Assembly (NCBI GenBank): GCA_017883235.1
Contig: JADGNY010000060.1
Location: 1-39,489, forward strand
Reading direction: 5' to 3'
Length of the DNA: 39,489 nt
From: Thermoanaerobaculia bacterium
GTDB taxonomy: Bacteria > Acidobacteriota > Thermoanaerobaculia > Gp7-AA8
In this document: positions 1-39,489 of the stretch, piece by piece
Layout: each line of letters opens with the position of its first letter
Numbering within the stretch: position 1 is the stretch's first letter
The notes under the pieces: model-generated
What the model saw: only the letters and a program-made list of their open reading frames with translations
Databases searched by the model: none
What the model was told of the DNA's origin: nothing
Position numbers and translations under genes: made by a program

Positions 1-270
1 CTATGCATATCCCGCGTCGATCTAAATAGTTCCGAGATCGAACTATTTAGTTCCGAGATCGAACTATTTAGTTCCGAGATCGAACTATTTAGTTCCGAGG
101 CCGAACTATTTAGTTCCGAGGCCGAACTATTTAGTTCCGAAGCGGAACTATTTAGCTCCGAGGCTGAACTATTTAGTTCCGAAGCCGAACTATTTAGTTC
201 CGAGGCCGAGCTTTGCATATCCGCCCTCGAACTTTGCATATCAGAAGTCGAGATGTGCCGATCTGAAATC
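1..270. repeat. 21-bp tandem array, type A (12 full units plus one partial)
   Basis: Units of exactly 21 bp run from 19 to 270, preceded by an 18-bp partial unit at the window edge. Units at 19-207 share the core GAACTATTTAGTTC, which is an inverted repeat (GAACTA / TAGTTC) around a 2-bp centre; the first of them is degenerate. Units at 208-249, and the partial unit at 1-18, carry a GCATATC core instead, so a second subtype flanks the first. The array is open in frame 1 up to TAA at 301-303 and would read as ELFSSEA-type heptads. The AT-rich codons (CTA, TTT, AGT) are unlike neighbouring genes, and any stop-free 21-bp unit stays open. I regard it as non-coding, but the 3' end of a coiled-coil gene cannot be excluded at the window edge. 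Confidence 0.9.
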
Positions 271-424
271 GATCGATCGAGCCTCTGGCCCACCCCTGCG
301 TAACCCTTCGGGCACCTGCTGCGTCGAAAGTTTGGATCACCGGTGTAACCAACTCGGCAGCGTGTTCGCTGCCGGCGCGACGAGTCGATGTAGACGTTCT
401 CAACCCGAACAGTGAGGTGTCACC

Positions 425-1075
425 ATGACCGACCAACCCGGAAACCCCGACAACCCCGGCGCCCCAACCCCAACGCCTGCCGACGTATCCCCGGAAACAC
501 TGGCAGCGAAACTGACCGCCCTTCTCGACCAGTTCGAAAGCCTCGTTCCGGGCTTTCAGCCGCACGAGGCCAGCGACATACGCCGCGTAGCGGCCGCGGC
601 CCGCTTTGGCAACGACCTGATTCAGCCGATGATCACTGCTGTGACCTCGTTCGCGCCCGCCGCCGAGCGGAAGGTGTTCGACGCCGACCGCGGAAAGCTG
701 GCGGTTCAGGCCGATGACGCCCTCCGCCCAGTTGCACACCGTCTCTCTGCCCTCCTCGACGGCTTTGCATTCACGCTCGACAACAACCTCGCCGTGTCCG
801 GCACGGAAGCCCTGCAAGCCTACGCATGGGCCAAGCATTTTGCGAAGAGCCCCGAGGGCGCCGGTCTCCGTCCGTACCTGGCCATCATGCAGCGCGCGGT
901 CCGCAAGACCATCAACCTGCGCAAAGCCCCCGTCTCGAAGGCCGCCCCGCCGGCGACGCCCCCCGTCCAGGGATTCCTTGCCCCGAACCTCGCCTCCCGC
1001 CACACCACCCCCGATGACGACCTCCCCGACGATTTCCGCAATGCCCTCGACGCCGTCAGCGAAGACGAGGACTGA
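425..1075 (+). CDS. Conserved-looking protein of unknown function, 216 aa
   Basis: The ATG is preceded by GAGGTG at 414-419 with 5-nt spacing, a good Shine-Dalgarno that fixes the start. There is no signal peptide and no membrane segment. The N-terminus (residues 1-20) is Pro/Asn-rich and probably disordered, the middle (about 25-170) is predicted helical and alanine-rich, and the C-terminus is very acidic (ends DAVSEDED). I recognise no family. It lies downstream of the 21-bp array and converges with the small membrane-protein gene at 1151-1444. Codon use is typical of the GC-rich genome, which supports it being real; function is unknown. Confidence 0.75.
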   Translation: MTDQPGNPDNPGAPTPTPADVSPETLAAKLTALLDQFESLVPGFQPHEASDIRRVAAAARFGNDLIQPMITAVTSFAPAAERKVFDADRGKLAVQADDALRPVAHRLSALLDGFAFTLDNNLAVSGTEALQAYAWAKHFAKSPEGAGLRPYLAIMQRAVRKTINLRKAPVSKAAPPATPPVQGFLAPNLASRHTTPDDDLPDDFRNALDAVSEDED

Positions 1076-1089
1076 CCTGTAACGCCGCT

Positions 1090-1116
1090 GCCCCTCGCCC
1101 GTTATGGGCGGGGGGC
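1090..1116. terminator. Hairpin between convergent genes
   Basis: An 11-bp GC stem (left arm 1090-1100, right arm 1106-1116, loop GTTAT) with one G-T wobble lies 14 bp after the stop of the 425-1075 gene and 34 bp before the stop of the convergent gene. There is no clear T-tract, so it is at best a weak intrinsic terminator. Confidence 0.4.
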
Positions 1117-1150
1117 GGGGGCTCCATTTGGAAGGCCGTGGCCCGACTCT

Positions 1151-1444
1151 TCACTTCGCGCTATCCGGCCCGCCCGGAATCTTGATCGGTCCCTGCTTGA
1201 GGTCTTCCTTGATGATCAGATCGAGGAAGAACTCGCGGACGCCGTCTTTGCCGCGGAGGCGGAAGACGCGCGCCACTTCATGCGGCTTCAGCTTGATGCC
1301 GGTCATCGTCTGGAGGTACTGGCAGAAGACCACGGCACGTGACCGGAACGAGACGATGAGGATGACCAGGAGCACACCCGCGAAGACGAGCAACATCGTC
1401 GCGGCGAGCGACAGTTCGCTGATGAGCGACTTCAAAATGTTCAT
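1151..1444 (-). CDS. Small single-pass membrane protein, 97 aa
   Basis: The reading frame extends upstream to 1510, but the ATG at 1444 is chosen because the hydrophobic segment begins shortly after it and the longer version would run into the divergent dinB-like gene. One transmembrane helix (about residues 9-31, rich in Leu, Val and Ile) is followed by a basic, probably cytosolic tail of about 65 residues. I recognise no family. It is divergent from the DinB-family gene, whose start is 55 bp away, so the two may share a control region. Confidence 0.6.
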   Translation of the reverse strand: MNILKSLISELSLAATMLLVFAGVLLVILIVSFRSRAVVFCQYLQTMTGIKLKPHEVARVFRLRGKDGVREFFLDLIIKEDLKQGPIKIPGGPDSAK

Positions 1445-1485
1445 TGCGAGACCCGTGGCGATGCTACCACGCGGGCGACAGTGGT

Positions 1486-1491
1486 TACACT
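1486..1491 (+). promoter_or_regulatory. Candidate -10 (TACACT) 8 nt before dinB-like start
   Basis: TACACT matches TANNNT and sits 8 nt upstream of the ATG at 1500, where no Shine-Dalgarno is visible. Transcription from it would give a leaderless or nearly leaderless mRNA. It is one of eight such sites in the window. Confidence 0.35.
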
Positions 1492-1499
1492 TCGCACCT

Positions 1500-2018
1500 A
1501 TGCCCAACACTCGCCCGCAACCCGACGAATACTCACCGCATCACGAGCAGTACGTCTCCCTCATCGAAGGGCCGATCCTTGACGAACTGGCCGCCGGCCG
1601 GGAAAGCATTCGGCAGCTCATCGACCAGGTCCCGGAGGAACGCGGCGGCTTTCGATACGCGGAACGGAAGTGGACGATCCGCGAAGTCATCGGTCACACG
1701 GCCGACGCGGAACGGATTCACACCTTTCGCGCGCTGACGTTCGCCCGTAACGACGCCATCGAGCTTCCGAAGTGGGGACCCGACGCCTACGCCGCCGCGG
1801 CCGACTTCAACGCGCGAAGCGTCAGGAGTCTCGTCGAAGAAGAGCTGGCCGTTCGCGACGCCACGATCGTTCTCTTTTCAAGCCTGCCGGCGGAAGCATG
1901 GGCGCGCGAGGGGACGGTCTCCGGCAAGCGCCTGACCGTTCGCGCCATCGCCTACATCGCCACCGGGCACGTGAAGCGCCACCTGAACGTGCTGCGGGAG
2001 CGGTACGGCGTGGGGTAG
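1500..2018 (+). CDS. DinB superfamily protein
   Basis: This 172-aa protein has the size and layout of the DinB/YfiT-like superfamily: a four-helix bundle binding one metal ion through three histidines. The candidate ligands are H66 (in REVIGHTADAERI) and H157/H161 (in ATGHVKRHL near the C-terminus), the standard spacing. Some members are thiol-dependent transferases (bacillithiol or mycothiol) or damage-induced proteins; the sequence does not say which reaction this one performs. The ATG at 1500 is chosen because homologous sequence begins there; the open frame upstream is antisense to the 1151-1444 gene. No signal peptide, so cytosolic. Confidence 0.85.
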   Translation: MPNTRPQPDEYSPHHEQYVSLIEGPILDELAAGRESIRQLIDQVPEERGGFRYAERKWTIREVIGHTADAERIHTFRALTFARNDAIELPKWGPDAYAAAADFNARSVRSLVEEELAVRDATIVLFSSLPAEAWAREGTVSGKRLTVRAIAYIATGHVKRHLNVLRERYGVG

Positions 2019-2106
2019 CCGGCACGGCCGGCAGCGTTGGTTGCCCAAGGCTCCGCCATCAGTGGCGACTGATCGACGAATCCACGAATCCACCGATCCA
2101 CTACGG

Positions 2107-2112
2107 TAAAGT
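2107..2112 (+). promoter_or_regulatory. Candidate -10 (TAAAGT) 6 nt before clpS
   Basis: TAAAGT lies 6 nt before the clpS ATG and no Shine-Dalgarno is present. This is consistent with leaderless transcription. Confidence 0.35.
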
Positions 2113-2118
2113 ACCCCG

Positions 2119-2430
2119 ATGCTCCCCCTCGCAGAGCTCGACGAAGCACCGGTCGCAGAGGCCGAAAAGAAAAGCGAGGAACCGTCGCTGTTCAAGGTCC
2201 TGCTCCACAACGACGACTACACCACGATGGAGTTCGTCGTCTGGATTCTGGAGTCGGTTTTCAACATGCCCGAAGAACAGGCCGTCCAGGTCATGCTCAA
2301 CGTCCACATCCAGGGAGTGGGGGTGGCCGGCTTCTACACCTACGAAGTGGCGGAGATGAAAGTCGAAAAAACCATCGCTCTGGCCCGCGAGCAGGAGTTC
2401 CCGCTCCTGGCCACGATGGAGCCGGCGTGA
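2119..2430 (+). CDS. clpS: ATP-dependent Clp protease adaptor ClpS
   Basis: ClpS binds proteins with destabilising N-terminal residues (Leu, Phe, Tyr, Trp) and delivers them to ClpA(P), the bacterial N-degron pathway. The 103-aa product has the full ClpS fold. The N-degron pocket is intact: N31-D32-D33-Y34-T35 and M37 correspond to E. coli N34-D35-D36-Y37-T38 and M40, and H63 (NVHIQG) corresponds to H66. The first 20 residues form the usual flexible acidic N-terminal extension needed for ClpA engagement. clpA lies about 1.9 kb downstream on the same strand but is separated by an opposite-strand secreted-protein gene, so the two are not in one operon. No Shine-Dalgarno is visible. Confidence 0.97.
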   Translation: MLPLAELDEAPVAEAEKKSEEPSLFKVLLHNDDYTTMEFVVWILESVFNMPEEQAVQVMLNVHIQGVGVAGFYTYEVAEMKVEKTIALAREQEFPLLATMEPA

Positions 2431-2513
2431 TCATGCGATAGCGCGAGCGCGCGGAGCGCTGGCGTCTCGCCGCTGACTGGAGTTAACGACGCCGCGATAG
2501 CGGCTCAAAGAGG

Positions 2514-2754
2514 GTAGCCAGAGGGGCGAGCGCCTTTTGCGAGCACCTCTGGTTACATGTGCGTTGAAATTGTGCCGCGTCAGCGGCACTGGATGAGTGC
2601 GACGAATGACGATTGCGACGACTTCCAGTGCCGCTGACGCGGCACCAAACCACGACAATCTCTTTACCAGGGGTGCTCGCAAAAAACGCTCGCACCCCTG
2701 GCTACCGTCTCGTTGCCGCTAACGCGGCAAAAAGCAGCGGCGGGTTGCCGCTGC
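2514..2754. repeat. Cluster of nested REP-like palindromes
   Basis: The gap 2431-2785 has no gene but is densely palindromic. A perfect 21-bp inverted repeat (2572-2592 against 2625-2645) is nested inside a longer imperfect one (from GTAGCCAGAGGGGCGAG at 2514 to CACCCCTGGCTAC ending at 2705). Each outer arm itself folds into a hairpin (CCAGGGGTGC...GCACCCCTGG on the right). Two further hairpins follow: TTGCCGC-TAAC-GCGGCAA (2713-2730) and GCAGCGGC-GGGTT-GCCGCTGC (2734-2754). This arrangement resembles bacterial REP/BIME clusters. It lies between clpS and a convergent gene and may also terminate transcription. Confidence 0.85.
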
Positions 2755-2785
2755 GTACGTACGAGCGTTTGGAGTCTGGCTCACC

Positions 2786-3997
2786 TCAATGCCGAACGGC
2801 GTGATGGCGCGAGGGTGGCGGGGGTGGCGGCGGCGGTGGTGGCGGCGGCGGATCCACAGCGGGACTCACATGGACGATGCGCGACGTCGTCGTGCCGCAC
2901 GGCGTCGTTGCGGTGACGAAGTAGTTGTGCGGCGTCGTGATCGGCACCGTCGCATACTTCGGACCGCTTCCAACGTTGTTCTGCGCGCCGTCGGCATCGA
3001 ACCATTCGTAGTCGACGTCGCCGAGGGCCGTCGACTCCACGGTCAGCAACGCGTTGGCATTGCGCGGAACGACGACGTCCTCGGGCTGTTTGGTGATGAT
3101 CGGGATCAGGCAGCCGGAGCGGTTGCAGTCGAGGGCAAGCGTGTACTGTCCGATCCCGTGCGCGTTCCCCGAGGTCACCACGATGTCGTAGAAGTCTGTG
3201 TGAGGCACGGAGAAGGACATCGTATCGGTGGTTGCGTTCAAAGCCGATGACTGGGCCAGCGCCGCAGATGATTGCGAAAACTCGAAGACGCCAAACTGTG
3301 GATCGAAAGCGCTCGACGTGAGATGTATGTTCAGCGTATCGCCGGCCACTCCCCAGACGCGGTACATCGCGTAGACGCGCGTCGGATCGGAAGCGGCGAC
3401 GCAGCTCAGCGACGACAGATCCCACGTTGCCTGCTGCCCGCAGAGGAGATCCTGTTCGACGCAGGCGAGCTGCGGCGAAGGAGGCGGCGAGGTGTCGCAG
3501 TTCATTTCGAAAAGATACTGACCGGCGGCGAAACGGTCATTCGTCCCCGCCTGAATCCTCCACGTCCCCTGCACGGGCAGGAAGTAGCGGACGGTGGCAG
3601 CAACGCCGCCCGAGATCAGCGGCGAGAGCGATGTGTCGGACGGCGGCGGGACGAAACCGATCCAGGCGTTGGTGTAGTTTGGGTCGAGCGGACGGACGGT
3701 CGCCGTCACCAAGTCCTGGGCATTGCCCTGAAAAACGAATTCGTCGTAGAGCGTGATGTTTGCCGCCAGGCAATCGCCGCCGGCCAGTATTCCGCGGACG
3801 TCGGTATTGCACGAGACTGGGGTCGAGCCACACCCTTCCAGCAAGGGAACCGGTTGCCGCACCGCGGCACCCACCGTCGCCGGACGGGGATGAGGCGCTG
3901 GGAGGACGATGTCCGCCGGGCCTGACGCCGCAGCTTCCGCCGCGACTCCCATGCCGAGGGATACAACACTGAACAGCGCCATGCGAGCAAATCGCAT
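2786..3997 (-). CDS. Secreted Ig-like domain protein with polyproline tail
   Basis: The 403-aa product starts with a clear signal peptide (MRFARMALFSVVSLGMGVAA, cleavage near residue 24). The frame stays open far upstream through clpA antisense, but the ATG at 3997 is chosen because it begins the signal peptide. The middle (about 50-290) has beta-sandwich, pre-peptidase-like patterns with paired cysteines. Residues about 300-380 look like a bacterial Ig-like domain (QPEDVVVPRNANALLTVES ... YFVTATTPCGTTTS). The protein ends in an uninterrupted run of about 13 prolines followed by SRHHAVRH, odd for a C-terminus and possibly a repeat slip that removed a further domain. Likely exported; ligand unknown. 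It sits between clpS and clpA on the opposite strand. Confidence 0.8.
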   Translation of the reverse strand: MRFARMALFSVVSLGMGVAAEAAASGPADIVLPAPHPRPATVGAAVRQPVPLLEGCGSTPVSCNTDVRGILAGGDCLAANITLYDEFVFQGNAQDLVTATVRPLDPNYTNAWIGFVPPPSDTSLSPLISGGVAATVRYFLPVQGTWRIQAGTNDRFAAGQYLFEMNCDTSPPPSPQLACVEQDLLCGQQATWDLSSLSCVAASDPTRVYAMYRVWGVAGDTLNIHLTSSAFDPQFGVFEFSQSSAALAQSSALNATTDTMSFSVPHTDFYDIVVTSGNAHGIGQYTLALDCNRSGCLIPIITKQPEDVVVPRNANALLTVESTALGDVDYEWFDADGAQNNVGSGPKYATVPITTPHNYFVTATTPCGTTTSRIVHVSPAVDPPPPPPPPPPPPPSRHHAVRH

Positions 3998-4297
3998 CGT
4001 CAACTCTGAGTCTCCAGTTCGGGGCGGTGGAGCAGCACCGGATACCGCCAAGCGGTTTCCTTCGTTGTGCTTCCTGCGTGATACGTCCCGAGCATAATAC
4101 TTGAAAGCGGCCATAAAAAACGAGTTATCTGTAGTGAGCGAACCGCGATTACGTCCGCCCGGTGCCGAAATCCTGACGCTCGGGTTGTGGTTCTGTTCGC
4201 CGAACGTGGCCGCGGGGTCTCGAAGTTGCGATGATCTTTTGACTGAGAACCGCGAGACTGCGAGACTGCAAGACCGCGAGACCGATCGCAAAAACTC
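3998..4297. other. Divergent intergenic region before clpA
   Basis: This 300-bp gap separates the secreted Ig-like gene (leftward) from clpA (rightward) and must hold both promoters. On the minus strand TATTAT (4094-4099) is a possible -10 for the secreted gene, without a convincing -35. On the plus side the only clear structure is an 8-bp tandem repeat just before clpA. Confidence 0.4.
4249..4288 (+). repeat. Five 8-bp tandem units in the clpA leader
   Basis: ACCGCGAG, ACTGCGAG, ACTGCAAG, ACCGCGAG and ACCGATCG follow each other without a gap and end 9 bp before the clpA ATG, covering the position where a Shine-Dalgarno would be. No purine-rich ribosome site is visible there. Confidence 0.8.
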
Positions 4298-6550
4298 ATG
4301 ATCGCCCGTCAACTTCAGAAATCGTTTGAATTCGCTCTCCATGAGGCGTTGAAACGCCGCCATGAATACGTGACGCTCGAACATCTCCTCTATGCCCTGC
4401 TGCACGATCGCGACGTCCTCGACGTCATCCGTGCCTGCGGCGGCGACGTCGACGTCCTCCGCAAGCAGCTCGACGACTTCATGAACCGGACGCTCGAACA
4501 GTTGCCGGACGACGCCGAGGTCCAGCCGGTGCTGACGGCGATGCTGCAGCGCATCGTGCAATACGCGCAGCTCCACGCGCAATCGTCGGGACAGAAGGAA
4601 GTCGATACCGGCCAGATGCTGGCGGCGATCTATCAGGCCGAGCGTTCCCAGGCCGTCTACCTCCTGCGCAGTCAGGGAGTGAACAAGCTCGACGTGCTGC
4701 AATACCTGTCGCACGGCATCAGCAAAGACACCCCCGCGCCGAAGCCGGCCTTCGCCGGCGATGAGGAAGGGGCGGCCGAGCAGACCGGCGATCCGCTGAA
4801 GCTGTTCGCCGTCAATCTCAACGAGCGCGCCGAAAAGGGAGAGATCGATCCGCTCATCGGCCGCGGCCCGGAGCTGGAGCGGACCGTCCAGATCCTCTGC
4901 CGGCGCAGGAAGAACAACCCGCTGTTCGTCGGTGAGCCGGGCGTCGGCAAGACTGCCATCGCCGAGGGGCTGGCGCTCAAGATCATCAAACACGAAGCGC
5001 CGGCGGTACTGAAAAACGCCGTGGTCTGGTCGCTCGACATGGGCGCCGTACTGGCCGGGACGAAGTATCGCGGCGAGTTCGAACAGCGCCTCAAGGCCGT
5101 CGTTACGGCGTTGCTGGCCAAGCCGGATGCCATCCTCTTCATCGATGAGATCCACACCATCGTCGGTGCCGGCGCCGTAAGCGGCGGGACGATGGACGCG
5201 TCGAACATTCTCAAACCGGCCATCGCTTCCGGGAAACTGCGTTGCATCGGCTCGACGACCTACGCCGAGTACAAGTCATCCTTCGAGCGCGACCGCGCCC
5301 TGGCCCGCCGCTTCCAGAAGATCGAGATCGGCGAGCCGAGCGTCGAGGAGACCATCGAGATCCTCAAAGGGCTGAAGTCGTATTACGAGAAACACCACAA
5401 CGTCGCCTTCTCCGACGACGCCATCAAACTGGCCGCCGAGCTGTCGGCGAAATACATGCACGACCGCCACCTTCCCGACAAAGCCATCGATGTTCTCGAT
5501 GAGGCGGGATCGCGCGCGCGCATCATTGCGTCAAACGTCACGGGCGTTGCCGAGGCCTCATCGCCCGTTCCCATCGGCATCGACGACATCGAGTACGTCG
5601 TGGCCCGTATGGCCAAGATTCCACCGCGGACGGTGGCTGTATCGGAGAAGGAACGGCTGCAGGGTCTCGACGCCGATCTGAAGCGCGTCATCTACGGCCA
5701 GGATCACGCCGTCGATCAGGTCGTCAACGCCATCAAGATCTCGCGCTCCGGCCTTGGCCATCCCGAGAAGCCGGTCGGCTCGTTCCTCTTCTCCGGACCG
5801 ACCGGCGTCGGCAAAACAGAGCTTGCCCGGCAGCTCGCCCTTTCCCTCGGCATCGAGTTCATCCGCTTCGATATGTCGGAGTACATGGAGTCGCACACCG
5901 TCTCGCGCCTCATCGGCGCGCCGCCCGGATACGTCGGCTTCGACCAGGGGGGGCTGCTCACTGACGCCATCACCAAGACGCCCTACGCGGTCCTGGTGCT
6001 CGACGAGATCGAGAAGGCGCATCCGAATCTCTTCTCGATACTCTTACAAGTCATGGATCACGCCACGCTGACGGACAACAACGGCAAGAAGGCCGACTTC
6101 CGCAACGTCATCCTGATCATGACCACGAACGCGGGCGCGCGGGAGATGAGCGATTCGTCGATGGGCTTCGGCAACACCAGCGGGGCGAAGGGGAAAGGGC
6201 GCGGCGCGATCGAGCGGACGTTCACCCCCGAGTTCCGCAACCGCATGGACGCCTGGATCGCTTTCGAGCCGTTGTCGTTCGAGACCACCGAGCGCGTGGT
6301 CGACAAGTTCATCGACGAGCTCCGCGTGCAGTTGCGAGCGAAGAACGTGACCCTCGAGCTGACCGAGCCCGCCCGCGCCTGGCTGGCGAAGAACGGCTAC
6401 GACCCATCGTTCGGCGCGCGGCCGATGGCACGGCTGATTCATTCGAAGATCAAAGAGCCGCTGGTGGATGCGATCCTGTTTGGAAAACTGCAGGATGGTG
6501 GAAACGTCGTCGTGAGCGCAAGCGGCGAAACGCTCACGCTGGCGTACTAG
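4298..6550 (+). CDS. clpA: ATP-dependent Clp protease ATP-binding subunit ClpA
   Basis: ClpA is the hexameric unfoldase that feeds substrates to ClpP and accepts N-degron substrates from ClpS. The 750-aa length is typical. Order: Clp N-domain (about 1-145, two repeats), AAA+ module 1 with Walker A GEPGVGKT (212-219) and Walker B ILFIDEIHT (D283-E284), AAA+ module 2 with Walker A GPTGVGKTE (from G500) and Walker B VLVLDEIEK (D569-E570), arginine-finger region FTPEFRNRMD, and the C-terminal D2-small domain. There is no ClpB-type coiled-coil middle domain, which separates it from ClpB. The ClpP-docking loop reads M622-G623-F624 where E. coli ClpA has IGL. No clpP is in the window. Confidence 0.97.
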   Translation: MIARQLQKSFEFALHEALKRRHEYVTLEHLLYALLHDRDVLDVIRACGGDVDVLRKQLDDFMNRTLEQLPDDAEVQPVLTAMLQRIVQYAQLHAQSSGQKEVDTGQMLAAIYQAERSQAVYLLRSQGVNKLDVLQYLSHGISKDTPAPKPAFAGDEEGAAEQTGDPLKLFAVNLNERAEKGEIDPLIGRGPELERTVQILCRRRKNNPLFVGEPGVGKTAIAEGLALKIIKHEAPAVLKNAVVWSLDMGAVLAGTKYRGEFEQRLKAVVTALLAKPDAILFIDEIHTIVGAGAVSGGTMDASNILKPAIASGKLRCIGSTTYAEYKSSFERDRALARRFQKIEIGEPSVEETIEILKGLKSYYEKHHNVAFSDDAIKLAAELSAKYMHDRHLPDKAIDVLDEAGSRARIIASNVTGVAEASSPVPIGIDDIEYVVARMAKIPPRTVAVSEKERLQGLDADLKRVIYGQDHAVDQVVNAIKISRSGLGHPEKPVGSFLFSGPTGVGKTELARQLALSLGIEFIRFDMSEYMESHTVSRLIGAPPGYVGFDQGGLLTDAITKTPYAVLVLDEIEKAHPNLFSILLQVMDHATLTDNNGKKADFRNVILIMTTNAGAREMSDSSMGFGNTSGAKGKGRGAIERTFTPEFRNRMDAWIAFEPLSFETTERVVDKFIDELRVQLRAKNVTLELTEPARAWLAKNGYDPSFGARPMARLIHSKIKEPLVDAILFGKLQDGGNVVVSASGETLTLAY

Positions 6551-6609
6551 GCCAGCCACGGCCGGCTGCGCAGGGCTTCGCCACGATCGTCGTTCTACTT
6601 GAGTGATCT

Positions 6610-6688
6610 TTGACAACGGTCTCATTTAAGTCCATATGTACTCATCACACGGCGAGAAGAGCATGCGGTGTCTGCACGTGAAGACACC
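6610..6688 (+). promoter_or_regulatory. Possible promoter and leader hairpin of the LRR gene
   Basis: A perfect TTGACA (6610-6615) is followed at ordinary distance only by poor -10 matches (CATATG or TATGTA around 6633-6640). Downstream, GGTGTCT (6667-6673) and AGACACC (6682-6688) form a 7-bp hairpin with an 8-nt loop in the presumed leader. I match neither to a known riboswitch. Confidence 0.3.
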
Positions 6689-6759
6689 CGGCGATGACCA
6701 GAATCCTCTCTCCGAAGGAACACGGTGTTTGGCGCACCGGCGCCGGGACGGAGGCAGAG

Positions 6760-9700
6760 ATGCGGTTTTCTCTTCAGTCGCGGTCCTCGAGTGAACGGCG
6801 CTCATCGCGCCAGGGTATGCGCGCGTGTTTTCTTGCGATCACACTGTTACTGCTCGGCGCACCGTTGGTCCAGGCGGCCGTCTCGACCGCGGAACACAAT
6901 GCGCTCGTTGACCTCTACAACAGCACAAGCGGGGCGAGCTGGACCACCAAAACGAACTGGATGGTCGCCGCGGACGAGTGCACCTGGTACGGCGTCATTT
7001 GCGATGCGGGGCATACGACCGTTCACACGATTGATCTTAGGGTCAACAATCTCAGCGGAACCCTGCCTGCGTCTTTGGGGAACCTGACCAGCTTATTCGC
7101 CCTCCTTCTGTTCAACAACCAGCTGAGCGGGAGCATCCCGGGCCAGCTGGGGAGCCTGACCAGCCTGACACAGCTCCAACTGTTCAACAACCAGCTGAGC
7201 GGGAGCATCCCGGCGCAGCTGGGGAACCTGACCAGCCTGCAATTCCTCATTTTGAGCAGCAATCATTTGAGCGGGAGCATCCCGGCGCAGTTGGGGAACC
7301 TGACCAGCCTGCAATACCTTTATCTGGCCGGCAACCAGCTGAGCGGGAGCATCCCGGCGCAGTTGGGGAGCCTGACCAGCCTGCAAATCCTCAGTCTGAG
7401 CGGCAACCAACTGAGCGGGAGCATCCCGCCGGAGCTGGGGAGCCTGACCAGCCTGCAAGACCTCTTTCTGAGCGGCAACCAACTGAGCGGGAGCATCCCG
7501 GCGCAGATGGGGAGCCTGACCAGCCTGCAAGAACTTTATCTGAGCGGAAACCAACTGAGCGGGAGCATCCCATCCGCACTGACGAACCTCACAAATCTGA
7601 TACCGGGTAACACCGACATTCGCTTGAACGCGCTGTACAGCACGGATCCGGCACTGACGTCATTCCTGAGCGCGAAGCAGCTAGGGGGAGACTGGCAGAG
7701 CACCCAGACCATCGCGCCAGTGAACCCGAGCACCTCGGGCGCGACTCCCAACGCGATGACCGTGAACTGGACCCCCATCGCCTACACCGCTGGCAGCGGG
7801 TTCTATCAGGTCCGGTACTCGACGACCGCTGGCGGCCCCTACACGCCGTTCGCGACGACGACATCGAGCAAGTCCTCCTCCTCGCTCATCGTCACCGGGC
7901 TTTCGCCGAACACGACGTACTACTTCGTCGTCAGCACGACAACACAGCCAAACGGTAACAACAGCAACACGGTCACGAGTGGGTTCAGCACGGAGGTATC
8001 GGGTCTAACAGCCTCAGGCTCTCCGCCAGTGGTAAGCGCCTTCACCGCCAGCCCATCAACGATCACGGCCGGGCAATCCAGCACCTTGAGCTGGACCACA
8101 ACAAACGCAACGACAGTCTCCATCAGCGGAGTCACGGGGACGCAACCAGCCAACGGTTCGGTTTCGGTTTCGCCCACGACCACGACGACCTACACGCTGA
8201 CGGCAACGGGACCGGGAGGGACAGCCACCGCCACGACGACGACCACGGTCAACCCTGCCCCGCCGCCCATCGTCGGTTCCTTCGCAGCCAGCCCATCGAC
8301 GATCACCGCCGGGCAGTCCAGCACCTTGAGCTGGACCACCACCAACACGACGTCGGTCTCGATCAGCGGGGTCACGGGGACACAACCAGCCAACGGCTCG
8401 GTTTCGGTCAGTCCGACGACCACGACGACCTACACCCTGACCGCAACGGGACCAGGAGGGACGGCCACCGCGACGACCACGATCACGGTCAACCCTGCCC
8501 CGCCCATCGTCGGTTCCTTCGCAGCCAGCCCCCCGGCGATCGCCGCAGGGCAGTCCAGCACACTGAGCTGGACGACCTCCAACACGGCGTCGGTCTCCAT
8601 CAGCGGAGTCGGACCGCAGCCGGTGAGCGGGTCGGTCTCGGTTTCGCCCACGACCACGACCACCTACACGCTGACGGCAACGGGACCGGGAGGGACGGCC
8701 ACTGCCTCGACAACGGTCACCGTCACGTCGGCGCCGCCCACGGTGACGTCATTCACGGCCAGCCCCGCGACGATCACCGCGGGGCAGTCCAGCACGTTGA
8801 GCTGGACGACCACCAACACGGCGTCGGTCTCCATCAGCGGAGTTGGAACGCAGCCGGTCAGCGGGTCAGTCTCGGTCTCGCCCACGACCACGACGACCTA
8901 CACGTTGACGGCAACGGGACCGGGAGGGACAGCCACCGCGACGACGACGATCACGGTCAACCCTGCCCCGCCCATCGTCGTTTCCTTCGCAGCCAGCCCC
9001 GCGACGATCACCCCAGGGCAGTCCAGCACCTTGAGCTGGACGACCACCAACACGGCCTCGCTCTCCATCAGCGGAGTTGGAACGCAGCCGGTCAGCGGGT
9101 CGGTCTCGGTTTCGCCCACGACCACGACGACCTACACGCTGACGGCAACAGGACCGGGAGGAACGGCCACCGCGACCAGGACGATCACGGTCAACCCTGC
9201 CCCGCCCACCGTCGTTTCCTTCGCAGCCAGCCCGGCGACGATCACCGCAGGGCAGTCCAGCACCTTGAGCTGGACCACCACCAACACGACGTCGGTCGCA
9301 ATCAGCGGAGTTGGCCCGCAGCCAGTGAGCGGGTCGGTCTCGCTTTCGCCCACGACCACGACGACCTACACGCTGACGGCAACAGGACCGGGAGGGACGG
9401 CCACCGCGGAAACCACGGTGACGGTCTTTGCCGCCTTCAACAGGCTGCAGTTGCTCCTGCCCGGTGAGATCGCGGTACCCGGGGCGCCGACCGGGAAAGT
9501 TGGCGTTCCCGCAACGCAGGTCGCTGGAGTCCCGTTCACCGTCATCGTGAATGGAGTGGACTCGAGCTTCAACCTGATGACCGGCGCAACGGACACAGTC
9601 AGACTCACCGGTAGCGACTCCGAGGCCACGCTCCCGCCAAGTGCTCCACTTCTAGGCGGAACCAGGACCTTCACTGTGACGCTCCGAGCCAGGAAGAGCC

Positions 9701-11991
9701 AGACGATTACCGCGTCCGACGTAACCGATCCGAGCAAGAGTCCCAGCACCTCTCCACCCTTCGCCGTCATCGCGGTCAACGATGCCGCGGTGGCCGTCGC
9801 TTCATTTCCCTCAGGGATGGTGGCTCCGACCGGCACGGCGGTGGCGAACGACAGCTATGTCCTCATCAATACGGGAGGGACGCCGACGACGATCACCCTC
9901 ACGCAGTCGGGGACCTTCTTCACCCAATCGCCGGCCAGTTTCACGCTTCAACCCGGAAAAACGCAGCGGATCGCGCTGCACAGCATCGCCCAGCCGGCCG
10001 GCGTCTATGAAGGAGTATCGATCCCGAGCGGCGATGGAGTCCCTGAAGGACTGACCGTTCCCGTGCGGCTGCTATCGGCCACTCCGCGGGCCGGTACCGT
10101 GAGCGCTGCTCCCACAGAATGGCGAACCGATGTCTCCGCCGATCTGGGGACGAATCCGACAGGCACAGTCGAGTTCACGAACCCCGGCAGCGCGACGCTC
10201 GAGGGAATCCTCGTCTCCGACTCGCCATGGCTCATTCCACAGCCAGGAGTGATCAGCATTCCGCCCGGGCAGACTGTCACGGTCAGCTTCACAATCGATC
10301 GATCGATGCGGCCTGACGGCGGCGCCGCCGGCTCGATTACCGGAAAGCTCAGCCTCGTCTTTCTCGCCGGCACGGGTCCAAGCGCTCTTTTTGGACACGT
10401 TACGCCGAACGACAACACGCCGCAGACCGGACAGGCGTCGGTCAGCGTCGTCGATGTCGCCAAGCCGCCCGTGGCGCCGGGAACGATCCCGCCACTCGGC
10501 GTTGGCGAAGTGGCCCTCCTCGTCAGCGGCCTCCGGCATGGAAGCGGTGTCAAGGCCGATCTCGCGTTCGTCAACACCGGCTTGCCGTCGTCGTTGAATG
10601 ACCTGAAGCTGTACTACGTCTCGCCTTCGGCGGCTTCGCTGGCCTCGGCGATTGGTCAGCTCCAGCCCAGCATCTCAGTCAGTCTCGCGGACGTGGTCAA
10701 GAATGTGTTCGGACGCGACGGCGAGACCGGAGGCGTACTGCTTCGCAGCACGAAAATCGATCTTGTTTCCTTGAGCGCGATGCGGCTGAACACATCGAGC
10801 CCGCGTGGAACCTACGCGAGCTCGTTGCCGGTCTTTCGCTCGGACCGCAGCATGGCGGCGGGGAACACGGTCTTTCTGGCTGGCCTGAAGAAAGAGAACG
10901 GCTTTCACACGAACGTCTGCCTGCAGGAGGCGGCCGGAGCGGCGGGGTCTGTGAAGATCGATTTTCTCGACGCCCATGGAACGCCAATCGGCACGCGGGC
11001 ACCGGACGCGCTTTCTCCTTTTGGGTTCCTCGAGATCGCGGACGCGGCGCCAGCCGGAGCAACGGCCGCGCGGATCACCAGCCTCGGGCCATCACAGTCG
11101 CGAATCGTGGCGTACGGTCTGGCCATTGACGAGGTCACCGGTGACAGTTGGGGCCTCGTTGACTGGAGCAGCCTTTTCGCCGCTCAAGCAACCGAGCCAA
11201 GCGTGTTGCCTCTGGCCGGCGGCGGCGCAGGAGCGAGAGCGCAAACCGATCTGGCTCTGGTGAACAAAACCCCGGCGGTCAATCTCGTGACATTGAAGTA
11301 CACGACGAGCGGATCGAACCGGCGCCACGCCGCGCGGCCCAGTGGGTTCTCGACCGGACCGTCAGCCACCCCCGAAGCGCTCATCGAACAGACCCAAACC
11401 ATCGCCCTGGATCCGCTCAGCTCGACGACGATCAGCGATCTGCTCTCCACCAGGTTCGGCGTGCCAAGCGACAGCATCGGCTATCTCACCATCACGCCGG
11501 CGGCCGGCGTGGCCATCACCGCGCGCACGTATCGGTCTTCCGCCCAGCCAGGAACGGCAGGCACGGGCGTTGCGGCCGTCCCGGTTTCCTCAACGCTCAC
11601 CGCCGGTCAGGCGAAGTACTTCGCCGGAATCGAAGACGCCTCCCCAGCCAGCATCACCGCAAGTGCGCCTGCAACCTACCGCACCAACCTCGGTCTCATC
11701 GAAACGGCGGGACAGCCGGTAAGCGTGCGCGTCACGATGCGGTACTCCTTCCCGGCGGGGATGCTGGTCTCCGGCCATGCGGAGAGCGCCCAAGACTTCG
11801 TTCTGTCGCCGGGCCAGTTCCTCCTGGTGACTGACGCGGCGGCGACGATCATCGGCGGCGCGCGCAGCTCATTCGGCGATCTCCACAACGTGCAGATCGA
11901 GATCCGGGTCACGGACGGCAACGGCAGAGTCCTGCCCTTCCTTCAGTCCATCGACAACGGGACCGGCGACGTGATCCTGCGCACGGACTAA
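6760..11991 (+). CDS. Giant secreted LRR / FN3 / Ig-repeat surface protein, 1743 aa
   Basis: The ATG at 6760 is preceded by GGAGG (6750-6754, spacing 5), which decides against the upstream ATG at 6694. A signal peptide with a long basic n-region ends near ALVQAA-type residue 40. Residues about 91-282 are leucine-rich repeats of the plant-like 24-residue type (consensus LSGSIPxxLGxLTSLxxLxL). A fibronectin-III-like domain (about 326-420) follows, then six Ig-like domains of 78-80 aa (about 422-890; core TITAGQSSTLSWTT ... SVSPTTTTTYTLTATGPGG). The remaining 850 residues are beta-rich with no recognised anchor (no LPXTG, no PEP-CTERM, no type IX sorting domain visible). Probable role in adhesion or binding at the cell surface; the ligand is unknown. 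It lies between clpA and aat. Confidence 0.9.
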   Translation: MRFSLQSRSSSERRSSRQGMRACFLAITLLLLGAPLVQAAVSTAEHNALVDLYNSTSGASWTTKTNWMVAADECTWYGVICDAGHTTVHTIDLRVNNLSGTLPASLGNLTSLFALLLFNNQLSGSIPGQLGSLTSLTQLQLFNNQLSGSIPAQLGNLTSLQFLILSSNHLSGSIPAQLGNLTSLQYLYLAGNQLSGSIPAQLGSLTSLQILSLSGNQLSGSIPPELGSLTSLQDLFLSGNQLSGSIPAQMGSLTSLQELYLSGNQLSGSIPSALTNLTNLIPGNTDIRLNALYSTDPALTSFLSAKQLGGDWQSTQTIAPVNPSTSGATPNAMTVNWTPIAYTAGSGFYQVRYSTTAGGPYTPFATTTSSKSSSSLIVTGLSPNTTYYFVVSTTTQPNGNNSNTVTSGFSTEVSGLTASGSPPVVSAFTASPSTITAGQSSTLSWTTTNATTVSISGVTGTQPANGSVSVSPTTTTTYTLTATGPGGTATATTTTTVNPAPPPIVGSFAASPSTITAGQSSTLSWTTTNTTSVSISGVTGTQPANGSVSVSPTTTTTYTLTATGPGGTATATTTITVNPAPPIVGSFAASPPAIAAGQSSTLSWTTSNTASVSISGVGPQPVSGSVSVSPTTTTTYTLTATGPGGTATASTTVTVTSAPPTVTSFTASPATITAGQSSTLSWTTTNTASVSISGVGTQPVSGSVSVSPTTTTTYTLTATGPGGTATATTTITVNPAPPIVVSFAASPATITPGQSSTLSWTTTNTASLSISGVGTQPVSGSVSVSPTTTTTYTLTATGPGGTATATRTITVNPAPPTVVSFAASPATITAGQSSTLSWTTTNTTSVAISGVGPQPVSGSVSLSPTTTTTYTLTATGPGGTATAETTVTVFAAFNRLQLLLPGEIAVPGAPTGKVGVPATQVAGVPFTVIVNGVDSSFNLMTGATDTVRLTGSDSEATLPPSAPLLGGTRTFTVTLRARKSQTITASDVTDPSKSPSTSPPFAVIAVNDAAVAVASFPSGMVAPTGTAVANDSYVLINTGGTPTTITLTQSGTFFTQSPASFTLQPGKTQRIALHSIAQPAGVYEGVSIPSGDGVPEGLTVPVRLLSATPRAGTVSAAPTEWRTDVSADLGTNPTGTVEFTNPGSATLEGILVSDSPWLIPQPGVISIPPGQTVTVSFTIDRSMRPDGGAAGSITGKLSLVFLAGTGPSALFGHVTPNDNTPQTGQASVSVVDVAKPPVAPGTIPPLGVGEVALLVSGLRHGSGVKADLAFVNTGLPSSLNDLKLYYVSPSAASLASAIGQLQPSISVSLADVVKNVFGRDGETGGVLLRSTKIDLVSLSAMRLNTSSPRGTYASSLPVFRSDRSMAAGNTVFLAGLKKENGFHTNVCLQEAAGAAGSVKIDFLDAHGTPIGTRAPDALSPFGFLEIADAAPAGATAARITSLGPSQSRIVAYGLAIDEVTGDSWGLVDWSSLFAAQATEPSVLPLAGGGAGARAQTDLALVNKTPAVNLVTLKYTTSGSNRRHAARPSGFSTGPSATPEALIEQTQTIALDPLSSTTISDLLSTRFGVPSDSIGYLTITPAAGVAITARTYRSSAQPGTAGTGVAAVPVSSTLTAGQAKYFAGIEDASPASITASAPATYRTNLGLIETAGQPVSVRVTMRYSFPAGMLVSGHAESAQDFVLSPGQFLLVTDAAATIIGGARSSFGDLHNVQIEIRVTDGNGRVLPFLQSIDNGTGDVILRTD
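7050..7600 (+). repeat. 72-bp coding repeats (LRR units)
   Basis: About eight near-identical 72-bp units encode the LRRs, each with the string CTGAGCGGGAGCATCCCG. Differences are concentrated at the variable positions of the repeat, and synonymous divergence is low. This suggests recent amplification or gene conversion. Confidence 0.85.
8023..9430 (+). repeat. Six 234-240 bp coding repeats (Ig-like domains)
   Basis: Six consecutive units share long identical stretches, for example CAGTCCAGCAC and GACGACCTACAC. The first two are 240 bp (TGTQPANGS variant) and the last four 234 bp (GPQPVSGS or GTQPVSGS variant), so two lineages of the repeat are adjacent. Copy number could change easily by recombination and may be mis-assembled. 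Confidence 0.85.
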
Positions 11992-12102
11992 TCCATCAGA
12001 TCGCGTCTTCTTCTACCACTGCCTCAAGACCGTCTATCCCATCGTGGAGCTGCCAGAGACTTCACAAGCGCCGAACGCGGCGACAGCGTTGGCGCCCGCG
12101 GC

Positions 12103-12108
12103 GATAAT
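12103..12108 (+). promoter_or_regulatory. Candidate -10 (GATAAT) 9 nt before aat
   Basis: GATAAT matches five of six positions of TATAAT and ends 9 nt before the aat ATG. There is no Shine-Dalgarno between them. Confidence 0.35.
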
Positions 12109-12117
12109 CGTCGCGGC

Positions 12118-12759
12118 ATGTCCCGCTTTCCCGATCCTCGCTACGCCCGCGGCGACGTCGTTGCCATCGGAGACGATCTGCGCGTGGAGACGCTGCGCGA
12201 CGCGTACAGGCACGGCATCTTTCCGTGGCCGCATGAGAATCTGCCGATGCCGTGGTTTTCGCCGCGCCGGCGGACGGTGATCGTCTTCGACGATCTGCAT
12301 GTCGGCCGTTCTTTGCGAAAAGCGGAGCGGCGAAGCGGCTTCACGTACACGATCGATCGCGCATTCGACGACGTCATCGCCTCCTGCGCAGGGTCGCCGC
12401 GCGGCGAGGAGACGGGGACGTGGATCGGTCCGGAGATCATCGCCGCGTATACCGACCTTCATCGCGCCGGCGACGCCCATAGCGTGGAGGTCTGGCGCGA
12501 TGACGTGTTGATCGGCGGGCTGTACGGCATCGACGCCGGCGGAGCCTTCACCGGCGAGTCGATGTTTCACCGCGTCGCCGACGCCTCGAAGCTGGCCCTG
12601 CTCTTTCTCATCGAGCATCTCCGCACCCGCGGCGCGACCTGGATCGATTGCCAGGTGACGACACCGCATATGGCCGCCCTCGGCGCGCGGGAGATTCCCC
12701 GCGCGCGATTTCTGGATATGCTGGCCGAGGCGCAGGCAAAGAGACGGTCGTTGTTTTAG
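12118..12759 (+). CDS. aat: Leucyl/phenylalanyl-tRNA--protein transferase
   Basis: Aat transfers Leu or Phe from its aminoacyl-tRNA to proteins with N-terminal Arg or Lys, creating the primary N-degron read by ClpS. The 213-aa product is the normal length and shows the family signatures in order: AYRHGIFPWPHE (about 28-40), WFSPRRR, GTWIGPEIIAAYTDLHRAG with the following AHSVEVW, GGLYGIDAGGAFTGESMFHR, ASKLALLFLIEHL and WIDCQVTTPHMAALGAREIPR. It is cytosolic. With clpS and clpA in the same 10.6 kb, the window holds the whole substrate-tagging and recognition part of the Leu/N-degron pathway. Confidence 0.96.
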   Translation: MSRFPDPRYARGDVVAIGDDLRVETLRDAYRHGIFPWPHENLPMPWFSPRRRTVIVFDDLHVGRSLRKAERRSGFTYTIDRAFDDVIASCAGSPRGEETGTWIGPEIIAAYTDLHRAGDAHSVEVWRDDVLIGGLYGIDAGGAFTGESMFHRVADASKLALLFLIEHLRTRGATWIDCQVTTPHMAALGAREIPRARFLDMLAEAQAKRRSLF

Positions 12760-13082
12760 CGCGCCGTTGGCGCGACGCGTTTCGGTTGTTTGCGGGCTCC
12801 CGCTTGCGCATAGCCGGTGGACGACAGGGCTAACACCCGTGAACGATGTAGCCTTGACGGGTGGCACGACTCTGCTAACCCTCATGAGGGGTGCAACGAA
12901 TGTTGCAACTGTTGAAGTAGGTCGTCGGAAGTGGCGGCTTATCAACGGGTTACAAGCGGCCAAGGAACAATTGGCTGCGAGCTGTGCCTCCGTCGAGGAA
13001 CGTGAGTTACCAGATTACCAACACTGCGGGCGTTCTCGAAATGACGCCCTCATTGCGATAGAAAGCGGACGTCCGCGTCGAA
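12760..13082. other. Gene-free stretch with small palindromes
   Basis: An open frame crosses this 323-bp stretch but has no recognisable protein features. It contains CCCTCATGAGGG, GCAAC-GAAT-GTTGC and GCGGACGTCCGC (13065-13076). TAGCC (12811-12815), GGCTA (12828-12832) and TAGCC (12849-12853) compete for pairing, and ACCCGT (12835-12840) can pair across them with ACGGGT (12857-12862). The first 50 bp loosely resemble a decayed AGACAAC element read on the minus strand. Confidence 0.5.
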
Positions 13083-13799
13083 TTACGGTATCGAATAGCT
13101 GGAAGCGCCGCTGGCGTGCTTCGGCCCTGCATAGGTCCATGCAATCTTCCAAGTGTGCCCATGAACGAACGCATTGGGCTGTTGGGTAAATTTAGCGTCG
13201 GCGGTCAATGAGGAGCCAAAAGGCGACTTCTTGGTCAACACTTCGACCAACACGTTGTCACGATAAAGCTGGGCAGTATAGGTCCACTGTTGCGTATGAT
13301 AGCTGAGATTATCAATAAGCTCGAACGTGGTAAACAAAGGTGTACTCGTTATTTGCGTATGTTGTTGCGTGTTGTTGTTCACCGCGACCAACGCATTATT
13401 AATCCTTATAGCAGCGTCTGGGTAGAGGGGCTGAATGAAAGACAACGATCCTGCTGCTGGCAAAGTAGTAGAATGACAAGTCATGGTCCATGCCGTAGAC
13501 CACGGCCGCGTTCCAACGCACGAGTACGCCGCAATACTCCCCCAATGCGCCGCCTGGCAAACGTTGTTATAATTTGACGCATTCCCCATCCAGCTGGCGA
13601 CTGTTTGAGAACAAAGATCATGGCAAATGCTGTCATGTCCAGTCTGTCCACCAAAGCTGGCGATTGCCCCAAAATCTTTATAGGGGCTTGAAGTGGGCCC
13701 AAGCCGACACCAGCAGCTAGCCTTTGCATAAGCAGCGGACGGCAGAACGGCGACCGCAAAAGTCACGGCGCACCACAACATCATTTTGAATCGATACAT
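13083..13799 (-). CDS. Secreted Cys-rich protein of unknown function, 238 aa
   Basis: GGAGGT precedes the ATG at 13799 with good spacing; an in-frame TTG 15 nt upstream is rejected because the Shine-Dalgarno lies inside that extension. A signal peptide (MYRFKMMLWCAVTFAVAVLP, cleavage after AYA) is followed by a Cys-rich segment (CWC, CHDLC and three later Cys within about 75 residues), probably disulfide-bonded outside the cytoplasm. The C-terminal half is beta-rich and polar. I recognise no family. Base composition is clearly lower in GC than the flanking aat and mrp genes, a hint of recent acquisition. Confidence 0.7.
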   Translation of the reverse strand: MYRFKMMLWCAVTFAVAVLPSAAYAKASCWCRLGPTSSPYKDFGAIASFGGQTGHDSICHDLCSQTVASWMGNASNYNNVCQAAHWGSIAAYSCVGTRPWSTAWTMTCHSTTLPAAGSLSFIQPLYPDAAIRINNALVAVNNNTQQHTQITSTPLFTTFELIDNLSYHTQQWTYTAQLYRDNVLVEVLTKKSPFGSSLTADAKFTQQPNAFVHGHTWKIAWTYAGPKHASGASSYSIP

Positions 13800-14154
13800 C
13801 GGATTTACCTCCAAGCTACATGACTTCGTCAGGAAATTTTCCTAGCAGAATTCCACAGGACAGTTCAGGCTTCACAACAGTTCCAATTCCAGCACGGGCT
13901 CCAAAGGGTTTTCGCGGAGGTACGACTTGATTCAATTTAGGTCCTCGCGCGACGGCAGGCAACGACTAACTTCGGAATGAGCAATTCTATCAGGCTCCGA
14001 CCGACACCCCCATCCGTCCGCGCTGCGACGACGGAGGATCGGTATCCGGTGGCACCTTGCGGCGTTTGCTACCGGGCTGTCCGGCACGCTTTCAGCGTGC
14101 ATCGGCGCGCGAGGCGCCGCAGACAACCGACAACCGACAACGCGCGCAGCGCAG
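13800..14154. other. Intergenic region with hairpin and repeat element
   Basis: No gene is visible. Upstream of the secreted gene lies the inverted repeat AGGAAATTTTCCT (about 13840-13852), a possible operator. GCACGC-TTTCA-GCGTGC (14084-14100) is a perfect hairpin of a kind common in bacterial REP elements. The stretch ends in a copy of the AGACAAC element that touches the mrp stop codon. Confidence 0.5.
14105..14154 (+). repeat. AGACAAC mini-hairpin element, copy a
   Basis: Order on the plus strand: GGCGC-GCGAG-GCGCC hairpin, then the linker AGACAAC followed by two CGACAAC units, then GCGC-GCA-GCGC. The element ends directly at the stop codon of the leftward mrp gene. It has one more CGACAAC unit than the other copies. 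Confidence 0.8.
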
Positions 14155-15252
14155 TTAATGCGCGTGTGCCGGCTCACCTACCGCGTGCGTATGTCCCGCC
14201 GTCCCCGATTCCACCTGCTGCGCCACGGTGACAGCCAGTTGCCGGAACGCCTGTGCCGCGGCCGAGGTCGGATCGAGGATGACGATCGGCTCGCCGCTGT
14301 CGCCGCCGACGACGACCTTCGGATCGATCGGGATCTCGCCGAGGAACGGGACGCCGAGAAGCTCGGCAGTGCGGCGGCCGCCGCCATGGCCGAAGATCTC
14401 TTCACGCTCGCCGCAGTGGCGGCAGATGAAATAGCTCATGTTCTCGATGATGCCGAGCACCGGCACGTTCACCTTGCGGAACATCGCCAGCCCTTTGCGC
14501 GCGTCGATCAGCGCCACATCCTGCGGCGTCGTCACCACCACGGCGCCCGAGAGCGGCACCTTCTGGGTCAGCGTGAGCTGGGCGTCGCCCGTGCCGGGAG
14601 GGAGATCGATGATCATGAAGTCGAGCACGCCCCACTTCACATCGCTGAGGAACTGGTCGAGCGCCTTCATCACCATCGGCCCGCGCCAGATCACCGGCGT
14701 ATCGGGATCGGTGATGAGGCCGAGCGACATCGTCTTCACGCCGTGGTTCTCCATCGGAATGATCTTCTCGTCGCTCTCATCGATCTGCGGGCGGCCATGG
14801 AGTCCGAGCATCATCTGCTGCGACGGGCCGTAGATGTCGGCATCGAGCATCCCCACGGTGTAGCCGAGTCCGCGCAGCGCCAGGGCGAGGTTGGTGGAGA
14901 CGGTGGACTTACCGACGCCCCCTTTGCCGGAAGCGACGGCGATCTTGTACTTGACGCCGGAGAGGATCTGTTCGGCCGGATGTCCTCCCTGCGGTCCCGC
15001 GGCCTGCCGCGATCCGACGTCGACGTTCATGCGGACGTTCTCGACCCCGGGGACGGTGCGGACGGCGGCTTCGGCGTCGCGGCTGATCTGCGCGGCGGCG
15101 TTCTGGTTCTCGGTCTGGAAGCGCACGGTGAAGGAGACGTTCCCTCCCTCGACGCCGACGTCGTGGACGAACCCGAACGACACGATGTCGCGCGAGAGTC
15201 CCGGAAATTTGACGCCTTTGAGCGCCTCGAGAATCTGTTCCTTACTGGGCAT
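14155..15252 (-). CDS. apbC: Iron-sulfur cluster carrier protein Mrp/ApbC
   Basis: Mrp/ApbC proteins are cytosolic P-loop ATPases that bind and hand over Fe-S clusters. The 365-aa product has an N-terminal MIP18/DUF59 domain (about 1-80), the deviant Walker A SGKGGVGKS (108-116), the NBP35/Mrp signature region around IIDLPPGTGDAQLT (214-227), and the cluster-binding CxxC at C277-C280 (YFICRHCGE). The C-terminus is His-rich (GHTHAVGEPAHAH). The ATG at 15252 is preceded by GAGGAG; an in-frame alternative five codons upstream would remove that site. It overlaps the end of the LOG-family gene by 11 bp, so the two are co-transcribed. Confidence 0.95.
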   Translation of the reverse strand: MPSKEQILEALKGVKFPGLSRDIVSFGFVHDVGVEGGNVSFTVRFQTENQNAAAQISRDAEAAVRTVPGVENVRMNVDVGSRQAAGPQGGHPAEQILSGVKYKIAVASGKGGVGKSTVSTNLALALRGLGYTVGMLDADIYGPSQQMMLGLHGRPQIDESDEKIIPMENHGVKTMSLGLITDPDTPVIWRGPMVMKALDQFLSDVKWGVLDFMIIDLPPGTGDAQLTLTQKVPLSGAVVVTTPQDVALIDARKGLAMFRKVNVPVLGIIENMSYFICRHCGEREEIFGHGGGRRTAELLGVPFLGEIPIDPKVVVGGDSGEPIVILDPTSAAAQAFRQLAVTVAQQVESGTAGHTHAVGEPAHAH

Positions 15253-16009
15253 TCTTTTTCTCCTCAATGAAGCGTTCGTACGAGGCCCGGATGATCGGAA
15301 TGGCCTCTTCGTACGAGCTGACCACCGAAACCGCGTTCATGTCCTGCGGGCTGGCCAGCCCTCGCGTGATCATGACCTCGTTGATCCAGTCGATCAGACC
15401 GGTCCACATTGTACCGACCAGGATGAGCGGATGCTCGGTGACGTGCTTGACCTGAATGAGCTGCCACACCATGAACAGCTCCAGCGCCGTTCCAATGCCG
15501 CCCGGCAGCACGATGAACGCCGAGGAGAGACGGATGAAGTGATGGAGCCTCGAGAAGAAGGTCCGGTGCCGGAAGACCTTGTTCACGAACGGATTGGCAT
15601 CCGTCTCCGCCGGCAGGTGGATGGGCAACCCGAAGGAGCGCGAATGGCTCTCGGTCTGCCCTTCCATGGCCCCGGAGTTGGCCGCCTCCATCAATCCGGG
15701 ACCGCCGCCGGTGACGATGTCCGCTCCGAGCCTGGACAGCTCGAAGCAGAGTTTCTTGGCCTGATCGTAGATGGGATCGCCGCGCTGGATGCGCGAGCTG
15801 CCGAAGACCGAGACGCGGTAATGCTCGACCCTCTCGGGCTGAATCTGATCGAGATCGTTGATCGTCTCCCAAAGCTGGTAGATGGCCTTATCGAGGATGT
15901 GCGACGGATCGACACTCGACCGCTTCTTCGCCTGCCCCTTCCGCAGCGCTTCGAGCTGGGGGGTGGTGGTCTGCTGGTTGGTGGTCTTGGTTCGTGGTTT
16001 GGTGGCCAT
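15242..16009 (-). CDS. TIGR00730 / LOG family Rossmann-fold protein
   Basis: LOG-family proteins hydrolyse nucleoside 5'-monophosphates (cytokinin ribotides or ordinary NMPs) to base and ribose 5-phosphate. The 255-aa product carries both family motifs, GGGPGLMEAANSGA (101-114) and PGGIGTALE (169-177). Its N-terminal extension of about 60 residues makes it the longer bacterial subtype related to PpnN-like enzymes; the substrate cannot be told from sequence alone. The ATG at 16009 is chosen because residues before it are low-complexity and antisense to nothing useful, and because a TAGCAT hexamer lies 11 nt upstream. It is first in the operon with mrp. Confidence 0.88.
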   Translation of the reverse strand: MATKPRTKTTNQQTTTPQLEALRKGQAKKRSSVDPSHILDKAIYQLWETINDLDQIQPERVEHYRVSVFGSSRIQRGDPIYDQAKKLCFELSRLGADIVTGGGPGLMEAANSGAMEGQTESHSRSFGLPIHLPAETDANPFVNKVFRHRTFFSRLHHFIRLSSAFIVLPGGIGTALELFMVWQLIQVKHVTEHPLILVGTMWTGLIDWINEVMITRGLASPQDMNAVSVVSSYEEAIPIIRASYERFIEEKKNAQ

Positions 16010-16020
16010 GGTGGTGGATG

Positions 16021-16026
16021 ATGCTA
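16021..16026 (-). promoter_or_regulatory. Candidate -10 (TAGCAT) 11 nt before the LOG gene
   Basis: TAGCAT on the minus strand lies 11 nt upstream of the ATG at 16009, and no Shine-Dalgarno is present in between. Confidence 0.3.
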
Positions 16027-16186
16027 TGCGAATCAGAGGCCTCAACGGAGTAGAGCACACCCGCTGATCGGACGATATGCTCCCTGGAAGGACGAGCAGC
16101 CTCTTCGAAGGACGAAACGCCTCTTCGGGAAAGGCCAATCGCTCCTGCGAAGAAGATACGAGGAGAGGCGCCTCAGGTGGATAGGG

Positions 16187-16320
16187 GCAGGCCTTCGATT
16201 TTCGGCGCCAGCTAAACCTCTGACCCGGTATGACTTGTTGGCATCGAGATTCACTCCGCGACAGGGCAATTAGTTATTTCGCTATCGACTCCGCAGAGAA
16301 CCGAAGGTGCGACCCGCTGC
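16187..16320 (+). repeat. Diverged direct repeat, left copy
   Basis: This begins with GCAGGCCTTCGATTTTC and continues with segments that also occur in order at 16778-16910: CTGACC, TGACTT, TTCGA-like words, CCGCGA, GTTATTT and CGAC. The first 17 bases match the half-arm of the GCCAGGCCTTCG palindrome family at 24.5 and 32.2 kb. Confidence 0.55.
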
Positions 16321-16479
16321 CTTGCTCGCTTGAAATCATCGACCTACGTAAACTCGGCGTCTGAGCTTGATCAATTCGCGGGTTGCGGGAAATCACGGGA
16401 TGTTGAGGCCGTTGCGCTGGCACACGAACGAGTGGCCATGCGCGTCGAGCTTGTTCCACGCGTCGACCGCGCCGTTGCG

Positions 16480-16751
16480 GTTACTCCGCCCGTGTGTCGC
16501 GTTACTCCGCCCGCGTGTCGTGCTACTCCGCCCGCGTGTCGTGCTACTCCGCCTGCGTGTCGCGTTACACCGCCTGTGTGTCGCGTTACTCCGCCTGCTT
16601 TTCGCCTTACACCGCCTGCGTGTCGTGTTCCACCGCCTGCGTGTGTGTTCCACCGCCTGTGTGTCGTGTTACACCCCCGGTGTGTCGCGTTACTCCGCCG
16701 GTGTGTCGTGTTACTCCGCTGGCGTGCTGGCGAACACCGCCGGTGTGGACA
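16480..16751. repeat. 21-bp tandem array, type B (13 units)
   Basis: Thirteen units with consensus GTTACTCCGCCTGTGTGTCGC run from 16480 to 16751. Twelve are 21 bp; the one at 16627-16646 is 20 bp. The single-base indel shifts any reading frame, so the array is unlikely to be coding, although several frames are open. Its sequence is unrelated to the type A array at 1-270 but the period is the same. A degenerate unit may precede it at 16453-16473. Confidence 0.9.
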
Positions 16752-16777
16752 AAACCGCGGGTCATCTTGATGGGGTC

Positions 16778-16910
16778 AAGCCTTCGATTTTCATGATCGT
16801 GTAAGTCGCTGACCAAACGTGACTTATGGGTTTCGACCTTGAGGCCGCGAACAAGCGGATGGTTATTTTACCTTCCGACATGGACGGATTGCGAAAACGA
16901 AGGTCCGGCC
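16778..16910 (+). repeat. Diverged direct repeat, right copy
   Basis: This second copy of the 16187-16320 sequence begins with AAGCCTTCGATTTTC. Together the two copies flank the 21-bp array in direct orientation, about 590 bp apart. The remaining parts of the gap 16027-17010 show no gene. Confidence 0.55.
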
Positions 16911-17010
16911 CCCTCCGGGCACACCCTCCGGGCACACCGTTTCCGGCGTTTGACGGAGACTGTCCCTGCTACCCTGTCCCCAACGTTCACCCGTCACCAA
17001 GGAGAGCCCG

Positions 17011-17940
17011 ATGTCCCGACGTGTCCCCCTCGTCATGGTCTCAATTCTTTTCCTCGCGTTCCCACTTCTCGCACAATCAACAGCCGAGACGCGCGCGGAA
17101 CGGCAGCAGCTCGTGCGCGAGTTGCTCAAAGTCATCGACAGCAAGCGGCTGACGCAGTCGATGCTCGATGTGATGTTCAACCGCATGCTCGGAGCTACCG
17201 AGGCCATGCAGACGGCTGATACATCTCTGCCAAAAGAACAAGTAGAGAAGATTCAGGAGCAGCGAAAGAAAACGGAAGAGAAGATGCGGGTCTTCCGGGA
17301 GCGGTTGTTCGCGCGCGTCGATTTCGCCACCTACGACGATCAGGTCTACGTTCCGCTCTTCGAGAAGACGTATTCCGCGACCGAGCTTCGCGAGCTCATC
17401 GCCTTCTTCAAGACCAAGGCTGGCCAGAAGACTGCCACTCTCCTGCCCGACCTCTCCCTCGGCGCGTTTCTCAAAGGAACCGAGCTCCTCACAAAAGATG
17501 CCAACGCCGTCGCCGAGGAGTTGCGCGCCGAGGAGGAAGCAAAAAAACCGCTCGAAGAGCGAACGATGAGGGATTTGCGCACCGTGGCCACGGCAATCGA
17601 GGCGTACGCCACCGACGAGAACCACTACCCGAAAGTGTCATCCTACGGCGATCTCAAGGCCATCCTCTCGCCAACGTACATTCGGGATTTGCCCGAGAAG
17701 GACGGATGGGGTACCCCCTATCGCTACTCCGTTTCGATCGACGGCCAGCATTACCGCCTGGTCAGCGCCGGCGCAGATCACCAGTTCGAAGGAGGCAGCG
17801 ACACCATTGCCACCTTCGATGAAAAGACGCGGCCACCTGTCATCCGCAGCGCGAGCCTGGACAGCGACATCATCTACCAGGACGGCGGGTTCGTACAGGC
17901 GCCGGCGGCAGCAGCGGAGAGGATGGATTCGGAGAACTAA
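17011..17940 (+). CDS. Exported DUF2059-like protein fused to a GspG-like domain
   Basis: AAGGAG lies 8 nt before the ATG. A signal peptide (MSRRVPLVMVSILFLAFPLL, cleavage after LLAQ) is followed by a helical region (about 30-165) resembling DUF2059: paired helices, YVPLFEKTYSATELRELIAFFKTKAGQK, then a short loop. Residues about 185-275 look like the C-terminal part of type II secretion pseudopilin GspG: TMRDLRTVATAIEAYATDENHYP, then DGWGTPYRYSV and YRLVSAGADHQF. The hydrophobic pilin N-terminus is absent, so it is a periplasmic domain rather than a pilin. The combined role is unknown. The C-terminus converges on the alkD operon across a long hairpin. Confidence 0.78.
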   Translation: MSRRVPLVMVSILFLAFPLLAQSTAETRAERQQLVRELLKVIDSKRLTQSMLDVMFNRMLGATEAMQTADTSLPKEQVEKIQEQRKKTEEKMRVFRERLFARVDFATYDDQVYVPLFEKTYSATELRELIAFFKTKAGQKTATLLPDLSLGAFLKGTELLTKDANAVAEELRAEEEAKKPLEERTMRDLRTVATAIEAYATDENHYPKVSSYGDLKAILSPTYIRDLPEKDGWGTPYRYSVSIDGQHYRLVSAGADHQFEGGSDTIATFDEKTRPPVIRSASLDSDIIYQDGGFVQAPAAAAERMDSEN

Positions 17941-17945
17941 AAACT

Positions 17946-18007
17946 TAACCACAGAGGCACAGAGGACACAGAGAAAGACCTCTGTGTTCTCTGTGCCTCT
18001 GTGGTTA
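17946..18007. terminator. Long hairpin between convergent genes
   Basis: Arms at 17946-17973 and 17980-18007 pair over 28 bp with one mismatch around a 6-nt loop. The arm is built on CCACAGAGGCACAGAG, a repeat type seen between genes in many bacteria. It starts 5 bp after the stop of the 17011 gene and its right end overlaps the TAA of the leftward alkD-like gene, so it can act as a two-way terminator. Confidence 0.85.
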
Positions 18008-18715
18008 GAAGCTTTTCGGTTTCCCCATATACCGCCCCCGCAACTCCTCCGGAAACCTCTCGATCGCGTAGCGCAGCATCGTCCGCGGCATGCGCCGCGC
18101 GTGCTTTCGGAGGAAACGCTCGAGCACCGGCCGATCGCGTTTGCCTACTTCGCGCAACATCCAGCCGGTGGCTTTGTGGATCAGGTCGTGACGATCGTCG
18201 AGGAGGATCTCGGCGATGCGGAGGGTGTCGTCGAACTGATCGTGGCGGATGAACAACAACGTGCTGATGATGGCGATGCGGCGCTCCCAGAGCGAAGACG
18301 ATTTCGCGAGCGTGAACAGCGGTGCGCGGTCCCGGTCGTGGAGATATGCGCCGACGATCGCGGGGGCGGAGATGTCGACAAGGTCCCAGTTGTTTATGCG
18401 GTTGGTGCTGGCGAGATAGCGGCGATAGATCTCCTGCCGCGCAGGCTCATCGCCACGCTCGCACTTCCTCACGAGGATCATCAGCGCGAGAATTCTTGCC
18501 TCGTGCCATTTCGACTGGAGCAGCGCAAAGGCCTCGTCGACAGAGATCGGCGTGAATTCTCGCGACAGCTTCCGTAGCGCCGGCACCATGATGCCTAGGA
18601 ACGCGTCGCCCTCACCGTACTGGCCGGGGCCACATTTGAAGAATCGAAGATGGTGATCGGCGATGAGGGGATCGCGCAGCGCGCGAAGGCGGCGCTCGAT
18701 CCCCTTCCCGGTCAC
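18005..18715 (-). CDS. DNA alkylation repair protein, AlkD family
   Basis: AlkD-family DNA glycosylases excise positively charged N3- and N7-alkylpurines using HEAT-like helical repeats, without base flipping. The 236-aa length and helical repeats fit. Typical segments are GxF-like entry (GEGDAFLGIMVPALRKLSREF), ARILALMILVRKCERG, INNWDLVDISAPAIVGAYL (the catalytic WDLVD region with W and D), WERRIAIISTLLFIRH and HKATGWMLREVGKRD. The start is GTG at 18715, which shares its G with the TAG stop of the upstream SPOR gene, so translation is coupled. The stop lies inside the terminator hairpin. Confidence 0.93.
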   Translation of the reverse strand: MTGKGIERRLRALRDPLIADHHLRFFKCGPGQYGEGDAFLGIMVPALRKLSREFTPISVDEAFALLQSKWHEARILALMILVRKCERGDEPARQEIYRRYLASTNRINNWDLVDISAPAIVGAYLHDRDRAPLFTLAKSSSLWERRIAIISTLLFIRHDQFDDTLRIAEILLDDRHDLIHKATGWMLREVGKRDRPVLERFLRKHARRMPRTMLRYAIERFPEELRGRYMGKPKSF

Positions 18716-19386
18716 TACTTGACGATCCAGACGTCCTTCGAAAGCTCTTTGAGCTTCGCCTCGCTGGCGCGCGCTTCGGCTTCCGAGGAGAACTTCACGC
18801 GCACTTTGAACGTCGCCCCCGACCGTTCGACGAAGGTGGACATGAAGCCGTGATCGATCGCCTTCGCCGCCAGCGCGTCGGCGGTCTTCTGATCGCTCGT
18901 GACCAGGAGCTGCGCGTAGGCAGGCCCGGCGGGCGAGGCAGGTTTTGGCGCGGGAACGACCGCCGGCTGGGATGGCGGTTTCGCTACCGGCTTCGGCACC
19001 ACCTCGGCCGCGGCCGTCGTCGTGACCGCGGCGGAGTTCGTCAACGGCGTCACAGTTCCTTCGGTGATCGTGGCAGGGGGCGGCGCGGTCTCCGTCAGCA
19101 CCGAACTGGTCGTCGCGGGCGGAGCTTTGAAATCATCGTTGCCGACGCCGAGGTCGACGAGTTTGCTGTCATTCTTCCTGGCGATGACGCTTCCCTCGTT
19201 GATGACCGCGGGCTCTTTGCGGACGACGAGACGCTCGTCGGCTTGACCCTTGCCGATCATCAGTCCGAAGGCGAACGACGCCGCGAGCGAGAGCAGCAGC
19301 AGGACGAAGGCGATGAACGCCTGTCCGGCGGTTAGCGAGACTTCGTAGTGGGATTGATCCTCGGTCAGGACTTCTTCAGACACCAT
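18715..19386 (-). CDS. SPOR domain membrane protein
   Basis: The 223-aa protein has a short cytosolic N-terminus, one transmembrane helix (about residues 20-45) and a Pro/Ala/Thr-rich periplasmic linker (about 70-145). A C-terminal SPOR domain (about 150-223; YAQLLVTSDQKTADALAAKA ... FKVRVKFSSEAEARASEAKL) follows. SPOR domains bind denuded septal peptidoglycan, so a role at division sites or in envelope maintenance is likely. A good purine-rich ribosome site (GGGAGG) precedes the ATG. It is the middle gene of a three-gene run and overlaps the AlkD gene by one base. Confidence 0.9.
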   Translation of the reverse strand: MVSEEVLTEDQSHYEVSLTAGQAFIAFVLLLLSLAASFAFGLMIGKGQADERLVVRKEPAVINEGSVIARKNDSKLVDLGVGNDDFKAPPATTSSVLTETAPPPATITEGTVTPLTNSAAVTTTAAAEVVPKPVAKPPSQPAVVPAPKPASPAGPAYAQLLVTSDQKTADALAAKAIDHGFMSTFVERSGATFKVRVKFSSEAEARASEAKLKELSKDVWIVK

Positions 19387-19400
19387 TGCACACCCTCCCG

Positions 19401-20087
19401 TTACCTGGTCTGAGTCGGCGGCGCAGGGGGCGCCGCAGCGTTCCAGTTTGTGTGATAAACGACACCGTTGTCAAAGTAGATGGCCGAGGCGCCGCCGTCT
19501 TCCTTCGGGTAAATCCATACCGAATAGACGCGATTGTTCTGCACGACCTGCTTGATCCAGTCCTCGCGCGGGAGGCCGACCAGACCGCGGACGGCATCCT
19601 CTTTCATACCGTTCTTCACCGCTGCGAAGGCGGTCATGGAGACGAATCGCCGTTGCTGCGCAAGCTCGAGGCGTTTCTTCGCATCAACGTTGGACGGATC
19701 GAGCTCGACGGCGGCGCGATAGAGCTCGAGCGCTTTGTCGTAGCGCGAGAGGTACTGCATGTACTCGTCGCCCATGATGATCTTCTCGCGCGCCAGAACC
19801 TGCCCGGCTCGCGGATCATGGGTGCGGTCGAAGTACTCCTTGACCTTGTCGAGGAAGGGGACGTACGCCGGCTCCAGCTTTTTCTGATTGTCGAGCACCG
19901 TCTCCAGCATCTGCTTCCGCGACGCATTCGCCGCCGGCAGCGGCTGGGCCTTCCGCAAGGTCTCGATCCACGCGTAGTCGGCGCTGATGAGCCCCCACTC
20001 CCGGTCATTCGGCTGCGTCGGCGGTCCGGAGGCAAGAGCGGTGGCGGCGAACAGGGTTGTGAGGATGATGAGGGACAAGCGGGGCAT
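19401..20087 (-). CDS. Exported TPR-containing protein
   Basis: The 228-aa product has a signal peptide (MPRLSLIILTTLFAATALAS) and at least one TPR-like unit around YLSRYDKALELYRAAVELDPSNVDAKKRLELA (about 113-144). The C-terminal 80 residues (KNGMKEDAVRGLVGLPREDW ... YFDNGVVYHTNW) resemble the SmpA/BamE-like pattern in which a 'more than one turn in folding a small outer-membrane module' is seen; that match is weak. It ends 14 bp before the SPOR gene and is first in the operon. Periplasmic scaffold is the likeliest role. Confidence 0.75.
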   Translation of the reverse strand: MPRLSLIILTTLFAATALASGPPTQPNDREWGLISADYAWIETLRKAQPLPAANASRKQMLETVLDNQKKLEPAYVPFLDKVKEYFDRTHDPRAGQVLAREKIIMGDEYMQYLSRYDKALELYRAAVELDPSNVDAKKRLELAQQRRFVSMTAFAAVKNGMKEDAVRGLVGLPREDWIKQVVQNNRVYSVWIYPKEDGGASAIYFDNGVVYHTNWNAAAPPAPPTQTR

Positions 20088-20097
20088 GCGGGTGGTT

Positions 20098-20103
20098 ATT
20101 TTA
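20098..20103 (-). promoter_or_regulatory. Candidate -10 (TAAAAT) 10 nt before the TPR gene
   Basis: TAAAAT on the minus strand ends 10 nt before the ATG at 20087. No Shine-Dalgarno lies between them. Confidence 0.45.
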
Positions 20104-20111
20104 CATGAGTG

Positions 20112-20284
20112 ACGGCGCTGCGCGCGTTGTCTGCGCTTCGCGCGTTGTCGGTTGTCTGCGGCCTGCGGGCCGCGTGGTCAGGAACCGTACGATCGCGCGG
20201 GAGGTGAATGACAGCACGGGGCGGCGCGCGTTGTCTGCGCTCCGCGCGTTGTCGGTTGTCTGCGGCCTGCGGGCCGCGTGGTCA
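20112..20284 (-). repeat. AGACAAC mini-hairpin element, tandem copies b and c
   Basis: Two copies about 104 bp apart, both oriented on the minus strand, fill most of the gap 20104-20363. Each reads GCGGCC-CGCA-GGCCGC, AGACAACCGACAAC, a short hairpin, AGACAAC, then another GC-rich end. The middle hairpin is GCGC-GAA-GCGC in copy b and GCGC-GGA-GCGC in copy c. Both begin with the flank GACCAC. Confidence 0.85.
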
Positions 20285-20362
20285 TTGGCCTGACGACGCG
20301 GGGGAATGTACGCGTCCTCCACCGATGACCAGCGGCTTCGCGGGGTACGTTACGTGCGCCGT

Positions 20363-20405
20363 TCTATGCGTTGTCGGTGCCCGCGGCCTGCGGCCTCGTT
20401 GCCGG
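20363..20405 (-). repeat. AGACAAC element, partial copy d inside a coding end
   Basis: A degenerate copy (GGCC-GCA-GGCC hairpin, then ACCGACAACGC) overlaps the last codons and stop of the four-helix-bundle gene, supplying its C-terminal PQAAGTDNA. Confidence 0.6.
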
Positions 20406-20774
20406 ACCGCCACGCTCTTGAGCTCGTACAAACTCGATCAGGCCCTGTAGCGGCTCGGCGACGCGGCGAATGGAACCACGAAGCCGCTTCGCGGACGCAT
20501 CGTCGATGTATTCGAGTAGATGCGCGGCGATGATCTGCGATTGAACTTCGTATAACGACCCGCGTGCATTGCTGAGAAACTGGCGCCATTCTCCCGGAGA
20601 CAGTCGTCCCTGTCCTTCAGCGATGTTGCTCACAACCGACACAGCCGCACGGCGAAGCTGCTGCGTCAGACCGAATCGTTCGTCGGATGGGAACGTCTTT
20701 GTCAGTCTGTAGATGGCGACCATCAGGTCGAGAGCACGCTTGAATGTGTGGAGATCTTCAAATGATTTCGTCAT
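20364..20774 (-). CDS. Four-helix-bundle protein, S23 (rRNA intervening-sequence) family
   Basis: This family is named for proteins encoded inside 23S rRNA intervening sequences, but many members are free-standing and their function is unknown. The 136-aa product matches from residue 1: FEDLHTFKRALDLMVAIYRLTKTFP, FGLTQQLRRAAVSVVSNIAEGQGR, FLSNARGSLYEVQSQIIAA and a final helix. The C-terminal tail (GGPATRPQAAGTDNA) is not part of the family and is encoded by an invading repeat element. Elements lie on both sides of the gene. Confidence 0.9.
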   Translation of the reverse strand: MTKSFEDLHTFKRALDLMVAIYRLTKTFPSDERFGLTQQLRRAAVSVVSNIAEGQGRLSPGEWRQFLSNARGSLYEVQSQIIAAHLLEYIDDASAKRLRGSIRRVAEPLQGLIEFVRAQERGGPATRPQAAGTDNA

Positions 20775-20783
20775 TGCGTAGCG

Positions 20784-20789
20784 ATGTTA
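20784..20789 (-). promoter_or_regulatory. Candidate -10 (TAACAT) 9 nt before the S23-family gene
   Basis: TAACAT on the minus strand ends 9 nt before the ATG at 20774, with no Shine-Dalgarno between. Confidence 0.35.
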
Positions 20790-20919
20790 CGGAGAGCTAG
20801 ATAAGGCGACCGGCCGGTCACTCGGGTGGGGCATTCATTCTACACACGAACCCGCCAACCAACAATGTGCGAAGCGCAGACCACGCCGTTCACAACCCCG
20901 CTGCCATAAAGTCTCCACC

Positions 20920-20982
20920 ACGCGCCCGCAGGCGCAGACAACCGACAACGCGGCGAAGCCGCAGACAACGCGCGAAGCGCAG
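20920..20982 (+). repeat. AGACAAC mini-hairpin element, copy e
   Basis: Order on the plus strand: GCGCC-CGCA-GGCGC, AGACAACCGACAAC, GCGGC-GAA-GCCGC, AGACAAC, GCGC-GAA-GCGC, AG. It stops exactly at the TAG of the leftward DUF4388 gene. Every stem is perfect. Confidence 0.88.
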
Positions 20983-22080
20983 CTACCGCGTCAACCTCAG
21001 CACCTCCGCCTCCATCTCCGGCCCGAACTCCGACTTGATCTCGTAGATCCAACTGTGGAGGACCTCGTTGAGGATTTTCTGGATGACGGCGGGGTGATCG
21101 CGGGAGCCGGAGGCGATGACGTTGTTCAGGAGCTGGTCGAAATCGAGGCGGGCGTCGTTCACCAGGTTCATACCGGAGAGGTAGGGCATCGTCTCGGCGG
21201 AGAGGTGCACCACGACGCGGTCCATGAAGTCGTAGATGTGATCGCCGATGCGCTGGAAGACGACGCCGAAGATCGCCTCGTACATGCGGTTGTAGCGCTC
21301 GACCACCCCTTCCAGCTCGTACTCCGCCTCGGCGGCGGCACGTTGCTCGCTGACGGTGTCGCCCTCCGCCTCGGCGATCAGGTTCACGCTGAGGAGCGCC
21401 CACACCGTCCGGCAGGTCGTGAAGTTCGAGAGGTAGCTGCGCGAACAGATGTCCTCGATCGTGCCGGGCTCGGTGAGGAGACTGAGCACGTGGCTCTCCT
21501 CGTCGGTCAGCTCCAGCGCGTAGGTGCGGGTATCGGCGCCGCTCACCTGCTGCAGAAGGCGGTCGAGCCGCCCCAGCCCGCGCGTGATCAACGACCAGAA
21601 CTCGATGCTCTGCACGCCGTCGAGGATGAGGCGTTCCGTGTTGAGCGGCAGGGCGATGATCTCGGGCGGAAACTCACTGGTGAACTCGACGGTGTAGCTG
21701 CCGGTGCGGTGATGCATGGCGTTGAGGACGATGGCGCTGGATTGCCGCTCGATGGCGCGCAGCAACTCGTCCGGCTGGAGGTAGCCCAGCTCGCAGAGCA
21801 GCGCGCCGATGCGCCGGGCCACGACCAGGCGATCCATGGCGTGGTTGTACTGGTGAAGCGTCAGCTCGCCACCGCGCAGGAGCACCTCGCCCAGTCCCAT
21901 GTCCGGATCAGAGCTCGACGCGAAGATGATCTTCCCCTCGTTGAAATAGATGACGTCGTTGCGGCCGATCGCTTCGAGCGAGACGATTCCGGTCTCACTG
22001 CTGCGAAGGAGCGATCGGAAAAGATCGGGAACCGTCGTCTCCGCGAGCGTTCCCTGGATGCTCAGGCCATCGTCGGACAT
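20983..22080 (-). CDS. DUF4388 (PatA-like N-terminal) domain protein
   Basis: The 365-aa cytosolic protein begins with a DUF4388 domain (about 6-105: IQGTLAETTVPDLFRSLLRSSETGIVSLE ... IYFNEGKIIFASSSDPDMGLGEVLLRGGELT). A second related segment follows (about 105-230), and the C-terminus (about 245-365) is helical. DUF4388 proteins are frequent in Acidobacteriota and Myxococcota, often near signalling or gliding genes, and resemble the N-terminus of cyanobacterial PatA. The exact function is not known. A TAAAAT hexamer 6 nt before the ATG suggests leaderless expression. Confidence 0.88.
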   Translation of the reverse strand: MSDDGLSIQGTLAETTVPDLFRSLLRSSETGIVSLEAIGRNDVIYFNEGKIIFASSSDPDMGLGEVLLRGGELTLHQYNHAMDRLVVARRIGALLCELGYLQPDELLRAIERQSSAIVLNAMHHRTGSYTVEFTSEFPPEIIALPLNTERLILDGVQSIEFWSLITRGLGRLDRLLQQVSGADTRTYALELTDEESHVLSLLTEPGTIEDICSRSYLSNFTTCRTVWALLSVNLIAEAEGDTVSEQRAAAEAEYELEGVVERYNRMYEAIFGVVFQRIGDHIYDFMDRVVVHLSAETMPYLSGMNLVNDARLDFDQLLNNVIASGSRDHPAVIQKILNEVLHSWIYEIKSEFGPEMEAEVLRLTR

Positions 22081-22086
22081 CGGTTG

Positions 22087-22092
22087 ATTTTA
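22087..22092 (-). promoter_or_regulatory. Candidate -10 (TAAAAT) 6 nt before the DUF4388 gene
   Basis: TAAAAT on the minus strand ends 6 nt before the ATG at 22080. There is no Shine-Dalgarno. Confidence 0.45.
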
Positions 22093-22099
22093 TTCGAAC

Positions 22100-22299
22100 T
22101 GCGGCTTCGCCGCGTTGTCTGCTCGCTGCGCGGCGTTGTCTGCGCTATCGCGCGTTGTCGGTTGGTGGTTGGCGAGTTTGTGTGGGTAGGCCGTGCTTCC
22201 CACCGAGTAGCCGTCTGGTCGACCACGCGGCCCGCAGGCCGCAGACAACCGACAACGCGGCGAAAGCCGCAGACAACGCGCGGCGAAGCACGCGCAGCT
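22100..22299. repeat. AGACAAC elements f and g, facing each other
   Basis: The 260-bp gap between two divergent genes holds copy f (22100-22165, minus orientation) and copy g (22220-22299, plus orientation). Copy f has hairpins GCGC-GATA-GCGC, one with a bulged A, and GCGGC-GAA-GCCGC. Copy g has GCGGCC-CGCA-GGCCGC, GCGGC-GAAA-GCCGC and a terminal GCGCGGC-GAA-GC(A)CGCGC. Loops vary (GAA, GAAA, GATA) while stems stay paired. Confidence 0.85.
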
Positions 22300-22340
22300 T
22301 GATATGATCGTCCTCAGAATTTCACAGCAGGAGTGCCACC

Positions 22341-23573
22341 TTGCCCACCTTTCCCGGCGTTGACTACATGGATATCGATTCGCTCTTCTCCGAGGAAGAG
22401 CTGATGGTGCGTCAGACCGTCCGCGATTTCGTGGACGATGAGGTGATCCCCATCATCGAAGAGGCCAACCGCGAAGAGAAAATGCCGATGCATCTCATCC
22501 CGAAGATGGCCGCGATGGGCCTCTTCGGCCCGACGATCAAGGACTACGACCTCCCCGGCCTGAACAATGTAGCGTACGGCCTGATCATGCAGGAGCTGGA
22601 GCGGGGCGATTCCGGCCTTCGATCCTTCGCCTCGGTGCAGTCGGGGCTGGTGATGTACCCGATCTACACCTACGGTTCCCAAGAACAGCGCGACTACTGG
22701 ATCCCGAAGCTCGCGGCCGGCGAGAAGATCGGCTGTTTCGGCCTGACCGAGCCCGACTTCGGCTCGAATCCGGGCGGCATGCGCACCTACGCGCGCAAGG
22801 ACGGCGATTCGTGGGTGCTGAACGGCGCCAAGGCGTGGATCACCAACGGCTCGATCGCCGACGTCGCCGTCGTCTGGGCGAAGCACGATGGCGTCATCCG
22901 CGGATTCCTGGTCGAGAAGGACACGCCCGGCTTTTCCACCGCCTATCACATGGGCAAGTTCTCGCTGCGCGCCTCGGTTACGTCGCAGCTTTTCTTTTCC
23001 GACTGCCGTATCCCGCTGGAGAACGTGCTGCCGGAGACGAACGGTATCAAGTATCCGCTCGGCTGCCTGACGCAGGCTCGCTACGGCATCGCCTGGGGTG
23101 GTCTCGGAGCGGCCATGTCCGTTTACGAGACGGCGCGGACCTACGCGAAGTCGCGCATCCAGTTCGGCGGCCAGCCGATCGCGTCGCATCAGCTCGTGCA
23201 GAACAAGCTGGCCTGGATGATCACCGAGATCACGAAGGGGCAGCTACTGGCGCTGCAGATGGGGCGTCTCAAAGATCAGGGGAAACTGAAACCGCATCAT
23301 GTGTCGATGGGAAAGATGAACAACGTGAACATCGCGCTCGAATGCGCCCGCTCGGCCCGCGACATCCTCGGCGCAAACGGGATCAGCGACGAATATCCCA
23401 TCATCCGCCACATGCTGAACCTCGAGTCGGTGAAGACCTACGAGGGGACGCATGACATCCACAACCTCATCATCGGCGAAGCGGTGACGGGGATCCCCGC
23501 GTACAACCCGCCGATGTCGGCGAAGGACGAGCGCGAAGCGACGGCGCGGCGGGAAGCGGCGACGGCGAAGTAG
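22341..23573 (+). CDS. gcdH: Glutaryl-CoA dehydrogenase-type acyl-CoA dehydrogenase
   Basis: GCDH oxidises and decarboxylates glutaryl-CoA to crotonyl-CoA in lysine, tryptophan or aromatic degradation, using FAD. The 410-aa product has the full acyl-CoA dehydrogenase fold. The specific signatures are present: R94 in GDSGLRSFASVQS (the glutarate-binding arginine) and catalytic E368 in TYEGTHDIH, both at the positions of human GCDH. FAD-site motifs (GCFGLTEPDFGSNPGGM, KAWITNGSIADV) are intact. The start is a TTG: AGGAG lies 7 nt upstream, and the next ATG is nine codons in. A nondecarboxylating variant cannot be ruled out from sequence. Confidence 0.92.
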   Translation: MPTFPGVDYMDIDSLFSEEELMVRQTVRDFVDDEVIPIIEEANREEKMPMHLIPKMAAMGLFGPTIKDYDLPGLNNVAYGLIMQELERGDSGLRSFASVQSGLVMYPIYTYGSQEQRDYWIPKLAAGEKIGCFGLTEPDFGSNPGGMRTYARKDGDSWVLNGAKAWITNGSIADVAVVWAKHDGVIRGFLVEKDTPGFSTAYHMGKFSLRASVTSQLFFSDCRIPLENVLPETNGIKYPLGCLTQARYGIAWGGLGAAMSVYETARTYAKSRIQFGGQPIASHQLVQNKLAWMITEITKGQLLALQMGRLKDQGKLKPHHVSMGKMNNVNIALECARSARDILGANGISDEYPIIRHMLNLESVKTYEGTHDIHNLIIGEAVTGIPAYNPPMSAKDEREATARREAATAK

Positions 23574-23577
23574 ATTC

Positions 23578-23703
23578 TGCCAAGCGCCGGCACAGACAAG
23601 AGTGTCTGTGCCACATCGGTTCTGCCTGGCTCAAAACCACTGCCTGTCACTTACAGCAGGGCAAATGTGGCACAGACACTCTTGTCTGTGCCGGCGCTTG
23701 GCA
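23578..23703. repeat. Perfect 38-bp inverted repeat with self-palindromic arms
   Basis: Arms at 23578-23615 and 23666-23703 are exact reverse complements over 38 bp, with a 50-bp spacer. Each arm contains the smaller palindrome GGCACAGACA-AGAG-TGTCTGTGCC, so it can form either one long cruciform or two short hairpins. It fills the space between convergent gcdH and hupE (5 and 1 bp from their stops) and probably also terminates both. Confidence 0.95.
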
Positions 23704-23704
23704 C

Positions 23705-24427
23705 TCACATTCGAGGCAACAGAGCGGCGGAAATGCGCTGAATCGACCAGTAGAGACCTACGGCCGCAATCATGAGCGAGCCGGGCACGACAATGCGCTG
23801 CCGGTACCACGGCCTCTTGCGGAAGGGCAGCCCGAATGCCAGAAACGCCGCCAGAATGACGGTGAGCTGGCCGCACTCCACTCCCAGATTGAAGGAGAGC
23901 AGCGCGGGAACAAACTCGGAGCGCGGGAGGCCGATCTCCGTCAGAACCCCGGCGAAGCCCATCCCGTGGAGAAGGCCGAAACAGAAAACGACGACCGGCC
24001 GCCAGGCATGCAGCCTGGCAGTGAAGACGTTCTCGACGGCCACATAGACGATCGAGAGCGCAATGAGCGGCTCCACGATACGGGGAGAAAGGGAAACGAC
24101 GCCGTAGACGGTGAGCGCCAGCGTGATGGTATGCGCCAGGGTGAAGGCGGAAACCTGCCACAGGACCGGCTTGAGGTCGACCGCGAGAAGAAAGATCCCG
24201 AGCACGAAGAGCACGTGATCCAGGCCTCGGGGGAGGATGTGCGTGTAGCCGAGGACATGCGCTGTCCCGCTCGCGGGTCCCGGGATGTCGAGCAGCGCCT
24301 TGGCGCAACGATAGAAACGCTCACGCCCGGGAGCCGCCGACTGCCCGTTCTTGTTCCGCTGGTCGATGATCCTCTCGAGCCCTTCGTCCCTGAGATAGTC
24401 TTCGAACTTCTGGGCCTCGAGCGCCAC
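23705..24427 (-). pseudogene. HupE/UreJ-type membrane protein, 5'-eroded
   Basis: Six or so membrane helices with LGYTHILPRGLDHVLFVLGIFLL, SAFTLAHTITLAL, VENVFTAR and CFGLLHGMGFAG identify the HupE_UreJ_2 family (metal transport associated). The last 240 residues are intact. Full-length relatives have a signal peptide and a periplasmic domain of about 100 or more residues before FEDYLRDEGLERII, and these are missing. The GTG at 24427 is only the first possible start. Coding-like sequence (PLGGDHQSNPYPVALEAQKF) continues upstream of it in frame and then runs into a GCCAGGCCTTCG repeat, which marks the break. Probably non-functional or translated from a remodelled start. Confidence 0.7.
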
Positions 24428-24460
24428 CGGGTACGGATTGCTCTGATGGTCCCCTCCCAG

Positions 24461-24539
24461 TGGTGCCAGGCCTTCGTTCTTGGATGCCGAGTGGTGCCAG
24501 GCCTTCGTTTTTCGCTAGAAAATCGAAGGCCTGGCACCC
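24461..24539. repeat. GCCAGGCCTTCG palindrome: one full and one half copy
   Basis: A half copy TGGTGCCAGGCCTTCG lies at 24461-24476. A full palindrome follows at 24492-24539: the left arm starts with the same 16 bases and the right arm is its complement, around a short centre containing CTAG. The same family recurs at 32245-32289. Confidence 0.88.
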
Positions 24540-24615
24540 ATCGACTCCGTCGACTTCCGACTTCGAGTCCGATGCCAGGAGGCGTTGGGCAAAGTTCTGG
24601 CATGATCATCCGGCT

Positions 24616-25083
24616 ATGGACCTCAGCGCCGTTCACATTCACCTGGCCATCAACCACTCGCCGCTGTACGCGGAGCTGTTCGCGCTCTGCCTGATCATCT
24701 TCGGATTATGGAAAGCGAGGCGTGAATTCGTCACGGCGGCGCTGGTCGTCGCCATCATCGCCGCGCTCTGCGGCATCGCCGCCGACCTGACGGGCGACAA
24801 AGCGGCCGATTTCGTGAAGAAAGCCAACCCTCCGATCGCGGGAGTCGATACGAAACTGATCGGAGAACACGACGATTCCGCCGGTTGGTTCGTCATCGTC
24901 TCGTGCATCACCGGCGTCCTCGCCATCGTCGCGCTGTTCATCGGCCACCGCCGCGGAACTCGCCCGCGCTGGCTGGAGGTGGTTATCGCGATCGCCATCC
25001 TGCTCTGCCTCGCCGTCGCCGCCCGCACCGCGCTCCTCGGCGGTCGAATTCATCACCCGGAAGTGCGGGCGGTTTCGAGCTGA
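24616..25083 (+). CDS. Small four-helix membrane protein, DUF2231-like
   Basis: The 155-aa product has four predicted membrane segments (about 14-32, 38-57, 88-110, 117-138). HIHLAINHSPL near the start, ADLTGDKAADF after the second helix and IGEHDDSAGW before the third resemble the conserved His, TG and HE positions of DUF2231-like membrane proteins, a group common in Acidobacteriota. Function is unknown. The ATG at 24616 is chosen because homology-like sequence begins there; upstream codons come from the repeat. Confidence 0.72.
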   Translation: MDLSAVHIHLAINHSPLYAELFALCLIIFGLWKARREFVTAALVVAIIAALCGIAADLTGDKAADFVKKANPPIAGVDTKLIGEHDDSAGWFVIVSCITGVLAIVALFIGHRRGTRPRWLEVVIAIAILLCLAVAARTALLGGRIHHPEVRAVSS

Positions 25084-25233
25084 GTACGGCTCGCCCGAAG
25101 CTACGAGACTTGAGGCCACATCTTCGTCTCCTCCAAAGACGCGCTCTACGATCCGTAGCGATACTTTCCATTCCGAGGAGTTCGGAGACCGCTTTTCTCC
25201 ACGTATCGCAGATTCCTCGGCTGTTCCATTGAT

Positions 25234-25248
25234 CCGAGGGATCCTCGG
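25234..25248. repeat. CCGAGG-GAT-CCTCGG hairpin before RAYT fragment
   Basis: A perfect 6-bp stem lies 7 bp upstream of the RAYT fragment start, and further CCGAGG/CCTCGG words lie at about 25175-25225. Position and form resemble the REP palindromes that accompany RAYT genes. Confidence 0.6.
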
Positions 25249-25255
25249 CGGTGCT

Positions 25256-25342
25256 ATGGCACGACCGTTACGACTCGAGTTTCCTGACGCTCTCTATCAC
25301 GCGCTGTCCGTTAACGATTTGATCAAGGTCGGGATCAGTTAA
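25256..25342 (+). pseudogene. RAYT (REP-associated tyrosine transposase), N-terminal fragment
   Basis: The reading MARPLRLEFPDALYHAL is the very conserved beginning of RAYT/Y1 (IS200-like) transposases (usually MARPLRxEFPGAxYHV). Homology stops after about 16 codons and a TAA follows at 25340-25342. The HUH motif, catalytic Tyr and the rest of the gene are absent. It may be the head of the same gene whose tail lies at 27838-28108, split by the intervening genes, but the middle is missing. Confidence 0.8.
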
Positions 25343-25894
25343 CACAGACACCTCCAGACCGCCAACGTTTAAAGCTCACCCGCACGAACCGCGACGCGCG
25401 GAAGCGTACGTCTTGCTGCGGCAAGTTGCGGCTCCAAGGTCAACTCTCTTTGTCGAGCGCAAATCCGCATGAGTTCGTCACGGGTTGTGCAGGCACGACT
25501 TCTCGATCGGTGGCGCTGCTCGTGACAGGCGTGGCGCTCCTGACGCTCCTCGAAACTAACGAATTCCAGGGAATTAATAGCATTCTCGGTTTGAGATACC
25601 TGGAATTCGCCAAGCGCCGCGACGAGTTGTAGCAACCGTCGGATCAGGGTCACGACCACCAAACACGCGGTCTTCGATTCTCTTCCGCGACTCTTTGGTA
25701 ACGAGATCCGTATCCACCAGCGATTAGGTTGCCAGGGAGCCCGCTCTCTCTGAATCACGTCCCACGGCGATCAACAATCGAAAGAAGGACAAAGTTGCCC
25801 AGAGTCCCGCGTGCACTACAGCGATACTACCGCCGTTCAAGAGAACTCCGAAACACTTCACGGCATATTTACTAACACATAGAAAGGATTAGAC

Positions 25895-27424
25895 ATGCGT
25901 CAACTTCTCAATGCTACTCGCCTGCGCCTCGCTGCGTCGCTACTGCTGCTGCTCAGCACCGGTCTCTCCCTCCCTGCCTTCGCGTGTAGAACAGGAGATC
26001 CTGGATTCGGCTCAGGTAATGACCTCAATGACTACGGCGCGATTATGCTCGATACTGATGATTCGAACTGCGCTCAGAATGCACTGTACGCATTAACTGC
26101 CAAAGTGCAAGCGACTCTGACGGATCCGAACGCTTTTCATGGATATCTCGATGGCTACCTTGTCGCTATCATGTTTGCCTCAGTTCAACGACTAGGCGCC
26201 AATGGCTGGGCCTCAAAGACTCTCGACGATCTGCTCGTGCAAGTAGAGCAGCGATACTTACCGACCAGGGTAAAACCTTATGGGATGTGCGGGAATGACC
26301 CGCAGTTGAGTACTTGCATGGATGTTGACATGGCCGGCGCGGCCGCGTATGCGTGGATGGCGGGCTATGAGGCTCACAGAATGCGAGATGCCACCTTCTT
26401 CACGAACCAGGCGGATTCGTATCTTCACACCGCGATGTTAGACACCTGCCTCTTCGACCTCTCAGCGTTTATGAATAGCGGCGGGAGAACACTTTGCGGG
26501 GGCTCTGTTTATGGACTCACGCATGATGTTGCCGGTGCGACCGTTGGCGTCGGTAGCGGCACGTCGGTGGCCATGCCCCTGAATCACCAGATCGAGAATC
26601 CGAATTACGGCTTCGGGTTGATGACATCGGCGGCGTCGGCCGTGGAGGGCATGTTACTGGCAGGCCATGACTTTCAATTTACAAATGACGAAAAGATCAT
26701 TGCTGGGGCGCTCTTTGCGGAGATTCAAGCACGCGTAGACCCTACAAGCGGGAATTACACGTGGACGTGCGCCGCGCCTGTACTCGTCAACGGCGTTTGG
26801 ACTGGCAGCTACACAGCCGACTGCGGAGACACTCTTACGGTCTACCCCGGCTACAGTCCGAACGACTATGGTCTGTACGACTTCTATTTTAATAAAGGAT
26901 TCCCGATTCCTCCTGGCATCAACTATCAGTCGACGGGCCCGAACACTGGCTTATTTGATTATAACGGGCAGCAGGTGAGCGACTATGGGAGTTTTTTTGG
27001 TTTGGGTCGATATGTGACGTATGTGACACTCGCGAAGACGTGGGTCGATCAATTGCCGGCGATGATGCCTTACAATCGCAACCCGCCGCAGGGATACTTG
27101 GATGGGATTACGTCAGCCGGAGTCGCTGAGGGTTGGGCGTGCGACCCGGATATGCCCTCAGGCAATGGCGACGGTGCTGGTGGTGGCCGGGGCCTGCCGG
27201 TCGATCTCTATGACTCCGACTGGAACTTTATCGCCCATGCCTACGGCAATCAGGCCAGTGAGACCGCGGTCAACACGCGGTGCGGAGACGGAACGGCCCA
27301 TAGGTTCGGGATTCAGCTTCCTGCGTGGACGAAGGGTAAGGCAATTACAGCCTATGGTCTTGATTACACGTGGCTAGGGTTTACGCAGTTGCCCTGCCTT
27401 CAGAGCCCGCAGTGCTCCTGGTGA
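25895..27424 (+). CDS. Secreted protein of unknown function, 509 aa
   Basis: AGGATT lies just before the ATG. A signal peptide (LRLAASLLLLLSTGLSLPAFA, cleavage after A30) leads into a mature protein starting CRTG. The region about 55-400 is mostly helical with Cys pairs and aromatic clusters, without a family I recognise. Residues about 400-490 resemble the short beta domain often appended to bacterial surface proteins (GYLDGITSAGVAEGWACDPD ... DLYDSDWNFIAHAYGNQ ... RFGIQLP). GC content is lower than the core genes and transposase debris lies on both sides, so it is probably acquired cargo. Confidence 0.75.
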   Translation: MRQLLNATRLRLAASLLLLLSTGLSLPAFACRTGDPGFGSGNDLNDYGAIMLDTDDSNCAQNALYALTAKVQATLTDPNAFHGYLDGYLVAIMFASVQRLGANGWASKTLDDLLVQVEQRYLPTRVKPYGMCGNDPQLSTCMDVDMAGAAAYAWMAGYEAHRMRDATFFTNQADSYLHTAMLDTCLFDLSAFMNSGGRTLCGGSVYGLTHDVAGATVGVGSGTSVAMPLNHQIENPNYGFGLMTSAASAVEGMLLAGHDFQFTNDEKIIAGALFAEIQARVDPTSGNYTWTCAAPVLVNGVWTGSYTADCGDTLTVYPGYSPNDYGLYDFYFNKGFPIPPGINYQSTGPNTGLFDYNGQQVSDYGSFFGLGRYVTYVTLAKTWVDQLPAMMPYNRNPPQGYLDGITSAGVAEGWACDPDMPSGNGDGAGGGRGLPVDLYDSDWNFIAHAYGNQASETAVNTRCGDGTAHRFGIQLPAWTKGKAITAYGLDYTWLGFTQLPCLQSPQCSW

Positions 27425-27540
27425 ACTGGCCACCAGCAACGAAGGATCAATAGGTTGCGGGAGTCGCGGTCTGGGGCGCGACTCCCGCTTCTATTATGAC
27501 GACCGTGAGCCATGGCGGTCGTGGTCGACCGCCAAGCTTG

Positions 27541-27784
27541 GTGCACTTCACTCCGACGAGCAGCTCATGGCTCAACATGGTCGAACGATTCTTTCGCGAC
27601 CTCACCACAAAGCGCCTCGTCGCGGCGTCTTCACCAGCGTTCAGGATCCGGAACTCGCCCTTCACGACTACGTACGCATCCACAACCAGAACCCGAACCC
27701 TTCATCTGGACCAAGACTGCCATCGACATTCCTCAGAAGGTCACACGCGCCAGGGAAGTGGTGGATAAATACCGATCTGAATGA
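27541..27784 (+). pseudogene. IS630-family transposase, C-terminal remnant
   Basis: Three frames must be joined to read it. VHFTPTSSSWLNMVERFF begins at 27541, RRGVFTSVQDPELALHDYV is in a second frame, and FIWTKTAIDIPQKVTRAREV is in a third, ending at 27784. In order these match the end of IS630-type DDE transposases: the TPxxSPxLNxVE-like segment with the catalytic Glu, then the HNQNPKPFxW tail. Two frameshifts and a missing N-terminus make it dead. Confidence 0.85.
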
Positions 27785-27837
27785 CGCACTACACTAAGTA
27801 GCCCGGGTGTTGCGATGGCAGGAGCCCGCCGACTCGA

Positions 27838-28108
27838 TTGCGCGTGTGCAGTCGTGCATCTCAGCTTCAACGGGAAGGCCCGCGCAACGTGATCCACGAA
27901 GATCATAGACCTAAGGAGTCGAGGCGGCAGGAACGCTACGCGGGCCGGCCGAAGATGGGCCACATTGTTCAGACGGTAGCGAAAGGATTCGGTGTCTCCG
28001 CTGGCGAGGTGAGAGGCCGGCGCCGTCGGTGAGGCGCGCAAGGTCGGGGCATGGCTGCGATGTTACGAAGGGACGCGGACGCGGCGGGAGATTGGAGGCG
28101 GTCTGCGG
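27838..28108 (+). pseudogene. RAYT, C-terminal remnant with frameshift
   Basis: The frame from 27838 ends RPKMGHIVQTVAKGFGVSAG followed by EVRGRRRR and TGA. Shifting by one base continues EARKVGAWLRCYEGTRTRRE then IGGGLR. Together these are the DnaA-like helix-turn-helix tail of RAYTs (GRPxxxxIVxAVAxxFGVS...RGRRR.NEARKVA.WL.R). The catalytic part is missing. Confidence 0.75.
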
Positions 28109-28180
28109 ATCAACTGTCCCGGGAGAATCAGAGCCCGTGGTGATCGCCGGCTTGCGCGCGTATTCCCTCAGAGCGATGTC

Positions 28181-30058
28181 CTACCTTTGAGTGGCAACGA
28201 GAAATCGGCCGAGCCGTCGACGCACAGGATAGTGAGCGTTTATCCACGCCATAATCCGAGGAATGCGCGCGCTGTTGGCAACGCCATCCATGGTTCCGAG
28301 TTCCTTCTGCCCCTCCAGAACGACGAATGCAGGCGGTTGTCGCTGAAGCTCAGCCAATGCCTCCTTCGTCAGTCCGCGTGTCGAGAGCATTGCGATATCC
28401 GGGCAGCGTGTAGCAGGACGCCGGTTGAGAAAGTAATACAACGCGCGTTCCCCTGAAACATCAAAGACAGTGCTTCCGGGTGATGAGTTTGCCTGTGAAA
28501 ACTGATCCAACGCTGAGAGATCTGCCGCGTTCTCGGGATAGGTCCACAACCCGCGGCCCGTCACTAGAGGGTAGTGAACGAGGCCCACGTGAGCCTGGCG
28601 AGCACGCCACCCGGTGACAAAAAGCATGGATGACGCGACATTGGCACGGACCTCGAGGTACGCATCCAGCGGAGGAAGCATCAAGAAGACAACGATCGAC
28701 ATGAGCACGGGTTTGGAGCGGATAGACAAGAGCAAGGGCTCGATCACGAAAGCCACGATCGCGATTCCAAGAAGGGGAACGCCGAAACGAGTGTGACTCC
28801 AGCTGCACCGACCCGCTGCGGTTCGAAAAACGGCTGTTGACATCGCAGCAATTACGAAGACTTGGCTCGCTCGACGAAGGTTGCCACGAGCGCATTCACG
28901 GAAGCATAGGGCGAACAGGAGTCCGAACAGAACGGGAGGCAGGTAGTATCGAGCTGGCTCAGATCCGATCCAGCGCCACAGCTCGATCGGATGAACAATC
29001 AAGGTTGCGGTTGGGGGCTCCTTCGCAGGCAAGGACCACGTGGCATCGATAGCGCGAGGAATCGTTACGAATGAGTCGGATACGAACATGCCAAGATCAG
29101 CACGGCAGCACAGGAGCACGACGATGGGAGCGAGGAGAGCCCCGACCCCAATCAGAACGATCTCCTTCGCCGAACAGACTCGAATCAGCCAGAAGACGAT
29201 CAAACAGCCAGTCGTGGCGGTGACTGCGTACACGCCAACGTCGAGACTCCAGAGCACGCCGAGCGTGCTGGCCACGGCAGCGAGGAACAGCGCCGGGCGA
29301 GACCGGCGCCGCACAAAATGCAGCAGACATAGAGTCGCGAGAAGCAGAGGCGCCAACCTGAAGTATGGAAAGGATGGAACAAGGCCTGCCCCGATTGCAC
29401 ACAGGCCCCCAACGACTGCTGCGAAAACGCCCCAGCCCGTTATGGCCACCTCCGCCGCGATCGGAACCATGAGCGCTACGGTTACGGCGTCGAGGACCGT
29501 CTCAACCCGGCGCGTCTTGAGCGGCGAAGGCCTCGAACCGAGCGCCAGCGCGTCTAATCCGCCGTCCGTCGCAAACCCATGCAGAAAAAATATGTCCCTA
29601 TAGGGCCGCCCTCCCGTTCGAAGAACCGATGCTGGGCTCAGATGCTCGCCCTCGTGAAACATGTCCATGAAGCTGAATGGATGATCGTGTACAACTGCCA
29701 TGACCCCGGCGACCAGGATCGACCCGATCAACACCCGCCCGCGTCTCAGCTCCCGACGATCCGCATCAGAGCAACTCGGCTCGGGAATCTCGCGCTTCAG
29801 GAGAGCGGCAGAGCCCAAAGCCCCAGCGACCGACAATAGCAGCGTCAACATGACGGCAAAATAGTCGTAGCCCTTCGGGTAGTGTGCCACGCTGATCGCA
29901 CCTATGCCTTCTGTTGGGGCACGAAAACAGGTTCGGAAGTAAGGGGAAATCGCGATGGCGAGAATCGAACCCAACATTGCACCCGCGATGAGCGTGACGC
30001 CGCTCGCTGCCCGCAAGCGGCGTATATAGCCAGAATTGAGAAGGCGCTGTTTGAGCAT
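28181..30058 (-). CDS. GT-C-like multi-pass membrane protein, 625 aa
   Basis: About twelve hydrophobic segments span residues 20-470, followed by a soluble C-terminal domain (about 480-625: STVFDVSGERALYYFLNRRPATRCPD ... PPAFVVLEGQ). The first extracytoplasmic loop contains FHEGEHLSPASVLRTGGRPYRDIFFLHG, resembling the acidic loop of GT-C glycosyltransferases (lipid-linked sugar donors). A polyprenyl-phosphate-dependent sugar transferase is the likeliest role, but no donor or acceptor can be named. It lies inside the mobile island and has no obvious partner gene; no Shine-Dalgarno is visible. Confidence 0.7.
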   Translation of the reverse strand: MLKQRLLNSGYIRRLRAASGVTLIAGAMLGSILAIAISPYFRTCFRAPTEGIGAISVAHYPKGYDYFAVMLTLLLSVAGALGSAALLKREIPEPSCSDADRRELRRGRVLIGSILVAGVMAVVHDHPFSFMDMFHEGEHLSPASVLRTGGRPYRDIFFLHGFATDGGLDALALGSRPSPLKTRRVETVLDAVTVALMVPIAAEVAITGWGVFAAVVGGLCAIGAGLVPSFPYFRLAPLLLATLCLLHFVRRRSRPALFLAAVASTLGVLWSLDVGVYAVTATTGCLIVFWLIRVCSAKEIVLIGVGALLAPIVVLLCCRADLGMFVSDSFVTIPRAIDATWSLPAKEPPTATLIVHPIELWRWIGSEPARYYLPPVLFGLLFALCFRECARGNLRRASQVFVIAAMSTAVFRTAAGRCSWSHTRFGVPLLGIAIVAFVIEPLLLSIRSKPVLMSIVVFLMLPPLDAYLEVRANVASSMLFVTGWRARQAHVGLVHYPLVTGRGLWTYPENAADLSALDQFSQANSSPGSTVFDVSGERALYYFLNRRPATRCPDIAMLSTRGLTKEALAELQRQPPAFVVLEGQKELGTMDGVANSARIPRIMAWINAHYPVRRRLGRFLVATQR

Positions 30059-30777
30059 GGGAAAGGCCGGTCAGCAGATGAACGATGACGAGAAATACGA
30101 TGCCGTGGGCAATGAAATCACGGCTTATTCGCCTCGAAACGAGTTAAGCAGCGCGGACGCGGATCTCGTTCACTTACGATGGCCGCGGTGTTCAGCAGCG
30201 GGATGAAGCAATATTCGGTGATCACGAAGCGACGCTGCACGCGATGCTACTGCTGGCCTGAGCATACAGCTGCGACACGATACCATGCAAAGATTGCCTC
30301 CTCGCTATCACAGGTGGTAACAGCGAGCTCGAGCTTGCCAGCGATGAGGTAGACAGGCTCGGCTTCCGACTCGTCGAAGAATGCTCGAAACATGGATGAA
30401 CGAGACGCGGACGGTGCGGCCCGCTGCGAAGTTACGCGCGATCGCTTCCCGATGACAGCTCGCGCGAGGCGCGCGATAGCACGCGCGACACGCGAAAAGA
30501 ACGCAATCACCTTACCCGGTCGGAGTCTGAGGCGTGTCATCAGGCGTCGTGACGATCGTCGGTTTGTAGAACGCGATGAACAACGGATGCGACGAGTCTG
30601 GCTGAGCCCAGTGCGAGGAGCCTACTCAACGCTGTCAGCGACCATCGAAGAACGTAGGATTTTGACCGCTCGGTCGACCATCTGAATTGTTCGTCGAAGA
30701 GTCCGAACTGAGCTTGGCGCCACCCTCGCCGAACCGCCGCGGGATGTCCGGCGCTGCCGAGCAGGCACACACAGTGC
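30059..30777. other. Gene-poor stretch in the mobile island
   Basis: I see no intact gene in these 719 bp. Codon structure is poor in all frames. A DUF3800-like N-terminus at 30247-30393 is the only recognisable piece. Confidence 0.5.
30247..30393 (-). pseudogene. Possible DUF3800 N-terminal remnant
   Basis: MFRAFFDESEAEPVYLIAGK resembles the start of DUF3800 proteins (MxRAYFDESG...xxxxxAGxxA), an RNase H-like family often found on mobile and defence islands. Only 48 codons remain and the usual continuation is absent. The match is short, so this is tentative. Confidence 0.35.
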
Positions 30778-31248
30778 TCACGGTGACCTCGTGAGGGTGG
30801 ACTTACGGGCCGCTACGGAACTGGCGCGGAGTGTGATCCAAAGCGATTCACGTCGGCACCCGATACACCGGACGGCCGCTGGCATTGTGCTCGCCGAATT
30901 TGTCGCGCCGCCCGAGTTTTTCGAACGAGGCGCGGCCGACTGAACTTCGATCGACGAAATCGGCGAGCCTACACCGGGACGCGCGTCAGGTGAAGAGTGC
31001 TCCGTTACGCTCGATCTTCGGCGTCTGTCACGCAAGCGCCGCTGACGCTCGCGGTTCGACTCACGTCCCGCATCGGTGTTGAGGTACCGCGCGTTTGCGT
31101 CGCGCGTCTGGCGAAGCCGAGCCTTGCGCCGACACGCCTTCGAACAGTGCGCCTGGCCCCGATCACAGGCTATGCACACGGAGAACATCGCGCGGCAGTG
31201 TCGGCAGTGGCGCATTCGCAAGCACGGATCGATCGCCTGATCTCTCAT
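30778..31248 (-). CDS. Zinc-ribbon protein of transposon-associated type
   Basis: The N-terminus CRHCRAMFSVCIACDRG followed by HCSKACRRKARLRQ shows three CxxC-type pairs, then a very basic helix (RESNRERQRRLRDRRRR) and a second CxxC (VRCIGCRRE). This layout (C..C...F..C..CDRG..YCS..CR..AR.....RY) is a small family I have seen near transposase genes in GC-rich soil bacteria. Its function is not established. The start is uncertain: 31248 and 31215 are both possible. Its 5' end abuts the truncated RAYT on the other strand, suggesting a rearrangement at that point. Confidence 0.5.
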   Translation of the reverse strand: MRDQAIDPCLRMRHCRHCRAMFSVCIACDRGQAHCSKACRRKARLRQTRDANARYLNTDAGRESNRERQRRLRDRRRRSSVTEHSSPDARPGVGSPISSIEVQSAAPRSKNSGGATNSASTMPAAVRCIGCRRESLWITLRASSVAARKSTLTRSP

Positions 31249-31280
31249 CGCTGGGGAATCTACCGCGCCTGCGGCGCGGG

Positions 31281-32087
31281 ATGATGCTGACGTCAATGAC
31301 AAATCACTTTCACCTCGTCTTCCAGACACCCCAGCCGAACCTTTCGCAGGGGATGCACTGGTTCAACAGCGCCTACGTTGGATGGTTCAACCGCGTCCAC
31401 AAGCGCTCCGGCCATCTTTACCAGGGACGGTTCAAGGCACTCCTCGTCGAGAAGGAGGCGTACTTCGCCGAGGTGCTGCGGTACGTCGTTCTCAATCCGG
31501 TGCGGGCGCATATGGTGGAGAGACCGGAGGATTACAAGTGGTCGAGCTATCGGGCGACGGCCGGACTCGACGCTGCTCCCAACTGGTTCGATCTCGCCTC
31601 GGTGCTTCCTCTCTTTCATTCCGAGTGCGAGGACGCACAGAAAAACTATCAGGAGTTTGTCTGCGCGAAGATCGATGGCGAGGATTGCCTCTGGGACAAG
31701 CTGACGAATCGCATCTTCCTCGGCACGGAAGCCTGGACCAGGGACATGCGGAAGATCGTCGAGACGAAGCCGCGCTCGACGGACCACCCGAGGGCGCAGC
31801 GCGCTGTCGGACGCCCGAAGATGCACACGATTGTCGATGCCGTGGCAAAGGTCGCCGGCACGAGCGCGGCATCGATTCGCGAAACGCGGGGAAACGTGCT
31901 CCGACGCCTTGCCGCATGGATCGCATGGCATGAGGGGCTCATCACCTTGCGATCAATCGCTGCCGGCCTCCGGCTGCGAAGCGAGGGACACATCTCGAAC
32001 CTGATCCTACGATGCGACCGAGAGTTCGGACTGAGCGAGACGCTACTCGGCTATCTCGACGCCGCGCTTGTGACAATTCGCGCCTGA
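31281..32087 (+). pseudogene. RAYT, 5'-truncated (most complete copy)
   Basis: REP-associated tyrosine transposases are single HUH-Y1 enzymes that act on REP palindromes. From about 31293 the reading MTNHFHLVFQTP carries the HUH motif (H-F-H). GHLYQGRFKALLVEKEAYF, LRYVVLNPVRAHMV and a C-terminal helix-turn-helix domain (GRPKMHTIVDAVAKVAGTSA) follow. The first 40 or so residues of the family (MARPLR.EFPGA.YHV.) are replaced by unrelated sequence from the neighbouring zinc-ribbon locus. The reading frame from 31281 is intact for 268 codons, so a truncated product could be made. A perfect REP palindrome lies 157 bp downstream. Confidence 0.85.
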
Positions 32088-32244
32088 ACCGCAGAACCAA
32101 TCTCCAATTAGATCTCACCGCACGCGATGAACATCGCGCCGGAGCCCGTGTGTGCGCTTCGAGATGAAGCTCGCAGTCCGCGGCTCACGTCACAGCCTTA
32201 CAACCCTTGTACCCGCCAATTTCATGGCGGTGCACGGGGTGCAT

Positions 32245-32289
32245 GGTGCCAGGCCTTCGTTTTTCCGCGAAAAACGAAGGCCTGGCACC
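32245..32289. repeat. GCCAGGCCTTCG palindrome, perfect copy
   Basis: A perfect 20-bp stem (32245-32264 with 32270-32289) and a CCGCG loop lies between the truncated RAYT and the stop of the leftward TPR gene, 6 bp from it. It is the same family as 24492-24539. The A/T stretches next to the loop give it the form of a two-way terminator as well. Confidence 0.93.
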
Positions 32290-32295
32290 CATCGC

Positions 32296-33384
32296 TTACG
32301 CGATCTTGCGAAGCAGCTCCGCCGCCTGTGCCTTCTTTTCGTACTTGACGTCGGTCGCGGCGATCTTTTCGAGGTAGGGCTTGGCGCTCTTGTTGTCGTT
32401 GCGTTTCAGGTGGGTGCGGGCGATCCAGAACCACGTGTCGATGATGTACTCGTTCTCGTTCAGCTTCTGCGACTGCACCGCCTTTTCAAATGCGGCGGCG
32501 GCGTCTTCGTACCTCTGTTGCGCGTAGGCGATGCGGCCGAGGTGCGTGAGGGCGTCGAAGTAGTCGTAGGAGCTCTGTTCGACGTTCTCCAGCACGCGCT
32601 GGTAGTACGGCATGGCGCCGCTGTAATGGCGGCTGTCGAAGAGTATGGAGCCGCAGAAGAGCAGGGAGTTGCGGAAGAAGTACGAGTTGAAGAACGGCTG
32701 ATTGGCGTCGAAGAGCTGCAGCGAATCCTCGAACAAACGCAGCGCTTCGTCGCGATCGCCGAGGGCGTAGGAGTTGAGGGCCTTGAGCGCGAGGGCCTGC
32801 GCCGTGACATTGTTATTCTGCGAGTAGCGCATCGACTGTTCGTGCAGATCCCTCGCCTTCGCGTAATCGTGGTCCTCGTGCGAGAGGTGGCCGAGGATGA
32901 CGTACGACTTGTACTTGATGTCATTCGCCTCGTCTGACTCCTCGGAGGCGCACGCTTGCGAGAAACCGTCGCGCGCGCCGGCCAGGTCGCCGGCATAGAG
33001 CGTGGCCACGGCCCGGTAGTACGTCGCCTCCAGCTTGGTCAGGACCCTGCTCCCCTGCGAGGTGAGCTGCTCGATGAACTGTGTGACCAGTTGCGCGAGG
33101 ATGCGGCTGTCCGCAGTCGGATCGACGATGAAGTTGTGCAGATAGACGAGGCGATTCTCGAGGATGCGCATCAACTCGAGCATGAGCGTGATGCGTTGGG
33201 CCTCGCCGGTGGTGTTCTTGAAGAGGCCGGCAAGATTGCGCTGCAGCGCGCTGTATTCGTCGCCATACTGGCGGGCCAGCGTCTCGGTAAGCTCGCCCGG
33301 CTCATTCTGCAGTCTGGTCTCGAGTGCGACGCGCTGATTGACGAGAATGGTGATCTGGGCTGTGAGGTCGTTTCGGTCGGCCAT
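32296..33384 (-). CDS. Cytosolic TPR-repeat protein
   Basis: The 362-aa protein has no signal peptide. Residues about 1-110 form helices (a probable coiled coil around 20-55), followed by about six TPR-like units, for example YKSYVILGHLSHEDHDYAKA, LALKALNSYALGDRDEALRL and THLGRIAYAQQRYEDAAAAF. It probably scaffolds other proteins; partners are unknown. The start is 5 nt after the rnr stop, so it is the last gene of the fis-rnr run. Confidence 0.85.
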   Translation of the reverse strand: MADRNDLTAQITILVNQRVALETRLQNEPGELTETLARQYGDEYSALQRNLAGLFKNTTGEAQRITLMLELMRILENRLVYLHNFIVDPTADSRILAQLVTQFIEQLTSQGSRVLTKLEATYYRAVATLYAGDLAGARDGFSQACASEESDEANDIKYKSYVILGHLSHEDHDYAKARDLHEQSMRYSQNNNVTAQALALKALNSYALGDRDEALRLFEDSLQLFDANQPFFNSYFFRNSLLFCGSILFDSRHYSGAMPYYQRVLENVEQSSYDYFDALTHLGRIAYAQQRYEDAAAAFEKAVQSQKLNENEYIIDTWFWIARTHLKRNDNKSAKPYLEKIAATDVKYEKKAQAAELLRKIA

Positions 33385-33389
33385 CGTTC

Positions 33390-35648
33390 TTACCGTTCGC
33401 GCAGTGCAATCGGCGATCCACCGATCTGGAGCAGGCGGAACTCGATCTGGTGCCGATCCTCATCGATCGACTTCACCATGATCGTCACGTGATCGCCGAG
33501 GCGCAACTCGCGGCCGCTCGACTCGCCGCGCAGGCGGTGTTCGCGCTCGCGGAAGACCCAGAAGTCACCGCCGATCGTCGCTACCGGAACCATCCCCTGT
33601 ACGAAGATCTCGTCGAGCTCCACGAAGAGGCCGAACGCGGCCACGCCGGTGACGGTGCCGGTGAACGACTCGCCGACCTTGTCACGCATGAAGATGACCT
33701 TCTTCCACTCCAGCACCTCGCGCGACGCCTCGTCGGCGCGGCGCTCGCGGTCGCTGGACTGGGCGGCGTACAGCGGATGGGCGCGCTCGATCTCCGTCAG
33801 ACGCTCGCCAACCATCGGACCGCGCTCGAGCAATTCGCCGAGGCGGCGATGGACGATGAGATCGGGATAGCGGCGGATGGGCGAGGTGAAATGGCCGTAG
33901 TTCGCCAGCGCCAGCGCGAAGTGTCCGATGTTCTCCTCGGAGTACGAGGCACGCTTCATCGAGCGGAGGACGACGTTCGTCAGGAACCGTTCCTCCGGCG
34001 TCCCTTCGACCGATTTCATCACGCGCTGCAGCTCGCCGGGGCGCATGGCCTCGAGGTCGCCGCGCAGAAGCAGTTTGAATTCCTTGAGGATCTCGCGCAG
34101 GTCTTCCAGCTTCTGCGGATCGGGTTGCTGGTGGATGCGGAAGATTCCGGGCTGATTGGCGAAGACGAGCTCGGAGGCGACCACCTCGTTTGCCGCGAGC
34201 ATGAACTCTTCGATGATGCGATGGGCGACGTTGCGCTCCGTCGGCTTGATGGCGTCGATGACGCCGGCAGCGTCGAGGATGACCTCGGCCTCGGGCAGAT
34301 CGAAGTCGATGGAGCCGCGCGCTTCGCGGCGCTTGCGCAGGATGTCGTACAGCTCATGCATCCGCGTGAAGTCGGCCAGGAGGTAGCCGTACCGCGCCCG
34401 CAACTCCCCGGCTTCGGGAACGGCGACGCCGTGCGGCGGCGGGCCGCTCGGCTCGGCCACACCCTCGTTTACGAGGAAGGCGTTGACCAGCGTGTAGGTC
34501 ATCCGCTCTTTCGTCCGGATGACGGAGCGATAGGCCTTGCGGTCGACGAAGCGGCCTTTCCTGTCGATCTCGATGTCGACGGAGAACGTCAGCCGCTCCA
34601 CGCGCGGGTTCAGCGAGCAGATACCGTTCGATAGACGCTCCGGCAGCATCGGGACCGCTCGTCCGGGGAAGTAGACGGACGTTCCGCGCTCGAAGGCTTC
34701 TTCATCGAGCGCGCTTCCCTCGGTGACGTAATGCGAGACGTCGGCGATGTGCACGCCGAGGAGATAGTTGCCGTTCGGGAGCAGCTGGACCTCTACGGCA
34801 TCATCGAAATCCTTCGCCGTCTCGCCGTCAATCGTGACGATGTTGTGCTCGCGCAGGTCCACCCGCCTGGCGATCTCTTCGGGTTTAACCTCGTCGGGCA
34901 CGGCATCGGCCGCCGCGAGGACTTCATCGGAAAACCTGTGTGGGATGTGGAACTTGCGTATGACGAGCTCGATGTCGACGCCCGGCTCCCCGATCATGCC
35001 GAGGACTTCGACGACGCGGCCGCGGGCGATGTGGCTGGTCCGGTCGGGGTAGCGATCGATCTCGACGTTGACCATCTCCTGATCGCGCGCGCCCATCGTC
35101 CCGTCGCGGTCGATGACGACGTCGTGATCGAGCCGGGTGTCGAACGGTGTGACGAACGGCTGATCGGGATCGGCGTGGAAGCGTCCGACGACGGTTCGGT
35201 GCGCGCGGCGCAGCACCTTCGAAACTTCGCCGATGATGAGCTTGCGCTGCCGGATGGTGTGGTACTTCGGGTTGTGCTTGTCGACGCGAACGACCACGAG
35301 GTCGCCGTTCATCGCCCCTTTCATAGAGCGCCGGTCGATGAAGACGTCGGGCTCTGGGCCCCCTCCGCCGAAAATTGTGCCGTAGCCGTCCGGATGCACG
35401 CGGATCTGGCCGGCGTGGTACGGCGTGAACTCGAGTAGCGAATAGCGCTTGCCGCGAACGGCGATGATGATGCCGTCCTGCTCCAGCTCATCAACAGCGC
35501 GCTCGACCTGCTCGCGCGTCAGCTCGGCGTCAGCAAGGCGCTCCCAGATGTCCTTGACCGGAAGCAGCCGGCAGCCGCGCTGGCGGAGAAGGTCGGTGAT
35601 CGATTGTCTGAGGCCGGCGGAACCGGGGAGAGAAAGGGATTGAGGCAA
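33390..35648 (-). CDS. rnr: Ribonuclease R
   Basis: RNase R is a processive 3'-5' exoribonuclease that degrades structured RNA. The TTG start at 35648 is chosen because AGGAG lies 4 nt upstream and 14 nt after the fis stop; the longer open frame upstream overlaps fis in another register. The 752-aa product has an N-terminal helix-turn-helix (about 5-70), two cold-shock domains (about 75-240), and the RNB domain with the metal-binding DFDD near residue 280 (TIDGETAKDFDDAVEV). GHFALALANYGHFTSPIRRYPDL lies near residue 585, and a C-terminal S1 domain at about 663-740. The usual basic tail is short, ending SPIALRER. Confidence 0.95.
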   Translation of the reverse strand: MPQSLSLPGSAGLRQSITDLLRQRGCRLLPVKDIWERLADAELTREQVERAVDELEQDGIIIAVRGKRYSLLEFTPYHAGQIRVHPDGYGTIFGGGGPEPDVFIDRRSMKGAMNGDLVVVRVDKHNPKYHTIRQRKLIIGEVSKVLRRAHRTVVGRFHADPDQPFVTPFDTRLDHDVVIDRDGTMGARDQEMVNVEIDRYPDRTSHIARGRVVEVLGMIGEPGVDIELVIRKFHIPHRFSDEVLAAADAVPDEVKPEEIARRVDLREHNIVTIDGETAKDFDDAVEVQLLPNGNYLLGVHIADVSHYVTEGSALDEEAFERGTSVYFPGRAVPMLPERLSNGICSLNPRVERLTFSVDIEIDRKGRFVDRKAYRSVIRTKERMTYTLVNAFLVNEGVAEPSGPPPHGVAVPEAGELRARYGYLLADFTRMHELYDILRKRREARGSIDFDLPEAEVILDAAGVIDAIKPTERNVAHRIIEEFMLAANEVVASELVFANQPGIFRIHQQPDPQKLEDLREILKEFKLLLRGDLEAMRPGELQRVMKSVEGTPEERFLTNVVLRSMKRASYSEENIGHFALALANYGHFTSPIRRYPDLIVHRRLGELLERGPMVGERLTEIERAHPLYAAQSSDRERRADEASREVLEWKKVIFMRDKVGESFTGTVTGVAAFGLFVELDEIFVQGMVPVATIGGDFWVFREREHRLRGESSGRELRLGDHVTIMVKSIDEDRHQIEFRLLQIGGSPIALRER

Positions 35649-35661
35649 AGGACTCCTCGCG

Positions 35662-35970
35662 TCAGCGCGAGCGCGTCGATTTGCCGTTCGACGACTTCGG
35701 CGCGGTGATGCGGTTTGCGGAAAGGCGGCGGCGCACCGGGCGGATGGAATCGGCGAAGCCGTTGAGCATCGTCTGGGACCGAAGCTTATTGTGAAGCGTG
35801 TTGCGGTGCACGCCCAGCGCCTTTGACGCTTGCGTGACGTTGCCGCGGCTGGCCGACATGGCCGCCACGATGTACTTCCCTTCGAAGGCTTCGACAGCCT
35901 GCTCGAGAGTGATTCCGTTACCAATCAATTCGCGAATGATCTGGTTCAAACGATCATCGATACTTACCAT
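35662..35970 (-). CDS. Fis-family helix-turn-helix regulator
   Basis: The 102-aa protein has an N-terminal helical dimerisation part and a Fis-type HTH at residues 41-64 (SRGNVTQASKALGVHRNTLHNKL), the segment that also ends NtrC-type activators. Unusually, a basic 38-residue tail (PVRRRLSANRITAPKSSNGK...) follows the HTH, whereas Fis proteins normally end there. It may add DNA or RNA contacts. It directly precedes rnr and is likely co-transcribed with it. The ATG at 35970 is chosen as the start of the conserved helix; a TAGAAT hexamer lies about 31 nt upstream. Confidence 0.85.
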   Translation of the reverse strand: MVSIDDRLNQIIRELIGNGITLEQAVEAFEGKYIVAAMSASRGNVTQASKALGVHRNTLHNKLRSQTMLNGFADSIRPVRRRLSANRITAPKSSNGKSTRSR

Positions 35971-36032
35971 TGAATTTGCCCTGCCTGTCTTTTGGAGGAG
36001 CGCGATTCTACACCCCTCGTTCACGAAAGTTA

Positions 36033-37874
36033 CTACGCAATTTTGAGGGACACGCAAAGAAAATTTACGCGACCTGCACGCTTGACAAACATGGATGAAA
36101 GGAGCAAGTACCCCAGCGCGGCAACGGTGAGTATCGCTCCGGCGATGAGCGCCCGCGGACGATAGATCCACTTGATGGCGTGATGTCCGCGCGTGACATG
36201 CACGGCGCGGAAAACCGAGGTTTCATGCGGGTTGGCGGGCATTCCGTCAACCGTGACCGACCATCCCGGCGCTGCCTGCTGCGTGACGACGACGTCGCCC
36301 GCCGCGGGAGCCTCGACGTCGATGAACACCGACGACGGCGTGAAGGCCAGGCTGGTTACGGGCCACAAACGGTGCGTCGTGTCGTCGATCACATACGCTA
36401 ATGGAAACGCGCCGCGGTTGCGGTGTACGTAGGCGCCGCGAAGCCGCGTCAAGGGCTGGAATACCGCAAGTGCACCGGGCGCGATGACGTAGCCCGCCGA
36501 GAGCGTATCGAGCGCGGCGATGTCGTGATGGGTGACGGCTGACTGATACAACGTCACGTAGCGTTGTGACGCGATCGGCGCGGCGGTCCAGGCATCGAAT
36601 CTCCGGTCGTACAGATTCAGGTAGCCCGAGATCCAGGCGTCGCGGTCGAAGTCTCGCGTCATGTCGATCCGCACGATCTTTGCGTCGCGGCCGATGGCCC
36701 TTGAATAGGGAACGCGGTGCGGGTCGAACTTCGCCGTCACCAGCAGCGGCTGCACCTGCAGCACGACGTCGGCGAAGATCAGAAGCGCGATCACCACCTG
36801 CCAGCGCGTCGTGCGGATCACGCGGTCGCATCCGATCGCGGCCAGCGCGCAGATGGCTATCGCCGCCAGCGGAACGACGCGCGCGGGATAACGGAACAGC
36901 GTCACCGGCAACCGCATCAGAAGCTCAGCCACCGGAGGAAAATGACTGCCGGCGCCGATCAGGATGCAGACCGCGATGAGCGCCAGCCATCCGAAGCCGC
37001 GGCGCCGCGCGGCGATCATGCCGATCAGCGCGAAGAAAACGGTCAGCGCTCCGATGTAGACGATCGGGATGAAATGCTGGCCGAGGTGCGGATCGAACGC
37101 GCTCGAACGAAGGTTCGGTGGAATGGCCATCCGCAGCCAGTCCTGAAGCGGCATGGAGTCGTGGAGGAGTTGGTCACGGCTCAGACCGCCGTTCGCGCGG
37201 TCGCTGCTCATCACCATCGACAGAAACGGCAGGAGCTGAATCGACGACAGCGCGAACGACGTCACGGCGACGTTGATGAGATCGCGTGCCCCTTTCCGCC
37301 GCGCCACGGCGAAGAGCAAGGCGCCCACCGCCGCGAAGAACGGCTCGCCCGCGAGAAACGACAGCGCGATCGCCGCCGCGCTCACCCGCGCGGAGACACC
37401 GGTGATGGCGCACCAGAGGATCAACGGGATCCAGGCAAACGTGGCCAGGTTGTTCGACACGTCGAGCAGCGATATGACCGGGCCGGAGAAGGTGAGCGCC
37501 ACCGCCGCGGCCAGTGCCGCGCCGCCGGGTTTTGCCAGCCGCGCGAACAACAGATACGCGCCGCATCCGAGGAGCACGACGTGTACGAGCAAATAAAACG
37601 TATAGGCCGCCGTGAACGGAAGGACGAGGAAGAGCCACGCCGGCGGATAGAAAACGCCCGTCTGCGGATTCGCCAGCCACGGCTCGCCCGAGGCGCTATA
37701 GACGTTCCAGAGCGGAAGGCGGCCGTGCTGCAACTCCATCGACGTAAACCAGCGAAGCGGCTGGAAGTAATCGCCATGGTCACGGAAGGAGAAGACCTCG
37801 TTGCGCAGAAGCGGCCCCGCGAAGACGACCAGCGTCAGCAGAACGATGACGGCAAACGCGATGCGCCGGGTCAT
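36033..37874 (-). CDS. YfhO-like GT-C membrane protein, 613 aa
   Basis: About twelve membrane segments with a large extracytoplasmic loop carrying FSFRDHGDYFQPLRWF near the N-terminus (acidic motif typical of GT-C folds) and a C-terminal periplasmic beta domain (about 500-590: VVVTQQAAPGWSVTVDGMPAN) identify the YfhO family. In Bacillus, YfhO relatives glycosylate lipoteichoic acid using undecaprenyl-phosphate sugars; here the acceptor is unknown. The ATG overlaps the stop of the upstream M20 gene in an ATGA quadruplet, so the two are translationally coupled. Confidence 0.85.
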   Translation of the reverse strand: MTRRIAFAVIVLLTLVVFAGPLLRNEVFSFRDHGDYFQPLRWFTSMELQHGRLPLWNVYSASGEPWLANPQTGVFYPPAWLFLVLPFTAAYTFYLLVHVVLLGCGAYLLFARLAKPGGAALAAAVALTFSGPVISLLDVSNNLATFAWIPLILWCAITGVSARVSAAAIALSFLAGEPFFAAVGALLFAVARRKGARDLINVAVTSFALSSIQLLPFLSMVMSSDRANGGLSRDQLLHDSMPLQDWLRMAIPPNLRSSAFDPHLGQHFIPIVYIGALTVFFALIGMIAARRRGFGWLALIAVCILIGAGSHFPPVAELLMRLPVTLFRYPARVVPLAAIAICALAAIGCDRVIRTTRWQVVIALLIFADVVLQVQPLLVTAKFDPHRVPYSRAIGRDAKIVRIDMTRDFDRDAWISGYLNLYDRRFDAWTAAPIASQRYVTLYQSAVTHHDIAALDTLSAGYVIAPGALAVFQPLTRLRGAYVHRNRGAFPLAYVIDDTTHRLWPVTSLAFTPSSVFIDVEAPAAGDVVVTQQAAPGWSVTVDGMPANPHETSVFRAVHVTRGHHAIKWIYRPRALIAGAILTVAALGYLLLSSMFVKRAGRVNFLCVSLKIA

Positions 37875-39364
37875 TGGTTCGAGCGGGTGTCGGGGGTCGG
37901 GGGTCGGGGGTCGGAGGAGTGCCCTGCGGCGCTTCGGTCTCCGGCCTCCGACTCCCGACTCCCGACTCCCTTCGCGCAGAAGTCCGCCACGATCCTTCGC
38001 ATCAGCCTGACTCCCTCGGCGAAGAAGCGCGCACGAATGCGCTCGTCGTTCGCGTGCACCGTGTCGGCATCGTAATAGTTCACTTTGAACGGCGCGATGC
38101 CGTAGGCGACGATTCCCCGGGCCCGGAAATAGCGGCTGTCCGACGTCCCTCCGCCGACCACAGGAGCGACGATCGAGCCGGATTCCGCCTTCGTCATCGC
38201 CGCGGCAAGCACGCGAAAGAGCTCCGTATCGCTCGGGCTTTCAGGAACCGGCTGCCCAGCCAGCAGAACCTGCAGATCGCCGCCGGCCGGCAGTGTCTCC
38301 TTCACCCTGGCCACCATCGGTGCGGCCGTCTCGTCGGGAAGGAGACGGATGTCGACGTCAGCCGAGGCCGTCGTCGGCAGGACGTTGATCGCGCTACCGC
38401 CGCTGATGCGGGTGATGGCGATGGTGTCGTGCAGCAGCGAGCGATAGCCGGGCGAGAGGACGCGCTCGATGCGGGCCACGTCGAGCGGGTCGGCGATTCC
38501 GCGCAGCACTTCGCCGCGCTCGTCCTGCCGCGCCTTGCCGGCTCGGTGAAAGGCGCGCGCCACCGCCGGCGTGAGCCGGTACGGCGTCGGGATCCGTTCG
38601 ATTGCGTCGAGGGAGCGGACGAGCTTCGCCATCGTGCCGCCGTCGTCCGGTGGCGAGGCGGCGTGGCCGGCGCTCCCCTTCATGGTGATGCGCAGCCACA
38701 GGGGCACCTTCGCCTGGACCTCGATGCCCCAGAACGGAACGTGATCGACGATGGTGTCGTTGTAGCCGCCCTCGTTCAACACGAAACCGGCGTTCGCGAA
38801 AAGCTCGGGATACTGTTCGAGGAGCGCGCCGCAGCCGTTGACGCCGCCGAGCTCCTCGTCGGCGGCCGCGAGGTAGATCACGTCGCGGCGTAGCGGCACG
38901 TGGCGCCGCTTCAGCTCGACGAAGGCCATCAACTCGGCGATGCCGAGGGACTTGATATCGAGCGCACCGCGCCCCCAGATGTAACCGCCGGAACGAATGC
39001 CCGCGAACGGAGGCTTCGTCCACTCAGCCGTGTTGGCCGGCACCACGTCGATGTGGTGCAGGAGGATGAGCGCCTTTTCGTCCGACCCGGAGACGAGACG
39101 CGCGTAAACCGATTGCCGGTTGGGATCCGATCCGACGAGCGTGGCCTCGATCCCCTCCTTCGCCAGCAACTGCTGCAGAAAACGCGCGCCGGCGGTCTCG
39201 TTGCCGGGAGGATTGGAGGTATCGATGCGCAGATAGGAGACGAGCGCTGCCTCTGCCTCATGCTCGACAGGATCGCCGTTTCCCGCCGCGGCACGGCGGC
39301 ATTGGATCGATCCGACGAGGCAAAGGAGAAGCGGCAGTAGGGCGAGCCGCCGGAAGGAGAGCAT
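37871..39364 (-). CDS. M20-family metallopeptidase, exported
   Basis: The 497-aa product has an N-terminal hydrophobic export signal (LALLPLLLCLVGSIQC; the Cys is not in a good lipobox). The dizinc M20 ligands are in place: H104-x-D106 (LLHHIDVVP), D136 (GRGALDIK), E170-E171 (AADEELGG), and a downstream GGTSDSRYF and H region. A lid/dimer domain (about 225-340) is present. M20 members of this layout hydrolyse dipeptides or acylated amino acids. The last about 30 residues (GSRESEAGDRSAAGHSSDPR...) are encoded by a simple GACTCCC/GACCCCC repeat and are not part of the family. Confidence 0.9.
   Translation of the reverse strand: MLSFRRLALLPLLLCLVGSIQCRRAAAGNGDPVEHEAEAALVSYLRIDTSNPPGNETAGARFLQQLLAKEGIEATLVGSDPNRQSVYARLVSGSDEKALILLHHIDVVPANTAEWTKPPFAGIRSGGYIWGRGALDIKSLGIAELMAFVELKRRHVPLRRDVIYLAAADEELGGVNGCGALLEQYPELFANAGFVLNEGGYNDTIVDHVPFWGIEVQAKVPLWLRITMKGSAGHAASPPDDGGTMAKLVRSLDAIERIPTPYRLTPAVARAFHRAGKARQDERGEVLRGIADPLDVARIERVLSPGYRSLLHDTIAITRISGGSAINVLPTTASADVDIRLLPDETAAPMVARVKETLPAGGDLQVLLAGQPVPESPSDTELFRVLAAAMTKAESGSIVAPVVGGGTSDSRYFRARGIVAYGIAPFKVNYYDADTVHANDERIRARFFAEGVRLMRRIVADFCAKGVGSRESEAGDRSAAGHSSDPRPPTPDTRSNQ
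37885..37970 (+). repeat. G-rich 7-bp repeats with inverted arm
   Basis: The plus strand carries GGG, GGGGG, GGGGG, GGGGG (37885-37910) with 2-4 nt loops, a canonical G-quadruplex motif, built of CGGGGGT units. A related inverted run of GACTCCC units lies at 37945-37970. The pair encodes the added C-terminus of the M20 protein and ends 10 bp before the YfhO gene start. The G-rich strand is the template strand of both genes. Confidence 0.8.
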
Positions 39365-39374
39365 GCGTCGGCGG

Positions 39375-39380
39375 AGTATA
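39375..39380 (-). promoter_or_regulatory. Candidate -10 (TATACT) 10 nt before the M20 gene
   Basis: TATACT on the minus strand ends 10 nt before the ATG at 39364 and no Shine-Dalgarno is present. The remaining 39381-39489 has no gene I can support. Confidence 0.45.
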
Positions 39381-39489
39381 GCTTCGGGCGGCTAACTAGT
39401 TCCTGTCCCGCGTGAGGGTAACCCGCGATTGCTTTCGCGATGGAAGGGTGGCATACGGTCACGATTTGGGGTGCGCTCGCGTAGCGGGG

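Follow-up and report, generated by a model that had tools for sequence, protein, structure and literature searches.

In the parts of Di Nocera et al. (2013, PMC3733652) that deal with them, GTAG REPs are extragenic palindromes that lie near the 3' ends of genes, form head-to-head dimers and have termini that often provide a TAG stop codon. Passages of Quentin et al. (2018, PMC6006769) describe class 3 TnpA-Y1 genes, with Acidobacteria among their hosts, as having several atypical flanking hairpins with a CnGA foot, and about 600 copies in Solibacter; the same passages give Y----Q as the class 3 signature and Y---Q--HH as that of subclass 1.2. DNA mini-hairpins of unusual stability have GNA loops as a rule (Yoshizawa et al. 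1997, as cited in PMC6479982). A literature search covering titles and the openings of abstracts returned no description of the repeat that we report here.

The window is a stretch of 39,489 nucleotides from a Thermoanaerobaculia bacterium (contig JADGNY010000060.1), whose genome, G000, comprises 6.92 Mb in 246 contigs. A sequence-only reading of the window had reported seven copies that share a long linker and a shorter AGACAAC. All seven proved to be sites of one dispersed repeat, each close to where that reading had placed it. Matches to a covariance model cover five of them, the match at the sixth site listed spanning 22096-22159, and the partial site at 14105 and the degenerate one at 20363 were read by eye. 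The sites are:

14105 to 14157, + strand: partial element made of a stem, three heptads (AGACAACCGACAACCGACAAC) and the last hairpin GCGC-GCA-GCGC, then AG, without the second AGACAAC module; the TTA after this AG is the stop codon of a Mrp-like gene (14155-15267, - strand)
20110 to 20179, - strand: full three-hairpin element, with GCGGCC-CGCA-GGCCGC as hairpin A
20209 to 20283, - strand: full element, same-strand neighbour of the preceding one
20363 to 20405, - strand: degenerate element at the 3' end of a four-helix-bundle ORF (20364-20774, - strand), whose final codons are encoded by the heptad
20916 to 20985, + strand: full element, its AG followed by CTA, which is the TAG stop of a DUF4388 gene (20983-22080, - strand)
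22096 to 22165, - strand: element forming the left half of an inverted pair, upstream of the start of the DUF4388 gene
22221 to 22300, + strand: element forming the right half of that pair, upstream of an acyl-CoA-dehydrogenase-like gene (22341-23573, + strand, named by eye)

The spacer of the inverted pair has no match elsewhere in the sequence compared. The window contains 13 occurrences of AGACAAC, whereas shuffles give 3.4 and none of 100 reaches 13; two of the 13 (at 13440 and 28687) fall outside elements.

Read on the AGACAAC strand, the repeat unit is GACCAC–hairpin A–AGACAACCGACAAC–hairpin B–AGACAAC–hairpin C–AG, and the AG is often followed by TTA; the element consists of up to three GC mini-hairpins set on heptad linkers, which are runs of NGACAAC. 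Linkers and loops were counted in 91 element-bearing stretches, the loops being de-duplicated by context and the heptad runs not, so that overlaps count twice among the latter. Runs of two heptads are the commonest (AGACAACCGACAAC 83 times, other forms 22 times), three-heptad linkers are found at 8 places and a four-heptad linker at one. The most frequent 5' arms are GCGC (140), GCGGC (99) and GCGCC (33), and the most frequent 5-mers 3' of the last hairpin, in 130 chains, are AGTTA (32), AGACA (22), AGTCA (7) and AGCTA (5).

The covariance model finds at least 151 matches in G000, a floor, since about 150 candidates per genome were scored. The exact 14-base AGACAACCGACAAC occurs 83 times in this genome, 43 forward and 40 reverse, and the reversed word used as a control is absent. 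The sequence-only reading had also held that the stems vary in sequence yet stay paired. We examined this in hairpin segments delimited by the linkers and not by pairing, 60 of hairpin B and 63 of hairpin A parsing from the 83 copies, and the claim stood: a stem of at least 4 bp is present in 57/60 hairpin B and 56/63 hairpin A segments, against 0.9 and 2.0 in composition-matched random segments. Furthermore, both arms are fully paired in 55 of the 60 hairpin B segments, where 2000 re-dealings of equal-length 3' arms gave a mean of 35.5 (largest 44), and in 55 of the 63 hairpin A segments, where they gave a mean of 38.0 (largest 47).

A multiple alignment was built from the 43 of 83 copies that parse as three perfect stems, the other 40 being dropped, and these 43 also served to build the model, count pairs and predict folds. 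Pairing in this alignment reaches 96% of cells, a value favoured by choice because the elements were picked for perfect hairpins; the linker-delimited arm test described above is therefore the fairer one. Covariation, which had been suggested as a check on the structure, was upheld in part. Double-sided changes number 27 against 8.2 in shuffled alignments, and the covariation score is 0.137 against 0.035, with none of 500 shuffles reaching the observed value. Two of the five measures are unremarkable, namely the number of pairs that carry a double change (4 against 2.4, 35/500 shuffles) and further pair types (6 against 5.2, 181/500). The variation of the stems consists mostly of swaps among a few whole stems (GCGC, GCGGC, GCGCC and GCGCGC), not of site-by-site compensation everywhere.

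The loops are constrained as well. Triloops that follow GACAAC heptads are GNA in 204 of 243 cases, with all four bases in the middle position (GAA 156, GCA 20, GGA 18, GTA 10), and tetraloops in the same position are GNNA in 49 of 52. Hairpin A, which follows GACCAC, is off this rule, with GNA in 4/19 triloops and CGCA in 34/43 tetraloops. In the same-genus sister genome G002, where chance hairpins weigh more, the values are 36/49 for GNA and 12/19 for GNNA. It is the antisense strand of the stop-flush gene that carries the GNA loops. When the 43 elements were folded, the minimum-energy structure held all expected pairs in 27/43 and 23/43 for the two DNA strands and in 19/43 for RNA of the AGACAAC strand, against 2/43 for RNA of the other strand, the one that corresponds to the mRNA of the stop-flush gene; folding energies barely differ from those of shuffles (z about -2.2 to -1.2 as DNA and -1.3 to +0.4 as RNA). 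Together, the GNA loops and these predicted folds favour DNA, or RNA of the AGACAAC strand, as the conserved form. Of the two forms of selected structure envisaged by the sequence-only reading, an RNA binding array is weakened by the poor folding of the flush-gene strand, and a REP-like DNA substrate gains support, as discussed below.

The most telling features of the element, absent from that reading, are its fixed orientation and its junction with stop codons. Orientation and position were counted in 84 of the 91 stretches, after exclusion of seven overlapping ones (both copies of C88:38.8-41.2 kb, L042 and L157, were dropped), using 130 chains of at least two modules; genes were called by a codon-preference script trained on 15 window ORFs, independently of any annotation. 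Neighbouring chains within 700 nt form outward-facing inverted pairs (-+) in 48 of 53 cases. The spacers within 62 inverted pairs measure 8-509 nt; most are unmatched elsewhere in the sequence compared, and others contain further repeats. Since the spacers are variable and mostly unique, the two members, unlike those of a REPIN, are not copied together as one unit, and a fixed mobile pair with a constant core is ruled out.

Where the neighbouring gene presents its stop codon, that codon is -1 to +6 nt away from the AG end in 58/75 cases; for the other end the figure is 1/73 (Fisher p = 2e-24). The commonest distance from AG end to stop is exactly 2 bases, in 46 of 184 chains, a set that includes 84 single-module chains, some perhaps due to chance. 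The stops at this distance are 33 TAA, 8 TGA and 5 TAG, against 29 TAA among 92 non-flush genes (p = 1e-5), and the TAA of the commonest junction is apparently supplied by the element. Insertion at TTA alone is an insufficient explanation, as 13/46 exact junctions are TGA or TAG and the six flush copies seen in G002 all end in TGA or TAG. The AG end also faces a gene start in 54 of the 129 elements with a neighbour there, 42 of these within 100 nt. The 74 element-bearing intergenic regions are divided into 27 convergent, 36 tandem and 11 divergent; the baseline, taken from the sister genome and not from G000, is 164, 630 and 173 of 967.

A covariance-model search of related genomes, which the sequence-only reading had recommended, was run with the 43-element model, and its matches are mainly in G000 and G002. 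Among the 19 genomes searched, G002 has 53 matches, G015 has 3, and G010, G013 and G016 have one weak match each; G001, of the same genus, has none. With stricter filters, 3 of 148 genomes of the class (G000, G002 and G015) match at E <= 1e-4, and at the G015 locus L134, inspected by eye, a GCGC hairpin lies next to GTTGTC heptads and close to a TAG. A scan for the exact architecture in contigs of named genomes, from which G000 or very near records were possibly left out, gave 0 hits. The G002 version of the element has two hairpins on AATCAACCGACAACCGACAAC-type linkers and is also often paired; in the first 800 kb of that genome we recognized about 11 real elements by eye, of which 6 are flush with a stop, three with TGA and three with TAG.

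Twenty of the 69 flush genes of G000 have an orthologue-like match, accepted at 60% identity or more, in 1.6 Mb of G002. The stop of the G002 gene occupies the same position in 10 of them and a position one codon away in 5. In the remaining 5 it lies 5-14 codons farther downstream, though two of these cases (g71 and g166) may be alignment-end effects; in no case does the G000 gene exceed its counterpart by more than one codon. At 14 of the 20 orthologous gene ends in G002, no element turned up within the 120 nt searched for its words. The other six carry G002 element words, against 45 of 1195 G002 gene ends (p = 1e-4), and therefore some sites are shared, though the sequences are lineage-specific. 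Clean junctions are exemplified by g171, where GCG TAG is followed by CTGCGC in G000 and GCT TAG by TTTTGT in G002, and by g116, where AAA TAG is followed by CGCTAC and ACGGCC, respectively. In g97, a TAA abutting the element ends the gene 14 codons early.

We looked for a transposase that could be linked to the element. None of nine PF01797 (Y1_Tnp) matches in G000 is flanked by it within 1.5 kb (one flank being shorter); this list is incomplete, having missed the RAYT remnant of the window, which reaches 27.2 bits and is not flanked by the element either. A RAYT-linked REP is rejected in cis, the RAYT-type genes being flanked, as judged by eye, by other repeats (GGCCTGGCCCC-type and GGCACAGACAAGAGTGTCTGTGCC). 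The 42 related TnpA loci, other genomes included, contain no true GACAAC module; a single GACAAC is seen beside a terminator-like hairpin in two overlapping loci of this set. Among the Y1 genes seen, no enzyme flanked by the AGACAAC array was found, and the arrays that do flank TnpA genes carry other linkers.

Arrays of that kind are nevertheless frequent beside TnpA genes of these bacteria. The six TnpA proteins read, that of locus L073 of G000, which is one of the nine PF01797 matches, and five related ones from G001 and G002, end in Y---Q--HH, and the L073 gene is flanked on both sides, in inverted orientation, by three GC hairpins with loops of 3-4 bases and near-identical linkers. L073-related loci of the class were surveyed in 25 of 37 cases, the rest being contig edges, odd spans or gene repeats; two of the 25 rows (L073 and L271) represent one gene, and control windows were taken 770-1100 nt out. 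Inverted 12-mers across the gene are present in 20/25 rows against 2/25 control windows, at least two hairpins stand on each side in 15/25, and the mean number of hairpins is 4.7 against 1.0. Some of these loci have few hairpins and resemble simple terminal inverted repeats. The array linker AAGRACCGTAGCCC is dispersed in G001 in 20 copies (3 in G000), including copies beside two TnpA genes and one at the end of the DUF4388 gene. From the L073-type flanks and the dispersed AAGRACCGTAGCCC, multi-hairpin arrays are therefore TnpA-associated in this genus.

The reading that we prefer, and consider moderately likely, is that of a lineage-specific, non-autonomous, modular multi-hairpin REP-like element that acts as folded single-stranded DNA and is moved by a putative Y1 (HUH) transposase. 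It is supported by the many dispersed copies, the mirrored pairs, the sister sites without an element, the GNA loops of single-stranded DNA type and the arrays beside Y1 transposase genes of relatives. That such an enzyme moves the AGACAAC array itself we infer from the likeness of design. The GNA-looped mini-hairpins would be what the TnpA-type single-strand transposase recognizes, and the TAACT end beside the last hairpin would be a cleavage or joining tag, by analogy with GTAG in classical REPs; the surviving copies would be those whose landing left the gene cleanly terminated by a stop codon. By a further analogy, with stop-proximal REPs in E. coli, the element may tune the expression of its flush genes. 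Counter to the preferred reading stand the Y1 genes seen, none with the element at its flanks, the mostly unique spacers, the loops of hairpin A and the folding energies close to those of shuffles; moreover, a TTA target alone does not account for exact flushness with TGA and TAG as well. A wider proposal, which we offer as tentative only, is that the element represents a class of modular mobile single-stranded DNA repeats, built of a heptad and exchangeable GNA mini-hairpins, inserting at or guided to stop codons in fixed orientation with its own stop facing the gene, and part of a broader, unrecognised set of Acidobacteriota arrays paired with Y---Q--HH TnpA.

The flush position after stops would also suit an element of mRNA 3' ends, in which tandem hairpins after the stop bring transcription to an end, shield the 3' end of the transcript or influence the ribosome as it terminates. 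Convergent regions are indeed enriched among those with elements (27/74, against 164/967 in the sister genome), and REPs less than 16 nt from the stop downregulate translation in E. coli, according to earlier work cited in a passage of PMC12306157. We regard this explanation as unlikely, since 54 of 129 AG-end neighbours are gene starts and 11 of the 74 regions are divergent, the flush-gene mRNA folds with all expected pairs in 2/43, and the GNA loops are on the antisense strand; in addition, no intrinsic-terminator-like site was seen between positions 19900 and 22450, where shuffles would lead one to expect only 1.4. Gene conversion or recombination between copies, without a dedicated transposase, would account for the same junction if tracts ended at the stop because conversions invading the gene were lost, the donor TAA being carried along. 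The TAA excess at the exact junction and the frequent conservation of the sister's stop position agree with it, as do the element words near 6/20 orthologous stops of G002, whose different stems and linkers would be expected from concerted evolution. On the other side, some G002 sites have no element at all, for example an 8-bp convergent gap, and would offer no homology to recombine, if gain in G000 is assumed; we judge conversion to be quite improbable.

GC palindromes that arise by chance, or from low complexity, where the genome is GC-rich could be invoked, as the stems are short and almost purely GC, and such sequence had been named in the sequence-only reading as what might account for them. 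The controls refute this and leave it hardly credible: random segments of matched composition pair in 0.9/60 and 2.0/63, the reversed word occurs 0 times against 83, and no model match exists in G001 or in most genomes of the class searched.

If the preferred reading of a Y1-TnpA substrate holds for the array, REP biology would reach beyond single palindromes and take in modular multi-hairpin units, and many natural stem variants would be at hand to show what such transposases recognize. The near-exact stop junction, in one orientation and in two species with different versions of the element, is a clue to how REP-like repeats settle harmlessly beside genes. Furthermore, the element offers a natural setting in which to test how DNA mini-hairpins of the d(GCGAAGC) type are used in vivo.

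The element works like a REP, and fails the tests for a GTAG REP (tag and RAYT), a CGTC REP (stem) and a REPIN (spacer). The window has no Rfam match at gathering score. The sequence-only reading had recognised no named family. As in the GTAG REPs and BIMEs described in parts of PMC3733652, the copies are numerous extragenic palindromes near gene 3' ends and form head-to-head dimers with the tag outward (the -+ pairs and AG ends at stops counted above), and the terminus is often a stop, TAG in theirs and mostly TAA in ours. In contrast to them, the unit has up to three mini-hairpins instead of one, heptad linkers, and TAACT in place of GTAG; among the 130 chains an unpaired GTAG can arise on the other strand only in cases like AGCTA followed by C, and no RAYT gene flanked by the repeat was found in G000. 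CGTC REPs, as presented in the same source, are similar in that no dedicated transposase has been found for them, in their head-to-head dimers and in the TGTC-like word that one strand carries next to the hairpin, but they have single stems of 8-9 bp almost always starting with A-T; ours are mostly of 4-7 bp, nearly all GC and up to three in number, and do not show such a single A-T-started stem with a CGTC or TGTC tag. With REPINs, as treated in parts of Bertels and Rainey (2011, PMC3116915), the element shares an inverted doublet predicted to fold in single-stranded DNA, whereas REPINs have preferred spacer lengths and a linked RAYT; our 62 pairs show no preferred length. Finally, with respect to the TnpA-Y1 systems in the passages of PMC6006769, the array differs from class 3 in having CAAC between CnGA and the hairpin. 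The six TnpA proteins read carry Y---Q--HH instead of Y----Q, and no tnpA at the loci scanned is flanked by the AGACAAC array in inverted form, as it would be in a Y1 TnpA REPtron. It resembles the class 3 flanks in that CAGA or CCGA starts the heptad before the hairpins, and L073-related TnpA genes, like those of class 3, often have multi-hairpin flanks.

The RAYT-like ORF of the window lacks the start of its domain in its own frame, since its profile match begins only at profile position 47-55. It scored 52.3 bits against NCBIfam REP_Tyr_transpos, under the cut-off of 80, and 27.2 against Pfam Y1_Tnp, over the cut-off of 23. This ORF, the palindrome near it, and the other genes and repeats considered here are as follows:

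16480-16747, repeat family
17945-18016, second dispersed repeat, about 72 bases
20364-20774 (-), gene scoring 111 bits against PF05635, for a four-helix-bundle / 23S rRNA-intervening-sequence protein
20983-22080 (-), DUF4388 gene
31095-32087 (+), RAYT-like Y1 transposase ORF
about 32250-32320, palindrome GGTGCCAGGCCTTCGTTTTTCCGCGAAAAACGAAGGCCTGGCACC

Related words of the GGCCTGGCCCC type were seen by eye to border several other RAYT genes of the genome (loci L074 and L076-L078), and the RAYT-like gene of locus L079, on contig C71 of the window's genome (G000), is bordered by the palindrome GGCACAGACAAGAGTGTCTGTGCC or close forms. This palindrome, or close forms of it, also occurs within the spacers of AGACAAC element pairs at L055, L058 and L062.

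The PF05635 gene sits amid AGACAAC elements, and none was seen at the orthologous site in the sister species G001 and G002 or in G003. The DUF4388 gene is bordered in the window by inverted element copies, and its orientation is flipped in both sister species relative to G000, G003, G009, G010, G012 and G016.

Among the other repeats, the second dispersed repeat has many copies and is shared by G000 with G001 and G002. The family at 16480-16747 recurs several times within G000, at about 80% identity (contigs C1, C19, C78, C103 and C111).

Spacers of outward-facing element pairs at L023 and L024 hold small ORFs whose putative products, judged by eye only, resemble a DUF2442 protein and an antitoxin.
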